This document shows positions 1 through 64,000 of a stretch of 64,000 nucleotides of DNA, one piece after another. The stretch covers positions 2,602,001-2,666,000 of the forward strand of contig NZ_AP014583.1 in NCBI RefSeq assembly GCF_000828715.1, read 5' to 3'. The first letter of the stretch is position 1. Every line of letters starts with the position of its first letter. The notes beneath the pieces are model-generated. The model saw nothing but the letters and a program-made list of their open reading frames with translations, was not told where the DNA came from and did not search any database. The position numbers and the translations under genes are program-made. Source of the DNA: Winogradskyella sp. PG-2. Lineage in GTDB: Bacteria; Bacteroidota; Bacteroidia; Flavobacteriales; Flavobacteriaceae.

Positions 1-1
1 T

Positions 2-364
2 ATGATAGTATTACTTTTAACAATTGCGAATTTAGCAGGTGGTTTGTTACTAGGATTAGCAACACTAGATAAATGGGATGGTGAACGCAATTTCTTTAAT
101 AAAATTGCTGGTATTTTAACTCCTTTTCAAACTGTGATTGGTGGAGCATTGGTTATACTAAGTTTAATTAGAATTATAGGAGGGCATAATTGGTCATTTA
201 ACTTTACAAGTCTTGTTGGAGGTATTTTATTATTAACACATGTATTTGGTAAAGTACCTGCGTTAGAAAGTAGTTTACGAAAATTGTCAGATAAATTGAT
301 GCCTTTTAAAGCTATAATCGGAATTGCATTATTGGTTATTGGCATACTAAATCTTATTAATTAA
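2..364 (+). CDS. Small four-helix membrane protein, internally duplicated
   Basis: Function not recognised. The 120-residue protein is almost entirely hydrophobic, with about four membrane segments (residues 2-22, 40-60, 68-85, 100-119). The two halves look like a duplication: a stretch near residues 33-59 (FFNKIAGILTPFQTVIGG, then a hydrophobic run) resembles one near 92-118 (LRKLSDKLMPFKAIIGI, then a hydrophobic run). The first ATG lies at base 2, so the true start could be outside the window, although the reading from this ATG looks complete. The next gene begins 5 bases after the stop, so the two are probably co-transcribed. Confidence 0.6.
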   Translation: MIVLLLTIANLAGGLLLGLATLDKWDGERNFFNKIAGILTPFQTVIGGALVILSLIRIIGGHNWSFNFTSLVGGILLLTHVFGKVPALESSLRKLSDKLMPFKAIIGIALLVIGILNLIN

Positions 365-369
365 AAGAG

Positions 370-756
370 TTGAACCCTGCCGAAGCCTATATACTAAAAC
401 AGCCAGAACCTTATAAATCTATTTTACTTCAACTTCAGGCAATTGTAGAAGCCGTTGCTCCAGATTCTGAATTATTATACAAATGGCGAATTCCGTTTTA
501 TTACTGTAATGGTATTCCGTTATGCTTTCTAAATCAATCAAAAGATTATGTCGACTTGGCATTTTGGCATTTTGATAAAATGGATCAGTTTACTGAACAT
601 TTTACTGATGCTAAAAGAAAATCAATACGATCACTACGTTATAAATCTGTAGAGGATATAAAGGACGAGGTTGTAGTATATGTTTTAGAAAAACAATTAG
701 AAATAAATACTAATCCCTTTAAGCTGATTTTAAAACCTAAAAAGCCTAGAACTTAG
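370..756 (+). CDS. DUF1801-family protein
   Basis: A 128-residue soluble protein with the DUF1801 (YdhG-like) pattern: an N-terminal helix (PYKSILLQLQAIVEAVAP), then a strand-rich core with ELLYKWRIPFYY, and a YVDLAFWHFDKM stretch. DUF1801 proteins adopt a small alpha/beta fold of unclear biochemical role. The start is the TTG at 370, 5 bases after the previous stop; no ATG in frame would keep the conserved N-terminus. The 3' end overlaps the convergent kdsA gene by 11 bases. No catalytic residues can be assigned. Confidence 0.75.
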   Translation: MNPAEAYILKQPEPYKSILLQLQAIVEAVAPDSELLYKWRIPFYYCNGIPLCFLNQSKDYVDLAFWHFDKMDQFTEHFTDAKRKSIRSLRYKSVEDIKDEVVVYVLEKQLEINTNPFKLILKPKKPRT

Positions 757-1558
757 AAACTAACGATCTAATCGCCACTAAATTAGTCAACAAACCCTCC
801 AGTTTATCTAAATGTAGCATATTAGCACCATCACTTTTTGCGTTGGCAGGATCAAAGTGGGTTTCAATAAATAAACCATCTACATTATTTACAACACCAG
901 CTCTTGCAATAGTTTCGATCATATCTGGTCGTCCACCTGTAACACCAGCACTTTGGTTAGGTTGTTGTAAAGAATGTGTAACATCTAAAACCGTAGGAGC
1001 ATATGCTCTCATCGTAGGAATACCTCTAAAATCTACAATCATATCTTGGTACCCAAACATAGTGCCTCTATCAGTAATCCAAGCATTTTCATTACCTGCA
1101 TCTTTAACTTTTTGTACAGCATGTTTCATTGCTTCAGGACTCATAAATTGTCCCTTCTTAAGATTTACTACTTTTCCTGTTTTGGCAGCAGCAACAACTA
1201 AATCGGTTTGGCGAACTAGAAATGCTGGAATCTGTAATACATCTACATATTCTGCAGCCATTGCAGCATCAGAAGCTTCGTGTATGTCAGTAACTGTTGG
1301 AACGTCAAAAGTTTCAGAAACTTTTCTTAGAATTTTTAAGGCTTTTTCATTTCCAATTCCTGTAAAACTATCAATTCTACTGCGATTAGCTTTTTTAAAA
1401 CTACCTTTAAAAACGTAAGGAATATTTAGTTTATCAGTTATTGTAACTACGCTTTCAGCAATTCGCATTGCCATATCTTCACCTTCAATGGCACAAGGAC
1501 CACAAAGTAAAAAGAAATTATCAGAATCGGTGTGTTTTAATTTTGGTATGCTATTCAT
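746..1558 (-). CDS. kdsA: 3-deoxy-8-phosphooctulonate synthase (KdsA), metal-dependent type
   Basis: Condenses phosphoenolpyruvate with arabinose-5-phosphate to give Kdo-8-phosphate, the first committed step of Kdo synthesis for the LPS inner core; cytoplasmic. The 270 residues cover the full TIM-barrel family length. Visible signatures are GPCAIE (residues 20-25), FKGSFKKANRS (50-60), DIHE (91-94), PAFLVRQTDL (111-120) and KKGQFMSP (134-141). Cys22 in GPCAIE, His195, Glu232 and Asp243 match the ligands of the metal-dependent class (Aquifex type), rather than the Asn found in the metal-independent E. coli enzyme. It is monocistronic on the minus strand and convergent with the DUF1801 gene. 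Confidence 0.96.
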   Translation of the reverse strand: MNSIPKLKHTDSDNFFLLCGPCAIEGEDMAMRIAESVVTITDKLNIPYVFKGSFKKANRSRIDSFTGIGNEKALKILRKVSETFDVPTVTDIHEASDAAMAAEYVDVLQIPAFLVRQTDLVVAAAKTGKVVNLKKGQFMSPEAMKHAVQKVKDAGNENAWITDRGTMFGYQDMIVDFRGIPTMRAYAPTVLDVTHSLQQPNQSAGVTGGRPDMIETIARAGVVNNVDGLFIETHFDPANAKSDGANMLHLDKLEGLLTNLVAIRSLVSKF

Positions 1559-1652
1559 AACTTAATAATTCTTTACAGTTAACAATCATACTTAAAATTA
1601 TGATGCTATGTGCTAGTTTAAATCTTCTTTTTAAAAATATTTAGAAACTATT

Positions 1653-2192
1653 TTAATTTGTTAAAATATATTCAACATTTATTATTTCAAAAACATCAGA
1701 TGCAATGCCAACATCTAAAGAGCTTTCTTGGTCATAAGTTAAGATACAACTAGAATTCGCTAGAATTTCATAACAAGGGATACTTGCATTATCTGAATAA
1801 ACAGCAGAAAATTGAAGACCTTCAGTCATTACTGTTAATCTAGGAACACCGTTTACATCAAAATTACTGTGATTATTTAGTTGAATTTCAAACTGAAGTC
1901 TTGTTGTATTATTACCTGTATCAGATTGATAATTAAAACTTAATATTTGATAAGTAAAATTTTCTAGAATAGGAGCTTCGATAATTTCTGGTTCTGATGG
2001 TTCTGGGAAGTCACAAGGTACTTCTTGTTCTATTTCGTTAGTGTAACTTTGATTACCAACAAAATAAGTCTGAGGTATTGTAATTGTTTTTATACACTCA
2101 TCATCAGAAGGACAACTACATAATATAAGTAGTATCGATAAGTAAAAAAATACTTGTAGTTTCTTATAATTTATATTAGGTAATACAATCAA
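1653..2192 (-). CDS. Predicted surface-exposed lipoprotein, function unknown
   Basis: A 179-residue protein with a type II signal peptide ending in the lipobox LCSC, lipidated at Cys27. The residues after it (PSDDE) fit the acidic lipoprotein export signal that sends Bacteroidota lipoproteins to the cell surface (for example S-D-D-F in Flavobacterium). The rest is beta-rich, with an extra cysteine pair region near Cys33 and Cys60, and no family I can name. There is no close partner on either side. The surface location is inferred from the export signal. Confidence 0.65.
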   Translation of the reverse strand: MIVLPNINYKKLQVFFYLSILLILCSCPSDDECIKTITIPQTYFVGNQSYTNEIEQEVPCDFPEPSEPEIIEAPILENFTYQILSFNYQSDTGNNTTRLQFEIQLNNHSNFDVNGVPRLTVMTEGLQFSAVYSDNASIPCYEILANSSCILTYDQESSLDVGIASDVFEIINVEYILTN

Positions 2193-2231
2193 AGCTTATG
2201 GCTTAAATATTTAAGACGCAAAGATAACATT

Positions 2232-2591
2232 TTAAAACTCTTCTTTAATACTATTTCTAACCATCCACAGCGACATTACAAAGTTACCAATGACAAGCAA
2301 ACCTCCATAGAGCAAGAAACGTTTAGAAGATTCTGTCCAGTTAACAATATCAAATAAATCTGATAAATAGGCGAGAATTAAATAAGAAGAGAGACAAACA
2401 AAAATAATACCCAAAGAGAAATTTAATTTTTGACTTGGTTTAATAAGTTGCCATAAAAAAGGAATACCAAATAATAAAATTGGGTAAGCAGAAATGCCAT
2501 CACTTTTCTTAATATCTGTAAACCAATATGTGATTATAGATAGAAAATATAGATAAGGAATAAACTTTGATAATTTACTAATAGTCTTCAT
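2232..2591 (-). CDS. Small four-helix membrane protein, function unknown
   Basis: A 119-residue hydrophobic protein with four predicted membrane helices (about residues 9-25, 36-50, 56-76, 91-110) and a charged C-terminus ending NSIKEEF. I recognise no family. It is transcribed away from typA, and the roughly 190-base gap between them holds the typA promoter. Its start ATG is at 2591, and the coding length is continuous and plausible for the locus. Confidence 0.6.
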   Translation of the reverse strand: MKTISKLSKFIPYLYFLSIITYWFTDIKKSDGISAYPILLFGIPFLWQLIKPSQKLNFSLGIIFVCLSSYLILAYLSDLFDIVNWTESSKRFLLYGGLLVIGNFVMSLWMVRNSIKEEF

Positions 2592-2752
2592 CCGCTTTTG
2601 TTTTAGGGTTTATAAGCAAATAACCCAATTAGCGGTTTGGTTTTAGAATAGGCTTCTTTGCTATTAATCAACTATTTAACGTAAGATACGAACTCAAATT
2701 GTCAGAAAATTAAATTATAACATATAATTAACGAAGTGACCATAAATAGATG

Positions 2753-2760
2753 TACCTTTG
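2753..2760 (+). promoter_or_regulatory. -7 box of the typA promoter (TACCTTTG)
   Basis: TACCTTTG matches the Bacteroidota -7 consensus TAnnTTTG exactly and lies 24 bases before the typA ATG at 2784. No clear TTG element is seen at the -33 spacing. Its position rules out the longer typA reading that would begin at 2736, since that would start upstream of the promoter. Confidence 0.6.
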
Positions 2761-2783
2761 CAGGCTTAAAATCAGCACTCATT

Positions 2784-4583
2784 ATGGCTAATATTAAAAA
2801 TATTGCAATCATTGCACACGTAGATCACGGAAAGACAACATTAGTAGATAAAATTATGTATCACTGTCAGTTATTTCGTGAAAATGAAAACACAGGTGAT
2901 CTTATTCTAGATAACAATGATTTAGAACGTGAAAGAGGAATTACAATTACCTCTAAAAATGTTTCAGTAGTATATAGAGATACAAAAATAAATATAATTG
3001 ATACTCCTGGTCACGCCGATTTTGGCGGTGAAGTAGAGCGTGTATTAAATATGGCGGATGGTGTTTTGCTATTAGTTGATGCTTTTGAAGGACCTATGCC
3101 ACAAACCCGATTTGTTTTGCAGAAAGCAATAGACTTAGGTTTAAAACCTTGTGTGGTTATTAATAAAGTTGACAAAGAAAATTGTACTCCAGATGAAGTG
3201 CATGAGAAAGTTTTCGATTTAATGTTTGAGCTTGGAGCAGAAGAATGGCAATTAGATTTTCCTACAGCTTATGGTTCAGCAAAGCATAATTGGATGAGCG
3301 AGGATTGGGAAAAGCCAACCGATAATATAGAGCCATTATTAGATATGGTGATTGAACATATACCAGAACCAAAGATTGAAGAAGGAACAACTCAAATGTT
3401 AATTACATCCTTAGATTTTTCTTCTTTTACAGGTCGAATTGCTATTGGTCGTTTAACACGTGGTAATTTGAAAGTAAATCAGCAAATATCTTTGGTAAAA
3501 AGAGATGGTTCTATAGTGAAGAGCAAGATTAAAGAATTACATACGTTTGAAGGATTAGGCCGTAAGAAAGTTGAAAGTGTGCAAGCAGGTGATATTTGTG
3601 CAATAGTTGGGTTAGAAGGTTTTGAGATTGGTGACACTGTTGCTGATATCGAAAACCCTGAAGGTTTAAAAACCATCGCTATAGATGAGCCAACGATGAG
3701 TATGTTATTTACTATTAACGATTCGCCTTTCTTTGGTAAAGACGGTAAATATGTGACTTCTCGTCATATTAAAGATAGATTAACTAAAGAACTAGAAAAG
3801 AACTTAGCGCTTAGAGTTGAAGAAACTGATAGTGCAGATAAGTTTATGGTTTTTGGTCGTGGAGTATTACACTTATCGGTTTTAATTGAGACGATGCGTC
3901 GTGAAGGTTATGAATTACAAATAGGACAACCACAAGTAATCATTAAAGAAATTGATGGTGTTAAATGTGAACCTTTTGAAGAAATGACGATCGATTTACC
4001 AGAGCATGTTTCTGGAAAAGCTATTGAAATGGTAACGATGCGTAAAGGAGATATGTTAAGCATGGAAGCCAAAGGGGAGCGTATGGTTTGCGAATTTTTA
4101 GTACCATCTCGAGGTATTATTGGGTTAAGAAATCAACTATTAACAGCTACTGCTGGTGAGGCTATCATGGCTCACCGTTTTAAAGAATATTTACCAATGA
4201 AAGGTGGAATTCCGGAACGTCAAAATGGATCGTTAGTATCTATGGAAAACGGTAGCGCTATACCTTATTCTATCGATAAGCTACAAGATAGAGGTAAGTT
4301 TTTTGTAGATCCAGGTGAAGACATTTATGAAGGGCAGGTGATTGGAGAAAATTCTCGTGGTGATGATATGACAGTGAATGTTACTAAAACTAAAAAGTTA
4401 AGTAACGTACGTTCTTCAGGTGCAGATGATAAAGCTAAGATTGTACCTGCAATTAAATTTTCTTTGGAAGAAGCTTTAGAATATATTCAAAAAGACGAAT
4501 ATGTTGAGGTAACTCCTAACCATTTAAGATTGCGTAAAATTTTCTTGAAAGAAGTTGAGCGTAAGCGTAATAAGCATATCTAA
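2784..4583 (+). CDS. typA: Ribosome-associated GTPase TypA/BipA
   Basis: A translational GTPase of the EF-G family that helps assemble the large ribosomal subunit and supports growth under stress. It has 599 residues from the ATG at 2784, the usual length. The G domain shows AHVDHGKTT (G1, about residues 10-18), RGITI (G2), DTPGHADFGGEV (G3) and NKVDKE (G4). These are followed by domains II, III and V and the BipA-specific C-terminal domain (MAHRFKEYLP, then GENSRGDDM). The shorter start is chosen because a TAnnTTTG box lies just upstream and MANIKNIAIIAHVDHGK is the conserved N-terminus. A clear terminator follows the stop. Confidence 0.97.
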   Translation: MANIKNIAIIAHVDHGKTTLVDKIMYHCQLFRENENTGDLILDNNDLERERGITITSKNVSVVYRDTKINIIDTPGHADFGGEVERVLNMADGVLLLVDAFEGPMPQTRFVLQKAIDLGLKPCVVINKVDKENCTPDEVHEKVFDLMFELGAEEWQLDFPTAYGSAKHNWMSEDWEKPTDNIEPLLDMVIEHIPEPKIEEGTTQMLITSLDFSSFTGRIAIGRLTRGNLKVNQQISLVKRDGSIVKSKIKELHTFEGLGRKKVESVQAGDICAIVGLEGFEIGDTVADIENPEGLKTIAIDEPTMSMLFTINDSPFFGKDGKYVTSRHIKDRLTKELEKNLALRVEETDSADKFMVFGRGVLHLSVLIETMRREGYELQIGQPQVIIKEIDGVKCEPFEEMTIDLPEHVSGKAIEMVTMRKGDMLSMEAKGERMVCEFLVPSRGIIGLRNQLLTATAGEAIMAHRFKEYLPMKGGIPERQNGSLVSMENGSAIPYSIDKLQDRGKFFVDPGEDIYEGQVIGENSRGDDMTVNVTKTKKLSNVRSSGADDKAKIVPAIKFSLEEALEYIQKDEYVEVTPNHLRLRKIFLKEVERKRNKHI

Positions 4584-4611
4584 AGATTAGATAGATAATT
4601 ATAAGTTTAAG

Positions 4612-4643
4612 AGAGAAATATGTAAAAGTATTTCTCTTTTTTT
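4612..4643 (+). terminator. Intrinsic terminator after typA
   Basis: A perfect 9-bp stem, AGAGAAATA (4612-4620) with TATTTCTCT (4629-4637), has an 8-base loop and runs into six T residues. It lies 28 bases after the typA stop and isolates typA from the cassette beginning at 4699. Confidence 0.8.
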
Positions 4644-4677
4644 ATTCTATCAAGAGTGATAACGATTACTAATTTTT

Positions 4678-4685
4678 TATATTTA
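4678..4685 (+). promoter_or_regulatory. Likely -7 box for the 4699 cassette (TATATTTA)
   Basis: TATATTTA differs from TAnnTTTG only in the last base and ends 13 bases before the ATG at 4699. If used, the transcript leader would be only a few bases long. The same TATATTTAC string precedes the glycosyltransferase gene at 17306. Confidence 0.45.
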
Positions 4686-4698
4686 CCAAAACACCATT

Positions 4699-4908
4699 AT
4701 GATAAGTCTTTATTTTGATCCAGGTTTAGGTGCCATGATAATTCAAACCATCATTGCAGCAGTTGCTGGGGTCATTCTGTTTTCTAAAAATCTAATTTAT
4801 AAAATCAAGGTTTTTTTAGGCATTACTAAGTCCAATAAAGATGATGTTTTTGATGACATTGATATTAATGACTCGGATATAGAAAATAATAAATCTAGTG
4901 AACGTTAA
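4699..4908 (+). CDS. 69-aa single-helix membrane protein, first gene of a three-gene cassette
   Basis: A small protein with N-terminal MISLYFDPGLGAM, one membrane helix (about residues 12-31), a basic stretch (KNLIYKIKVFLG) and an acidic C-terminal tail (DDVFDDIDINDSD). The DPG motif right before the helix looks conserved; I recall similar small proteins next to methyltransferase/sulfatase-type genes but cannot verify this. Its stop overlaps the GTG start of the next gene by 11 bases, which indicates translational coupling. A role as membrane anchor or regulator of the two enzymes that follow is inference only. Confidence 0.7.
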   Translation: MISLYFDPGLGAMIIQTIIAAVAGVILFSKNLIYKIKVFLGITKSNKDDVFDDIDINDSDIENNKSSER

Positions 4909-6277
4909 AGACGCACATTCTTCATCATTCAGAGATCCTTCAGGTTACATATTTGTTGAAAATAATGAGATAAAAAGACTTATTACTCCAATTTATTTTG
5001 AGCAGTATGAAGCTTTAAATTCTTCAGGTTTTTTTGGTAATTTAATTAAGAATAATCTTTTGGTTACACATCAAGAGCTATCAAAAACTGATGAACAGAT
5101 TGTTATTAAACCAGAGAAAATTCCATTTTTCACATATCCCTATGAGTGGAGTTTCAATATGTATAAGGAAGCGGCATTGCTGACTTTAAAAATTCAAAAG
5201 TATAGCATAGAGCATGGATTTTCATTAAAGGATGCTTCGGCTTTTAATATTACTTTCCATAAAGGCAAAGCAATTTTTATAGATACTTTGTCTTTTGACT
5301 TTTATAAAGAGAATACACCTTGGCGAGCATACAAACAATTTATAACTCATTTTCTTGGACCTTTAGTTTTAGCACATTTTCACGGAGCACAACAGCTTAA
5401 ATTAATGAGCAATTTTATTGATGGAATTCCTGTAAAAATGATGAGCTCTTTGTTGCCATTTAAGACCAAATTAAGTCCTATATTGTATTCAAATGTTCAC
5501 CTTTTAGCTAAGTTGGAGGATAAACATAATGAGGATTATAATGGTGAAGCTAAAGAAGCTTCATTGTCTAAAAAGGGTCAACTTAATATCATAAAAAGCT
5601 TGTATGATTATATAAAAAAGTTAGAGTTAAAGGAACATTCTGAATGGGGGAATTATTATGATAAAATCAATTATACAGACAAAGCATTTATAGAAAAATC
5701 TAATATTATTAATCAATGGGTTATTGATTTAAATGCTAAAACTCTTATAGATATTGGTGGAAATGATGGCACATTTGTGAGAAAGCTAAAAAGCGAAAAG
5801 GAACTCACTTTAGTTTGCGATATAGATAATAATGCAGTGGATTATAATCATAGAACAATGAAACAAAATAAAGAAGATCACATGCTTCCTTTTGTACTCG
5901 ATGTTTTAAATCCCTCTCCTGCAATTGGCTTGAATAATAAGGAGCGTGATTCGTTTATAGACCGTGTAAAAAGTCTTAATTTAGATGTAACTCTTGCTTT
6001 AGCCGTAATACATCATATGTCTTTATCAGGTAATGTTCCGTTTAGTGAATCTGCTAAATTTTTCAGTTCATTTTCTAAGCATTTAATTATTGAGTTTCCA
6101 AAGCGAGAGGATTCTTGGGTACAACGAATACTAAAGTCAAAAGGTGAGTTCGAAGACTATTTTAATTTTTATAATCTTGAGACTTTTGAAGCTAATTATA
6201 TCCAATATTTTGACATCCTTCAAAAGAAACCTATTGAGAATTCTGAACGTGTAATGTACTTGTTAAAGAGAAAATGA
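4898..6277 (+). CDS. Two-part protein: kinase-like N-terminal region plus class I SAM methyltransferase
   Basis: A 459-residue protein. The C-terminal half is a Rossmann methyltransferase: LIDIGGNDGTF (about 283-293) is SAM motif I, VCDIDNNAVDYN follows strand beta2, and LALAVIHHM (about 364-372) is the post-IV motif. The N-terminal half contains LKDASAFNITF...IFIDTLSF (Asp112, Asn117, Asp129), a spacing reminiscent of the catalytic loop and metal Asp of kinase-fold enzymes (D....N, then D). This resembles proteins annotated as NoeA-like nodulation methyltransferases. Start is GTG at 4898, overlapping the 69-aa gene by 11 bases. The stop overlaps the next gene's ATG (ATGA). The target is unknown; modification of a surface glycan is inferred from context. 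Confidence 0.7.
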   Translation: MNVKDAHSSSFRDPSGYIFVENNEIKRLITPIYFEQYEALNSSGFFGNLIKNNLLVTHQELSKTDEQIVIKPEKIPFFTYPYEWSFNMYKEAALLTLKIQKYSIEHGFSLKDASAFNITFHKGKAIFIDTLSFDFYKENTPWRAYKQFITHFLGPLVLAHFHGAQQLKLMSNFIDGIPVKMMSSLLPFKTKLSPILYSNVHLLAKLEDKHNEDYNGEAKEASLSKKGQLNIIKSLYDYIKKLELKEHSEWGNYYDKINYTDKAFIEKSNIINQWVIDLNAKTLIDIGGNDGTFVRKLKSEKELTLVCDIDNNAVDYNHRTMKQNKEDHMLPFVLDVLNPSPAIGLNNKERDSFIDRVKSLNLDVTLALAVIHHMSLSGNVPFSESAKFFSSFSKHLIIEFPKREDSWVQRILKSKGEFEDYFNFYNLETFEANYIQYFDILQKKPIENSERVMYLLKRK

Positions 6278-7767
6278 TTGCTAGATTCAGAAATTTTGTT
6301 CTAAACTATTTGAATAGCGATAAGCTATTTCCAACTGTGATCGCAATAGGGTCTGGTTTATATCCATTACTTTATCGCTATTCTAGAAACTTTTCTTTAG
6401 TTAATTCAGTATCACATTTATTGTTTTTTCTTACCGTTTTTATCGCTATACCCATCATTGTATTTAATATAAGTCATTGGTTGCTAAAGAAGTTAAAATT
6501 AGATAGATTCAGTCTAGGTGTTTTAGCATTATTTAATGTGTTTTTGTTTTTATTTTTTATAAAAACAATTCATTATTTTGGGTTACATCCGAAGAAAACA
6601 GTGCTAGTGATTGTACTAGCTATTCTATTTTCAGTTTTTTTAAAAAAGCATTTAAAAAAAATAGTAATTCTTCAATATATATTAGCATTCATAGGTATAT
6701 TAAATTTAGGATATATTATATATGAGACTTTTAAAATTTCGGATACTTGGCAGCAGCAGCCAGATACTATTGTTGAAGCTAATTTTAAGAAAAAACCTAA
6801 CGTTTATTTTATTGAACCAGATGGATATGTTAATTTCTCTGAGATAGATAAAGGCTATTACAATTTCGATAACTCAAGTTTTAAATCGTTCTTAGATGAA
6901 AATAAGTTTACAACCTATCCCAATTTTAGAAGTAATTATTCAACAACCTTATCATCGAATTCATCTGTATTTATGATGAAGCATCATTTTTATAATAATA
7001 AGGTGACTTCATTTGAAATGTTTAATGCTCGAGATATGATTGTCTCCGAAAATCCTATTTTGAATATTTTTAAGAACAATGGTTATAAAACTTACTTTTT
7101 AACAGAGACTCGTTATTTACTATTTAATAGACCTCAAATGGGTTTTGATTATTGTAATATAGATTATGCAGATATTCCGTATTTAAATATTGGGATTACT
7201 GAACCTCAAGCTATTAATGCTGAATTAAAGACAGCAATAGATAGGCAGACTAATGCACCTAAGTTTTTCTTTTTGCAAATTTTGAAACCATGGCATATTG
7301 GTGTGAGAGCATCTAAAACGAGCAACAAAGAAATCGAAAAACAAAAATGGTTAGAAAGCCTTGATGAAGCTAATAGAAAACTAACAGAAGTAATTAAGGT
7401 CATTAAACAGAAAGATCCAGATGCACTTATATTGATAATGTCTGACCATGGAGGTTTTGTAGGTATGGATTATGGTGATCAAAGTGAAGAAAAATCGCAA
7501 GACAGGGATTTTATATATTCTATATTTAGTAGTCAACTTGCAATTCATTGGCCTCATAATGAAAAGCCAATGTTTAATGATAAATTTAAATCTTCTGTCA
7601 ATACTTTCCGATTATTATTTTCTTACTTGTCTGAAGATGAAACCTTTTTAAAAAACCTACAGCCTGATGAAAGTTATATGGTATTAAGAAAAGGTACAGA
7701 ACCTGGGGTATATAAGTATATAGGCCAAAATGGTGAAATTACTTTTGAAAAGTATTTAGAAAATTAA
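6274..7767 (+). CDS. Membrane-anchored sulfatase/alkaline-phosphatase-fold enzyme
   Basis: A 497-residue protein with about five N-terminal membrane helices (residues 20-150) and a large extracytoplasmic domain of the alkaline-phosphatase superfamily, the architecture of phosphoethanolamine and phosphoglycerol transferases. Metal-site motifs visible are EPDGY (181-185), KPWHIG with His341, and SDHGG (390-394). A Ser/Thr-rich stretch around 222-231 (YSTTLSSNSS) probably supplies the nucleophile. It is the third gene of the cassette, overlaps the methyltransferase by 4 bases, and its 3' end overlaps the convergent GT2 gene by 4 bases. Transfer or removal of a phosphate-type group on a cell-surface polymer is the likely role; the substrate is unknown. 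Confidence 0.75.
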   Translation: MIARFRNFVLNYLNSDKLFPTVIAIGSGLYPLLYRYSRNFSLVNSVSHLLFFLTVFIAIPIIVFNISHWLLKKLKLDRFSLGVLALFNVFLFLFFIKTIHYFGLHPKKTVLVIVLAILFSVFLKKHLKKIVILQYILAFIGILNLGYIIYETFKISDTWQQQPDTIVEANFKKKPNVYFIEPDGYVNFSEIDKGYYNFDNSSFKSFLDENKFTTYPNFRSNYSTTLSSNSSVFMMKHHFYNNKVTSFEMFNARDMIVSENPILNIFKNNGYKTYFLTETRYLLFNRPQMGFDYCNIDYADIPYLNIGITEPQAINAELKTAIDRQTNAPKFFFLQILKPWHIGVRASKTSNKEIEKQKWLESLDEANRKLTEVIKVIKQKDPDALILIMSDHGGFVGMDYGDQSEEKSQDRDFIYSIFSSQLAIHWPHNEKPMFNDKFKSSVNTFRLLFSYLSEDETFLKNLQPDESYMVLRKGTEPGVYKYIGQNGEITFEKYLEN

Positions 7768-8921
7768 TTTTTCTGTTTTAATCCAAGCACACTGAAAAAT
7801 AAGCTAAATAAAATTGTTTGAACTCCAAGCTGAATAGCAGTTATTGCAGGTATAATTAATCTTAATGTAGTATTTGTATTTAAATCTCCAAAGTTGCTTG
7901 CTTTCCAAGTTGAAAGCCCTTTGTAACTTAAGAACAAGCCTAAAAAAAGTATTATAAAACCTATGATTAACCCTTTTTCAAGATTTATAAATTTAAAGAG
8001 TTTATTATAACGATTAGATTTAGGTAGTAATTCATTTTCGACTGCAAATATTTTTGTTAATCCATAAAAAATAATAAACTGAAAACCTACTAGTAAGAAT
8101 GCAGAAGTATATAAAAGAGTGTGCACATCTAGGGTGAAATTTTCAAATTCAATTGGATTTATTACAAGTAATATAGAAAGTATAAGCCCTAAAAGAGCTA
8201 GTAAAATTCCAGGATAAAGAAATAGCCAATTTGGTGCATAAAGCATTAAAAAACGTAAATGTCTCCAGCCATCCCTCCATGTATTAAGGTGTGGAGGTCT
8301 TGTTCTACCGTCTTTATGTAATTTAGTAGGTACTTCAGTTATAGATAAATTAATCAGCTTAGACTTTACAACCATTTCTGATGCAAACTCCATTCCTGTA
8401 GTTTTTAGATTCATTTTATTATATGCTGCTTTAGAGAACCCTCTTAATCCACAGTGAAAATCACCAATATTAACTTTAAAAAATAATCGCCCAATAAATG
8501 ATAATACAGGATTCCCTAAATATTTATGCAGAAATGGCATAGCACCTTTTTCTAAACCACCTTTAAAACGATTTCCCATCACTAAGTCATGTCCATTTCT
8601 TAATTCTTTAAGATATGGCATGAGGTTAGTGAAATCGTAACTATCATCGGCATCTCCCATGATAATGTATTTACCTTTTGCTTCATCAATTCCCGCTTTG
8701 AGTGCACTGCCGTATCCTTTTTGTTTAATATTAATTACTCTCGCATTATGAGATTTAGCTATAGCAATTGAGTCATCTATACTTCCATTATCTGCAATAA
8801 CAACTTCTCCATTAATTTTATTTTCTATTAAAAACCGCTTTGCTTTTGTAATACAAATTGCTATAGTTTCTGCTTCATTTAAGCACGGCATTACTATAGA
8901 AAGTTCCAGATTAAAGTTCAC
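7764..8921 (-). CDS. GT2 glycosyltransferase with C-terminal membrane helices (polyprenyl-phosphate sugar synthase type)
   Basis: A 385-residue protein. The N-terminal GT-A domain shows SIVMPCLNEAETI (residues 8-20), ADNGSIDDS (43-51) and the DADD metal motif (90-93), followed by the MGNRFKGG and GLRGFSK stretches typical of dolichol/undecaprenyl-phosphate mannose or glucose synthases. Four C-terminal helices (about 232-256, 270-295, 315-335, 355-380) anchor it, as in GtrB-type enzymes. It probably makes a lipid-linked sugar donor for the GT-C-like protein encoded directly upstream, which it overlaps by 11 bases. Confidence 0.85.
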   Translation of the reverse strand: MNFNLELSIVMPCLNEAETIAICITKAKRFLIENKINGEVVIADNGSIDDSIAIAKSHNARVINIKQKGYGSALKAGIDEAKGKYIIMGDADDSYDFTNLMPYLKELRNGHDLVMGNRFKGGLEKGAMPFLHKYLGNPVLSFIGRLFFKVNIGDFHCGLRGFSKAAYNKMNLKTTGMEFASEMVVKSKLINLSITEVPTKLHKDGRTRPPHLNTWRDGWRHLRFLMLYAPNWLFLYPGILLALLGLILSILLVINPIEFENFTLDVHTLLYTSAFLLVGFQFIIFYGLTKIFAVENELLPKSNRYNKLFKFINLEKGLIIGFIILFLGLFLSYKGLSTWKASNFGDLNTNTTLRLIIPAITAIQLGVQTILFSLFFSVLGLKQKN

Positions 8922-10212
8922 GCTTAAATAGTTTAATGGTTGAAATGAAAATTAAAAATAATAAGGCGTAATTATAAAACAAATAGCGCATAATAGAGTG
9001 ACTAGCAAAAGCAACTAACATAGCATTAGATAATACTAGACTAGATAATAAAAATAACAACGCATATTTTTTTTGATATGAAAAGATAGTTTTTATAAAG
9101 CTAAAAATCATAATGAATATGATAAAAAATAAAACAACAGGAGAATAGAATCCGAAACTAATATTTTTATAATATAGAGGGATCCACTTATTAAAATTAT
9201 TAGATATTAAAGTAATTGTGATGTCTTTACATGCAGCTTCAATATCAAAATAAGCTCTAGCTACATCATACTTATAATTGTTAGAAGTTGGATTTTTAGC
9301 TTGTAAATATGCTTTGCCAGAAGCATGAACAGTTTGATTACATATCATAGGTAAGTTGGTGTGAAAAAAACGATAAGCATCTTCAGTAGAGGTGTTAGAG
9401 TTTAATAACAAACCTTTTTTATCTAATTCTTCAATACATAAGTTAAAAATAGCTTTATTGTTTTTATTTTTAATGAGTAAACTATCAGAAGCATTTGCAA
9501 TATAGAATTGAATAGTAGAAGCATTAACAAAACTAAAAGGTGTGGGTTTGAAAATACCATCTTTTAACTTATGATATGTACGTTCACCCAAACTGATTAT
9601 TATTGGAATACATATAAAAATAATAATGTTGATACAGTGTTTTTTCTTTAAAATTGTTTTTCTATAAATTAAAAAATAAACCGCTGCAAATATTAAAGTG
9701 GAAAACAAAAATTGACCTCGTACAAATATCATAGCTACATATACAATTGCAAAATATAAGATATTTTTAAATTTTTGATTAAAAAGAATATCTATACCAA
9801 TTGAAATAAATAATAAGTATAATCCATAACTAAGACCTTCTGTACAGATGTTATTAGCAATACTTAAAGGTGAGAAAAAAGGTAATAATAAAATGACAAT
9901 TAAGACTAGGCTTAATATTAGGTTTAAATCAAATAAAGATTGTGTTTTTTTATAAAAATAGTTTACGGATAGGAGGCTGAATAGTGTTTGAAATAAAACA
10001 ATGGCTATATTGAAAAAGCTGCCAAAAATAAAGCTAAAAGCCTTTACAAAAATTACATAACCTAATTGTCTGTAAGGCATAGCTTTTAAATAATCGTAGG
10101 TGTCATATGAGTAAATGGCCTCATTAAATAAACAAAAAACAAACACAAAACCATAAACTATTAATAATAGAATATTTTGAGTGGTAACACGTTTTAATTT
10201 ATTAATTATCAT
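8911..10212 (-). CDS. Multi-pass membrane protein, GT-C glycosyltransferase-like
   Basis: A protein of about 433 residues with 9-11 hydrophobic helices. Just after the first helix it has an acidic/aromatic loop (NEAIYSYDTYDYLKAM) followed by RQLGYVIFVKAF, which resembles the first extracytoplasmic loop of GT-C enzymes that use polyprenyl-phosphate sugars. A large soluble loop lies around residues 210-350. The ATG at 10212 is preferred over one at 10296, because a TAGATTTA -7 box lies between them. It is the first gene of a two-gene operon with the GT2 enzyme, supporting a donor-synthase plus membrane-transferase pair. The GT-C assignment is inference. Confidence 0.6.
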   Translation of the reverse strand: MIINKLKRVTTQNILLLIVYGFVFVFCLFNEAIYSYDTYDYLKAMPYRQLGYVIFVKAFSFIFGSFFNIAIVLFQTLFSLLSVNYFYKKTQSLFDLNLILSLVLIVILLLPFFSPLSIANNICTEGLSYGLYLLFISIGIDILFNQKFKNILYFAIVYVAMIFVRGQFLFSTLIFAAVYFLIYRKTILKKKHCINIIIFICIPIIISLGERTYHKLKDGIFKPTPFSFVNASTIQFYIANASDSLLIKNKNNKAIFNLCIEELDKKGLLLNSNTSTEDAYRFFHTNLPMICNQTVHASGKAYLQAKNPTSNNYKYDVARAYFDIEAACKDITITLISNNFNKWIPLYYKNISFGFYSPVVLFFIIFIMIFSFIKTIFSYQKKYALLFLLSSLVLSNAMLVAFASHSIMRYLFYNYALLFLIFISTIKLFKREL

Positions 10213-10244
10213 TACTTGTTGCAAGACGAAATATGATGTAAAAG

Positions 10245-10252
10245 TAAATCTA
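10245..10252 (-). promoter_or_regulatory. Likely -7 box for the minus-strand operon (TAGATTTA)
   Basis: On the minus strand TAGATTTA is one base off TAnnTTTG and lies 33 bases upstream of the ATG at 10212. It favours this start over the in-frame ATG at 10296. Confidence 0.4.
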
Positions 10253-10523
10253 AATATTTTAACAGATATTTTCACAAGCATAGAAAATTGTAACAAGTGT
10301 TAAAATTAGATTTAGAGTGTATTTAAAGAAATTTATTCTGGTTGTTACTATGAATTGGTATAGTAAACAATACATTATAAGTTTTATATCTTTACACTGA
10401 ATAGAAATATAATCTATTTATTAAGCCAATATTAAAATATGCTCTACAGTATTTATCATAAAAAATAATAGATACATTCTTTTGTTTGTAGTGTAACGGT
10501 AATTAGAATCATTTAGATACTTG

Positions 10524-11432
10524 ATGAAATTATTTTTAAGACGTATTTTTTTTCTTATTGTTCCAATTGCATTTATATGTTGTGTAGTTGAATATGCGAT
10601 TAGACAAATTCCTAATGCTTATAAAATTAAAGCTGAATATTTAAGGGAAAATTCAAATGCAATAGAAACTCTAATTTTAGGAAGTTCTCATACTTTTTAT
10701 GGTGTAAATCCAATTTTTTTTGAATCTGAAACTTTCAATGCGAGTAATATCTCTCAATCACCAGATGTAGATTTTGCTATTTTGAAATCTCAAGGGAATA
10801 AGCTTAAAAGCTTAGAAGTAATAATCTTAAGATTATCTTACGACACTTTATTTGAACAACTTAAAGATTCACCTGAAGATTGGCGATTAAAAGATTATAA
10901 TCTCTATACAGATGTGAATTTCGATTATTCTTTAAAACATAATTCTGAATTACTTTCATCAGGTGCACGGCAAGCATTGAAAGTCTTAAAAGGATACTAT
11001 ATAGATAAAGAACCTATACTTAATTGTGATAATTTGGGATGGGGAAATGACTTATCGAAAAGATTAGAAGTCAATTTAAATAATGCAGGCAAACTTGCAG
11101 CTTTAAGACATACCATTGAAGACTGGGAACTTTTGGATGAGAATATCAATGTTTTTAGAGATTTGATTAAATGGAGCCAAAACAAAGGCATCAATATTAT
11201 CTTAGTTACACCACCAGCCTATAAGAGTTATAGAGATAATCTTAATAAGGATCAGTATAATGAAGTAATTAGAGTGGGTAAAGTTCTCGATTCAGAATTT
11301 ACCAATTGTACCTATTATAATTACATGTCTCATCCAGGTTTTAGTGCAGATGATTTTTATGATGCAGATCATCTAAATAGTCTAGGAGCAAAGAAGTTTT
11401 CGTTAATACTTAATGACTTAATAGAAAATTAA
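10524..11432 (+). CDS. SGNH/DltD-like hydrolase with N-terminal membrane anchor
   Basis: About 302 residues, starting at the ATG at 10524 just after a TTG. One N-terminal helix (residues 8-25) anchors an extracytoplasmic SGNH-type domain. Block I is ILGSSHTFYG (about 51-60, candidate nucleophile Ser55), and the C-terminal catalytic pair is in DADHLNSLGA. Proteins of this class act in O-acylation or deacylation of surface polymers. It begins a plus-strand run with the acyltransferase-like gene that starts 15 bases after its stop. Substrate unknown. Confidence 0.7.
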   Translation: MKLFLRRIFFLIVPIAFICCVVEYAIRQIPNAYKIKAEYLRENSNAIETLILGSSHTFYGVNPIFFESETFNASNISQSPDVDFAILKSQGNKLKSLEVIILRLSYDTLFEQLKDSPEDWRLKDYNLYTDVNFDYSLKHNSELLSSGARQALKVLKGYYIDKEPILNCDNLGWGNDLSKRLEVNLNNAGKLAALRHTIEDWELLDENINVFRDLIKWSQNKGINIILVTPPAYKSYRDNLNKDQYNEVIRVGKVLDSEFTNCTYYNYMSHPGFSADDFYDADHLNSLGAKKFSLILNDLIEN

Positions 11433-11447
11433 ATTTATTTTTGGTTG

Positions 11448-12422
11448 ATGTCAGATTTTAATATCAAACCATACAATTCATCAGATAAAATTATTTGGGA
11501 TGACTTTGCTTCAAAAAGTAATCAAGATACTTTTTTGTTTCAACGCGATTTTATAGATTATCATAGCGAAAGATTTCAAGATTTTTCTTTAATGATTTAT
11601 AAAGGAGATAAGCTTATCGCATTATTACCAGCGAATGTAAAGGATAAGATTTTATATTCTCATCAAGGATTGAGTTATGGTGGTCTAATTATATGGTCAC
11701 AAACTAGGTTTAATGATTATGTAAATATTGTACAAGCCGTTCTAAAATATATAGATAGCAAGTCTATCGAACAGTTTTTTATTAAAGCTTTACCTTCTAT
11801 ATATAATGAGCTTATAAGTGAAGAGTGGAACTACATTGCAAACAGTTTAGATGTTAAAATAGAAACTACAGACAGCTATTTTATAATAGATAATTCAAAA
11901 GACTATGCGCCAAATAGAAATAGAAGGAGAGCTTTAAAAAATGCTGAATCACAATCAATTGAAATTGTTGATGATGACATTGATTTTTTTTGGGAATATA
12001 TACTATCCAAAAACCTAAAAAATAAATTTGGCATTAAACCAGTTCATACTATTGAAGAAATAAAACTTTTAATAAACCGTTTTCCTAATAACATTAAGTT
12101 TTATGCAACAAAAATCAATGACACTTTAACAGCTGGAGTTGTACTGTTTGAAACAAAGCATGTGGCACATTTTCAATATAGTTCTGGAAATGAAGAGTGT
12201 TCTGAAACAGGTTCTTTAGATGTTTTGTTTCATCATATTATTGAAAAATACCAAAACAAAAAATATATTAGTTTTGGAAGCTCTTCCACTGATAAAAGCT
12301 TAAAAGTTAGTAAAGGATTAATGTATTGGAAAGAGAGTTTTGGAGCTAGATTAATTACACAAAACACTTATGCTATTAATCCATGTAACCGTGATAATTT
12401 AAAAGCAATTTTTAATGATTAA
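11448..12422 (+). CDS. FemAB/GNAT-like acyltransferase
   Basis: A 324-residue soluble protein resembling the FemAB-like branch of GNAT acyltransferases. It has an N-terminal WDDFASKSNQDTFLFQRDF stretch, a middle NRNRRRALKNAE segment, and a C-terminal AGVVLFETKHVAHFQYSSG core. The ATG at 11448 is chosen; a TTG sits just before it. Its stop overlaps the aminotransferase start by 8 bases. Because it is coupled to a sugar aminotransferase, N-acylation of the resulting amino sugar is an attractive inferred role, taking the part of FdtC/QdtC. Confidence 0.65.
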   Translation: MSDFNIKPYNSSDKIIWDDFASKSNQDTFLFQRDFIDYHSERFQDFSLMIYKGDKLIALLPANVKDKILYSHQGLSYGGLIIWSQTRFNDYVNIVQAVLKYIDSKSIEQFFIKALPSIYNELISEEWNYIANSLDVKIETTDSYFIIDNSKDYAPNRNRRRALKNAESQSIEIVDDDIDFFWEYILSKNLKNKFGIKPVHTIEEIKLLINRFPNNIKFYATKINDTLTAGVVLFETKHVAHFQYSSGNEECSETGSLDVLFHHIIEKYQNKKYISFGSSSTDKSLKVSKGLMYWKESFGARLITQNTYAINPCNRDNLKAIFND

Positions 12423-13518
12423 GTTTTTAGATCTACATAAAATCAATCAACGGTTTCAAGACGAATTTCAAATTATATTTAGTAAGTCTCTAGAGGATTC
12501 ATATTTTATTTTAGGTAAAAACGTTACAAGATTTGAAAATGAATTTGCTGACTATTGCGGAGCCAAACATTGTGTAGGTACCGCAAATGGATTAGATGCG
12601 CTAACGTTGATTCTAAAAGGCTACATTCAACTAGGGAAATTAGAAAAAGGAGATAAAGTTATTGTGCCTGCAAATACATTTATTGCTACAATTTTATCTG
12701 TGATACACGCTGAGTTAGTTCCTGTTTTAGTTGAGCCTAATCCAGTTACTTATAATTTATCTTCAGAAAGTGTTATAGAACAACTTCAAGATGATGTAAA
12801 AGCAATTGTTATGGTGCATTTATATGGGCAAATAGCAGATGTTGAAGGCCTCAATCAAATTGCAAAAGAACATAATTTACTCTTATTAGAAGATGCAGCT
12901 CAGGCACATGGAGCCGTTGCTAATTATAAAAATAGTAAAACAGGTAATCTTTCTCATGCTGCAGCATTTAGCTTTTATCCCAGTAAAAATTTAGGCGCAT
13001 TGGGTGATGGTGGTGCTGTGACTACAAATGATTCAGATTTATTTGAAGTTATTAAATTACTCCGTAATTATGGAAGTAAAGAAAAATATCAAAATGAAAT
13101 TATTGGTTATAACAGTAGGTTAGATGATCTTCAAGCTGCTTTTTTGAGTGTAAAATTGAAAACCCTAGATACAGATAACCAAAGGCGAAGAGTCATTGCT
13201 AATGCGTATTTAAATAAAATTGTAAACGCAAGAATTAAACTGCCATTTTATAACGGTTCTAAAAATCATGTGTTTTATGCTTTTGTAATTGAAGTTGAAG
13301 ATCGTGAAGATTTTATTCAATTTTTAAATAAGCATAATATTCAATTTTTAATTCATTATCCAATTCCTCCACATCAGCAAAACGCATTGTCTAGTTTGTC
13401 GGTTTTAAGTTTACCAAAAACGGAGAGAATACACAAAAGAATTATAAGTTTACCTATTAGTCCAGTAATGGCAGATAGTGAAGTGCAAACCGTTATAAAC
13501 GTTTTAAATACCTACTAA
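12415..13518 (+). CDS. DegT/DnrJ/EryC1/StrS sugar aminotransferase (FdtB-like)
   Basis: A PLP-dependent transaminase of nucleotide sugars. The 367-residue length is normal. Visible motifs are GTANGLDAL (residues 55-63), VPANTFIATILS (84-95), LLEDAAQAHGA (157-167), and the PLP lysine Lys191 in FYPSKNLGALGDGG. It overlaps the acyltransferase gene by 8 bases, and the flippase gene begins at the next base after its stop. With the FdtA-like ketoisomerase at 18411 it could make a 3-amino-3,6-dideoxyhexose (Fuc3N or Qui3N type). FdtB-type specificity is inferred from that partner, not from its own sequence. Confidence 0.88.
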   Translation: MIKFLDLHKINQRFQDEFQIIFSKSLEDSYFILGKNVTRFENEFADYCGAKHCVGTANGLDALTLILKGYIQLGKLEKGDKVIVPANTFIATILSVIHAELVPVLVEPNPVTYNLSSESVIEQLQDDVKAIVMVHLYGQIADVEGLNQIAKEHNLLLLEDAAQAHGAVANYKNSKTGNLSHAAAFSFYPSKNLGALGDGGAVTTNDSDLFEVIKLLRNYGSKEKYQNEIIGYNSRLDDLQAAFLSVKLKTLDTDNQRRRVIANAYLNKIVNARIKLPFYNGSKNHVFYAFVIEVEDREDFIQFLNKHNIQFLIHYPIPPHQQNALSSLSVLSLPKTERIHKRIISLPISPVMADSEVQTVINVLNTY

Positions 13519-14829
13519 TTGAAAAAGTTTTTTAACTATATAAATAATGAGGTTCTGGTAAAAGCTGCGAGTCTGAATACTGCTAATATTAGTGTTAAGA
13601 TTATTGCAGGAATTTTGATTTCTAAATTCATAGCGGTACATATTGGTCCACAAGGTATGGCACTGATTGGTAACCTAAGAAATTTTGTAAGTTCAGTACA
13701 ATCGGTTGCTATTTCTGGACTCTATAAAGGTGTTGTAAAATATATAAGTCAATGTAAAGCTAATGTTGATGAGCTTACTAAAACATTGTCCACGGTATTT
13801 TATTTTGGTTTTTTCTCATCTTTATTTTTAGCTTTTTTATGCTATTACAATGCTGAGTTTATTAATGATTTTATTTTCTCTACCAACTATAATTATGCCT
13901 ATATTATTGAGACTTTGGCACTAGTATTACCATTCTATGCCTTAAATATGTTTGCCTTTTCTATAATGAATGGGTTTGCTAAGTATAAAATTCTGTTGAT
14001 TATAAATATTACCGGACAGATTTTAGGGCTTTTGGTGACTTTACTTTTGATATGGCAAGAGAACATTGATGGTGCTCTAATAGCTGTAGTTATTACTCCA
14101 GCGCTTAATTTATTAATTACATTAGTTGGTATTGTTTTTAGACAGAATTTAATGTCTTCACTTAAGATTACTGATATAAGCATTTCTATATTAAATAAAT
14201 TGAGTCCTTATATGATTATGGCCTTAGTTTCCGCAATTGCTTTACCAATTGTAATGATAATCATTAGAAATTACCTTATTTCTGAAATAGGTATTAAAGA
14301 GGCTGGCTATTGGACGGCTATGACTAGAGTTTCTGATTATTATTTAATGTTTATCAACTCTTTAATGGTACTATATATATTACCGCGGTTTGCGGAAATC
14401 AATTCAAGGAAAGAGTTTAGAAAAGAAGTTTTTAACTTTTATAAAACTGTAATGCCAGTTTTTGCAATAATTTTAATTATTATTTATCTAAGTAGGTCTA
14501 TATTGATTAATATATTATTTACTGAAGATTTTAGACCAGTTGAAGATTTGTTTGGCTACCAAATTTTAGGCGATTTTATGCGAGTTCTATCTATGGTTAT
14601 TGCTTATCAGTTTTTAGCAAAAAAGATGTTTGCGCACTTTATAATTTTAGAAGTCTTCCTTTTATTAATTATGTACTTTTCTAGTATTTATCTTATTGAT
14701 GTTTTTGGACTTAAAGGTGCAGTAATGGGACATTGTTTAAGTTATGTCATGCACTTTGGAATAATAGTACTAATTTTTGGAAGTTCTTTATTTGGAGTTC
14801 TTGGAGGAGAAGGTATGGATGATTATTAA
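13519..14829 (+). CDS. WzxE-like polysaccharide flippase (copy 1)
   Basis: A 436-residue MATE/MOP-superfamily transporter with about 12 helices that would flip undecaprenyl-linked repeat units across the inner membrane. It resembles WzxE: an N-terminal VKIIAGILISKFIAVHIGPQ, then LRNFVSSVQS, GVVKYISQ, and a C-terminal FGYQILGDFMRVLS. The start is the TTG at 13519, immediately after the aminotransferase stop. A second WzxE-like gene follows 10 bases downstream. The pair is diverged, so both copies are probably functional rather than a recent duplication. Confidence 0.87.
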   Translation: MKKFFNYINNEVLVKAASLNTANISVKIIAGILISKFIAVHIGPQGMALIGNLRNFVSSVQSVAISGLYKGVVKYISQCKANVDELTKTLSTVFYFGFFSSLFLAFLCYYNAEFINDFIFSTNYNYAYIIETLALVLPFYALNMFAFSIMNGFAKYKILLIINITGQILGLLVTLLLIWQENIDGALIAVVITPALNLLITLVGIVFRQNLMSSLKITDISISILNKLSPYMIMALVSAIALPIVMIIIRNYLISEIGIKEAGYWTAMTRVSDYYLMFINSLMVLYILPRFAEINSRKEFRKEVFNFYKTVMPVFAIILIIIYLSRSILINILFTEDFRPVEDLFGYQILGDFMRVLSMVIAYQFLAKKMFAHFIILEVFLLLIMYFSSIYLIDVFGLKGAVMGHCLSYVMHFGIIVLIFGSSLFGVLGGEGMDDY

Positions 14830-14839
14830 ATAAGTAGAC

Positions 14840-16120
14840 GTGAAACTTCCAAAATTTATAAGTAATAACCTCGTATTAAAAATCACTTCTGTTAATGCTG
14901 TAGTTATTGCAATTAGACTAATTGTTTCTGTTTTTATTCAGCGTATTTTGGCGCTTACAGTTGGTGAAGCAGGTATTGCAAATATTGGCCAAGTTCGTAA
15001 TTTAATTGCAATGTTATCGAGTACTACAACGCTTGGTGCGTTTAGTGGTGTTGTGAAATATGTTGCTGAATTTAAAGAGAATAGACCTGAAATTTCTAGA
15101 CTTTTTTCTACTGCAACTTTATTTCTTTTAATAGGCTCACTTTTATCAGCTGCAATATTATTTTTTACTGCAGAATTTCTGTCTTCTTATATTTTTAATT
15201 CTAGTGATTATGTTTATGTATTTCATTTGTTAGCAGTAGTTGTTCCTTTTATTGGATTAGGAAGGCTTATAAATGGCGTTGTAAGTGGTCTGTCAGATTA
15301 TAAAAAATATGCTAAAATTGAACTTATAGGTTACCTACTAGTTACAGGCTTGCTTGTATTTGGTTTATATACTAATGAATTAAAAGGTGTAATTCTTGCT
15401 ATAGCCTTAGCACCAATTATTCAGTTATTAGTTTTAATTTTTGTATTTGGTAAAACTTTAAAGACCTATGTTAAACTTAATTCAATAAAACTTAATCTCA
15501 GTTATAAAAATCAATTATTGGCATTTACATTAATGTCTTTTGTTTCTGCTTTTTTAATCAATTTTGTAGAGTTAGATATTAGAACCGTTATTACAGATGA
15601 AATTAATATTAACGAAGCTGGTTACTGGACTGCGATTACATTTATATCTAAAAATTATATGGTGTTTGCTACAGGTATGTTCACATTATATGTATTGCCA
15701 AAATTTTCGAGTATTAAAACCAAAGAGGAATTTAAACAAGAAGTTTTACATATTTATAAATCTATTTTGCCAGTTTTTGGTTTAGGCATGTTATTAGTTT
15801 TTCTTTTAAGGAATTTAATTATCGAAATTGTTTATCCAGAATTTAAAGGCATGGAACCACTCTTTAAATGGCAGTTACTTGGTGATTTTATTAGATTGGC
15901 TGCTTTGGTTTTATCATATCAATTTTTAGCAAAACGGATGGTGAAGAGTTTTGTAATTACTGAGCTCATCTCTTTGGCTTTATTTTATATTTTTACTACT
16001 GTTTTTATAAAGATGTATGGTACCGAAGGTGTTGTTATCGCTCACTTTGTAAGATATATTCTTTACTTTATTGTTGTTGTCTTTTTTGTACAGTATAATT
16101 TTAAAAGCTTAAAAAGCTAA
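14840..16120 (+). CDS. WzxE-like polysaccharide flippase (copy 2)
   Basis: A 426-residue paralogue of the preceding flippase with the same layout: VFIQRILALTVGEAGIANIG near the N-terminus, LGAFSGVVKYVAEF, EAGYWTAITFISKNYMVF mid-protein, and FKWQLLGDFIRLAA near the C-terminus. About 12 membrane helices. The start is the GTG at 14840. Shared motifs with copy 1 include GVVKY, EAGYWTA, LPKF/LPRF and LGDF.R, but overall similarity is moderate. Its 3' end overlaps by 4 bases the minus-strand glycosyltransferase gene. Confidence 0.87.
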   Translation: MKLPKFISNNLVLKITSVNAVVIAIRLIVSVFIQRILALTVGEAGIANIGQVRNLIAMLSSTTTLGAFSGVVKYVAEFKENRPEISRLFSTATLFLLIGSLLSAAILFFTAEFLSSYIFNSSDYVYVFHLLAVVVPFIGLGRLINGVVSGLSDYKKYAKIELIGYLLVTGLLVFGLYTNELKGVILAIALAPIIQLLVLIFVFGKTLKTYVKLNSIKLNLSYKNQLLAFTLMSFVSAFLINFVELDIRTVITDEININEAGYWTAITFISKNYMVFATGMFTLYVLPKFSSIKTKEEFKQEVLHIYKSILPVFGLGMLLVFLLRNLIIEIVYPEFKGMEPLFKWQLLGDFIRLAALVLSYQFLAKRMVKSFVITELISLALFYIFTTVFIKMYGTEGVVIAHFVRYILYFIVVVFFVQYNFKSLKS

Positions 16121-17261
16121 GATGATTTAGAGTTCCATAATTTTAAATAGTTTTTTGCACAATTGATATGATCGTGGTGTTGCTCTACAAATTTTCTTGC
16201 ATTAATCGAAATTTCAGTAATTTTTTCAGGATTAGTAATTAAAGTTTCAAGCTTTAATGCGATGTATTTTGCATTAGGTAATGCATTTATTGCTACTGAA
16301 TCTTCTTTTAATTTAAAATAATCTAACCATTCTTTTTCTGCGCCAGTAAACACTACCTTACCTTTTGCCATAGCTTCTAACGCATTAAAACCTTGATCGT
16401 AAGCATAGATCTGATCTAATAGTATATGAGCTTTGTCAAAACTAGTTATGTAGTCTTTATATGGTAGGTTTTTAGCAGTAATGATTTCAATTTTGTCTGC
16501 ATATTTGTCTGCAATAATATTTAAAGCTAATTCAAAAATATCATTACCTTTCTTATAATAGTTATAGGTGTTAATACCATGAAAAATAACAATTTTGCCT
16601 TCAATATTTGAGGTTTGATAAGGAAGTTCACTAAGATTAATAGCGTGAGGAATCATACCTAAATATTTCGGATGATTTTCTAACGGAATGTGGTAATCTA
16701 AATCATTGGCAATAACACCTTCAATAGTTTTAAATATATGCTGGTGCAATTTTATATGCTCATTAGATAAATAGCTCAAAGCAGGTGAGAAGTCTTTTTT
16801 AGAGCCTTTATTTTCAAAGTAAGGTGTTAAAATATCATACCTAAATTTTTTGTCATAGGCATAAGAAACACTTGGATAGTCTAATCCTGCTGAGACTAAA
16901 AACATACTCTTATTCCAGTCTGTTAACCAATCAAATATTTGTCGCTGATGTTTTCGTTCAAAATCAAAAGGTGCTTCATTAATAAATTGAACAATATCAT
17001 AATTAGATAGTAAATCTCTTTTAGATTTAATTTGGCGCTTAATTGCAACAGCAGAAATATCTATACCAGTTACCCTTTTAATTAATGACCTTATTTTTTT
17101 AAAAGAAAAGATGTAAAGTAATCTTTAAACTCAATATCAACATCTACTTTTTTAAATCCATCTCTGGTACTTGCAACTACGGCAGTATGATTTAGCGATT
17201 CTAGCCCTTTTTTAATATTCCAATGCGCTCTATTAAATTCACCAAAAAGTAAAATCTTCAT
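16117..17261 (-). pseudogene. Glycosyltransferase split by a -1 frameshift at an A7 run
   Basis: Two minus-strand reading frames together make one GT-B glycosyltransferase of about 380 residues. The N-terminal part (start ATG at 17261 or 17276; KILLFGEFNRAHWNIKKGL) stops at the TAA at 17091-17093. The C-terminal part lies one frame away and is open without a stop from 17094 down to 16117, including 63 codons before its first ATG at 16905. The junction reads TTA AAA AAA TAA on the coding strand; a -1 slip gives AAA AAA ATA AGG and restores the protein. The C-terminal half has the GT4-like FNALEAMAKGKVVFTGAEKEW region. It may be a true disruption, a sequencing error in the homopolymer, or programmed frameshifting. 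Confidence 0.75.
17091..17102 (-). other. A_AAA_AAA slippery heptamer directly before UAA
   Basis: On the minus strand the codons are TTA AAA AAA TAA, so the heptamer A AAA AAA is in the correct phase for -1 slippage, and the zero-frame stop follows immediately. A -1 shift leads exactly into the frame of the downstream glycosyltransferase half. No strong stimulatory hairpin is obvious downstream. Confidence 0.6.
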
Positions 17262-17280
17262 CTGTTGAGGTTTCATTTAA

Positions 17281-17288
17281 TATATTTA
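17281..17288 (+). promoter_or_regulatory. Likely -7 box for the GT4 gene (TATATTTA)
   Basis: TATATTTA ends 17 bases before the ATG at 17306 and matches TAnnTTTG in all but the last base. It sits in the short gap between two divergent glycosyltransferase genes. Confidence 0.4.
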
Positions 17289-17305
17289 CCAAGTAATTAA
17301 GAGGT

Positions 17306-18400
17306 ATGCAAAGTAAACATAAAAAAAGAATCTGTATTGTATCTCGATCATTAAGTGAGGGAGGCGCAGATAGAGTTGCTGCAATGCAATCGATTTTTTT
17401 AAGTGATTTAGGTTATCAGGTTTTTATTGTAACTATTCTAGATGGTATTGCTTACCCTTACAGAGGTGAATTGTTAAACTTAGGTAAAATTAAAAAGCGA
17501 AATGATACCATTATTGGACGTTTTAAGCGTTTATTGTTATTTAAGAATTATTTAAAATCTAATAAAATAGATATTATCATAGATCATCGTGTGAGATCTA
17601 AACCATTTTCAGAATATATAATCTCAGGTTTCATATATCCCAAAAAGGTAATTTACATGGTACATAATTATGCCATCGACTTATACTTTCCACCTTTTAA
17701 ATGGCTGACTAAACTGTTTTATAAAAATTCTAAAAGTATTGTATCCGTTTCAAAAGGTATTGATACTTTAGTGAAGAAAACTTATGATTTTAATAACCAA
17801 ACAACGATTTATAATCCAATAGACTTTAACTACATTAATGATCTAAAAAATGATGAAATTAGTGAATCTTCATCGTTTATATTTTGGTATGGTCGTTTTG
17901 AGGAAGAACAAAAAAATATGTCTTTGTTAGTAGATGCGTATCAAAAATCTGAATTACCAAGAAAGAATATAAAACTCATTCTCATGGGTAATGGAAAAGA
18001 TAAAGAGATGATAAAATCCAAGATATCAAGTTTCGATAATAATCATATGATAGATATTATTCCATTTTCAACAAATCCTTTTGCCTATATTAATGCATCA
18101 AAATTTACAGTGTTATCGAGCCGATTTGAAGGTTTTCCAATGACGGTTTTAGAGTCTTTAGCTTGTGGAATTCCTGTTGTAAGTGTACAATATCAAAATT
18201 ATCAAGATGGTGTAATTGTTAATAATATTAATGGTTTACTAGTAGAGAATGACAATCCCGAAATACTTGCTGAGGCATTTAATCGTTTTATTAATGACGA
18301 AAAATTATATCTTAGCTGTAAAGCTAATGCAAAGCAAAGTGTAATGACCTTTGCGGTAGATAATATTGCTGAACAATGGAAAGATTTAATTGAAGCATAA
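17306..18400 (+). CDS. GT4-family glycosyltransferase
   Basis: A 364-residue GT-B enzyme. The N-terminal acceptor domain begins RICIVSRSLSEGGADRVA, including the glycine-rich loop. The C-terminal donor domain has FWYGRFEEEQKN (193-204), LILMGNG (224-230) and the E-x7-E signature SRFEGFPMTVLESLACGIP (Glu275 and Glu283). It probably adds one sugar of the repeat unit on the cytoplasmic face. The FdtA-like gene begins 10 bases after its stop, so the two are co-transcribed. Confidence 0.9.
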   Translation: MQSKHKKRICIVSRSLSEGGADRVAAMQSIFLSDLGYQVFIVTILDGIAYPYRGELLNLGKIKKRNDTIIGRFKRLLLFKNYLKSNKIDIIIDHRVRSKPFSEYIISGFIYPKKVIYMVHNYAIDLYFPPFKWLTKLFYKNSKSIVSVSKGIDTLVKKTYDFNNQTTIYNPIDFNYINDLKNDEISESSSFIFWYGRFEEEQKNMSLLVDAYQKSELPRKNIKLILMGNGKDKEMIKSKISSFDNNHMIDIIPFSTNPFAYINASKFTVLSSRFEGFPMTVLESLACGIPVVSVQYQNYQDGVIVNNINGLLVENDNPEILAEAFNRFINDEKLYLSCKANAKQSVMTFAVDNIAEQWKDLIEA

Positions 18401-18410
18401 ATGAAGAGTA

Positions 18411-18821
18411 ATGAAAACAAATATTGAAGATGTTTCAGTAATTGAAATTCCTAGGGTACATGATGAACGTGGACTTTTAGCCGTAATTGAGAATGATATA
18501 ATTCCTTTTGAGATTAAAAGGGTTTATTATTTGTACGATGTGCCTAGTGATGCTTTTAGAGGCGGACATGCACACAAGAAATTGCAACAATTAATCATTC
18601 CACTTTCTGGAAGTTTTGATGTCCTTATTAAGGATGGTGAAAATGAACAGACCATTAATTTAAATAAACCTCATAAAGGTTTACTAATAGTACCAGGAAT
18701 ATGGCGTGAGATTGATAATTTTTCTTCTGGTTGTGTTTGTTTGGTTTTAGCGTCTTCGGTTTATGATGAATCTGACTACATAAGAGATTTTAATGATTTT
18801 TTAATTTTTAAAGAGTCTTAA
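18411..18821 (+). CDS. FdtA/WxcM-like dTDP-4-keto-6-deoxyhexose 3,4-ketoisomerase
   Basis: A 136-residue single-domain cupin that would move the keto group of dTDP-4-keto-6-deoxyglucose from C4 to C3 ahead of transamination. Family landmarks are IPRVHDERGLLAVIE (residues 13-27, with Arg20), RVYYLYDVP (37-45), RGGHAHKK (50-57; His53 and His55 are the likely catalytic pair), and VPGIWREIDNFSSG. It follows the GT4 gene and overlaps the convergent GT2 gene by 21 bases. Whether the product is the galacto (Fdt) or gluco (Qdt) epimer cannot be read from the sequence. Confidence 0.88.
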   Translation: MKTNIEDVSVIEIPRVHDERGLLAVIENDIIPFEIKRVYYLYDVPSDAFRGGHAHKKLQQLIIPLSGSFDVLIKDGENEQTINLNKPHKGLLIVPGIWREIDNFSSGCVCLVLASSVYDESDYIRDFNDFLIFKES

Positions 18822-19742
18822 ATACAATGGATTTTTGATAAGGTAAGGCCTTATTTTATTAAGTAATTGTAAAAGAACTGATGGTGTGCTTAACAGCATC
18901 TTCTGCTTAAAATTCAAGTTTTTAAAATCTATAGTTTTAATCGTCTTTTTAGAAATTTGTGATTCACCATTAATTTTTGTTCTTAAAGCCAAACCATAAC
19001 GTTTAATATCTAAATATTTTTTTAGGTAAGTATTGTTTATTTCAAATTTAGAGAACGAATTGAAAAGTATAAATCTTGCTTCATTATCTTCATATTTACC
19101 TAAACTTCCCTCAATTGAATTATCATAAATCATAGTCGATTCTGGATGAAACACAATGACTTCTTTTAAAGCAACTCTAATCCATAAATCTAAGTCTTGA
19201 CTGCTTAAATAAATAGGGTTAAACATGTCGTAGTCTATAAATTTATCTTTTTTAATTGCGGCTGCTGAAGTCCAAACTAAAGTGTTTTGTAAGCTAGCTT
19301 TAAAAAAATCTTCTACAACTAGAGGTTTTGACTGGGATATGTCAATATCTAGTTTTGCAGGTAAAATAGCGTGTTCACTGTGTTTAATATGGTAATTAGT
19401 TGCATAGATACCTGCATTTGGTGAAAAATCGATACACTCTTTTAAACTTTCTAAGTGCTTAGGTTTCCATATATCATCTGCATCTAAGAAAGCTATGTAA
19501 GTACCTTTTGCAAAGGATGATCCATTGTTTCTAGCTTTACTTGCACCTTGGTTATCTTGATGAAATAATTTTATTTTCTCTGAAGAAAAGGTTTCAACTA
19601 TTGATACACTATTGTCTGTTGAGCCATCATTTACTATAACTATTTCGTAATCTTTAAAAGTTTGGTTTAATGCACTTTTTAAACATTCAGAAATATATTC
19701 TGCTTTGTTATATAATGGAATTATGACTGAGAAAAAAGGCAT
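18801..19742 (-). CDS. GT2 glycosyltransferase
   Basis: A 313-residue GT-A enzyme. It begins FFSVIIPLYNKAEYISECL, has VNDGSTDNS (37-45) and the DADD metal motif (87-90), and contains DLDLWIRVALKE in the acceptor region. There are no membrane helices. It probably transfers a sugar in assembly of the surface polysaccharide repeat unit. Its start is 1 base after the stop of the KpsS-like gene, so the two form a minus-strand operon. Confidence 0.9.
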   Translation of the reverse strand: MPFFSVIIPLYNKAEYISECLKSALNQTFKDYEIVIVNDGSTDNSVSIVETFSSEKIKLFHQDNQGASKARNNGSSFAKGTYIAFLDADDIWKPKHLESLKECIDFSPNAGIYATNYHIKHSEHAILPAKLDIDISQSKPLVVEDFFKASLQNTLVWTSAAAIKKDKFIDYDMFNPIYLSSQDLDLWIRVALKEVIVFHPESTMIYDNSIEGSLGKYEDNEARFILFNSFSKFEINNTYLKKYLDIKRYGLALRTKINGESQISKKTIKTIDFKNLNFKQKMLLSTPSVLLQLLNKIRPYLIKNPLYLRLFKN

Positions 19743-19743
19743 A

Positions 19744-21048
19744 TTAGCGATGATCTAGTATATGATTGGCAATATACTGAGACGATTTTAAATCTTTATC
19801 TGTAATTGAACCTTTTAATAAAGCAGTACTAAATAACAAGTTTTTAAAATTGTCTATACTTTTTATATTTGGTGAATAACTTAATGCCTTTTCTAATAGT
19901 AATGCTACCTCATCCTTGTTTTTAAGTTTTAAGCAAATATTTGTCCAGTCATAAAAAGAATTACCTAAGACTACAACAGGCTTGTAATTTAAAATCGCTT
20001 CAACGCCAACTGTAGAATTGTTTACAATGATAACATCTGAAGATTCTATAGCAATATTGAGTGAAGTCAAATTATCAATTTTAATTTCATTTTCGATCGA
20101 AAAATCATAAAAAGACTTTTCGTATTTATCAATAAATAAAGGGTGTTCTCTAATTATTAATTCTACGTTTTCAGGAAGATTAGAGTATATGCTTTTAATA
20201 ATTTCTGTGTGTGATTTAAAAAAAGGGCTATGATAAATCATATTAACATCTAGTGGTACTTGTAAGACTAGAAGTACGATTTTATGATTTGTGTTATAAT
20301 TGATTAACGGGTTTGTAGCCTTAGTTGTCTTAAGTGTAGAAGTGTTTATATCTGCAAATTTTAAATCTGGTGGATAAAATTTACTACGCTTAAAAAGTGC
20401 AATTAATAGCATATCGAAACCTCTATAAATTGGAGATCTTTTATATTTAGTTGTGTTATGATTTAAATCAAACCCCGAATCTGAATATGTTTTTGAAGTA
20501 CCTAATTCGTTCAGTTTTCTAATACTCAAATTAGCGTTTACTCCGCTTTCATCAAAGAATGTTGTGTTGAATGGACCTTGTTCTATAAAATAAACCTTGA
20601 TATCATTTTGTTTAGCAAGAGCAACTGCAATTTCAATACTCATACGAGAATCACCAACACAAATAAGATAATTAGGTTTTGATTTTGTAAAGATCGAATC
20701 AAAAATATCAATATATGCCAAGGCTTGTAATTGTAATGCTAATTTTGAAATATACTGATTTAAGCCGAGATGAAATTTAGTGTAATCATTATATGGAAGA
20801 TTTTTGTAAAGCTTTGTTTCATTAATAATACCAATATAACTTGCCTTTTTTCGTCGCACTAGAAATCTAGCTTTTAAAGCAATCCAAGAGCTGAATTTTA
20901 ATCGTAATAAGGTGTATAAAAAGCCACTAAAATGAATACTGTAAACTTTAAAATCTAGAGGTTGACTCGAGCCATTTTGGAGGTTCTTTTTAATGTCGAG
21001 AAAGAATCTCGAAAATTTATCAAAATAGCCAAGACAGAGTACAGTCAT
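19744..21048 (-). CDS. KpsS/KpsC-like capsule-type glycosyltransferase (PF05159 type)
   Basis: A 434-residue GT-B-like protein whose C-terminal half carries the capsule-biosynthesis signature: ELIIREHPLFIDKY, then NNSTVGVEAILNYKPVVVLG followed by SFYDW. In Gram-negative capsule systems, KpsS and KpsC with this signature are retaining beta-Kdo transferases that build the poly-Kdo linker. The middle has YLICVGDSRMSIEIAVAL and VYFIEQGPFNTTFFDESG. It is co-transcribed with the downstream GT2 gene. Kdo as donor is only a family-based possibility. Confidence 0.7.
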   Translation of the reverse strand: MTVLCLGYFDKFSRFFLDIKKNLQNGSSQPLDFKVYSIHFSGFLYTLLRLKFSSWIALKARFLVRRKKASYIGIINETKLYKNLPYNDYTKFHLGLNQYISKLALQLQALAYIDIFDSIFTKSKPNYLICVGDSRMSIEIAVALAKQNDIKVYFIEQGPFNTTFFDESGVNANLSIRKLNELGTSKTYSDSGFDLNHNTTKYKRSPIYRGFDMLLIALFKRSKFYPPDLKFADINTSTLKTTKATNPLINYNTNHKIVLLVLQVPLDVNMIYHSPFFKSHTEIIKSIYSNLPENVELIIREHPLFIDKYEKSFYDFSIENEIKIDNLTSLNIAIESSDVIIVNNSTVGVEAILNYKPVVVLGNSFYDWTNICLKLKNKDEVALLLEKALSYSPNIKSIDNFKNLLFSTALLKGSITDKDLKSSQYIANHILDHR

Positions 21049-21072
21049 TTGTTTTATTTAGAAAAAGCAGAC

Positions 21073-21756
21073 TTAAGTCTTACGTTGCACAACTTCAAAA
21101 ACTTTGTTTTCGTCACACTTTAAGGTTTTACTTGGATATTTTAAAAGTAGTGCATAATCGTGAGTTGCCATTAAAATGGTATTACCATTCTTATTAATGT
21201 CTTGCAACACTTCCATAACTTCAATACTAGTTTGTGGGTCTAGATTTCCTGTTGGCTCATCTGCTAAAATTAACTCAGGATCATTTAATAAAGCTCTGGC
21301 AATGGCAATGCGTTGTTGTTCTCCACCAGAAAGTTCATGAGGATACTTAAACCCTTTAGTTTTCATTGCAACTTTATCTAAAACGGTTTCAATACGCTCT
21401 TTTATTTTTTCTTTTTCTTTCCAGCCAGTAGCTTTTAATACAAACTCTAAATTTCCATTAATAGTTCTATCTGGTAGTAATTTAAAATCCTGAAAAACAA
21501 CACCCAATTTTCGTCTTAAAAACGGAATGTCTTTCTCTTTCATGGTTCTAAGATTAAAGTCAACAACAGAGCCTTCGCCTTCTGTTAACTCTAAATCACC
21601 ATAAAGCGTTTTCATAAAACTACTCTTTCCACTTCCTGTTTTACCGATAAGATACACAAAATCACCTTTTTGCATTTCAAAATTCACATTTGAAAGCACC
21701 ATGCTTTCTCCTTGGTATATGGTAGCATTTTGAAGTTGTAAAACCGTTTCGGACAT
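21073..21756 (-). CDS. ftsE: Cell-division ABC transporter ATPase FtsE
   Basis: A 227-residue ABC ATPase of FtsE length. Walker A is GKTGSGKS (38-45), the Q-loop is [13 protein letters not shown] (87-97, typical of FtsE), the signature is LSGGEQQR (142-149), Walker B is LILADEP and the switch is ATHD. FtsE works with the membrane protein FtsX to control peptidoglycan hydrolases at the septum. No ftsX is adjacent here, which is usual in this group. It is monocistronic and divergent from the beta-helix gene. Confidence 0.88.
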
Positions 21757-21856
21757 ATTTTTTTATAAAAATTTAGGTATGTGTAAAAGTATCGTTTAAA
21801 ATTTCAAATCCCAAATACTAATTTTACCTTGGCATAGTAATTGAAAAGTTACATAT

Positions 21857-23455
21857 ATGAGATATTTAATTAGCTTATTAATCTTATTGTTTTCAATGAT
21901 TTCGTTTAGTCAAAACGAGTTTCATGTTTTTCCTAACGATGGAAATATAGTGCAAGGAACTAAAACAGGTGACGGAAGTATAGATAAACCTTGGGATTTA
22001 CAAACTGCACTTTCTCAATCTTCAGAACGTGTAAATGGTGGTGATATTATATGGATCCACGAAGGTGTTTATACTGGTAGCTACAGAAGTGAACTACAAT
22101 CTACAATTCTTAATAAATATATTACAGTTTCAGCATATGAGAATGAAAAGGTGATTCTTAATGGAAATAAAGGTAGGAAACTAAACTATGTATTAGAAGT
22201 CAATGGATCCAAGGTGATTTATAAAAATTTTGAGATTACTTATTTAGGCGACTTTTCTAGAATAAAGGGTGAAGATAATTTTATAGCTTCAACTGGCATA
22301 AATCACCGAAAAGGTGAAGACTGTAAATTTCAAAATTTAGTTATTCATAATATTCCGGGTTCTGGTATTGGCTCATGGAAAGCAACTGGAGGAACTGTAA
22401 TAGAAGATTGTACTATATATAACAATGGTTATAAAGGTTCTCGCGGACATGGAGTTGGTATTTATATTCAAAATCAAAGTGACAAGACACGATTAATTCG
22501 TAACAATATCATTTATAATAATTACTACAAAGGAATTGAGGTTTGGTCAGCAACTTCTGGTTCTAAGTATGAGTTTGTGAAAAACATAACGCTTACTGAT
22601 AATATTATTTTTAACAATGGCTCACCTTCTAAAAAGTATGTAGATAATTTAATAATTGCATCTAAGGACGCTGAAGGAATTAATGTAGCTAAAGATATTA
22701 AGGTAATAAATAATATTTTATACCATAACGTAGATTTTAACGATATGAAGAACTATGGTTATGGTTCTTCTTTAACCTTGGGTTATTCTAGCGAGTCTCC
22801 TGTAGAAAATATCTTTATAGATAATAATATTATTATCGGAAAGAATAATGCTTTAAACATTTCGCAGGCAAAGTCTATTGTATTTAAAAATAATATTACA
22901 TACGCAGGTTATATCCATTTTAATACTTCAGTTATAGAAGCACTAAAATCTGGTGAATTAGACATGAACAATAATTCTTATTTCACAAGACCTTTAAGTG
23001 GATTTAGAGTAAATAAATTAAAAGATTATAAGTTAGACCAATGGCAAACGGAATTCAACGTAGAAAGAAATAGCATACTAAGTCAATTGAAAGATTTTGA
23101 TATTAGCCCATATATAAAAGTGCAGCGCTTCAATACAAACTCAAATCATTTTAATGTAGCACTTTTAGATAAAGATGGTAATAATAATATTGTGGATTTT
23201 AGTCATTGCAATGTTGAAGAGGGTATGACCTTTAAAATATATGATATTGAAAACAGAACTGTAATTATAAAGTCTGGAAACATTTCTAGTGACTTAAAAA
23301 TTAGACTTCCAATGAATTTAAATCAACTAGAAATGCCATTACACAATAAAGATGCAACCAAGTCTGCAAATAATTTTGGAGTATTCAGGATAGAATTTAC
23401 CGAGAAGCCTAAACACAAAACATTCTTTGGCAGACTGTTTGGGTGGCTATTTTAA
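21857..23455 (+). CDS. Secreted right-handed beta-helix protein
   Basis: A 532-residue protein with a signal peptide (about residues 1-19, ending SFSQ). A DGSIDKPWDLQTAL entry motif is typical of pectate-lyase-like and DUF1565-like folds. Repeated short strands follow (IEDCTIYNNG, IRNNIIYNN, LTDNIIFNNG, INNILYHN, IDNNIIIG), i.e. coils of a parallel beta-helix. A C-terminal beta-rich domain (about 400-500) follows. It is possibly a polysaccharide lyase or glycan-binding protein; no catalytic residues can be fixed. A TAATTTTA box at 21819 may be its promoter. Confidence 0.75.
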   Translation: MRYLISLLILLFSMISFSQNEFHVFPNDGNIVQGTKTGDGSIDKPWDLQTALSQSSERVNGGDIIWIHEGVYTGSYRSELQSTILNKYITVSAYENEKVILNGNKGRKLNYVLEVNGSKVIYKNFEITYLGDFSRIKGEDNFIASTGINHRKGEDCKFQNLVIHNIPGSGIGSWKATGGTVIEDCTIYNNGYKGSRGHGVGIYIQNQSDKTRLIRNNIIYNNYYKGIEVWSATSGSKYEFVKNITLTDNIIFNNGSPSKKYVDNLIIASKDAEGINVAKDIKVINNILYHNVDFNDMKNYGYGSSLTLGYSSESPVENIFIDNNIIIGKNNALNISQAKSIVFKNNITYAGYIHFNTSVIEALKSGELDMNNNSYFTRPLSGFRVNKLKDYKLDQWQTEFNVERNSILSQLKDFDISPYIKVQRFNTNSNHFNVALLDKDGNNNIVDFSHCNVEEGMTFKIYDIENRTVIIKSGNISSDLKIRLPMNLNQLEMPLHNKDATKSANNFGVFRIEFTEKPKHKTFFGRLFGWLF

Positions 23456-23516
23456 CATTTAATAAGTCAGTTTATAATTATACAGAATTTCTACCGTTAT
23501 AGGTTTTGTATTGAAT

Positions 23517-23524
23517 TATATTTG
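23517..23524 (+). promoter_or_regulatory. -7 box upstream of the TPR gene (TATATTTG)
   Basis: TATATTTG is an exact TAnnTTTG match, 36 bases before the ATG at 23560. No TTG is found at the ideal -33 spacing. Confidence 0.5.
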
Positions 23525-23559
23525 ATTCATCAAAAGATAATAATCAAAAAGCGAAACAA

Positions 23560-26500
23560 ATGCTATTTTCAAAAAGACAATTAATCATCGTTTTTCTTAC
23601 CTTTTCTTTACTAGGTGTAGCTCAGAAATCAGCAGTATACACAAGTGATTTACAAGATTACCAGAAAGCATTAACCTTATATAATAATAAACAATATAAA
23701 GCTGCTCAGTCCTTGTTTGACGATATAAGGTATAACACTAATGATATTACTATAAAATCAGATTGCGCTTATTACATAGCTAATTGCGCAGTGCGATTGA
23801 ATCAGAATAATGCAGATGATTTAATTGCTGAGTTTGTTGAAGAATATCCAACAAGTACCAAAAGGAATACAGCTTTTTTAGATGTTGCAGATTATTATTT
23901 TGAAAACTCAAAATACGCTTATGCGCGCAAATGGTATCAAAAAGTAGAAGAAGTTAGTATTGCACGTTCAGAAAGAGATCGATTCAATTTTAATTATGGT
24001 TATTCACTGTATTCTACAAAAAGTAAAAAACAAGCTACTAAGTATTTAAATCGAGTTATTGATTCTAAGGAGTATGGATCCCAAGCCAAGTATTATATTG
24101 GTTATATGGCTTATGAAGGAGATGATTATGATACTGCTAATGAATATTTTGATCAGGTTAGAGATAACGAAAAATACAAAGAGAAGCTATCTTATTACCA
24201 AGCGGATTTAAATTTTAAACTTGGAAAGTTTGAAAAAGCTATAGAATTAGCTGAAGAACAACTACCAAAAAGCAGAGGTGATGAAGAATCAGAACTTTCA
24301 AAAATAATTGGTGAAAGCTATTTTAACCTAGAGCAGTATTCTGAAGCTTTACCTTATCTAAAAGCATATAAAGGTAAACGCGGCAAATGGAATAATACAG
24401 ATTACTATCAATTAGGCTACACGTATTATAAGCAAAATGACTTTGAGTCTGCCATTTCGGAATTCAATAAAATTATAGATGGTAATAATTCAGTAGCTCA
24501 AAATGCCTACTACCATTTGGGTGAGAGTTATATCAATTTAGATAAAAAACAAGAAGCTTTAAATGCTTTTAGAAATGCATCAGAAATGGATTATGATGGT
24601 AAAATTCAGGAAGATGCTTGGTTGAACTACGCTAAGATAAGTTATGAAATAGGGAATCCATATCAGTCAGTACCTCAAGTGCTGGCAGGTTATTTAGATA
24701 AGTATCCAGAAACTAATTATAAAGAGGAAATAGAAACCTTATTAATCGATTCTTATATTACATCAAAAAACTACAAGGAAGCCTTAGAACTTTTAAAAGG
24801 AAAAAATAGTTTCGAAAATAAAGTAGCTCATCAAAAAGTAGCATTTTTTAGAGGTATTGAATTGTATAATGAAACAAGATATAGTGAAGCCCTAGATTTA
24901 TTCAATAGTTCATTAAAAGAACCAAGAGAACCATTTTTTGTTGCGAAAGCTACATTTTGGAAAGCTGAAACAGAATATAATTTAACGAATTATAATGATG
25001 CTTTAATTGGATTTAAACAATTTAATGGAATTTCAGAAGCTTCTAGTTTACCAGAATATGAAAACTTAGATTATAATTTGGCTTACACTTATTTTAAGTT
25101 GAAGGATTATACAAATGCTTCAAAATACTTTCAAAAATTTATTGACGCAAATTCTAGTAATCGCTTACGTAGAAACGATGCTTATTTAAGATTAGCAGAT
25201 GGTTATTTTGTGTCTAGTAAATATCAAAATGCGATAACAGCTTATAATAAAGCCATTCAAATTAATGAGATTGAAACTGATTATGCAGCATTTCAAAAAG
25301 CAATGAGTCAAGGCTATTTAGGCAAGGTTTCTAACAAAATATCAGAATTAAAAACATTTATTGAGGGCTATCCAAAATCTGCATTGCGAGATGATGCAAT
25401 GTACGAGTTGGCAAACTCTTTCGTGAAATCAAATGATACTGATAAGGCTATGCAGATGTATGATAGGCTAAATTCAGAATACAGACGTAGTGCTTTTACA
25501 TCTAAAGCCTTATTGCGTCAAGGTTTAGTGTATTATAATGGTAATGATAATGAACGTGCATTAACAAAATTCAGAAAAGTTGCTAAAGAATTTCCTGGTT
25601 CTGGTGAGGCAGTCCAGGCCGTTTCTACTGCTCGTCTAATTTATATAGATGTAGGAAGAGTAGATGAATATGCACGTTGGGTAAAATCATTAGATTACGT
25701 TGAGGTGACTGATGTAGAATTAGACAACACAATGTATTTAGCCGCAGAAAAACCGTATTTAGATAATGATACAGATAAAGCGATTCGTCAGTTTAATAAA
25801 TACTTAAATCAATTTCCTAATGGAATACATGCTTTAAAATCACATTTTTATCTAGCACAATTATATTACAAAAAGGATTTATTTGATAATGCACAGCCAC
25901 ATTATAAATATGTAGTTGAAGCTTCAAAAAGTGAATATACAGAGCAGGCAACAGTGAAGTTATGTGAAATATATTTAACTAATTCTAATTGGTCTAGAGC
26001 AATTCCTGTACTTAAAACATTAGAAGAAGAGGCAGATTATCCGCAAAATGTATTGTATGCGCAATCTAATTTAATGAATGCCTATTATCAAACAGAAGAT
26101 TACTTATCTGCAGAAACATATGCTGAAAAGGTGTTGACCAATTCTAGTTTAGATAATAAAGTAAAAAGTGATGCGAAAATCATTATTGCACGTTCTGCGA
26201 TTAAAACAGGTAATGAATCTAAAGCAAAAGAAGCATATGCAGATGTAGAAAAAATTGCAACAGGTAGTGTCGCTGCTGAAGCATTGTATTATAACGGATA
26301 TTTTAAAAATAAAGAAGGAAACTATAAAGCGTCAAATACTGCAATACAGAAGCTGGCTAAAGACTACAGTAGTTACAAGTATTATAGCGCCAAAGGATTA
26401 GTAGTTATGGCAAAGAATTTCTATGCTTTAGGTGACGCGTTTCAAGCGACATATATCCTAGAGAGTGTAATTTCTAATTTCCCGGATTTTGACGATGTTG

Positions 26501-26583
26501 TACAAAAAGCAACATTAGAATTAAATACAATAAAAGCAGAAGAAGCTAAAACAAATTCATCAATCGAGACCGACGATAATTAA
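23560..26583 (+). CDS. Large periplasmic tetratricopeptide-repeat protein
   Basis: 1007 residues with a signal peptide (LLGVAQ near residue 22) followed by about 20 or more TPR units along the whole length, for example DYYQLGYTYYKQNDFESAIS, NAYYHLGESYINLDKKQEAL and AYLRLADGYFVSSKYQNAIT. This is a long superhelical scaffold for protein-protein contacts, probably in the periplasm. The next gene, 59 bases on, encodes an outer-membrane barrel, so the pair probably works together. The partner and process are unknown. Confidence 0.85.
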   Translation: MLFSKRQLIIVFLTFSLLGVAQKSAVYTSDLQDYQKALTLYNNKQYKAAQSLFDDIRYNTNDITIKSDCAYYIANCAVRLNQNNADDLIAEFVEEYPTSTKRNTAFLDVADYYFENSKYAYARKWYQKVEEVSIARSERDRFNFNYGYSLYSTKSKKQATKYLNRVIDSKEYGSQAKYYIGYMAYEGDDYDTANEYFDQVRDNEKYKEKLSYYQADLNFKLGKFEKAIELAEEQLPKSRGDEESELSKIIGESYFNLEQYSEALPYLKAYKGKRGKWNNTDYYQLGYTYYKQNDFESAISEFNKIIDGNNSVAQNAYYHLGESYINLDKKQEALNAFRNASEMDYDGKIQEDAWLNYAKISYEIGNPYQSVPQVLAGYLDKYPETNYKEEIETLLIDSYITSKNYKEALELLKGKNSFENKVAHQKVAFFRGIELYNETRYSEALDLFNSSLKEPREPFFVAKATFWKAETEYNLTNYNDALIGFKQFNGISEASSLPEYENLDYNLAYTYFKLKDYTNASKYFQKFIDANSSNRLRRNDAYLRLADGYFVSSKYQNAITAYNKAIQINEIETDYAAFQKAMSQGYLGKVSNKISELKTFIEGYPKSALRDDAMYELANSFVKSNDTDKAMQMYDRLNSEYRRSAFTSKALLRQGLVYYNGNDNERALTKFRKVAKEFPGSGEAVQAVSTARLIYIDVGRVDEYARWVKSLDYVEVTDVELDNTMYLAAEKPYLDNDTDKAIRQFNKYLNQFPNGIHALKSHFYLAQLYYKKDLFDNAQPHYKYVVEASKSEYTEQATVKLCEIYLTNSNWSRAIPVLKTLEEEADYPQNVLYAQSNLMNAYYQTEDYLSAETYAEKVLTNSSLDNKVKSDAKIIIARSAIKTGNESKAKEAYADVEKIATGSVAAEALYYNGYFKNKEGNYKASNTAIQKLAKDYSSYKYYSAKGLVVMAKNFYALGDAFQATYILESVISNFPDFDDVVQKATLELNTIKAEEAKTNSSIETDDN

Positions 26584-26642
26584 ATTCTTGCAACAGGAAG
26601 AGTCTTATGAATTGTCCAATATTTTTAATCAAAAAATTAAAT

Positions 26643-28370
26643 ATGAAAATCAAATTTTTAATTTTTATAATCACAATATCAAGCAGTATTACATTTATTA
26701 ATGCTCAAGAGCATACCAAAGACACTATTGATGATCAAGTGGTAAATGTTGTGAAACCCTATACACCTACAATTTCTGATGCTTTCAAAATAAAGAATGT
26801 TCCGAAGCTGAATGATTCTAATTCTGTGAAGAAAAAAGAAGTGAAGTACAATATATTTTCAATTCCTGTAGCATCAACATTTACACCTGCAAAAGGAAAA
26901 GCTGCAAAAGTAGATAAGGCTAAAGCTGTAAAGTTATATGATAATTATGCATCAGTTGGTTTTGGTACTTATACGACCATTTTAGGTGAGATATATCTTA
27001 ATCATGAATTAAGTAATGATGAGAGTGTTGGAGGTTATTTTAGTCATCATTCCTCTGCTGGTGGAATAGCTGATGTGTTATTGGATGATGATTTTACAAA
27101 GACAAGTTTAAATGCGCATTATTCTCAAAAGTTGAGAGATTTTTCTTGGAAAATCGATGGTGGTTTTGATTTACAAACCTATAATTGGTATGGATTACCT
27201 CAAATATTTTTTGATGTAACAACTGCTGCAATGATAGATCCAGGGCATTCTTTTAATAGTTTCAACATTGGAGGAAAATTGAAGTTCGATGATGCCATTA
27301 TTAAAGATGGTAGTGTTCGTTTTAGGCGCTTTGGTGATGACCAAGATTCAGGAGAAAATAGATTTTTGGCAACGACTAATTTTAGTGTTCCGGTTCAAGG
27401 AGAAGAAATAAATGCAGAATTTAATATTGATTATATAGGAGGAAGCTTTGATCAAGATTTTAATGGAAATAGTCAAATTAAGTACGGCAATGTTATATTT
27501 GGTTTAGCACCTTCTTATCAGTTAAAACAAGACGATTTAACTGTAGATTTAGGTGTGAAATTGACATATCTAAATGATACTGAATTTGGTGATAACAAAT
27601 TCTTTATCTACCCAAATATAGAAGCTTCCTATCGTTTAGTTGATGAGATTTTGATTGCTTATGGTGGAATTAAAGGAGACTTAATTCAGAATTCATATTA
27701 CGATTTTGTAAATGAGAATCCGTTTGTATCACCAACATTATTTATAGCTCCAACTGATCAGCGCTATAAAGGAAGTTTAGGAATAAAGGGAAAACTATCT
27801 AATAATGTGAGTTATAACATTAAAGGTAATTATTATGCAGAAAAAGGTAAAGCGCTTTTTAAAGCTAATGAAGCACAAACCTTCGCCACTGAAAATTATC
27901 AGTACGGCAATTCATTTGGTGTAGTTTATGATGATGTCACTACTTTTTCTGTGGCTGGTGAGCTAAATATTGATGTTAATAGAAATTTCACGTTAGGCAT
28001 TAAAGGAGAGTATTTTAATTATAATACAGATATGCAAGCAGAACCATGGAATTTACCTGACATCATAGGCTCTATATTCTTAGATTTTCAGATTTCAGAA
28101 AAATGGTATGCTGGTGCTAGCACTTATTATGTAGGAGAACGTAAAGATCAAAGTACACTAGTTGATGCATTTATACAAGATGCTCCAATTACAATAACTT
28201 TAGATAGTTATTTTGATGCCAATGCACATTTAGGTTATAAAATTAATGATCAGCTATCAGTTTTTGGTAAGGTTAATAATATTGCTAATCAAGATTACCA
28301 GCGTTATTTAAAGTTTCCAGTTCAGGGGATTCAAGCATTAGCAGGTGCTACTTATCAATTTGATTTTTAA
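26643..28370 (+). CDS. Outer-membrane beta-barrel protein (TonB-receptor-like barrel without a plug)
   Basis: 575 residues from the ATG at 26643, which gives a clean signal peptide ending INAQ; an upstream in-frame ATG at 26607 would spoil it. A roughly 90-residue extension rich in K, P and T (DQVVNVVKPYTPTISDAF) precedes alternating amphipathic strands up to a C-terminal aromatic residue (ATYQFDF), the hallmark of an outer-membrane barrel. NNIANQDYQRYLKFP near the end resembles the last strands of TonB-dependent receptors. No carboxypeptidase-like domain or plug domain is present. It pairs with the TPR gene upstream. Confidence 0.75.
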   Translation: MKIKFLIFIITISSSITFINAQEHTKDTIDDQVVNVVKPYTPTISDAFKIKNVPKLNDSNSVKKKEVKYNIFSIPVASTFTPAKGKAAKVDKAKAVKLYDNYASVGFGTYTTILGEIYLNHELSNDESVGGYFSHHSSAGGIADVLLDDDFTKTSLNAHYSQKLRDFSWKIDGGFDLQTYNWYGLPQIFFDVTTAAMIDPGHSFNSFNIGGKLKFDDAIIKDGSVRFRRFGDDQDSGENRFLATTNFSVPVQGEEINAEFNIDYIGGSFDQDFNGNSQIKYGNVIFGLAPSYQLKQDDLTVDLGVKLTYLNDTEFGDNKFFIYPNIEASYRLVDEILIAYGGIKGDLIQNSYYDFVNENPFVSPTLFIAPTDQRYKGSLGIKGKLSNNVSYNIKGNYYAEKGKALFKANEAQTFATENYQYGNSFGVVYDDVTTFSVAGELNIDVNRNFTLGIKGEYFNYNTDMQAEPWNLPDIIGSIFLDFQISEKWYAGASTYYVGERKDQSTLVDAFIQDAPITITLDSYFDANAHLGYKINDQLSVFGKVNNIANQDYQRYLKFPVQGIQALAGATYQFDF

Positions 28371-28428
28371 TGTAATTTGCATCCTAAAATTCGTTTAGAT
28401 TTTTAGTCTAGAGATACAAGATATTTTA

Positions 28429-28455
28429 AAGCGTTTCGATTCGGAACGCTTTTCT
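28429..28455 (+). terminator. Intrinsic terminator after the barrel gene
   Basis: AAAGCGTT (28429-28436) pairs perfectly with AACGCTTT (28446-28453) around a 9-base loop and is followed by a T-rich stretch. It separates the TPR/barrel pair from the amidohydrolase. Confidence 0.75.
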
Positions 28456-28456
28456 T

Positions 28457-28464
28457 ATTTTTAC
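28457..28464 (+). promoter_or_regulatory. Likely -7 box for the amidohydrolase gene (TATTTTTA)
   Basis: TATTTTTA, one base off TAnnTTTG, follows the terminator directly and ends 20 bases before the ATG at 28485. Confidence 0.4.
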
Positions 28465-28484
28465 ATAGCTTTTAAACCAATATT

Positions 28485-30101
28485 ATGAAAAAACTAACCT
28501 TACTTTTATTTCTAATAACAATAGTTTCTTGTCAAAAAGATAAAGAGCAGACAGACTTAATAGTTACAAATGCAAATATCTACACTGTAGATTCAGACTT
28601 TAATACGGCAGAAGCTTTTGCAGTGAATAATGGAAAAATTATAGCAGTTGGAAGTCAAAATGAAATTGAAGGCAAATACAAGTCAGTAAATACTATAAAT
28701 GCAGAGGGTAAAACTATTGTGCCTGGATTAATTGATGCTCATTGTCATTTTTTAGGTTTAGGGTTTAATCAACAAGCTGTTGATTTAGTTGGAACAAAAA
28801 GTTTTGAAGAAGTAGTGCAACGTGTTACCGATTTTCAGAATTTAAAGAATAGAGACTTTATACAGGGACGAGGTTGGGATCAAAATGATTGGGAAGACAA
28901 AAAATTTCCGACTAAAACACTTTTAGATAAATTATATCCAGATATTCCAATAGCATTAACTCGAATCGATGGTCATGCAATATTATGTAATCAAGCAGCT
29001 TTAGATTTAGGTAATGTTACTGCAGATAGTAAAGTCGATGGAGGAGAAGTGGTGATTGAAAATGGCGAGTTAACAGGAGTATTGGTAGATAATGCAGAAT
29101 TGTTAGTGATGAATTATTGGCCAAAGCCTACAAAAAAAGATAATATAGAAGCTTTGTTAGCAGCACAAAAAATATGTTTCGATTTAGGGTTGACAACTGT
29201 AGATGATGCAGGTTTAAGTAGAGCATCTATTGAACTTATCGATAGTCTTCAACGATCGGGTGATTTAAAAATGCGAATCTATGCCATGATCTCAGCATCA
29301 GAAGATCATCTTGATTATTATTTAAAAAGAGATGTTTTGAAAACCGAGCGCTTAAATGTTAGTTCATTTAAGTTTTACGCAGATGGGGCATTAGGATCTA
29401 GAGGAGCTATGTTACGAGAGCCTTATAGTGATAAACCAGGTCATTTGGGTCTATTGGTTACAGATATAGAAACTTTTAATATTGCTGCTGAGCGTATCTC
29501 TAATTCAAAATATCAAATGAATACGCATGCAATTGGTGATTCAGCAAATCATGCAGTTTTACAAACCTATAATAAGGTTTTAGAAGGAAAAAAGGATAGA
29601 AGATGGAGAGTGGAACATGCGCAAGTGGTCTCACAAGAAGATTTTGAATTATATAAAAATGTATTCCCATCTATACAACCAACACATGCAACTAGTGATA
29701 TGTATTGGGCAGAAGATAGAGTAGGAGAAGAGCGAATAAAAGGTGCTTATGCATATAAAAAATTATTAAATGCATATGGAAAAGTCGCATTAGGTACAGA
29801 TTTTCCTGTAGAACGTGTTAGTCCGTTTTTAACCTTTTATGCAGCTGTATCTAGACAAGATTTAAAGCAATATCCTGAAGGAGGTTTTCAAATGAAAGAT
29901 GCATTAAGTAGAGAAGAAACTTTAAAAGGAATGACCATTTGGGCAGCCTATTCTAATTTTGAAGAAAATGAAAAAGGAAGTATAGAAGTCGGTAAGTTAG
30001 CAGACTTTATCATCTTAGATAAAGATATTATGAAAGTTGATGTTAATGAAATCCCTAATATAAATGTGTTGAAGACTATTGTTGGAGGAGAAGAGCAGTA
30101 G
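28485..30101 (+). CDS. Amidohydrolase-family lipoprotein (YtcJ-like)
   Basis: A 538-residue metal-dependent hydrolase of the YtcJ/amidohydrolase-3 group. The metal-binding HxH is at DAHCHFLG (His86, His88); further motifs are RIDGHAILCN, YADGALGSRGAML, NTHAIGDSANH and GTDFPVE. Cys16 is the lipidation site (IVSC), followed by QKDKE, close to the QKDDE surface-export signal of Capnocytophaga, so it may sit outside the cell. The natural amide or ester substrate is unknown. Confidence 0.9.
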   Translation: MKKLTLLLFLITIVSCQKDKEQTDLIVTNANIYTVDSDFNTAEAFAVNNGKIIAVGSQNEIEGKYKSVNTINAEGKTIVPGLIDAHCHFLGLGFNQQAVDLVGTKSFEEVVQRVTDFQNLKNRDFIQGRGWDQNDWEDKKFPTKTLLDKLYPDIPIALTRIDGHAILCNQAALDLGNVTADSKVDGGEVVIENGELTGVLVDNAELLVMNYWPKPTKKDNIEALLAAQKICFDLGLTTVDDAGLSRASIELIDSLQRSGDLKMRIYAMISASEDHLDYYLKRDVLKTERLNVSSFKFYADGALGSRGAMLREPYSDKPGHLGLLVTDIETFNIAAERISNSKYQMNTHAIGDSANHAVLQTYNKVLEGKKDRRWRVEHAQVVSQEDFELYKNVFPSIQPTHATSDMYWAEDRVGEERIKGAYAYKKLLNAYGKVALGTDFPVERVSPFLTFYAAVSRQDLKQYPEGGFQMKDALSREETLKGMTIWAAYSNFEENEKGSIEVGKLADFIILDKDIMKVDVNEIPNINVLKTIVGGEEQ

Positions 30102-30106
30102 TTTTC

Positions 30107-30526
30107 ATGAAAATTAATTTTAAAGAGATTGCGATATTTATATATTTAATAGCGTTAATAGTTCCCAGTTTTAAAGGAGCTTCAGGTCTTTATGGTTTTT
30201 TTGCTCTCATTCTAGGATGGATTGGTATAGCTGATTTTAATGTTTTTATTGCTTTTCCATGGTTTGCTAATATCTTATTTTTTATTGTATTAATATTTTA
30301 TAAAATGAAATGGAAATACAAACTAACATTAACTATCCTAGCAATAATTTTTGGGTTATTTACTTTTGGAATACAAAAAATTCCAGCTGATGAAAGTGTT
30401 GGATATTATACAGTTTCAGTTGGATTAGGGTTTCTTTTTTGGATGTTCAGTTTCCTTTTATTACTTATTTCGATAATTAGAGATAAGTTAATTTCGCCAA
30501 ATAATCAAAATGCTCTCCATCTATAA
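30107..30526 (+). CDS. Four-helix membrane protein, function unknown
   Basis: A 139-residue hydrophobic protein with four helices (about 7-24, 28-65 as two segments, 72-92, 104-128). No family recognised. It starts 5 bases after the amidohydrolase stop and is probably co-transcribed with it. Its last 50 bases overlap the convergent methyltransferase gene. Confidence 0.55.
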   Translation: MKINFKEIAIFIYLIALIVPSFKGASGLYGFFALILGWIGIADFNVFIAFPWFANILFFIVLIFYKMKWKYKLTLTILAIIFGLFTFGIQKIPADESVGYYTVSVGLGFLFWMFSFLLLLISIIRDKLISPNNQNALHL

Positions 30527-31157
30527 CTTTTTCACATTTTAAACCGACAACTTCACAAGCTGTTTTTAATGTTTCAAAGTCAAGGTACAACCATTTCATT
30601 GGGACTTCCCTTTCTCCTTTATAACTGATATAATAATCGAGTTCACCAAAATAACGCTCAGAGAAGTACTCATCATACATGTAAGAGATGTCAGAAGAAT
30701 CTAAAAGGATTTGTCCATTAGGATTTAATAATGATTTTAAATGCTTTAAGTATTTAGATGTCTGAGTTAATTCTTGAAAGATTCCAGTACCATTCATTAA
30801 GAGGAGGATAGTATCAAAAGTTTCAGTTTCATTGAGTAAAGGTGATAATTCAACATTTATAACTCCACGTTTTTTTGCAACTTCAATAGCACCTTTAGAA
30901 CTGTCAATTGATTTTACTTTAAAGTCTTTATTCTGCAACCATAAAGAATGACTACCAGTACCACAACCAATATCTAAAACCTTTCCTTTGCATAATTGCA
31001 ACGCTTTCTGCTCTAATTTTGACATTTCAGAATAGGCTCTAAACAAATAGTTAAGTGGTAATTCATCCTTATCTGAAATATTAGTCCAAGTAATAATATC
31101 TTCGGAATAATTTCCTGATTGGTAATCTAATAGTGCTTTTCCAAAGATGTCTTTCAT
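30477..31157 (-). CDS. Class I SAM-dependent methyltransferase
   Basis: A 226-residue Rossmann methyltransferase with motif I VLDIGCGTGSHSLWL (about 60-74), acidic motif II VKSIDSSKGAIEVAK, and post-I region TFDTILLLMNGTGIF. Target unknown. It overlaps the convergent small membrane gene by 50 bases, a rather long overlap, which makes the C-terminus of one of the two a little uncertain. Confidence 0.85.
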   Translation of the reverse strand: MKDIFGKALLDYQSGNYSEDIITWTNISDKDELPLNYLFRAYSEMSKLEQKALQLCKGKVLDIGCGTGSHSLWLQNKDFKVKSIDSSKGAIEVAKKRGVINVELSPLLNETETFDTILLLMNGTGIFQELTQTSKYLKHLKSLLNPNGQILLDSSDISYMYDEYFSERYFGELDYYISYKGEREVPMKWLYLDFETLKTACEVVGLKCEKVIDGEHFDYLAKLTYL

Positions 31158-31217
31158 GTTTAATTTCTCTATAATTATCTCGGTTCAACATCATATATAA
31201 ATCCTTATTTTTACAAT

Positions 31218-31712
31218 ATGCAAAACCAAATCGATAATCTGCCAAAGTTAGCCAAAGATAAGCACAAGGAGAATAAAGCTTTCTTTACTAAGCTTAAAAA
31301 GAAACAGCCTAAGCAATTAGATTATCTAATGCAAGAGTTGCATGAGGAAGAGTTTGACCGCACTGATTGTTTAGAATGCGCCAATTGTTGTAAAACTACA
31401 GGGCCATTATTTACTGATAAGGATATTCAACGTATTGCAAAATCTTTCAAAATTAAAGAACAACAGTTTATTGAGACCTATTTACGACTAGATGAAGAGA
31501 ATGATTATGTTCTCCAATCTGTACCATGTACATTTTTAGGTGCAGATAATTACTGTTCTATATATGATGTGAGACCTAAAGCATGCAGAGAATTTCCACA
31601 TACAGATAGAAAGAAATTTCAGCAAATATCTAATTTAACATTAAACAATGTAACTATTTGTCCTGCAGCATATAATATTGTTGAAGAAATGAAAAAAAGA
31701 ATTCAGTTATAA
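31218..31712 (+). CDS. YkgJ-family cysteine-cluster protein
   Basis: A 164-residue protein with the CxxCxxCC motif (DCLECANCCK; Cys51, 54, 57, 58) and a second cysteine set (VPCTFLG, YCSIYDVRPKACREFP). This is the YkgJ/UPF0153 pattern, thought to chelate zinc or an iron-sulphur cluster; the cellular role is not established. A TATTTTTA -7-like box at 31206-31213 lies only 4 bases before the ATG, so the mRNA may be nearly leaderless or the start further in. Confidence 0.88.
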   Translation: MQNQIDNLPKLAKDKHKENKAFFTKLKKKQPKQLDYLMQELHEEEFDRTDCLECANCCKTTGPLFTDKDIQRIAKSFKIKEQQFIETYLRLDEENDYVLQSVPCTFLGADNYCSIYDVRPKACREFPHTDRKKFQQISNLTLNNVTICPAAYNIVEEMKKRIQL

Positions 31713-31764
31713 TAATTTAGTTTCGGAATAATTTTTGATTCACTACAGAGTAAAAATATAAAAA

Positions 31765-32664
31765 ATGAAAAACCACCTTCTAAAAACGTTATTTATTCTA
31801 TTTACTATTAATATATCCTTTTCTCAAGCATGGATGACTGATTTAGGAATTGCTAAAAAGTTAGCTTTAGTTCAGGATAAAATGGTGTTAATGGTTTGGG
31901 AGGAATCAACAAAATATCAATATTCTGTTTTAGTAAATGACGATAAGGGAAGAACAGTTTTTATTCAGAATTTATTTGAAGACGAAAATGTAAGTCCATT
32001 AATCTGGAAACATTTTATTCCAGTTATTGTAAACGAAGATCAGTATGCTGATCTCTATTACGAAATTAAAGGAAAGCGAAATCAAAATTATATGGATAAG
32101 TTTAACGACGAATCCATTAAGATATTAGATGTTAATGGCAACATTTTAAATGCTAACGATTTCTCTGAAGATTACCAAAATATTACCAAACTTATTAAAA
32201 AATATGCTTTAAATACTGAACTTTTAAAGCCTGAGCTATTAGGTTATAGGAAAGAAAAAAACTTTTATTCAGCTTACTATTTAGCATCAAAGTATTTGGA
32301 TTTTGCTCTTTTCGCCAGTCCTAATATTAGACCATCAATTATTGCATTATCAAATATATATTTAGAAGAAGCTAAATCTTTTTCAGAACAGAATACTGAC
32401 GAAGATGAAATTGTTTTAAAACAAAGAAGTGACCTTTTGAAAATCCAGGAATCATTAATATTAAAACGACCTAGAAAAGTATTGAGACAGTTAAAAAAAA
32501 TAAAAGCAGATACTATAGAAAATAGTAACGAAAATTTTATTGCGTTTTTATATTACACTGCTTATATGAGTTTGGAGGATTCTGAAAATGCTGAGTTATG
32601 GAAATCTAAAGTTTCTTTAGTAAATTTGAAGAAAGCTAAACTCATCATTAATCTTAATACATAA
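31765..32664 (+). CDS. Secreted protein with thioredoxin-like N-terminal region lacking cysteines
   Basis: A 299-residue protein with a signal peptide (about 1-21, ISFSQ). Residues 22-150 (AKKLALVQDKMVLMVWEE, later FIPVIVNEDQY and IKILDVNGNIL) look like a thioredoxin-type fold. There is no cysteine, so any redox function is lost. The C-terminal half is helical. It lies 3 bases before the desaturase-family gene and is probably in the same transcript. Function unknown. Confidence 0.55.
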   Translation: MKNHLLKTLFILFTINISFSQAWMTDLGIAKKLALVQDKMVLMVWEESTKYQYSVLVNDDKGRTVFIQNLFEDENVSPLIWKHFIPVIVNEDQYADLYYEIKGKRNQNYMDKFNDESIKILDVNGNILNANDFSEDYQNITKLIKKYALNTELLKPELLGYRKEKNFYSAYYLASKYLDFALFASPNIRPSIIALSNIYLEEAKSFSEQNTDEDEIVLKQRSDLLKIQESLILKRPRKVLRQLKKIKADTIENSNENFIAFLYYTAYMSLEDSENAELWKSKVSLVNLKKAKLIINLNT

Positions 32665-32667
32665 TTT

Positions 32668-33510
32668 TTGGAAACGATTATAAACTATTTTGAAACGATT
32701 CCACCACATCATCGTGGTATCATAATTGTTAGCGGAATTACATTCTTTTGGTTATTAGAAGGTGCAATTCCTTTATTTAAATTCGATTATAAAAAATGGA
32801 AACATGCACTTCCTAATTTATTCTTTACGTTAACAACTATTATCGTTAACCTAGGTTTAGCTTGGATGTTTTTGATTGCTGCAGATTGGACACAGGCAAA
32901 TGATTTCGGGATTATAAATTGGTTACTAGAAATGCCTTTATGGCTTTATGTTTTAATCGGAGTTTTACTTCTTGATTTTTTTGGTGCTTACCTAGCACAT
33001 TTTGTAGAGCATAAAGTAAAACTACTATGGATGGTACATTTGGTGCATCATACAGATCATAAGGTAGATACTACAACTGCAAATAGACATCATCCTATTG
33101 AGAGTGTTATTAGATTTTCTTTTACTTTATTAGGAATACTAGTAGTAGGTACTCCTATTGCGTTGGTGATGCTGTATCAGGCTATGTCTCTAGTATTTAC
33201 CCAATTTACACATGCTAATCTTAAAATGTCTAAAGGATTAGATAAAGCATTAAGTTATTTTATTGTCTCTCCAGACATGCACAAAACACATCATCATTAT
33301 AGACTACCTTATACAGATTCTAATTACGGAAATATCTTCAGTATTTGGGATCGTATCTTTGGAACTTATATGTACTTAGATAGAGAGAAATTGATATATG
33401 GTGTTGATGTATTCCCCGACGAACAAAAAAATAGTAGTATTAAAGAGTTATTAAAGCAACCGTTTCAGAAGTATGAAAAACCTACGATTTCGGCTGATGT
33501 TGAAGACTAA
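32668..33510 (+). CDS. Sterol desaturase/fatty acid hydroxylase family membrane protein
   Basis: A 280-residue integral membrane di-iron enzyme. The histidine clusters are visible: HFVEH (HxxxH), HLVHHTDH (HxxHH), NRHHPIE, and HKTHHHY in the C-terminal part. Four or more helices flank them. The start is the TTG at 32668, 3 bases after the previous stop. The family hydroxylates or desaturates lipids; the substrate cannot be deduced. The GDPD lipoprotein gene overlaps its 3' end. Confidence 0.88.
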   Translation: METIINYFETIPPHHRGIIIVSGITFFWLLEGAIPLFKFDYKKWKHALPNLFFTLTTIIVNLGLAWMFLIAADWTQANDFGIINWLLEMPLWLYVLIGVLLLDFFGAYLAHFVEHKVKLLWMVHLVHHTDHKVDTTTANRHHPIESVIRFSFTLLGILVVGTPIALVMLYQAMSLVFTQFTHANLKMSKGLDKALSYFIVSPDMHKTHHHYRLPYTDSNYGNIFSIWDRIFGTYMYLDREKLIYGVDVFPDEQKNSSIKELLKQPFQKYEKPTISADVED

Positions 33511-34360
33511 TCTTTTTATTCTCTTAACGCTTTTTTTAATGAGTTGTAATACCGAAAAGCAAATTGATATACAAGGCCACAGAGGTTGTAGAGGCTTACT
33601 GCCAGAAAATTCTTTACCAGCTTTTGAGAAGGCTATTGATTTAGGTGTAACAACTCTAGAGTTAGATATTGCAATTACAAAAAACAACAACGTTGTCGTG
33701 TCTCACGAGCCCTATATGAATAGTACAATTTGTTATAATCCTTTAGGCGAAGAAATTCCTGAAGCGATGGATAGTAAATACAATTTGTATGAAATGACAC
33801 ATGAAGAAATAAAAACTTTTGATTGTGGCTCAAAATTTCACCCAACCTATACTAATCAACAAAAATTGAAAGTATATAAGCCATTATTATCTGAAGTTTT
33901 TGATTTAGTAAAATCTAAAAATTCTGATGTAAAATTTAATATAGAGATTAAGTCTATGCCTGAGTATTATGACATTTATACACCAATTCCTGAAGTATAC
34001 GTTGCATTAGTTTTAGGGGAAATAAAAGCGCATGGTATGTTTGAAAAGGTGAACCTTCAATCATTTGATTTAGAGGTCTTAGAAAAAATCAGAGAACAAT
34101 CTGTTGATATGGAAGTTGCTTTATTGGTTGATGAGAATGAAACTATTAAAAGTAAGCTCAAAAAACTATCCTATAAACCAGAGATTATTAGCCCTTATTT
34201 TAAATTATTAACAGCAGAAAAAGTTGAGTATTACCACTCTGAAGGATTCCAAATTATTCCATGGACGATTAATGAAGTTGAGGATATAAAAAAAATGATG
34301 TCATGGCAAGTTGATGGTATTATCACTGACTATCCCGATTTGCTTATTGAACTTCTCTAG
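33497..34360 (+). CDS. Glycerophosphodiester phosphodiesterase-family lipoprotein
   Basis: A GDPD TIM-barrel enzyme of about 287 residues that cleaves glycerophosphodiesters to glycerol-3-phosphate and an alcohol. Motifs are QGHRGCRGLLPENS, TLELDIAIT and VVSHEPYM near the N-terminus, then IEIKSMPE, VNLQSFD and PWTINEVEDI. The lipobox LMSC gives an N-terminal lipoprotein, and the following NTEKQ is not acidic, so it probably stays periplasmic. The ATG at 33497 overlaps the desaturase gene by 14 bases; an alternative ATG at 33473 is possible. Confidence 0.9.
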   Translation: MLKTNLFILLTLFLMSCNTEKQIDIQGHRGCRGLLPENSLPAFEKAIDLGVTTLELDIAITKNNNVVVSHEPYMNSTICYNPLGEEIPEAMDSKYNLYEMTHEEIKTFDCGSKFHPTYTNQQKLKVYKPLLSEVFDLVKSKNSDVKFNIEIKSMPEYYDIYTPIPEVYVALVLGEIKAHGMFEKVNLQSFDLEVLEKIREQSVDMEVALLVDENETIKSKLKKLSYKPEIISPYFKLLTAEKVEYYHSEGFQIIPWTINEVEDIKKMMSWQVDGIITDYPDLLIELL

Positions 34361-34503
34361 AATTACAGTTATCAATAGCTTATTAACAATTTAATGTATT
34401 TCCACTAATATTTCTGTATTTCATAGATTTTCTATTATATGTAAGTGAGAAACTACTTATGTTTATTTCGGATTAATTAATTACTGTTGAGCTAAACACC
34501 CTC

Positions 34504-34516
34504 ATGTTTAACTTAA
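34504..34516 (+). promoter_or_regulatory. 13-base element shared with the hpf upstream region
   Basis: ATGTTTAACTTAA lies 24 bases before the GTG start at 34528. The identical string lies 23 bases before the hpf ATG. It could be a shared promoter or regulator site, but one pair could also arise by chance in AT-rich DNA. Confidence 0.35.
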
Positions 34517-34527
34517 GGTAAAATTGT

Positions 34528-34956
34528 GTGAAAAATTTAATCCGTATTTGTCTCGTTCTAATTCTTGTCTTTTTATTGAGTTTCACTTTACGAGCTCAAG
34601 AACATTTTGCTAAACTAGAGCAGAATAAGAATATTCAAGCAGAAGGTTTAATTCATAAATTGAATAAAACTAAAGATACACTCATCCTTCAGAGCGACAA
34701 AAAAATCAATTATCTATATTCTATAAATAAAGACTATGGTAGAGATTTTGACTTTTATGTAGATACAACCTCTTATAGATTACCATTAAATAAATTTCCA
34801 ATCGGAAAACATGTTTTAGTCGCTGTACAATCTCCAAAACGTATTGTATTTGTAGTTAAAATTTTGAAAGAGATTCCAATAGAACAACCCGCAAAAATAA
34901 TATCAGAAAAAGTTGTTGCCATTGAGCCAACAAAGGTTGTACTCTCTAACAACTAG
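34528..34956 (+). CDS. Small secreted protein, function unknown
   Basis: A 142-residue protein with a signal peptide (about 1-23, LRAQ) and a short beta-rich domain, then a basic/proline-containing tail. The start is GTG at 34528. It is followed after 3 bases by the convergent NamZ-like gene. No family recognised. The upstream 13-base element shared with hpf may hint at stationary-phase or stress expression. Confidence 0.6.
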   Translation: MKNLIRICLVLILVFLLSFTLRAQEHFAKLEQNKNIQAEGLIHKLNKTKDTLILQSDKKINYLYSINKDYGRDFDFYVDTTSYRLPLNKFPIGKHVLVAVQSPKRIVFVVKILKEIPIEQPAKIISEKVVAIEPTKVVLSNN

Positions 34957-34959
34957 ATT

Positions 34960-36222
34960 TTAGTCATATATCATATACTGACTTCGCATTTTTTTATAAG
35001 TTTTTAAATCTTCTTGCCAGCTTAATTTAATTTCAGCTTCCGTTAAACCAGCTTGTATTTGTTTTTGTAGTTTCTCTGTACCAGCATGAGTTGTAAAGTT
35101 TGAGGTATTAAAAACTTTAGATTTATCAGTAGCATTCTTGTAAGCATCCATAATATAGCTTAATGTAAAGCTTCTATCTACTTTTGTTTCAGATAAATCA
35201 ACTCCATAACAAATTGTATTCTCATGTTTTGGATATTTTGATCCAAAATTAGCTGTAGGAGTATAACTAAATTTATAGTAATTCTCATCTAAAAAAGGTG
35301 CGCCATAACGCTGAAATTGAAATTCACTACCTCTACCTGCGTTAATATTAGTACCTTCAAATAAACCTAAACTAGGATATAATGTTATCGATTGATCGTT
35401 AGGTAAATTTGGTGAAGGTCGTATAGGTATACTGTAAGTAGATTTGTGTGTGTAATTTTTTATTTCAATAATAGTAATGTCACAAGTTACGCCGTCTGAA
35501 AGCCAAGCTTCACCATTAATCATTTTTGCATACTCGCCAATAGTCATTCCATGAACTAAAGGAACAGGATGCATTCCTAAAAAACTTCTATGTTTGGTTT
35601 CTAAAACTGGCCCATCAATATAATTACCATTTGGGTTTGGTCGATCTAAAATTAGAAGTGGAATATTATTTTCCGCACAAGCTTCCATCACATAATGTAA
35701 TGTTGAAATATAAGTGTAAAACCGAACACCTACATCTTGAATATCAAAAATCATGATATCTAAGTCTTTTAACTGTTGTTTCGTTGGTTTTTTGTGTTTG
35801 CCATGCAGTGATAAAATAGGTAAGCCAGTTTTGGTGTCTTTACCGTCTTTTACCAATTCACCAGCATCAGCTTTACCTCTAAAACCATGTTCAGGGGAAA
35901 ATACTTTAACCACATTTACACTCTTATTGCTGTTTAGGTAATCTACTAAATGATAATTTGTTTCTTCAATGATTTCAGGATGATCTACTTTTTGTAGAGA
36001 GTGGGTAACAATTGAAGTCTGATTAGCCACAATACCAATACGTCTACCTTGTAATAATGGTAAATAAAGCTCCGTTCTGTTGGTGCCAACAACAATATGT
36101 TCGTTGTCCTTAGCTTGTTTTTGAGGCTCATTATTAGATAAATCATTCTTAGTATTAGAGCCACAAGAAATCGCTATAAAGACAAATAATAAAGCTGTAT
36201 TTTTGAAAACCTTAAAACACAT
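34960..36222 (-). CDS. DUF1343/NamZ-like exo-beta-N-acetylmuramidase lipoprotein
   Basis: A 420-residue protein of the DUF1343 family (GH171), whose characterised members NamZ of Bacillus subtilis and Tannerella release N-acetylmuramic acid from peptidoglycan fragments. Recognisable stretches are RIGIVANQTSIV, VFSPEHGFRGKADAGE, DIQDVGVRFYTYISTL, LDRPNPNGNYIDGP and ERY-type GRGSEFQFQRYGAPF. The lipobox is AISC (Cys20). It is divergent from the LolC/E-like gene, with only 8 bases between start codons. Confidence 0.88.
   Translation of the reverse strand: MCFKVFKNTALLFVFIAISCGSNTKNDLSNNEPQKQAKDNEHIVVGTNRTELYLPLLQGRRIGIVANQTSIVTHSLQKVDHPEIIEETNYHLVDYLNSNKSVNVVKVFSPEHGFRGKADAGELVKDGKDTKTGLPILSLHGKHKKPTKQQLKDLDIMIFDIQDVGVRFYTYISTLHYVMEACAENNIPLLILDRPNPNGNYIDGPVLETKHRSFLGMHPVPLVHGMTIGEYAKMINGEAWLSDGVTCDITIIEIKNYTHKSTYSIPIRPSPNLPNDQSITLYPSLGLFEGTNINAGRGSEFQFQRYGAPFLDENYYKFSYTPTANFGSKYPKHENTICYGVDLSETKVDRSFTLSYIMDAYKNATDKSKVFNTSNFTTHAGTEKLQKQIQAGLTEAEIKLSWQEDLKTYKKMRSQYMIYD
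36198..36205 (+). promoter_or_regulatory. -7 box for the permease gene, inside the NamZ-like gene (TATTTTTG)
   Basis: TATTTTTG is an exact TAnnTTTG match on the plus strand and lies 25 bases before the TTG start at 36231, inside the signal-peptide codons of the divergent lipoprotein gene. Confidence 0.5.
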
Positions 36223-36230
36223 ATCTGAGT

Positions 36231-37454
36231 TTGAATTTTGAGTTGTTTATAGCTAAACGCATTATTGGTAACAAAGCGTATAAAAGTAGTGTTTCAGCAC
36301 CAATAATTAAAATTGGCATTGCTGCAATTGCTATAGGAATTATTGTGATGCTTATTGCTATAGCTTCAGGAATAGGTTTGCAGCAAAAGATTAGAGATAA
36401 AGTTGTAGCCTTTAATGGACATATCGAAATTACCAATTACGATACTAATGCATCGGATGAGTCGCAAGTTCCGATTTCTATTAATCAAGAGTTTTATCCT
36501 AATTTTAATAATATTGAAGGTGTAAAACATGTGCAAGGTGTTGCAACAAAATTTGCAGTTATACGAACTGAGACTGACTTTGAGGGCATTATTGTAAAAG
36601 GTGTGGGTGCAGATTATAATTGGGATCACTTTAAAGAGTTTTTGGTGGAAGGACGATTACCAGATTATTCTCAAAAACGAAATGAAGAGATTCTAATTTC
36701 GAGATACATAGCAAACCGTTTAAGATTCAAATTGGGTGAAAAGTTTCAGACACTTTTTGGTAAAGAGCGTCCAAGAATTAGAAATTTTGAAATTGTAGGT
36801 ATCTATAATTCAGGTTTTCAAGATTTAGATGAAAAATACTGCATAGCAGATTTAAGACATATTCAATTTCTTAATAAATGGGAAGACAATCAAATAGGCA
36901 ATTTTGAGGTTTTTATTGAGGATTTTTCGGATTTAGAAGAAAAGACACAACAGGTTTATCAAGAAGTTCCGTCGCTATTAAATGCTATACCTATTACTCA
37001 AAAATATTATACCATTTTTGAATGGATAAAAATATTTGATAATAATACATATGGCATTATTGCTATAATGATATTAGTTGCAGGTATTAACATGATTACT
37101 GCTTTACTTGTTCTTATTCTTGAACGTACTTCAATGATCGGTATTTTAAAGGCTTTAGGAAGCTCTAATTGGACGATAAGAAAAGTTTTTCTATACAATG
37201 CATCATATCTTATAGGTCTTGGTTTACTTTGGGGAAATATTATAGGTTTAGGTTTATTGTTTTTACAAAAATATTTTAAACTTTTCCCACTTAATCCAGA
37301 TACTTATTATGTGAGTAATGTTCCTGTTTATATCCATTGGGATTATATTTTGTTATTAAATATTGGAACATTTGTAGTATGCCTATTAATGCTTCTTATT
37401 CCCTCAGTTATTATTTCTAAAATTTCGCCAGTCAAGGCTATTCGATTTGATTGA
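36231..37454 (+). CDS. LolC/LolE-like ABC transporter permease
   Basis: A 407-residue FtsX-superfamily permease. It starts NFELFIAKRIIG (TTG codon), has a first helix at about 25-50, a large periplasmic domain (55-265, with EILISRYIANRLRFKLG), then three helices (275-300, 320-350, 375-400). It ends ISKISPVKAIRFD, matching the usual ISPVEALR-type terminus. In proteobacteria LolCDE extracts lipoproteins from the inner membrane. The ATPase partner is not adjacent here. Lipoprotein release is a family-based guess. Confidence 0.82.
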   Translation: MNFELFIAKRIIGNKAYKSSVSAPIIKIGIAAIAIGIIVMLIAIASGIGLQQKIRDKVVAFNGHIEITNYDTNASDESQVPISINQEFYPNFNNIEGVKHVQGVATKFAVIRTETDFEGIIVKGVGADYNWDHFKEFLVEGRLPDYSQKRNEEILISRYIANRLRFKLGEKFQTLFGKERPRIRNFEIVGIYNSGFQDLDEKYCIADLRHIQFLNKWEDNQIGNFEVFIEDFSDLEEKTQQVYQEVPSLLNAIPITQKYYTIFEWIKIFDNNTYGIIAIMILVAGINMITALLVLILERTSMIGILKALGSSNWTIRKVFLYNASYLIGLGLLWGNIIGLGLLFLQKYFKLFPLNPDTYYVSNVPVYIHWDYILLLNIGTFVVCLLMLLIPSVIISKISPVKAIRFD

Positions 37455-37569
37455 TATGTTGTCTTTAGCTTTTAGGTTATTTTATTTTAGTCAATCTTGT
37501 CTTTATTAAACACCAAAGACGACTTAGAAACATAACTTACTTTTAACTTTCTATTCTTTACAATTCACG

Positions 37570-37577
37570 TAAATTTG
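37570..37577 (+). promoter_or_regulatory. -7 box for the PLP-enzyme gene (TAAATTTG)
   Basis: TAAATTTG matches TAnnTTTG exactly and lies 17 bases before the ATG at 37595, giving a short leader. Confidence 0.55.
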
Positions 37578-37594
37578 CACCTCATAAAATAACT

Positions 37595-38575
37595 ATGGAT
37601 TACGCAGAAAATATATTAGGTACAATAGGAAATACGCCTTTGGTTAAACTAAACAAGTTGGTAGAGGATTTACCTTGCTTAGTACTTGCTAAATACGAAA
37701 CTTTCAATCCAGGAAATTCAGTAAAAGATAGAATGGCATTACAGATGATTGAAGATGCAGAGGCTGATGGGAGGTTAAAACCTGGTGGCACTATAATAGA
37801 GGGAACTTCTGGAAATACAGGAATGGGTTTAGCATTGGCAGCTATCGTAAAAGGTTACAAATGTATTTTTGTAATTAGCGATAAACAGTCTAAAGAAAAA
37901 ATGGATATATTAAGGGCAGTAGGAGCTGAAGTTGTGGTTTGTCCAACTGATGTTGAGCCAACAGACCCTCGTAGTTATTATTCAGTGTCTAAGCGTTTAG
38001 GTGAAGAGACTCTAAATTCTTGGTATGTAAATCAATATGATAATCCGAGTAATGCTAAAGCACATTATCAAAGTACTGGACCAGAAATTTGGAATCAAAC
38101 GGACGGAAAAGTAACTCATTTTGTAGTTGGAGTAGGAACAGGTGGAACAGTTTCTGGAGTGGGCAAGTATCTAAAAGAACAAAATCCTAATGTTAAAGTT
38201 TGGGGAATTGACACTTATGGATCTGTTTTTAAAAAATACCACGAGACTGGTGTCTTTGATGAAAATGAAATCTATCCATATGTTACTGAGGGAATAGGTG
38301 AAGACATTCTACCAGAAAATGTGGATTTTAGTCTCATTGATGGTTTTACAAAGGTTACAGATAAAGATGCGGCAGTTTATACTCAAAAGCTTGCTAAAGA
38401 CGAAGGTATGTTTTTAGGAAACTCCGCTGGTGCTGCTATAAAAGGTGTATTACAATTAAAAGAACATTTTAAACCAGAAGATGTGGTTGTCGTATTATTC
38501 CACGATCATGGTAGTCGTTATGTTGGTAAGATGTTTAATGATGATTGGATGCGTGATATGGGGTATATTGAATAA
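37595..38575 (+). CDS. PLP-dependent cystathionine beta-synthase/cysteine synthase catalytic protein
   Basis: A fold-type II PLP enzyme of 326 residues with no C-terminal CBS domains. The PLP lysine is Lys44 in PGNSVKDRMA; EGTSGNTGMGLAL binds the cofactor phosphate side, and GVGTGGTVSGVGKYLKE and GNSAGAAIKG complete the site. The segment YVTEGIGEDILPENVDFSLID resembles cystathionine beta-synthase more than CysK. It would make cystathionine or cysteine from serine-type substrates. It has its own promoter box and is closed by a bidirectional terminator. Confidence 0.88.
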   Translation: MDYAENILGTIGNTPLVKLNKLVEDLPCLVLAKYETFNPGNSVKDRMALQMIEDAEADGRLKPGGTIIEGTSGNTGMGLALAAIVKGYKCIFVISDKQSKEKMDILRAVGAEVVVCPTDVEPTDPRSYYSVSKRLGEETLNSWYVNQYDNPSNAKAHYQSTGPEIWNQTDGKVTHFVVGVGTGGTVSGVGKYLKEQNPNVKVWGIDTYGSVFKKYHETGVFDENEIYPYVTEGIGEDILPENVDFSLIDGFTKVTDKDAAVYTQKLAKDEGMFLGNSAGAAIKGVLQLKEHFKPEDVVVVLFHDHGSRYVGKMFNDDWMRDMGYIE

Positions 38576-38603
38576 TGTATCCCTTTTTAGAAAAGTGAAT
38601 AAT

Positions 38604-38637
38604 AAAAAAATCCTGAAGTATGCTTCAGGATTTTTTT
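38604..38637. terminator. Bidirectional intrinsic terminator
   Basis: TCCTGAAG (38611-38618) pairs with CTTCAGGA (38623-38630) around a 4-base loop, flanked by seven A on the left and seven T on the right. It serves both the PLP-enzyme gene and the convergent lipoprotein gene. Confidence 0.9.
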
Positions 38638-38658
38638 ATTTCTACCATTGCATTTTAT

Positions 38659-39069
38659 TTATTCAATATAATTACTCGTCTTAATCCAAATTTCCTTAAT
38701 CACATCTCCATTTTCATTCGTTCCACCAAGAGTAAGTGTTATAGTCCTAAGATCAAATTCATAAGAAAAAGTTGTACCATTTGAGGTCTCAAAATACATC
38801 ACATTACCTTGTTCAGTAATATTAAATGTTCCTGAAGATGCCTCTGAAGATTCTAATGTAAATAGGCCTTTAAAATCTCTAATATCATCATCATCTCTAA
38901 AAATAAATTTCTCATTATCTGTTGACTCGGGAGTAGTGTCATTTAAAATTCTACTTTGTAGTTCCCATTGTCCTATAAAACTCTCTAAAGCAGAATAATT
39001 TCGGTCTTCATCTCTACTGCAACTATATAAAGTTGCAAGGACTGCTAAGGTTAAAAGTAATCGTTTCAT
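38659..39069 (-). CDS. Lipocalin-like lipoprotein, predicted surface-exposed
   Basis: A 136-residue protein with lipobox LYSC (Cys17) followed by SRDEDR, an acidic run like the Bacteroidota surface export signal. FIGQWELQSR provides the GxW signature at the start of a small beta-barrel of the lipocalin-like type seen in many Bacteroidota lipoproteins, with repeated strands after it. The ligand is unknown. It is convergent with the PLP-enzyme gene across a shared terminator. Confidence 0.75.
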   Translation of the reverse strand: MKRLLLTLAVLATLYSCSRDEDRNYSALESFIGQWELQSRILNDTTPESTDNEKFIFRDDDDIRDFKGLFTLESSEASSGTFNITEQGNVMYFETSNGTTFSYEFDLRTITLTLGGTNENGDVIKEIWIKTSNYIE

Positions 39070-39257
39070 AACTTAAATTTTTATTTTAAAAATAGTTAAA
39101 AAGCTATAGAATCTGAAAGTTATTACTATCATTATTAACTTTTTTGCATTCAATATCAAATGAATAAGTTTTGTAATTTCAACATTTTGGTATATATTCG
39201 CTGAAATACATATTTATTCGATAAAGTGTATTTCTCCAAAATTTAACCTACATTATT

Positions 39258-40385
39258 ATGAGAGTAGAGCAATTATCTCTTAAGAAATCTGCATGGTACG
39301 AAGCTATTTCAGAAATAACTATTTCTCCTGATATTTTCATGCTTTTTGTTTCTCCTTCATTTGATATGAAAGAGGAGTTGGTAAAAGAATTACAAATACT
39401 TTATCCTAATATAACAATAGTTGGCTGTTCTACGGCAGGTGAGATTTCAGGAATAACAGTATCAGACGCATCTGTATCACTTACAGCAATTCAGTTAGAA
39501 AAAGTAAAACACAAATTGATAAGAGTAGACATAGAATCTATGGACGAAAGTTTTGATGCAGGTATTTCTATGGCTCAAAAATTAGATGATGAATTACTAA
39601 AGCATGTCTTAGTTTTTAGTGATGGACTTAATGTTAACGGTGCGGATTTAGTTTCTGGTTTAAGGAGTATACTTCCAAATACTGGTATCACTGGTGGATT
39701 AGCTGCAGATGGTGCGGATTTTAATAAAACTTTTGTAATTGCGAATAATGATATTGATGACCGCATGGTTGTAGGTTTAGGATTTTACGGTGATCAATTA
39801 GAAGTTGGTTATAGCTCTAGAGGAGGTTGGGATAGTTTTGGTATCGATAGATTAGTTACTAAGTCCGAAAAAAACAAATTATACGAGTTAGACGGTTTAC
39901 CTGCGCTAGAATTGTATAAATCTTTTTTAGGTGATAATGCTAAAAACCTTCCAAGTTCTGGCCTTTTATTTCCTTTAAATATGAGAGTCAATGAATATGA
40001 CACTCCAGTTGTTAGAACAATATTAAGTATTGATGAAAAGGAACAGAGTTTAACTTTTGCTGGTAATATACCGGAAGGGTCATATGTGCGTCTTATGAAA
40101 GCTAATGTTGATAGGCTTATTGGTGGCGCAGAAGATTCTGCTAAGAATGCATTTAAATCTACAGAGAATAATACTGAGTTAGCAATTTTGATAAGTTGTG
40201 TTGGTAGAAGATTAGTGCTAAAACAATTAGTGGAAGAAGAAGTTGAAGTTGTTCAAGAAATTATAGGTGATAAACCTATGATTACGGGATTCTATTCCTA
40301 CGGTGAGATTTCACCTTTTGAACCTTTTTCACCATGCGAGTTGCATAATCAAACCATGACAATCACAACGCTATCAGAATGTTAG
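39258..40385 (+). CDS. Stand-alone FIST-domain sensor protein
   Basis: A 375-residue soluble protein comprising FIST_N and FIST_C. GCSTAGEISGITVSD (about 57-71), FSDGLNVNGADLVSGL, GGLAADGADFNKTFV and a C-terminal VGRRLVLKQL...GFYSYGEISPF are the typical FIST landmarks. FIST domains are predicted small-ligand (possibly amino acid) sensors. No other domain is attached. The next gene, a hybrid histidine kinase, overlaps its stop by 7 bases, so FIST is probably the sensory subunit of that kinase. Confidence 0.92.
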   Translation: MRVEQLSLKKSAWYEAISEITISPDIFMLFVSPSFDMKEELVKELQILYPNITIVGCSTAGEISGITVSDASVSLTAIQLEKVKHKLIRVDIESMDESFDAGISMAQKLDDELLKHVLVFSDGLNVNGADLVSGLRSILPNTGITGGLAADGADFNKTFVIANNDIDDRMVVGLGFYGDQLEVGYSSRGGWDSFGIDRLVTKSEKNKLYELDGLPALELYKSFLGDNAKNLPSSGLLFPLNMRVNEYDTPVVRTILSIDEKEQSLTFAGNIPEGSYVRLMKANVDRLIGGAEDSAKNAFKSTENNTELAILISCVGRRLVLKQLVEEEVEVVQEIIGDKPMITGFYSYGEISPFEPFSPCELHNQTMTITTLSEC

Positions 40386-42109
40386 ATGTGAACCAACATA
40401 GATTGTTGCTTAGACAAATACGCAATGCTGGCTTTAATGAAGCCGATATACTAAAATTTAAGAAATTTTTTAGTGTGGTTAATGATGCATATAAAAGCTT
40501 TGATGATGATGTTAAGCATATAGAAATTATTTTAGAACAAAGTTCTAACGAGTTATATAAGGTAAATCAGACTTTAAAATCTCAGGTAGATAATGTTGAG
40601 AATGAATTAAATACAATTGTTAACACTATTGATGATGTTATCTTTAAAACTGATATGCAAGGTAATTTTAAATACCTGAATAAAGCATGGGAAGATTTAT
40701 TTGGAGTAAAAGTTGAAGAAGCTATTAATAGAAATTATAGAGATCTTTTATTTGGTATTAATAAAAAGGAAAAAGTAAGGATTAGTAAGTTTTTGAGCGA
40801 AGAACATGATGGTTATGAAACATTATTCGAATTTTATAAGCCTTCTGGAAAAAAGATATGGGTGCAGTTACGTTTAGCTTTAACTTATAATAGTAATAAT
40901 AAAGCGGATGGTACAATTGGAACTATGTCTGATGTGACTCAGCTTAAAGAAACAGAAATAGAATTAAATAATGCTAACAAAATAAAAGATGAGTTTGTTT
41001 CAACAATGTCTCACGAAATAAGAACTCCTCTCAACGCGGTAATGGGTATGTCTGATATTTTATTAATGGAGACATTTTTACCAGAACAGTTAGAGAACTT
41101 ACAGGTATTAAAATATTCAAGTGAACATTTATTAACTTTAATAAATGATCTTTTAGATCTAAATAAATATAAATCTAAGCAAATTAGATTAGTAGAGGAA
41201 GATTTTAACCTCTCAGAATTAATACAAAATATTCAATTACATTTTAAACAGGCAGCTTTAAAAAAAGGACTTAGTTTTGATACTGTTTTAGATAGTGAAA
41301 TGCCAAATATACTTAAAGGGGATAGTTTAAAATTATCTCAAGTGCTAAAGAACTTACTCAGTAATGCATTTAAATTTACGCATGAGGGAGGAGTAAGTTT
41401 TAGAACAGAAGTAATTGATAAAAAAGTTGAGAATACAACAATAAGGTTTCTTGTTGAAGATTCTGGGATTGGAGTTTCATATAATAAACAGAAAGATATA
41501 TTTAAAAGTTTTGTTCAGGCTAGCGTAGATACGTCAAAATTATATGGTGGTTCGGGATTAGGGTTATATATAAGTAAAGAACTTTTAAAAATTCAAGGTA
41601 GCGATTTACAATTAGATAGTGTTGAAGAAGAAGGTTCTTTATTTTGGTTTGATATTACTTTCAAACATTCTAATACAGTTTCATTAAAAAGAGAAAATAA
41701 TAAATTAAACATAACTCCTATTAATTTGAATGTACTCGTTGCAGAGGACAATAATCTTAATGCCATGTTACTAAAAAAGTTATTCAAAAAGTGGGGTATT
41801 AATTATATTATCGCCAAAAATGGACAAGAATTATTAGATGTATACAAGGATAGAGATTTTGATATAATTCTAATGGATCTACAAATGCCTGTTTTAGACG
41901 GTTATGATACTACAAGGATAATACGTAAAATGTCAGATAGTGGAAAAGCCTTAATTCCTATTGTCGCACTTACAGCATTTTCCGAATCAGAAGTTGGTGA
42001 CAAAATAAGGCGTTACAGAATGAATGGTTATTTAAGCAAACCTTTTAAGATTAATGAACTTCACGATTTGCTTAATTTTTATTGCAAGAAGAAACAACAA
42101 GTTGTTTAA
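40379..42109 (+). CDS. Soluble hybrid histidine kinase (coiled coil-PAS-HisKA-HATPase-REC)
   Basis: 576 residues without membrane helices. A helical/coiled region (1-80) is followed by PAS (about 80-190), then HisKA with STMSHEIRTPLNAV (His212). The HATPase has LKNLLSNAFKFT (N box), EDSGIGVS (G1) and GGSGLGLYIS (G2). The receiver has EDNN (456-459), Asp500 in ILMDLQMPVLDG and SKPF. There is no DNA-binding output, so phosphate must go to another protein or the REC acts allosterically. It is translationally coupled to the FIST gene. Confidence 0.94.
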   Translation: MLDVNQHRLLLRQIRNAGFNEADILKFKKFFSVVNDAYKSFDDDVKHIEIILEQSSNELYKVNQTLKSQVDNVENELNTIVNTIDDVIFKTDMQGNFKYLNKAWEDLFGVKVEEAINRNYRDLLFGINKKEKVRISKFLSEEHDGYETLFEFYKPSGKKIWVQLRLALTYNSNNKADGTIGTMSDVTQLKETEIELNNANKIKDEFVSTMSHEIRTPLNAVMGMSDILLMETFLPEQLENLQVLKYSSEHLLTLINDLLDLNKYKSKQIRLVEEDFNLSELIQNIQLHFKQAALKKGLSFDTVLDSEMPNILKGDSLKLSQVLKNLLSNAFKFTHEGGVSFRTEVIDKKVENTTIRFLVEDSGIGVSYNKQKDIFKSFVQASVDTSKLYGGSGLGLYISKELLKIQGSDLQLDSVEEEGSLFWFDITFKHSNTVSLKRENNKLNITPINLNVLVAEDNNLNAMLLKKLFKKWGINYIIAKNGQELLDVYKDRDFDIILMDLQMPVLDGYDTTRIIRKMSDSGKALIPIVALTAFSESEVGDKIRRYRMNGYLSKPFKINELHDLLNFYCKKKQQVV

Positions 42110-42130
42110 AGATTTTAGTATTTTCGATAG

Positions 42131-43402
42131 ATGCAAGAAGATTTTCTTCATTACATCTGGAAATACAAAGCATTTTCTCTAAAATCTCTAAAAACTACTA
42201 GAGGAGAAGATGTTATTATTAAAAGTTTAGGGGAACATAACTTAAACGCAGGACCAGACTTTTTTAATGGACAATTAATTATTGATAATCAACTTTGGGC
42301 AGGTAATTTAGAGATTCATATAAAGTCATCTGACTGGTATTTACATAATCATGAGAATGATAAAGCATATGACAATGTTATCTTGCATATAGTTTGGGAG
42401 CACGATACTGAAATCTTTAGAAAAGATAATTCTGAAATTCCAACTTTAGAATTAAAACATTACGTTGACAAAAGCCTACTAAATAATTATCAAAAACTCA
42501 TACAGTCTAAATCTTGGATTAATTGTGAAACTGATTTTCCTGTGGTAGTTGATTTTCTACTGAATAATTGGTTAGAACGCATGTATATAGATCGTTTAGA
42601 GAATAAATCAGAGCGTATTAAAACGTTATTAGATGCTTCAAATAATGATTGGGAAGCAGTTCTTTTCAAAATACTATTGAAGAATTTTGGGTTAAAAGTT
42701 AATGGTGAATCATTTTTAAGTTTGGCAAGTTCATTCGATTTTTATTTGATTAGAAAACTTCAAAATGATGTTTTAGATATTGAAGCTTTACTGTTCGGAC
42801 AGGCTAATTTATTAGATGGCGATATTCAGGATGTTTATTTTTTAGATTTAAAGAAACGTTACCAATTTCTACAACAGAAATTCAGACTGAATAATCAAGG
42901 AGTACTTCGAGTTCACTTTTTTAGATTAAGACCTCCGAATTTCCCAAGCATTCGTTTTTCTCAGTTTGCTAATCTTTATGCTTTGGAGCAAAATTTGTTT
43001 TCTAAAGTTATTAGTTTAAAAACCAAAGAGGATTATTATAAATTATTTACAAAAAGCGTTACTAATTTCTGGGAGACGCATTACACATTTTCAAAAATAT
43101 CAAGGAAGACTAATAAAGCTTTAACCAAGTCTTTTATCGATTTACTTATTATAAATACAATTATCCCTATAAAATTCAGCTATGCTAAATCACAAGGAAA
43201 ATCTATTGATGATGATTTGTTTAAACTTATTAAGCAAATAAAAATGGAAAAAAATAGTATTGTGTCTAAATTTCAAGACTTAAAAAAGATGGAAAAGAAT
43301 GCCTTAAACTCTCAAGCATTATTGCAATTAAAGCAACATTTTTGTGATAAAAATAAATGCCTGCAATGTGCTATAGGTAATAGTCTAATCACTAAAAATT
43401 GA
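42131..43402 (+). CDS. DUF2851-family protein
   Basis: A 423-residue protein of the Bacteroidota-typical DUF2851 family. The N-terminal part holds HNLNAGPDFFNGQLIID...GNLEIHIKSSDWYLHNH, in which Asp43, Glu61 and His63/Lys65 are spaced like a PD-(D/E)xK nuclease site; this is my inference. The middle has FFRLRPPNFPSIRFSQFA, and the C-terminus a cysteine pair (NKCLQCAIG). Function is unknown. The PspC-like gene follows 13 bases later. Confidence 0.85.
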   Translation: MQEDFLHYIWKYKAFSLKSLKTTRGEDVIIKSLGEHNLNAGPDFFNGQLIIDNQLWAGNLEIHIKSSDWYLHNHENDKAYDNVILHIVWEHDTEIFRKDNSEIPTLELKHYVDKSLLNNYQKLIQSKSWINCETDFPVVVDFLLNNWLERMYIDRLENKSERIKTLLDASNNDWEAVLFKILLKNFGLKVNGESFLSLASSFDFYLIRKLQNDVLDIEALLFGQANLLDGDIQDVYFLDLKKRYQFLQQKFRLNNQGVLRVHFFRLRPPNFPSIRFSQFANLYALEQNLFSKVISLKTKEDYYKLFTKSVTNFWETHYTFSKISRKTNKALTKSFIDLLIINTIIPIKFSYAKSQGKSIDDDLFKLIKQIKMEKNSIVSKFQDLKKMEKNALNSQALLQLKQHFCDKNKCLQCAIGNSLITKN

Positions 43403-43415
43403 GTAACTTGCATTT

Positions 43416-43643
43416 ATGAAAGGGTTCTATGTGTTGTTACATTATTTTCAGAAACGTGGCTACTATGTTTGCCAACGTATAGCAGACCGTTTGGGTATTA
43501 GAGCAAAGATTGTAAGAACCTCGTTTATGTATTTAACATTTGTAACTGTTGGATTTGGATTCGCTTTATACTTATTCTTGGCATTTTGGATTCGGATTAA
43601 GGATATAATTTACACAAAGCGCTCTTCGGTTTTTGATTTATAA
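43416..43643 (+). CDS. Small PspC-like membrane protein
   Basis: A 75-residue protein with the PspC pattern: a short cytoplasmic segment ending LGIRAKIVRTSFMYLTF followed by one membrane helix (GFGFALYLFLAFWIR). PspC domains sense or transmit envelope stress in other bacteria. It sits between the DUF2851 gene and the K+ channel gene (2 bases before it), so it is probably in one operon with both. Confidence 0.75.
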   Translation: MKGFYVLLHYFQKRGYYVCQRIADRLGIRAKIVRTSFMYLTFVTVGFGFALYLFLAFWIRIKDIIYTKRSSVFDL

Positions 43644-43645
43644 CT

Positions 43646-44677
43646 ATGAATAACCCTTTAATCAGACTTTTTAGATCCAAGATTTACACGGCATTCGTAA
43701 TGCTTGTAATTTTAATATTCTTTGGTATTATTGGTTACAGATTTATTTCTGGTTTAAGTTGGATTGATGCTATATACATGACAGTTATAACAATAACGAC
43801 TGTTGGTTTTGGTGAAGTACAGCCACTTGGCGTACCAGCAAAAATATTTACCATATTTTTAATTTTAACAAGTGTCGTTATTGTTGGTTACGCAATTTCA
43901 ATAATAACCGAATATATTCTAAGCAGAAATAATTTTGAAGACATAAAACAACGTAAGATGCAAAAGAAAATAGACGCAATGTCAAATCACATCGTTATAT
44001 GTGGTTTTGGTCGTAATGGAAAGCAAGCGGCAAAAAAATTACAAGCTTATAACAAGCCTTATGTGATTATAGAACGTAGCAAAGAAATTATTGAAAAATT
44101 ACAAGAGGATCATATTCCTTATGTATTTGGTAATGCAAACGAAGATGAAACATTATTAGAAGCTGGTATAGAAAAAGCTGGTACATTAATTTGTGCTTTA
44201 CCTAGTGACGCGGATAACTTATTTGTAGTTTTATCTGCAAGACAAATTAATAATAGGATGACTATTATAAGTAGAGCATCACAAGAAACGTCTTATAATA
44301 AATTAAAATTAGCAGGTGCTAATAATGTAATTCTTCCAGATCGTATAGGAGGTGATCATATGGCCTCTTTAGTTGTTATACCAGATTTAGTAGAGTTTAT
44401 TGATAATTTGGGTATTGTAGGAGAGCGAAACATTAATGTTGAAGAAGTAAAAGTAGAACAACTCTACAATGCTAAGAATACAAAAACAATAAGAGATCTA
44501 GATTTAAGAAAAAATACAGGTTGTACAGTCATTGGTTTTAAGGATGATAAAGGAGAATATATTGTTAATCCTGAGGCAAATACCCAGTTAGTGCCAGGTT
44601 CAAAAATTATTGTTTTAGGACGCCCAGAACAAATAGAACGCTTAAATTCTAAATACAATATAGAACAAGAAGCATAG
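43646..44677 (+). CDS. Potassium channel with RCK (TrkA-N) domain
   Basis: A 343-residue two-helix ion channel. TM1 is about 14-33, the pore loop carries the selectivity filter TVGFGE (52-57) instead of the commoner TVGYGD, and TM2 is about 65-92. A cytoplasmic RCK N domain follows, with the Rossmann motif VICGFGRNGKQ (about 113-123), then an RCK C domain to the end. The fold is that of MthK/Kch-type channels, gated by cytoplasmic ligands. It is last in the DUF2851-PspC-channel operon. Confidence 0.9.
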   Translation: MNNPLIRLFRSKIYTAFVMLVILIFFGIIGYRFISGLSWIDAIYMTVITITTVGFGEVQPLGVPAKIFTIFLILTSVVIVGYAISIITEYILSRNNFEDIKQRKMQKKIDAMSNHIVICGFGRNGKQAAKKLQAYNKPYVIIERSKEIIEKLQEDHIPYVFGNANEDETLLEAGIEKAGTLICALPSDADNLFVVLSARQINNRMTIISRASQETSYNKLKLAGANNVILPDRIGGDHMASLVVIPDLVEFIDNLGIVGERNINVEEVKVEQLYNAKNTKTIRDLDLRKNTGCTVIGFKDDKGEYIVNPEANTQLVPGSKIIVLGRPEQIERLNSKYNIEQEA

Positions 44678-44764
44678 CCATTTTAACGTCTCTGACTTTA
44701 GAAACTCATTTTTTTTTAGCATCTTGTCACCTGTAAAAACAATAACTAACTAATAACTACACTC

Positions 44765-46381
44765 ATGAAGAAATATCTTCTATCCCTTATTGCATTACTA
44801 TTACCATTATTAAATTTCGCTCAAGAAGCAGAAAAAGGACTTGATCAAAAAATTGATGAGGCATTTCAGCCAGTAGCTGATGGATTTTTTGATGCAATTT
44901 TCTTTCCAATATATAAAAGCGAAACAATGGAAATTCCATTTGTTCTTGTTTTATTAGTTGGTAGTGCTCTATTTTTTACACTCTACTTTAGGTTTCCTAA
45001 TATCCGATTTTTTGGAAAAGCTATTAATGTCGTTAGAGGAAAATATGATGATATAGATCATGCAGTTGTAGAACCAGCATATGGCGACGTTACACCTGGA
45101 GGAGATTCAATAGAGACTATTAGAGATGAGAGCGAAGAAGGAGAGGTAAGTCATTTTCAAGCATTAGCTACTGCAGTTTCAGGCACAGTTGGTAATGGAA
45201 ATATAGCAGGTGTAGCTTTAGCCATTGCTTTAGGTGGACCTGGTGCAACATTTTGGATGATTGTCTGTGGTTTACTCGGTATGTCTACAAAATTTGTAGA
45301 ATGTACATTAGGTGTTCAATTTAGAGATGTAGGTGAAGATGGAGTAGTTTACGGAGGGCCAATGTACTATATTAGTAAAGGTCTAAAATCTAAAGGATTT
45401 AAAACATTAGGGAAGGTTGCAGCCGCAATTTTCGCTGTATTTTGTATAGGTGGATCTTTTGGTGGAGGAAACGCAGCTCAGTCTAACCAAGCTACAATCG
45501 TAATTAAAGAATTATTTAACTGGGAAAGTACAGCAGCAGGTGCAATTGTAGGTGTGGTTTTAGCAGCTTTAGTTGGAATTATAATTATTGGTGGAATTAG
45601 ACGTATTGCACAAGTAACAGAAAAGGTTGTACCATTTATGGCTGTAATGTATGTTGCTGCTTGTTTATATATTATATTAAGTAATTTTAGTTTAATTGAT
45701 GATGCTATTGGTCTTATAGTAAGAGAAGCTTTTAACCCAACTGCATTTGGTGTTGGTGGATTAATAGGTGTTTTATTAGTAGGATTCCAAAGAGCAGCAT
45801 TTTCAAATGAGGCAGGTGCTGGTTCAGCTTCAATTGCACATTCAGCTGTTAAAACTAAATATTCTGCTTCAGAAGGTTTAGTAGCGCTTTTAGAACCTTT
45901 TATTGATACTGTTTTAATCTGTACAATGACAGCGTTAGTAATTGTTATTTTTAATTTCGGAGGTTTCTTCGAATATGGAGGTGATGGTTCTGGAGTAGTA
46001 TTTATTGATGGTGTTGGTTACGAAGGAGCTGGTATAACGTCTAAGGCATTTGCACAATACATTCCTTACTCTAATATTTTCTTAACTATAGCAGTAGTAT
46101 TGTTTGCTGTGTCTACTATGATATCTTGGTCATACTACGGTTTACAATCTTGGAAATTTTTATTCGGTAGAGGAAAGACAGCAGATATGGTTTATAAGGT
46201 ATTATTCTTACTTTTTGTGGTTATTGGTGCAGCAGCAAGTATGGGATCAATCTGGAAATTCTCTGACGCAATGATTTTTGCAATGATTTTCCCTAATATG
46301 GTTGGTTTATTCTTCTTGTTCCCAATAGTAAGAAAGCAATTAACTAGATATTTAGATGCTATCAAGGCTAGAAAAGCATAA
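44765..46381 (+). CDS. AGCS-family sodium:alanine/glycine symporter
   Basis: A 538-residue secondary transporter with about 11-12 helices. The N-terminus (KKYLLSLIALLLPLLNFAQ) looks like a signal-type helix. Family stretches include FQALATAVSGTVGNGNIAGVA, GGPGATFWMIVCGLLGMSTKF, YGGPMYYI, GGIRRIAQVTEKVVPFMAVMY and FQRAAFSNEAGAGSA. It takes up alanine or glycine with sodium. The stop lies 17 bases before the HhH gene, whose first codons contain a terminator-like hairpin. Confidence 0.93.
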   Translation: MKKYLLSLIALLLPLLNFAQEAEKGLDQKIDEAFQPVADGFFDAIFFPIYKSETMEIPFVLVLLVGSALFFTLYFRFPNIRFFGKAINVVRGKYDDIDHAVVEPAYGDVTPGGDSIETIRDESEEGEVSHFQALATAVSGTVGNGNIAGVALAIALGGPGATFWMIVCGLLGMSTKFVECTLGVQFRDVGEDGVVYGGPMYYISKGLKSKGFKTLGKVAAAIFAVFCIGGSFGGGNAAQSNQATIVIKELFNWESTAAGAIVGVVLAALVGIIIIGGIRRIAQVTEKVVPFMAVMYVAACLYIILSNFSLIDDAIGLIVREAFNPTAFGVGGLIGVLLVGFQRAAFSNEAGAGSASIAHSAVKTKYSASEGLVALLEPFIDTVLICTMTALVIVIFNFGGFFEYGGDGSGVVFIDGVGYEGAGITSKAFAQYIPYSNIFLTIAVVLFAVSTMISWSYYGLQSWKFLFGRGKTADMVYKVLFLLFVVIGAAASMGSIWKFSDAMIFAMIFPNMVGLFFLFPIVRKQLTRYLDAIKARKA

Positions 46382-46398
46382 ACGATATAATTAACATT

Positions 46399-47274
46399 AT
46401 GAAATCCCATTTCCAGTTTTCTAATCAGCAACGGAATGGGGTTTTTTTATTATTAGCAATTATGATTATTACTCAATGCCTTTATGTATTTGTTGATTTT
46501 TCTAAAGATGAAGTTCCTATAAATCCAAATGAATTAGATGCTTTCAAAAGGGAATTAGATTCACTTCGTTTAGTTGAGATTGAAAATAGTAAGCCAAAGA
46601 TTTATCCGTTTAATCCAAATTACATAACAGACTATAAAGGTTATACATTAGGAATGTCTAATGAAGAAATAGATAGACTTCACAAGTTTAGAGAAACTAA
46701 TCGTTGGGTGAATTCAGCAAAAGAATTTCAAAATGTTACAAAAGTTTCAGATTCGCTCTTAGGAACAATGTCTCGATATTTTAAGTTTCCAGACTGGGTG
46801 ACTAATCCAAAACCCCAATCGAACTACTCTAATAATTCTTATTCAAATTCTAAGACACCAAAAACATTCTCTCAGAAAATAGATTTGAATAAAGCTACAG
46901 CCAGTCAGTTACAAAAAGTATATGGAGTTGGTGAAAAGCTTTCAGTAAGAATTATAGAATACAGAAATAAATATAATGGTGGATTTATCTCTGATATTCA
47001 GCTTTCTGAAGTTAGGGGTTTAATGCCAGAAGTAATTGAGCGTATAAAAAATGATTTCACAGTAAAAACTCCAAGAGCAATTACAAAGTTTAATTTAAAT
47101 ACAGCAACAAGAGATGAGTTGGTTACAATTCAATATATAGATTACGAAGTTGCTAATAGTATTATTGAAGAGCGAACTTTGAGAGATGGCTTTAAATCTT
47201 TAGAAGAATTAACAAAAGTTGAGGGTTTTCCAAACAAAAAATTCGAGATAATTAAGTTATATTTGCATATGTAA
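46399..47274 (+). CDS. Membrane-anchored helix-hairpin-helix (ComEA-like) protein
   Basis: A 291-residue protein with one N-terminal helix (residues 14-31) and three HhH-type units. KIDLNKATASQLQKVYGVGE (about 153-172) and KFNLNTATRDELVTIQYID (about 233-251) are the clearest, each with the LN.A...L.......G.....I pattern; the first unit is weaker (YTLGMSNEEIDRLHKF). HhH repeats bind DNA non-specifically. In ComEA they receive DNA during transformation, but that role is not shown here. Its first codons overlap a terminator-like hairpin. Confidence 0.82.
   Translation: MKSHFQFSNQQRNGVFLLLAIMIITQCLYVFVDFSKDEVPINPNELDAFKRELDSLRLVEIENSKPKIYPFNPNYITDYKGYTLGMSNEEIDRLHKFRETNRWVNSAKEFQNVTKVSDSLLGTMSRYFKFPDWVTNPKPQSNYSNNSYSNSKTPKTFSQKIDLNKATASQLQKVYGVGEKLSVRIIEYRNKYNGGFISDIQLSEVRGLMPEVIERIKNDFTVKTPRAITKFNLNTATRDELVTIQYIDYEVANSIIEERTLRDGFKSLEELTKVEGFPNKKFEIIKLYLHM
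46402..46448 (+). terminator. Terminator-like hairpin overlapping the HhH gene start
   Basis: AAATCCCATT (46402-46411) pairs with AATGGGGTTT (46435-46444; one G-T pair) and is followed by further T residues to 46448. It lies in codons 2-17 of the HhH gene and 21 bases after the symporter stop, so it could terminate symporter transcription inside the next reading frame. Confidence 0.5.
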
Positions 47275-47287
47275 TAAATAACAAAAG

Positions 47288-48454
47288 ATGTCCGATTTAT
47301 ATTTCACAGAAGAGCATAATTTATTCAGAGAAAGTCTAAGAGATTTTCTGCAAAAAGAAGTTGTTCCGCATATTGAAAAGTGGGAAGAAACCGGAAATAT
47401 TGAACGCTTCATTTGGAAAAAATTTGGTGATATGGGCTACTTTGGTTTAGCTTACCCAGAACAATATGGAGGTTTAGATTTAGACTTATTTTATACAGTT
47501 ATTTTGCTTGAAGAATTGCAGCGTATTAATTCTGGCGGATTTGCAGCTGCAATATGGGCTCATGCTTATTTGGCAATGACACACCTTAATAAAGAAGGTG
47601 ATGAAGCAATTAAAGAAAAATATTTAGCAGATAGTATTTCTGGTGATCAAATAGGTTGTTTATGTGTTACAGAACCTTTTGGAGGAAGTGATGTTGCAGG
47701 TATGAGAACTTCTGCTGTAAAAGAAGGTGATCATTATATTATAAATGGTTCTAAAACCTTTATTACTAATGGTGTTTATAGTGATTATATGATTGTTGCT
47801 GCTAAAACCAATCCAGAAATGGGTAACAAAGGTATAAGCATATTTGTTTTAGATAGTAAAACAGAAGGTGTATCAGCTACTAAATTAGATAAATTAGGTT
47901 GGCGTGCTTCAGATACCGGAGAAATCGCTTTTGATAATGTCAAAGTTCCTGTGAGTCAACTTATGGGTGAAGAGGGTAAAGGATTTCCTTATATTATGCA
48001 GCATTTTGCTTTAGAGCGATTAATCATGGGTATTAATGCTCATGCAAGAGCAGAGTACGCATTAGAATATACATTACAGTATATGTCTGAAAGAACAACA
48101 TTCGGAAAATCCTTAGATAAATATCAAGCATTACGACATAGGTATGTAGATATGCATGCAGATATGCAGATATGTAAGTATTATAATTATATGGTTGCAG
48201 ACCAATTAAATAATGGGGCATATGTTGTTGAAGAAGCAACAATATCAAAATTGAAGTCAACAAAAATGGCAGACGAAGTTGCTTATAACTGTTTACAATT
48301 TTTAGGTGGTTATGGTTATATGGAGGAATATCCATTGGCGAGAATTTTTAGAGATAGTCGTCTTGGGCCTATTGGTGGTGGAACTTCGGAGATTCTTAAA
48401 GAGATACTTTCGAAGATGATTATTGATAAAAAATCATATAAACCGGTAACTTAA
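47288..48454 (+). CDS. Acyl-CoA dehydrogenase family protein
   Basis: A 388-residue flavoprotein with the full ACAD fold: CVTEPFGGSDVAGM (126-139), WRASDTGEIAFDNVKVP (205-221), RTTFGKSL (269-276), FLGGYGYMEEYPLARIFRD (338-356). At the position of the catalytic Glu of medium-chain enzymes it has Gly364 (IGGGTSE). As in long-chain and isovaleryl-CoA dehydrogenases, the base is therefore more likely a helix-G residue, Glu256 here. It oxidises an acyl-CoA, passing electrons to ETF. It follows the HhH gene by 13 bases. Confidence 0.92.
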   Translation: MSDLYFTEEHNLFRESLRDFLQKEVVPHIEKWEETGNIERFIWKKFGDMGYFGLAYPEQYGGLDLDLFYTVILLEELQRINSGGFAAAIWAHAYLAMTHLNKEGDEAIKEKYLADSISGDQIGCLCVTEPFGGSDVAGMRTSAVKEGDHYIINGSKTFITNGVYSDYMIVAAKTNPEMGNKGISIFVLDSKTEGVSATKLDKLGWRASDTGEIAFDNVKVPVSQLMGEEGKGFPYIMQHFALERLIMGINAHARAEYALEYTLQYMSERTTFGKSLDKYQALRHRYVDMHADMQICKYYNYMVADQLNNGAYVVEEATISKLKSTKMADEVAYNCLQFLGGYGYMEEYPLARIFRDSRLGPIGGGTSEILKEILSKMIIDKKSYKPVT

Positions 48455-48558
48455 TCGAAAAACGCTTTTTAATTACATCTAATGTTTAGAGTATTTTAAT
48501 TCCTAAATCAATATTAATCATAACAATTCGTTATCTTTAATAACGTGATAAAAATTAA

Positions 48559-49449
48559 ATGAGTCTTAAAGCATTTTCAGAGTATTTATTATTAGAAAAG
48601 AAATATTCTAAGCATACAGCACATGCTTATGTTACAGATATTGAAACATTTCAAGAATTTTTAAATGATTTTTATGACAGTCAAGCTATTTTAAAAGTTG
48701 GTTATTCAGAGATAAGACAATGGATTGTAGAGTTGGTTAATATTGGTATTACTAACAGGACGATCAATAGGAAAGTTTCTTCACTAAATTGTTATTACAA
48801 ATTTTTGCTAAAAACGCAGTGTATAAATGTTAACCCTTTAAAGAAACATAAAGCTTTAAAAGTAGGTAAGAAAGTTCAATTACCATTTTCGGAGCAAGAG
48901 TTAAAAAGTGTCCTAGAAAACTCTGCTAATATTGTTGATTTTGAAAGTGCGAGAAATTATTTTGTAATTGAATTGTTTTATGCTACAGGTATAAGACGCA
49001 TTGAATTGGTTAATATTAAGTTGTCCGATATTGATTTTGGTAATAATCAGTTGAAAGTACGAGGTAAACGTAATAAAGAACGTTATATACCTTTAATTAG
49101 GTCTTTGATGCATACAATAAAAACTTATATTGAATATCGTAATCAATTGCCTGTTATTGATGATAAAGATGTATTGTTTCTAACCCAAAAAGGTTTTAAA
49201 ATCTATGAAAAACTTGTTTACAGAATAATAAATAAGTATTTTAGTGAAGCATCTTCAAAAGCAAAATGTAGTCCTCATGTATTACGACATTCATTTGCTA
49301 CCCATTTATTAAATCAAGGTGCAGATTTAAATGCAGTAAAAGAACTTCTTGGGCATACCAGTTTAGCCGCCACTCAAGTTTATACACATAATAGTATAGC
49401 TGAATTAAAAAAAGTGTACGCGAAATCACACCCAAGAAATCTTCGTTAA
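48559..49449 (+). CDS. Xer-type tyrosine recombinase
   Basis: A 296-residue XerC/XerD-size recombinase with an N-terminal SAM-like core-binding domain (1-100) and a catalytic domain containing the complete set: Arg146 (TGIRRIEL), Lys170 (RGKRNKER), His240 and Arg243 (PHVLRH), His266 (LLGH), nucleophile Tyr275 (VYTH). It probably resolves chromosome dimers at dif. Whether it is the XerC or XerD partner cannot be told. A TATCTTTA -7-like box lies at 48532. No sign of a neighbouring integrated element. Confidence 0.92.
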   Translation: MSLKAFSEYLLLEKKYSKHTAHAYVTDIETFQEFLNDFYDSQAILKVGYSEIRQWIVELVNIGITNRTINRKVSSLNCYYKFLLKTQCINVNPLKKHKALKVGKKVQLPFSEQELKSVLENSANIVDFESARNYFVIELFYATGIRRIELVNIKLSDIDFGNNQLKVRGKRNKERYIPLIRSLMHTIKTYIEYRNQLPVIDDKDVLFLTQKGFKIYEKLVYRIINKYFSEASSKAKCSPHVLRHSFATHLLNQGADLNAVKELLGHTSLAATQVYTHNSIAELKKVYAKSHPRNLR

Positions 49450-49499
49450 GTTTTCTTAACATTAATTAGCCTGTGTGAAACGAACCTCGTTTTATACAT

Positions 49500-49512
49500 A
49501 TGTTTAACTTAA
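49500..49512 (+). promoter_or_regulatory. 13-base element upstream of hpf
   Basis: ATGTTTAACTTAA lies 23 bases upstream of the hpf ATG and is identical to 34504-34516, which is 24 bases upstream of a secreted-protein gene. Confidence 0.35.
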
Positions 49513-49522
49513 AATAAAGTAT

Positions 49523-49825
49523 ATGAAAGTAAACACACAATCCGTAAATTTTAATGCTGATAGTAAGCTGATTGATTTCATTCAGAAACGAATGGATAAA
49601 TTAGATATGTTTTACGACAAAATAATACAATCTGATGTGTATTTGAAAGTCCAGAATACAAGCGATAAAGAAAATAAAATTTTTGAAGCTAAAGTCAGTG
49701 TGCCAGGTGATAGTTTTATAGTGAAAAAGCAATGTAAAAGTTTCGAAGAAGGTGCTGACATAGCTATTGCATCATTAGAAAGACAAATTAAAAAAAGAAA
49801 AGAAAAATTAAGAGCTAGAACTTGA
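49523..49825 (+). CDS. hpf: Ribosome hibernation-promoting factor, short form
   Basis: A 100-residue protein of the HPF/RaiA (sigma-54 modulation protein) family. It has KVNTQSVNFNADSKLIDFIQ, a DVYLKVQN strand, KIFEAKVSVPGDSF and the basic C-terminal helix (RQIKKRKEKLRA). It binds the 30S decoding region and silences ribosomes in stationary phase. The length fits the short form without the dimerising C-terminal domain. It lies directly upstream of the tRNA-tuf operon, with a hairpin/T-run behind it. Confidence 0.93.
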   Translation: MKVNTQSVNFNADSKLIDFIQKRMDKLDMFYDKIIQSDVYLKVQNTSDKENKIFEAKVSVPGDSFIVKKQCKSFEEGADIAIASLERQIKKRKEKLRART

Positions 49826-49847
49826 TTAAAATTTTTTCAAAAATGTT

Positions 49848-49876
49848 TTGAATAAATAAATAAAACACTACATTTG
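49848..49876 (+). promoter_or_regulatory. Promoter of the tRNA-tuf operon (TTG-N18-TACATTTG)
   Basis: TTG at 49848-49850 and TACATTTG at 49869-49876, 18 bases apart, form the best complete -33/-7 Bacteroidota promoter in the window. Transcription would begin near 49882-49884, within the hairpin that follows. Confidence 0.75.
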
Positions 49877-49878
49877 CA

Positions 49879-49904
49879 GTCCGTTAGAAATAGCGGGCTT
49901 TTTT
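49879..49904 (+). terminator. Hairpin with T6 run: hpf terminator or attenuator at the operon start
   Basis: GTCCGTTA (49879-49886) pairs with TAGCGGGC (49891-49898; two G-T pairs) around a GAAA tetraloop, followed by six T. It lies 54 bases after the hpf stop and directly after the -7 box of the tRNA-tuf promoter, so it may end hpf transcription, act as an early attenuator, or both. Confidence 0.65.
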
Positions 49905-49939
49905 ATGGTTAATTTTTGATGGTAAAAAAGTAAGAAAAA

Positions 49940-50013
49940 GCCGATGTAGCTCAGCTGGCTAGAGCAGCTGATTTGTAATCAGCAGGTCGTGGGTTCGAGT
50001 CCCTCCATCGGCT
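49940..50013 (+). tRNA. tRNA-Thr (anticodon UGU)
   Basis: A 74-base cloverleaf with acceptor GCCGATG/CATCGGC, D arm GCTC...GAGC, anticodon stem GCTGA/TCAGC with loop TTTGTAA (anticodon TGT), and T loop TTCGAGT. The T stem has one U-U mismatch. CCA is not encoded. First gene of the tRNA-tuf operon. Confidence 0.95.
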
Positions 50014-50041
50014 CTTTTAAAGTTCATTTTTATTATGATTT

Positions 50042-50124
50042 GGGGAGATACTCAAGCGGCCAACGAGGACAGACTGTAAATCTGTTGGTTTTCACCTTCG
50101 CAGGTTCGAATCCTGCTCTCCCCA
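50042..50124 (+). tRNA. tRNA-Tyr (anticodon GUA)
   Basis: An 83-base class II tRNA with acceptor GGGGAGA/TCTCCCC, anticodon loop CTGTAAA (GTA), a long variable arm (TTGGTTTTCACCTTCG region) and T arm GCAGGTTCGAATCCTGC. CCA is not encoded. Confidence 0.95.
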
Positions 50125-50175
50125 CAAATAATTTTTAATAAAGAGCTGTCAAAAACGAGTTTTTGAAAATTGTAT

Positions 50176-50193
50176 GGATTGAGTCATCAATCC
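50176..50193 (+). other. Hairpin in the tRNA-Tyr/tRNA-Gly spacer
   Basis: GGATTGA (50176-50182) pairs perfectly with TCAATCC (50187-50193), loop GTCA, in the 158-base spacer between tRNA-Tyr and tRNA-Gly. The spacer contains no coding sequence or other recognisable feature. Possible processing signal. Confidence 0.45.
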
Positions 50194-50282
50194 AAGATCG
50201 TTAACCTAAGGAAGGGCGGTCTAAAAATAAATATGAATTTGAAATATTGAAAACCTTTAATTAAGGTAACTTAATTATAAAT

Positions 50283-50355
50283 GCGAGAGTAGCTCAGTTG
50301 GTAGAGCGTCAGCCTTCCAAGCTGAATGTCGCCGGTTCGAACCCGGTCTCTCGCT
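50283..50355 (+). tRNA. tRNA-Gly (anticodon UCC)
   Basis: A 73-base cloverleaf with acceptor GCGAGAG/CTCTCGC, anticodon loop CTTCCAA (TCC), and T arm CCGGTTCGAACCCGG. CCA is not encoded. Confidence 0.96.
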
Positions 50356-50362
50356 CTAAATT

Positions 50363-50398
50363 TTCTGCGAAGGCAGAATCTCATTATAAGTAATGAGA
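50363..50398 (+). other. Two tandem hairpins in the tRNA-Gly/tRNA-Thr spacer
   Basis: TTCTGC (50363-50368) pairs with GCAGAA (50373-50378), and right next to it TCTCATT (50379-50385) pairs with AATGAGA (50392-50398). Both are perfect. They fill most of the 57-base spacer and may guide processing of the polycistronic tRNA precursor. Confidence 0.5.
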
Positions 50399-50412
50399 CT
50401 TAAACACTTTAC

Positions 50413-50484
50413 GCCGGTGTAGCTCAGGGGTAGAGCGTTTCCTTGGTAAGGAAGAGGTCACGAGTTCAAATCTCGTCATTGGCT
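50413..50484 (+). tRNA. tRNA-Thr (anticodon GGU)
   Basis: A 72-base cloverleaf with acceptor GCCGGTG/CATTGGC (two G-U pairs), anticodon stem TTTCC/GGAAG-type with loop TTGGTAA (GGT), and T arm ACGAGTTCAAATCTCGT. CCA is not encoded. Directly precedes tuf. Confidence 0.95.
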
Positions 50485-50553
50485 CTTTTTTCTAAGTAGT
50501 TTTAGAATTAACAATTGAACACTAATAATAAATAAGATTAAAATAAATTAAAC

Positions 50554-51741
50554 ATGGCAAAGGCAACTTTCGATCGTTCAAAACCACACTTAAACATTGG
50601 TACCATTGGACACGTAGATCACGGTAAAACAACTTTAACTGCTGCTATTACTAAAGTATTAGCTGATGCAGGTTTATCTGAGGCAAAAGATTTCGATCAA
50701 ATCGATAACGCACCAGAAGAAAAAGAAAGAGGTATAACAATCAATACGTCTCACGTAGAATATGCAACTGCAAATCGTCATTACGCACACGTTGACTGTC
50801 CAGGTCACGCTGATTATGTAAAGAATATGGTTACAGGTGCTGCGCAAATGGATGGTGCTATTTTAGTTGTTGCTGCAACAGATGGTCCTATGCCACAAAC
50901 TCGTGAGCATATATTACTTGGTCGTCAGGTAGGTATTCCTCGCATTGTTGTATTCATGAACAAAGTGGATATGGTAGACGATGAAGAATTGTTAGAATTA
51001 GTAGATATGGAAATCAGAGATTTATTATCATTCTACGAATATGATGGTGATAATGGTCCTGTAATTGCTGGTTCTGCTTTAGGTGCACTTAACGGTGAGC
51101 AAAAGTGGGTGGATACAGTTATGGAATTAATGGAAGCTGTTGATACATGGATTGAAGAACCAGTTCGTGATATGGATAAGCCTTTCTTAATGCCAATTGA
51201 AGATGTATTCTCTATTACTGGTCGTGGTACTGTTGCAACTGGTCGTATTGAGACAGGTGTGGCTAACACAGGTGATCCAGTTGAGATTATTGGTATGGGT
51301 GCTGAGAAGTTAACTTCTACTATCACTGGTATTGAAATGTTTCGTCAAATCTTAGATAGAGGAGAAGCTGGTGATAATGCTGGTATCTTATTAAGAGGTA
51401 TTGAGAAATCTCAAATCTCTAGAGGTATGGTAATTACTAAGCCTGGTTCTGTAACACCACATGCTAAATTTAAAGCTGAGGTATACATCCTCAAGAAAGA
51501 AGAAGGTGGTCGTCACACACCATTCCATAATAACTACCGTCCTCAGTTTTATGTACGTACAACTGATGTAACTGGAAACATTGCGCTTCCATCTGGTGTT
51601 GAAATGGTAATGCCTGGGGATAACTTAACAATTACTGTTGACTTAATCAACACAATTGCAATGAACGTAGGTTTACGTTTCGCTATCCGTGAAGGAGGTA
51701 GAACAGTCGGTGCTGGTCAGGTAACTGAGATTTTAGACTAA
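50554..51741 (+). CDS. tuf: Elongation factor Tu
   Basis: The 395-residue translational GTPase that delivers aminoacyl-tRNA to the ribosome. The G domain has [10 protein letters not shown] (P-loop), RGITINTSH (switch I), [12 protein letters not shown] (switch II) and NKVDMVDD; domains II and III follow ([25 protein letters not shown]). It sits between four upstream tRNA genes and tRNA-Trp, the ancestral tufB-type position. Confidence 0.98.
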
Positions 51742-51766
51742 ACAATATATAGTTAAATAGTTAATT

Positions 51767-51794
51767 AAGGTGTTCCGATAATTCGGGATGCCTT
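51767..51794 (+). other. Hairpin between tuf and tRNA-Trp
   Basis: A 12-bp stem including G-T pairs: AAGGTGTTCCGA (51767-51778) with TCGGGATGCCTT (51783-51794), loop TAAT. There is no T-run, so a processing or partial-stop element is more likely than a strong terminator. Confidence 0.5.
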
Positions 51795-51805
51795 GATTGA
51801 TATTT

Positions 51806-51878
51806 ACGGGTTTAGCTCAGTTGGTAGAGCACTGGTCTCCAAAACCAGGTGTCGGGAGTTCGAGTCTCTCAACCCGTG
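51806..51878 (+). tRNA. tRNA-Trp (anticodon CCA)
   Basis: A 73-base cloverleaf with acceptor ACGGGTT/AACCCGT, anticodon stem CTGGT/ACCAG with loop CTCCAAA (CCA), and T loop TTCGAGT. It lies between tuf and secE, as in many bacteria. Confidence 0.96.
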
Positions 51879-51944
51879 CAATGAATAAAAACGAGTAAAG
51901 AAAAGTTTTTTAAACTCTTCTTAATTTGATAAAATATAAACCAA

Positions 51945-52139
51945 ATGGCAGGATTAATAACATATATAAAAGAATCGTTTGAGGAGTTAAAGAACAATGT
52001 GTCATGGACACCTAGGCCAGAGGCTCAAAGATTAACGGTAATTGTAGCTCTGTTCTCAATTATATTTTCATTAGCTATTTGGGGAGTGGATACTGTTTTT
52101 AGTAGAGCGGTTAAAGCTTATTTCGGATTTATTAACTAG
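51945..52139 (+). CDS. secE: Preprotein translocase subunit SecE
   Basis: A 64-residue single-helix SecE: amphipathic N-terminal helix (YIKESFEELKNNVSWTPRPE) then one membrane helix (residues 29-50). It stabilises SecY in the protein-export channel. The short length is normal outside the enterobacteria. nusG follows after 14 bases. Confidence 0.95.
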   Translation: MAGLITYIKESFEELKNNVSWTPRPEAQRLTVIVALFSIIFSLAIWGVDTVFSRAVKAYFGFIN

Positions 52140-52153
52140 CAGCAAATAAGATT

Positions 52154-52699
52154 ATGTCAGAGAAGAAATGGTATGTTGTTAGGGCAGTAAGTGGTCAAGA
52201 GAACAAAATCAAGACTTACATTGAAAACGAAATTTCAAGGTTAGGTTTAGATGATTTTGTAGATCAGGTATTAGTTCCAACAGAAAAAGTAATTCAAATA
52301 CGTAACGGAAAGAAAATAAACAAAGAAAAAGTTTATTTCCCAGGTTACATTATGGTTCAAGCTAATTTGAGTGGTGAGATTCCACACATTATAAAATCAA
52401 TTACAAATGTAATTGGTTTTTTAGGCGAAACCAAAGGTGGAGATCCTGTGCCTTTAAGACAGTCTGAAGTTAACAGAATGTTAGGTAAGGTAGATGAGTT
52501 AGCAATTGAAGCAGATGCAAATGTTGCAATACCATTTACAAAAGGAGAAACTGTTAAAGTTATTGATGGTCCATTTAATGGTTTTGATGGTACTATTGAG
52601 AAAATAAATGAAGAAAAGCGTAAGCTTGAGGTAATGGTGAAAATTTTCGGAAGAAAAACACCATTGGAATTAAGTTACATGCAAGTAGAGAAAGTTTAA
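52154..52699 (+). CDS. nusG: Transcription termination/antitermination factor NusG
   Basis: 181 residues: an NGN domain (KKWYVVRAVSGQENKIKTYIE, then YFPGYIMVQANL and GFLGETKGGDPVPL) and a C-terminal KOW domain (FTKGETVKVIDGPFNGFDGT). NusG binds RNA polymerase, modulates pausing and couples transcription to ribosomes or Rho. Its place between secE and rplK is nearly universal. Confidence 0.97.
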   Translation: MSEKKWYVVRAVSGQENKIKTYIENEISRLGLDDFVDQVLVPTEKVIQIRNGKKINKEKVYFPGYIMVQANLSGEIPHIIKSITNVIGFLGETKGGDPVPLRQSEVNRMLGKVDELAIEADANVAIPFTKGETVKVIDGPFNGFDGTIEKINEEKRKLEVMVKIFGRKTPLELSYMQVEKV

Positions 52700-52723
52700 T
52701 AATTGTTACAATAAAAGAGCGTT

Positions 52724-52748
52724 CTATTTATGCTTCCAATATAAATAG
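52724..52748 (+). other. Hairpin in the rplK leader
   Basis: CTATTTAT (52724-52731) pairs perfectly with ATAAATAG (52741-52748) 19 bases before the rplK ATG. In E. coli the L11-L1 mRNA leader carries the L1 repressor site; this could be an equivalent, but it is AU-rich and not clearly L1-like. Confidence 0.4.
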
Positions 52749-52766
52749 TCGCACAAACATTAAGAA

Positions 52767-53207
52767 ATGGCAAAAGAAATAGACAAAGTAGTTAAGCTAC
52801 AAGTTCGGGGAGGTGCTGCGAATCCATCGCCACCGGTAGGACCCGCTTTAGGTGCCGCTGGAGTTAATATCATGGAGTTCTGTAAGCAATTTAACGCTAG
52901 AACTCAAGATAAACCAGGTAAAGTTTTACCTGTGGTAATCTCTGTTTACAAAGATAAATCGTTTGAATTTGTAATCAAGACTCCACCAGCTGCAGTACAA
53001 TTATTAGAAGCGGCCAAAGTAAAGAAAGGATCAGGAGAACCAAACCGACGCAAAGTAGCAAAAGTAACTTGGGATCAAGTTAAAGCGATTGCTGAAGACA
53101 AAATGGTGGATTTAAACGCTTTTGAAATCGGATCAGCTATGAAAATGGTTGCCGGTACAGCAAGATCAATGGGTATCACTGTTAAAGGAGGAGAAGCTCC
53201 AAACTAA
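52767..53207 (+). CDS. rplK: Ribosomal protein L11
   Basis: 146 residues with the L11 signatures [20 protein letters not shown] near the N-terminus and the C-terminal RNA-binding domain ending [12 protein letters not shown]. It forms the GTPase-associated centre of the 50S subunit with 23S rRNA and L10/L12. rplA begins 10 bases after its stop. Confidence 0.98.
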
Positions 53208-53217
53208 ATTTTTAGAA

Positions 53218-53907
53218 ATGGCAAGATTAACAAAAAAGCAAAAAGAAGCACAAGCAAAGGTAGATAATAACAAAATCTACTCTTTAGAAGAAGCTTCAGC
53301 TTTACTAAAAGAAATAACTTATACTAAGTTTGATGCTTCTATAGATTTAGCAATCAGATTAGGTGTAGATCCACGTAAAGCCAATCAAATGGTTCGTGGT
53401 GTAGTTTCATTACCACATGGTACAGGTAAAGATATGAAGGTGCTTGCGCTAGTAACTCCAGATAAAGAAGACGAAGCTAAAGCAGCTGGTGCTGATTATG
53501 TTGGATTAGATGAATACTTACAGAAAATTAAAGAAGGTTGGACAGATGTTGACGTAATTGTCACTATACCAAGTATCATGGGTAAGTTAGGACCATTAGG
53601 TAGAGTATTAGGACCAAGAGGTCTTATGCCAAACCCTAAGACAGGTACAGTAACAATGGATGTAGCAAAAGCAGTTTCAGAAGTAAAAGCTGGTAAGATA
53701 GATTTTAAGGTAGATAAAACAGGTATTGTGCATGCGCCAATTGGTAAAGCATCATTCAGTGCTGAAAAGATTATTGGGAATGCTCAAGAATTGTTATCTA
53801 CAATTATGAAGTTAAAGCCAACGTCGTCAAAAGGTACTTATGTAAAGAGTATTTACATGTCTAGTACTATGAGTCCAAGTATTTCAATTGACACAAAAAT
53901 AGGATAG
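53218..53907 (+). CDS. rplA: Ribosomal protein L1
   Basis: 229 residues from ATG 53218 ([12 protein letters not shown]); an upstream in-frame start would lie inside rplK and is not needed. Typical L1 stretches are [48 protein letters not shown] and [14 protein letters not shown]1 binds the E-site stalk of 23S rRNA and often represses its own operon. Confidence 0.97.
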
Positions 53908-53926
53908 TAGTTAAACTTAGAGTATT

Positions 53927-54448
53927 ATGACAAGAGAAGAAAAATCCCAAGTAATTGAAGAGTTAACTGCTCAATTAGCAGAAAATGCTAATATCTATTT
54001 AACAGATATGTCTGGATTAGATGCATTAGCAACTTCAAATTTAAGAAGAGCATGTTTTAAGTCTAACATTAAGTTAGCTGTAGTTAAGAATACGCTTTTA
54101 GAGAAAGCTATGGAAGCATCGGATAAAGAGTTCGGTGAGTTACCTGCAACTTTAAAAGGAAATACATCAGTAATGTATTCTGAAACTGGAAACGCTCCAG
54201 CCAAAGTAATTAAAGAGTTTCGTAAAAAATCTGAAAAGCCTTTATTAAAAGGTGCTTTCATTGAAGAAGCAATTTATGTTGGCGATGATTTATTAGATAC
54301 ATTAGTAGATATTAAGTCTAAAGAAGAACTTCTTGGTGAGATTATTACAATATTACAATCTCCAGCTAAGAACGTTATTTCAGCACTTAAATCTGGTGGT
54401 GGAACAATCGCTGGAATTGTAAAAACATTATCCGAAAGAGAAGGGTAA
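53927..54448 (+). CDS. rplJ: Ribosomal protein L10
   Basis: 173 residues starting TREEKSQVIEELTAQL. The rRNA-binding N-terminal domain (YLTDMSGLDALATSNLRRAC, VVKNTLLEKAME) is followed by the helical L12-binding tail. It anchors L7/L12 dimers on the ribosome. Only 19 bases separate it from rplA, so the long L10-binding leader of E. coli is absent. Confidence 0.97.
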   Translation: MTREEKSQVIEELTAQLAENANIYLTDMSGLDALATSNLRRACFKSNIKLAVVKNTLLEKAMEASDKEFGELPATLKGNTSVMYSETGNAPAKVIKEFRKKSEKPLLKGAFIEEAIYVGDDLLDTLVDIKSKEELLGEIITILQSPAKNVISALKSGGGTIAGIVKTLSEREG

Positions 54449-54508
54449 TCTTAACAAGAACACACATTAAAAAAATATAAACACACACATTATTAAAACA
54501 ATAAAAAA

Positions 54509-54886
54509 ATGGCAGATTTAAAAGATTTCGCAGAACAATTAGTTAACTTATCAGTAAAAGATGTTAACGAATTAGCAACTATATTAAAAGAAGAATATGG
54601 TATCGAGCCGGCAGCAGCTGCAGTAGCAGTAGCAGCAGGTGGAGGTGCAGCAGGTGATGATGCCGCTGAAGAAAAAACTGAATTCGATGTAATCCTTAAA
54701 GCGGCAGGTGGTTCTAAATTAGCTGTAGTAAAATTAGTTAAAGAATTAACTGGTTTAGGTTTAAAAGATGCAAAAGGTTTAGTTGATGATGCACCAAGTG
54801 CAATCAAAGAAGGCGTATCTAAAGACGAAGCTGAAGGCTTAAAAACTTCTTTAGAAGAAGCTGGAGCTGAGGTTGAGCTTAAGTAA
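54509..54886 (+). CDS. rplL: Ribosomal protein L7/L12
   Basis: 125 residues: N-terminal dimerisation helices ([18 protein letters not shown]), an Ala/Gly-rich hinge around residues 35-52, and a C-terminal factor-binding domain ([35 protein letters not shown]). It recruits translation factors. A strong hairpin follows before rpoB. Confidence 0.97.
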
Positions 54887-54908
54887 GCTTACCTAACCTA
54901 CAATATAT

Positions 54909-54949
54909 GGTTTAGGTCTGGAGTAGTGCTCTAAGACCTAAACCCTTTT
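54909..54949 (+). promoter_or_regulatory. rplL-rpoB intercistronic hairpin (attenuator-like)
   Basis: An 11-bp perfect stem, GGTTTAGGTCT (54909-54919) with AGACCTAAACC (54934-54944), followed by CTTTT. ACCTAACC just upstream (54891-54898) can compete for the left arm. In E. coli a partial terminator at the same place sets the ratio of ribosomal protein to RNA polymerase expression. Confidence 0.65.
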
Positions 54950-55007
54950 GTGTATATAAACGTTATATACATTTATTAGTATTTTTTAATAAAAATCTCG
55001 TTCATCA

Positions 55008-58000
55008 ATGTTAGCAAAAAAGGCTGAAAGAATTAATTTCTCTTCTATTGTAAATAGGACAGATTACCCAGACTTTTTGGATATCCAAATTAAATCCTTC
55101 CAGGATTTTTTCCAGTTAGAAACAAAGTCAGAAGAAAGAGGAAATGAAGGCTTGTACAATACCTTCATGGAAAATTTTCCAATTACAGACACACGTAATC
55201 AATTCGTATTAGAATTCTTAGATTACTTTATTGATCCACCAAGATATTCTATAGAAGAATGTATCGAAAGAGGATTAACATATAGTGTGCCTTTAAAAGC
55301 AAGATTGAAACTATATTGTACAGATCCGGAGCATGAGGATTTCGAAACTATCGTTCAAGATGTATATTTAGGGACAATACCTTACATGACACCTAGTGGG
55401 ACATTTTGTATTAATGGAGCAGAACGTGTTGTCGTATCTCAGTTGCATAGATCACCTGGTGTATTCTTTAGCCAGTCTTTCCATGCAAATGGAACTAAAT
55501 TATATTCAGCAAGAGTAATTCCTTTTAAAGGCTCTTGGATTGAATTTGCTACAGACATTAATAGTGTAATGTATGCATACATTGATAGAAAGAAAAAATT
55601 ACCAGTAACGACACTTTTCCGTGCTATCGGATTTGAGCGTGATAAAGATATTTTAGAAATTTTTGACCTTGCAGAAGAAGTTAAAGTTTCTAAGTCTGGT
55701 TTAAAGAAAGTTATCGGTCGTAAACTCGCTGCTCGTGTACTTAATACATGGCACGAAGATTTCGTTGATGAAGATACAGGTGAAGTTGTATCTATTGAGC
55801 GTAACGAAATTGTATTAGATCGTGACACAATCATAGACAAAGAAAATATTGAAGAGATTCTTGAAGCTGAAGTGAAAACTATTCTTTTACATAAAGAAAG
55901 TGCACAGCAAGGGGATTACGCAATTATTCATAATACTTTACAGAAAGATCCAACAAACTCTGAAAAAGAAGCTGTTGAGCACATCTATCGTCAATTACGT
56001 AATGCTGAGCCGCCAGATGAGGAGACAGCACGTGGTATTATTGACAAGTTATTCTTTTCTGACCAACGTTACTCTTTAGGTGAAGTAGGTCGTTATAGAA
56101 TGAATAAAAAGTTACAGTTAGATATCGGAATGGACAAACAAGTTTTGACCAAATTAGATATTATAACTATTATAAAATATTTAATTGAGCTTATCAATTC
56201 TAAAGCAGAGATTGATGATATTGATCACTTATCTAATCGTCGTGTACGTACAGTAGGTGAGCAGTTATCATCTCAATTTGGTGTTGGTTTAGCACGTATG
56301 GCACGTACTATTCGCGAACGTATGAATGTTCGTGATAATGAGGTGTTTACTCCAATAGATTTAATTAATGCTAAGACTTTATCCTCGGTAATTAATTCAT
56401 TTTTTGGTACAAACCAATTATCTCAGTTTATGGATCAAACAAATCCATTAGCAGAGATTACACACAAGCGTCGTCTATCAGCTTTAGGACCTGGAGGTTT
56501 ATCTAGAGAAAGAGCAGGTTTCGAGGTTCGTGATGTTCACTATACACATTATGGACGTTTATGTCCTATTGAAACACCAGAAGGACCAAATATTGGTTTA
56601 ATATCGTCTTTATCTGTTTTCGCCAAAGTGAATTCTATGGGATTCATTGAAACGCCATACAGAAAAGTAGAAGAGGGTGTTGTAGATATTAAAAACACGC
56701 CAACATATCTAAGTGCTGAAGAGGAAGAAGATATGTTAATTGCACAGGCAACAATTGAGGTTGATGAAAAAGGGAAAATACTTCCTGAAAAAATTATTTC
56801 TCGTCAAGAAGGTGATTTCCCAGTAATTGAGCCATCAAGTGTAAATTATACAGACGTTGCGCCTAATCAAATTGCATCGATTTCTGCTTCGTTAATTCCA
56901 TTCTTGGAACATGATGATGCCAATCGTGCATTAATGGGATCTAACATGATGCGTCAGGCTGTACCTTTATTACGTCCTGAAGCACCTATCGTTGGTACTG
57001 GTTTAGAACGTCAGGTAGCATCAGACTCAAGAGTATTAATTAATGCAGAAGGAGCTGGTACTGTTGAATATGTCGATGCTGAAAAGGTGACTATTAAGTA
57101 CGAGCGTACTGAAGAAGCTGCAATGGTTAGCTTTGACAGCGATACTAAAACGTATCCATTAGTTAAGTTCAGAAAGACAAACCAAGGAACATCAATTAAC
57201 TTAAAACCAATCGTTGAGAAAGGTGATAAAGTTGCAAAAGGACAAGTTCTTTGTGAAGGTTATGCAACACAAAATGGTGAGTTAGCTTTAGGTAGAAATA
57301 TGAAAGTAGCCTTTATGCCTTGGAAAGGGTATAACTTTGAGGATGCGATTGTAATTTCTGAAAAAGTAGTAAGAGAAGATGTATTTACATCTATTCATAT
57401 TGATGAGTATTCATTAGAAGTTAGAGATACTAAATTAGGTAACGAGGAGTTAACGAATGATATTCCTAATGTTTCGGAAGAAGCTACTAAAGATTTAGAT
57501 GAGCATGGTATGATTCGTATTGGTGCGGAAATTAAGCCAGGTGATATCTTAATCGGTAAAATTACACCTAAAGGAGAATCTGATCCTACACCAGAAGAGA
57601 AATTATTAAGAGCTATCTTTGGTGATAAGGCAGGTGATGTAAAAGATGCATCTTTAAAAGCATCTCCATCTCTTAATGGTGTTGTCATAGATAAGAAATT
57701 ATTTGCAAGAGCAGTAAAAGATAAACGCAAAAGAGCACAAGACAAAGAAGATATTGAGAAGCTAGAAGATGCTTACGATAATAGATTTGATGATCTTAAA
57801 AATGTACTTGTTGAGAAGCTTTTTGCTATCGTAAATGGCAAAACTGCTCAAGGTATATATAACGATCTAGGGGAAGAAATTATTCCTAAAGGTAAAAAGT
57901 ATACTTTGAAGATGTTAAATGCTGTAGATGACTACACGCACTTAACTTCAGGAAAATGGACAACTGATAATCATACAAATGAACTTGTTGCAGATTTAAT

Positions 58001-58820
58001 CCATAACTATAAGATTAAAGAAAATGATCTACAAGGTTCATTAAGACGTGAGAAGTTTACAATCTCTGTTGGTGATGAATTACCTGCAGGTATTATCAAA
58101 TTAGCTAAAGTTTACATCGCTAAGAAACGTAAACTTAAAGTTGGTGATAAAATGGCAGGTCGTCACGGAAACAAAGGTATTGTTGCACGTATTGTTCGTC
58201 AAGAAGATATGCCTTTCTTAGAGGATGGAACTCCAGTTGATATTGTATTAAATCCACTTGGTGTACCTTCTCGTATGAATATTGGTCAGATCTATGAAAC
58301 CGTTTTAGGTTGGGCTGGACAAGATTTAGGAAGAACTTATGCAACACCAATTTTCGATGGTGCTACATTAGATCAAATTAATGGATATACAGATGAAGCT
58401 GGTATTCCAAGATTTGGTCACACCTATTTATATGACGGTGGTACAGGTGATCGTTTTGATCAGGCCGCTACGGTTGGTGTAATCTATATGATTAAACTTG
58501 GTCACATGATTGATGATAAGATGCACGCACGTTCTATTGGACCGTACTCATTAATTACGCAACAGCCTTTAGGTGGTAAAGCACAATTTGGTGGTCAGCG
58601 TTTTGGTGAGATGGAAGTTTGGGCACTTGAGGCTTATGGAGCATCGAGTACTTTACGTGAGATCTTAACTGTAAAATCAGATGATGTTATTGGTAGAGCG
58701 AAAACTTACGAAGCAATTGTTAAGGGTGAGCCAATGCCAGAACCAGGACTACCAGAATCATTCAACGTACTTATGCACGAATTGAAAGGTTTAGGATTAG
58801 ATATTAGATTAGAAGAATAA
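55008..58820 (+). CDS. rpoB: RNA polymerase beta subunit
   Basis: 1270 residues, full-length for Bacteroidota. The rifampicin region [20 protein letters not shown] followed by [13 protein letters not shown] is visible at about 466-498. [19 protein letters not shown] and the C-terminal [16 protein letters not shown] and [18 protein letters not shown] are canonical. The Asp, His and Ser positions of the rifampicin pocket look wild type. It begins 121 bases after rplL, beyond the hairpin. Confidence 0.98.
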
Positions 58821-58836
58821 AAATAGTATGACGTTT

Positions 58837-58871
58837 CAGTATTCAGTTTGGAATAAGCTAACTGAATATTG
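58837..58871 (+). promoter_or_regulatory. rpoB-rpoC intercistronic hairpin with alternative pairing
   Basis: CAGTATTCAGTT (58837-58848) pairs with AACTGAATATTG (58860-58871) over 12 bp with one G-T pair. The same left arm can instead pair perfectly over 10 bp with ACTGAATACT (58880-58889). It lies just before the rpoC start and may be a processing site or translational switch. Confidence 0.55.
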
Positions 58872-58898
58872 GGACTGAGACTGAATACTAAAAAGAAC

Positions 58899-61800
58899 AT
58901 GGCAAGAAGACAAGATAAGAATACAATTCAGAAATTTAACAAGATTTCTATCGGTTTAGCATCACCTGAATCTGTTTTAGCAGCATCTCGTGGTGAAGTA
59001 TTAAAGCCAGAAACTATTAATTATCGAACTCACAAACCAGAGCGTGATGGTTTGTTCTGTGAGCGTATTTTTGGTCCTGTAAAGGATTTTGAATGTGCTT
59101 GTGGTAAATATAAAAGAATACGTTACAAAGGTATTGTATGTGACCGTTGTGGTGTTGAAGTAACAGAAAAGAAAGTACGTAGAGATAGAGTAGGACACAT
59201 CAACTTAGTTGTACCTGTAGCTCATATCTGGTATTTCCGTTCGTTACCAAATAAAATAGGTTACCTTCTTGGATTACCGTCTAAGAAATTAGATATGATA
59301 ATCTATTATGAGCGTTACGTAGTTATCCAGCCAGGTATAGCTGTAAATGCAGAAGGTGAACCAATTCAAAAAATGGATTTCCTTACTGAAGAAGAGTATT
59401 TGAATATTTTAGATGCAATTCCTCAAGAGAATCAATATTTAGATGATACAGACCCAAACAAATTCATCGCTAAGATGGGTGCAGAGTGTCTTATTGATTT
59501 ATTAGCAAGAATTGACTTAGATCAGTTATCATATGATTTAAGACACAAAGCAAATAACGAAACGTCTAAACAACGTAAAACTGAAGCTTTAAAACGTTTA
59601 CAAGTTGTAGAAGCTTTTAGAGATTCTAACTTAAACAGAGAGAACAGACCAGAATGGATGATCATGAAGGCCGTTCCTGTAATTCCACCAGAATTAAGAC
59701 CTTTAGTGCCTTTAGATGGTGGTCGTTTTGCAACTTCAGATTTAAATGATTTATATCGTCGTGTAATTATTCGAAACAACCGTCTTAAGCGATTAGTTGA
59801 GATTAAAGCACCAGAAGTGATTTTACGTAATGAGAAACGTATGTTACAAGAATCAGTAGATTCTTTATTTGATAACACACGTAAATCGTCAGCAGTAAAA
59901 ACAGATTCTAATAGACCATTAAAATCATTATCGGATTCACTTAAAGGTAAGCAAGGACGTTTCCGTCAAAACTTACTTGGTAAGCGTGTTGATTATTCTG
60001 CACGTTCTGTAATTGTTGTTGGACCAGAATTAAAATTATTCGAATGTGGATTGCCAAAGAATATGGCAGCAGAACTTTACAAGCCTTTTATTATCAGAAA
60101 ACTGATTGAAAGAGGTATTGTAAAAACTGTAAAATCTGCAAAGAAAATTATAGATAGAAAAGAGCCTGTAGTTTGGGATATTTTAGAGAATGTTTTAAAA
60201 GGACATCCAGTTCTTTTAAATCGTGCTCCTACATTACACAGACTTGGTATACAAGCATTCCAACCTAAGCTTATCGAAGGTAAAGCGATTCAGTTACACC
60301 CATTAGTGTGTACTGCATTTAATGCCGATTTCGATGGTGACCAGATGGCTGTGCATTTACCGTTAGGACCGGAGGCGATTTTAGAAGCACAACTTTTAAT
60401 GTTAGCATCACATAATATATTGAACCCAGCAAATGGTTCTCCTGTTACTGTACCTTCTCAGGATATGGTACTTGGTTTATATTATATGACTAAGCTTAGA
60501 AAGTCTACTAAAGAAGTGCCTATTAAAGGTGAAGGATTAACGTTCTATTCTCCAGAAGAAGTAACAATTGCATATAATGAAAAGCAAGTTGACTTAAATG
60601 CTGGTATTAAAGTAAGAACTATCGATTTTAATGAAGAAGGTGAACTTACGAAGCAAATAATAGAAACTACTGTTGGTCGTGTACTTTTCAACGAAAAAGT
60701 ACCAGCAGCAGCAGGTTATATAAATGAGGTTTTAACTAAAAAATCTTTAAGAGATATTATTCATGGCATTCTTAAAAAGACTAGTGTACCTGAAACAGCT
60801 GAGTTCCTAGATGAAATTAAAACACAAGGTTACAAGTTTGCATTTCAAGGTGGATTATCATTTCGTTTAGGTGATATTATTATTCCTGCTGAGAAGCAAG
60901 GAATGATTGATGCCGCCAATACTAAGGTAGATGGTATTATGGGTAGCTATAATATGGGGCTTATTACCAATAACGAACGTTATAATCAAGTTATTGATAT
61001 TTGGACATCTACTAATGCTGAATTGACAGAATTGTCAATGAAGCGTATTAGAGAAGATCAACAAGGGTTTAATTCAGTATTTATGATGTTAGATTCTGGT
61101 GCTCGTGGATCTAAAGAACAGATTCGTCAGTTAACAGGTATGCGTGGATTAATGGCTAAGCCTAAAAAATCTACTGCAGCTGGTGGTGAAATTATTGAAA
61201 ATCCAATTCTTTCTAACTTTAAAGAAGGACTATCAATTTTAGAATACTTTATTTCTACTCACGGTGCACGTAAAGGTCTTGCAGATACAGCGCTTAAGAC
61301 TGCCGATGCAGGTTACTTAACACGTCGTTTAGTTGATGTTTCACAGGATGTAATTGTTTATCAAGAAGATTGTGGAACATTAAGAGGAATCGAAGTTTCT
61401 GCACTTAAGAAAAACGAAGAGATTGTAGAAAACTTAGAAGCTAGAATTGTGGGTAGAACATCGCTTAATGATGTTTATAATCCATTAACTGAAGAACTAT
61501 TAGTTGAGGCTGGTGGTCATATAGATGACGTTATTGCTAAGAAAATTGGTGATTCTCCGGTTGATTCAATAGAGGTACGTTCACCATTAACATGTGAAGC
61601 CAAAAAAGGAATCTGTGTGAAATGTTACGGTCGTAACCTTGCTACAGGTAAAATGGTGCAACGTGGTGAAGCTGTAGGTGTAGTTGCCGCACAATCTATT
61701 GGAGAACCAGGTACGCAATTAACATTAAGAACATTCCACGTAGGTGGTATTGCAGGTAACATTTCTGAAGAGAACAAACTATCAGTGAAATTTGATGGTG

Positions 61801-63200
61801 TTGCTGAAATAGAAGATTTGAAAACTGTTAAGACTAAGGATAAAGAAGGTAAAGATGTTGATGTTGTTATCTCTAGAACTTCAGAATTAAAATTAGTTGA
61901 TACCAAAACAGGTATTGTTCTTAGTACAAATAACATTCCTTATGGTTCTTTCATATATGTTAAAAATGGAAGTAAACTTAAAAAAGGAGATGTAGTTTGT
62001 GAATGGGATCCATATAATGGTGTAATTATTTCAGAATTTGCTGGTAAAGTAAAGTATGAAAATATTGAACAAGGTGTTACTTATCAAGTAGAGATTGATG
62101 AACAGACTGGTTACCAAGAAAAAGTAATTTCAGAATCTAGAAATAAGAAGTTAATACCAACATTATTAATTGAAGATAGTAAAGGTGAAGTAATACGTTC
62201 TTATAACTTACCTGTTGGAGCTCATATAATGATTGATGATGGTGAGAAAATTGACATAGGTAAGATTTTAGTTAAGATACCTCGTAAATCTTCTAAAGCT
62301 GGCGATATTACTGGTGGTCTTCCTCGTGTAACGGAATTATTTGAAGCTCGTAACCCTTCTAATCCTGCTGTTGTAAGTGAGATTGATGGTGTAGTTTCTT
62401 TCGGTAAAATTAAGCGTGGTAACCGTGAAATTATAATCGAATCTAAATTAGGTGAGGTTAAGAAATACTTAGTAAAATTATCTAATCAGATTCTTGTACA
62501 AGAGAATGATTATGTAAAAGCTGGTATGCCTTTATCTGACGGTTCTATTACACCTAATGATATTTTAAATATCAAAGGTCCATCTGCAGTACAACAATAT
62601 TTAGTAAATGAAGTACAGGAAGTATATCGTTTACAAGGTGTAAAGATTAATGATAAGCACTTCGAGGTTGTTGTAAGACAAATGATGAGAAAAGTTAGAA
62701 TCATTGATTCAGGTGATACGATTTTCTTAGAAAACCAATTAGTTCACAAATCAGATTTCATTGAAGAAAACGATAAGATGTTCGGAATGAAGGTTGTTGA
62801 AGATGCTGGAGATTCTGAGAATTTAAAATCAGGTCAGATTGTATCAGTTAGAACACTAAGAGATGAAAACTCTAGCTTACGTAGAGAAGATAAGAATCTT
62901 GTGACAGCAAGAGATGTAAGTCCTGCGACTGCAACTCCAATATTACAAGGTATTACTAGAGCGTCATTACAAACTAAGTCATTTATATCTGCAGCATCGT
63001 TCCAAGAAACAACAAAAGTTCTTAACGAAGCAGCTGTAAATGGTAAGGTAGATACTCTTGAAGGGCTGAAAGAAAATGTAATTGTTGGTCATAGAATTCC
63101 AGCAGGTACAGGGGTGAGAGAATACGAACACATCATTGTAGGTTCTAAAGAAGAGTTTAATGAAATGATGAAAGCTAAAGAAGAAATGAATTTCAATTAA
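58899..63200 (+). CDS. rpoC: RNA polymerase beta' subunit
   Basis: 1433 residues from ATG 58899 ([14 protein letters not shown]). The N-terminal zinc site is CACGKY...CDRCGVE, and the catalytic Mg loop is [12 protein letters not shown]. The second zinc site is formed by the CGT and [13 protein letters not shown] cysteines, and the trigger-loop region is [11 protein letters not shown]. An in-frame ATG 30 bases upstream is less likely, because the intercistronic hairpin extends to it. A terminator follows. Confidence 0.98.
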
Positions 63201-63230
63201 TTCAAACTTTTTAAGCATATAGAATAAAAA

Positions 63231-63265
63231 TAAAAGCCTTCAAGTTAATAACGAGAAGGCTTTTA
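63231..63265 (+). terminator. Terminator after rpoC
   Basis: TAAAAGCCTTC (63231-63241) pairs perfectly with GAAGGCTTTTA (63255-63265) around a 13-base loop; more T residues follow shortly (TAATTTTTA). It ends the tuf-rpoC transcript. Confidence 0.8.
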
Positions 63266-63323
63266 TAATTTTTAATAATAATTAATTAGACTTCCATTTT
63301 TTTGGAGGCTTAAAAAAGATAAG

Positions 63324-63641
63324 ATGGCAGACGAAAAAAATAATCCTAAAAAAGGACAAATTAATATTGAGTTAGATGAAAAAGTTGCTGAAGGTATATA
63401 TTCTAACTTAGCAATTATTAACCATTCAGTATCTGAATTTGTAGTAGACTTTGTAAGTATTATGCCAGGTACACCAAAGAGTAAGGTGAAATCTAGAATT
63501 ATACTAACTCCTCAACATGCTAAACGTTTGGTAAAAGCATTGGCTGATAATGTTACACGATTTGAAAAAGCTCATGGTGAAATTAAGGATTACGAACAGC
63601 CACCGATTCCGTTGAATTTCGGACCAACTGGTCAAGCTTAA
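63324..63641 (+). CDS. DUF3467-family protein
   Basis: A 105-residue protein of the DUF3467 family: a lysine-rich start (DEKNNPKKGQINIELDEKVAEG), IYSNLAIINHSVSEFVVDFVS, a PGTPKSKVKSRIILTPQHAKRL core and an acidic/proline tail. The function is not established. It is commonly found right behind rpoC in Bacteroidota, which suggests a link to transcription, but that is positional inference. It is flanked by terminators. Confidence 0.88.
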   Translation: MADEKNNPKKGQINIELDEKVAEGIYSNLAIINHSVSEFVVDFVSIMPGTPKSKVKSRIILTPQHAKRLVKALADNVTRFEKAHGEIKDYEQPPIPLNFGPTGQA

Positions 63642-63723
63642 TTTATAGAATTAGTTGTGCTCGATATTTTTTTGACGAGCAACCTCAAACTCGTTAAATT
63701 TCTAGAACTTATTAATATAGAAT

Positions 63724-63760
63724 AAAAAACCCTTCGGAATAACTTCTAAAGGGTTTTTTT
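63724..63760. terminator. Bidirectional terminator
   Basis: AAAAAACCCTT (63724-63734) pairs perfectly with AAGGGTTTTTT (63749-63759) around a 14-base loop, with seven T at its end and A-rich sequence at its start. It lies between DUF3467 and the convergent ferredoxin gene. Confidence 0.85.
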
Positions 63761-63783
63761 AAGCCATTCAATATTGCTTTAAG

Positions 63784-64000
63784 TTACGCAACATCTTTTT
63801 GATTATAATAGAATTGTAACGCACCAGATGGGCATTTATTAACTTGATTAATAATAGCTTCGGTTTGTGCTCCTTCTAAATCTATCCAGGGAATCACAGA
63901 ATTTCTAAATACATCTGAAAGTTGTTTTGCACAAATACCAGCATTTGCACAACAGCGAGGTTGGTAGGTTACAGTAATTTCTTCATTACTGAAAACGTTT
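63784..64000 (-). CDS. Divergent 4Fe-4S mono-cluster ferredoxin (Fer4_19, YjdI-like), partial
   Basis: The minus-strand frame is open from the window edge to the TAA at 63784-63786, giving 71 visible residues. They include EEITVTYQPRCCANAGICAK near the start, IPWIDLEGAQTEAIINQV, then NKCPSGALQFYYNQ at the end. The CC....G.C spacing with a late C-P-S-G-A-L is the divergent mono-cluster ferredoxin pattern of YjdI. The N-terminus lies beyond base 64000. It is convergent with DUF3467 across a shared terminator. Confidence 0.8.
   Translation of the reverse strand, partial: NVFSNEEITVTYQPRCCANAGICAKQLSDVFRNSVIPWIDLEGAQTEAIINQVNKCPSGALQFYYNQKDVA

Follow-up and report, generated by a model that had tools for sequence, protein, structure and literature searches.

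Surface-glycan genes that are switched by a homopolymer are a known system, and programmed -1 frameshifting is known from the transposases of the IS3 family and from dnaX. The latter is also named as a programmed frameshift gene in a passage of PMC5009743, which ranks A_AAA_AAA far below A_AAA_AAG as a shift site in E. coli and reports 12-50% of the transcripts of some frameshifted endosymbiont genes to be restored by slippage at long poly(A) runs. An extract of PMC1088944 reports that a large share of genomes show selection against slippage at runs of nine A/T, and that in some bacteria shorter runs may be enough for slippage. For pyrosequencing, a section of PMC5822529 states that accuracy drops as the homopolymer lengthens; in a test described there the detection of an eight-A allele was mostly below 75%. 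In the excerpt available of PMC3711429, which surveys frame transitions, homology-validated singletons are expected to be sequencing errors and not genuine indels. A literature search for homopolymer phase variation of glycosyltransferases in flavobacteria listed a single paper, which concerns flagellar glycosylation in Clostridium.

Winogradskyella sp. PG-2 is a seawater isolate (PMC4038882). Its genome consists of a single contig of 3,811,479 bp, of which we analysed a window of 64,000 nucleotides (NZ_AP014583.1, positions 2,602,001 to 2,666,000 of the forward strand); all positions below refer to this window unless genome positions are named. The minus strand carries a glycosyltransferase gene in two pieces. 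The N-terminal piece (17094..17261) comprises 56 codons in the zero frame, from the ATG at 17261 to a TAA stop at 17093-17091. An alternative in-frame ATG at 17276 would lengthen it by five codons; the proteins of the relatives begin at the position of 17261. At the junction (17091..17102) the zero frame reads TTA (17102-17100) AAA AAA TAA, with a run of seven A (17100-17094) in A_AAA_AAA phase. The C-terminal piece (16117..17094) lies in the -1 frame and has 325 codons. It begins with ATA at 17094, followed by AGG TCA, runs for 63 codons without a stop to an ATG at 16905 and continues from there to the stop codon at 16119-16117, including an ORF of 262 aa (16117-16905). The two pieces are 56 aa (P0001) and 324 aa (P0002) long. 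Both the zero-frame reading of the junction and the -1 slip through 63 stop-free codons into the downstream ORF had been described in the initial annotation, and coordinates and sequence proved correct. Its proposal of one enzyme of about 380 residues in two pieces agrees with our alignments, in which both pieces match one intact relative protein of about 380 aa. The term "textbook slippery site" holds for the in-phase heptamer and the adjacent stop, but the heptamer itself is commonplace in the genome.

The C-terminal piece P0002 scored 28.1 bits against PF13524 (Glyco_trans_1_2), above the curated cut-off of 25, and 19.6 bits against PF00534, under the cut-off of 26.4; no NCBIfam model reached its cut-off for this piece. 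A profile built from 30 intact relatives matched three bacterial glycosyltransferase chains among the solved structures, weakly (E 0.0035-0.004) and with a similarity confined to the C-terminal part (last ~90 residues). The PF13524 match supports the annotation as a glycosyltransferase, while the label GT-B, which had also been given, is a prediction from family profiles only. A search of about 5.8 billion proteins with the C-terminal piece returned 4770 relatives at E <= 0.001. Among the best 120 of these, the own entry aside, the nearest shows 78% identity, and 117 of the 119 have a length of 377-393 residues. The sole near-identical entry among the matches listed is the 262-residue ORF of the PG-2 genome itself, and searches of the protein collection and of the genus and family genomes found no second member of the species. 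The N-terminal piece aligns without gaps with the start of 18 intact relatives (residues 1 to 56). The possibility of two separate genes was rejected, since both pieces match one protein; in the orthologues a single protein spans both sides of the junction, not two unrelated ones.

Each of 56 distinct loci of relatives (L002-L057) is open across the site, in a single frame of 377-445 codons. Eight more named records (L058-L065) are also open, six of which look like repeats of the same sequences. Within the genus, 56 of the 57 matches are open for at least 377 codons and the remaining one (G422) for 350; the 28 of them that are not among the loci above have open frames of 350-397 codons. G422 also showed an interruption of the same glycosyltransferase near its C-terminus, away from the PG-2 site (G422:C77:38776-39734). 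The frame break in PG-2 was recovered by homology with references from each of four relatives. Junction codons could be displayed for 55 loci; the motif search missed L029, where the frame is still open for 400 codons. The longest A run within the six junction codons varies from 2 to 8. It is an in-frame run of eight A in 8 of the 55 relatives, seven A with frame-keeping codons in 10 and fewer in 37. As the run length varies in this way, the A run is a by-product of the Leu-Lys-Lys codons and not a maintained tract.

The split gene belongs to a conserved surface-polysaccharide cluster. On the plus strand of the window, Pfam matches identified a DegT-type aminotransferase (12415-13518), a group 1 glycosyltransferase (17306-18400) and an FdtA-type protein (18411-18821), as well as two flippase-like proteins (13519-14829 and 14840-16120) whose matches are slightly under the cut-off. 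The order of these five genes is kept in all four relatives that were compared. Further members of the cluster are a group 2 glycosyltransferase and a capsule-synthesis-type protein. In 4/4 relatives the glycosyltransferase is flanked by the flippase pair on one side and by the group 1 glycosyltransferase on the other, in an orientation opposite to both; in G426 its cluster position and orientation are the same as in PG-2, and G157 and G429 have one additional ORF on the flippase side. The two flippase-like proteins are paralogues with 34% mutual identity, and their tandem arrangement is kept in the four relatives, which amounts to a doubled flippase within one polysaccharide cluster. Among the other genomes searched, 57 of 67 in Winogradskyella and 154 of 396 in a sample of the family have a match to the glycosyltransferase. 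In the PG-2 genome it is a single-copy gene (search at E 0.001), and a takeover of its function by a second copy was rejected, as none was found at this threshold.

In an alignment of 19 sequences, 104 columns of the C part do not vary among the 18 relatives, and PG-2 retains 103 of them; the same count for intact relatives ranges from 103/103 to 103/110. The terminal branch of PG-2 (0.208) is the median of the 19 tips. Compared with the nearest relative, the C part has a dN of 0.145 and a nearly saturated dS of 3.2; dS is saturated in most pairs and no dN/dS value was derived. This full constraint implies that the break is very recent, or bypassed, or not real, and a long-decayed pseudogene was rejected on the same ground.

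The PG-2 genome was sequenced with 454 single- and paired-end reads at 46.5x and assembled with Newbler 2.7; Sanger reads were used for gap closing and low-quality regions, and the stated error is below 1 in 10,000 (PMC4038882). The apparent break is probably a 454 homopolymer miscall in an ordinary, intact and conserved glycosyltransferase gene. The chromosome itself would then carry a longer A run, which we infer; reported as seven A, this run would place the TAA in frame. The relatives read are intact, and in some of them the A run at the corresponding codons is longer, which speaks for a miscall. Against it, run-length spectra and a homology screen give no clear sign of an error that affects the whole assembly. 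The spectra revealed no clear shortage of eight-base A/T runs in PG-2 compared with four relatives. A simple count of runs behind which a shifted frame stays open gave 77 cases in PG-2 and 60 to 86 in the relatives and was uninformative.

The homology screen compared five genomes and covered 190,184 bases of PG-2 (within 384 kb) and 741,332 bases across the four relatives. It detected two sites in PG-2 and seven in the relatives (0, 3, 3 and 1), of which one and six, respectively, were excluded by eye as effects of the 5' or 3' end. The remaining sites are the PG-2 glycosyltransferase and one break in G338 (T5 run, three references). The glycosyltransferase is the only clear internal break that this screen found across the 190 kb of conserved sequence in PG-2, and errors are thus not rampant. 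A second PG-2 stretch of 400 kb could be compared with the relatives over just 16.6 kb, and therefore an ab initio screen was written, which covered 784 kb of PG-2 and 1.6 Mb of the four relatives. It gave 13 + 22 predictions in PG-2 and 9, 24, 9 and 16 in the relatives. Predictions near the ends of a stretch or near a predicted start were removed, and candidates without a nearby ATG or with a run were retained (12 in PG-2, 18 in the relatives). The pieces of ten PG-2 candidates were inspected, and 10 of these 20 pieces (six candidates) were scanned for families. The result was four single homopolymer-associated breaks in PG-2 (784 kb), a count that excludes transposases and a doubly broken GH2 gene, versus no confirmed break in the relatives (1.6 Mb). 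None of the seven run-associated candidates of the relatives has both pieces in one family: four pairs match two different families and three match by the upstream piece only, and at each of the seven junctions there is a start codon, ATG in six and GTG in one. The 11 run-less candidates of the relatives were judged by eye only. Random one-base deletions were detected in 87/150 and 89/150 cases in the PG-2 stretches and in 72/150, 68/150, 88/150 and 65/150 cases in the relatives, and the ab initio screen is therefore somewhat stronger in PG-2. The chance of four versus none in this small sample is 0.012, or 0.019 if the higher sensitivity in PG-2 is allowed for; it rises to 0.043 to 0.067 if the T5 break of G338 from the other screen is counted. 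The excess may point to miscalls, but it is small.

Besides the glycosyltransferase, three genes of PG-2 display a single frame change within a short frame overlap that holds a homopolymer, the rest of the gene being open. An outer-membrane efflux protein (genome positions 1103397-1104670; L191:15397-16670) is split near an A run, and both pieces match PF02321. Matches with open frames of 439-548 aa (33-52% identity) were found in 33 of the 39 other genomes, and its pieces share one frame in 7/7 relatives' loci tested. A VWA-domain protein (940354-941518; L183:12354-13518) is split near a G run, with matches in 16 of 39 other genomes (390-429 aa, 35-83% identity) and one shared frame in 5/5 loci tested; the rest of the protein is up to 84% identical to intact relatives. 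The third, a small fn3-like protein (2770421-2771093; L079:4421-5093) whose fibronectin type III match is weak and under the cut-off, is split near a T run (T6). Some match to it was found in 12 of 39 genomes, six of them close (60-72% identity, open frames of 236-239 aa), and its pieces share one frame in 3/3 loci tested.

Lesions of other kinds were also seen in PG-2. A GH2 gene (2716738-2717894, L076:10738-11894, and upstream) is shifted out of frame at an A run and, further upstream, interrupted by an in-frame stop codon. It was chosen by eye outside the filter and hence not counted; an intact relative was found in one of 39 other genomes searched (E 1e-40), and the gene looks like a real pseudogene. 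An ABC transporter ATPase gene (825368-826277; L177:17368-18277) has lost its frame at an apparent short tandem duplication, its pieces matching PF00005 positions 3-80 and 87-137. A gene with repeated segments (1029829-1031589; L188:1829-3589), which we take to encode an adhesin-like protein, contains an in-frame TGA. These breaks are not homopolymer miscalls, and real gene loss thus probably also occurs in PG-2. A transposase in two overlapping frames with a nine-A run (2534728-2535947; L070:12728-13947) is presumably IS3-like, and since its layout is usual for programmed frameshifting in such elements, we assume that it is programmed. The further candidates were an IS30-type transposase with A runs (HTH_38 and rve matches), a LuxR-type regulator, a probable pair of overlapping genes and what we take to be a YHYH-type protein.

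Loss of surface-glycan genes is common, and homopolymers are frequent sites of indels. A real and recent one-base contraction of the A run may have inactivated the PG-2 glycosyltransferase, as a young pseudogene or as a null selected in culture that would alter the surface glycan. We regard this as possible, if rather unlikely. It is in line with the lesions outside homopolymers described above, with an own-genome search that gave no second copy able to replace the gene and with a homology screen in which breaks are not clearly in excess in the PG-2 assembly. The contraction would, however, have to be very recent, given a C part without decay, and the 454 origin of the sequence is the cheaper cause, all the more as three other genes of PG-2 have the same type of lesion. 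If the break were real, PG-2 would lack one step of a glycan whose cluster persists in all four of the relatives compared.

A short and a full-length product could also arise at A_AAA_AAA, by programmed -1 frameshifting of the ribosome or by slippage during transcription, but this is very unlikely. The heptamer is in phase, the stop follows directly and the C part is still constrained; the rescue at poly(A) in endosymbionts and the possible slippage below nine bases, as given in the passages cited above (PMC5009743, PMC1088944), would fit as well. The relatives read, however, encode the full protein in one frame, and neither the shift site nor the two-frame layout is conserved. In-frame A_AAA_AAA is frequent: the 323 ORFs of 100 aa or more in the 384 kb around the gene contain it 110 times, and a 400-kb stretch of each of the four relatives has 82 to 106 cases. 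The 91 bases from the run onward fold weakly (z -1.4; 15 of 200 shuffles as stable), and no strong stimulator was seen in this model without pseudoknots. The heptamer is also of the kind that is far less shift-prone in E. coli, and its seven bases compare with the nine A/T at which counter-selection shows in the excerpts of the two sources. We give equally little credence to an accidental low-output switch, in which the seven-A run is real and ribosomal -1 slippage or slippage of the RNA polymerase yields enough full-length enzyme, which would keep the C part under selection.

Phase variation, in which the A run reversibly gains or loses a base and switches the enzyme on and off within the population, is most improbable: a homopolymer inside a surface-polysaccharide gene and the eight A at the site in some relatives would suit it, but the A run varies in length between 2 and 8 among 55 relatives and is thus not kept as a tract, in the 57 matching genomes of the genus the frame continues across the site, and homologues of mutS and mutL are present, over their cut-offs. 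Intact mismatch repair normally keeps short tracts stable, and a loss of mismatch repair was rejected, as both genes were found. Of the four causes listed in the initial annotation, sequencing error thus accounts best for the data and recent mutation comes second, while phase variation of the glycan and programmed frameshifting are unsupported.

For AT-rich genomes finished with 454 reads, A_AAA_AAA beside a stop is an expected signature of a miscall, and split surface-glycan genes in such genomes should not be called phase-variable or recoded without reads.

Compared with known systems, the PG-2 site shares with the homopolymer-switched surface-glycan genes a homopolymer within a glycosyltransferase gene; it differs from them in having no maintained tract and, in the relatives read, no off-state at this site, and in the presence of mismatch repair genes. 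With dnaX and the transposases of the IS3 family it has the A-rich slippery heptamer in common; in contrast to these, it is without a conserved shift site or two products, the downstream structure is weak and the relatives are unsplit. Its intact orthologues in Winogradskyella sp. PC D3.3 (P0007) and Flavobacteriales bacterium ALC-1 (P0010) show 77% identity over 99% of the C part and, unlike the split PG-2 gene, are one continuous protein of 380 residues. Although the genome-wide rate in PG-2 appears modest and is judged here from the assembly alone, the site resembles 454 miscalls in finished genomes in its single-base change within a long A run, as the single lesion of an otherwise intact gene under constraint, and in its origin from a 454/Newbler assembly.
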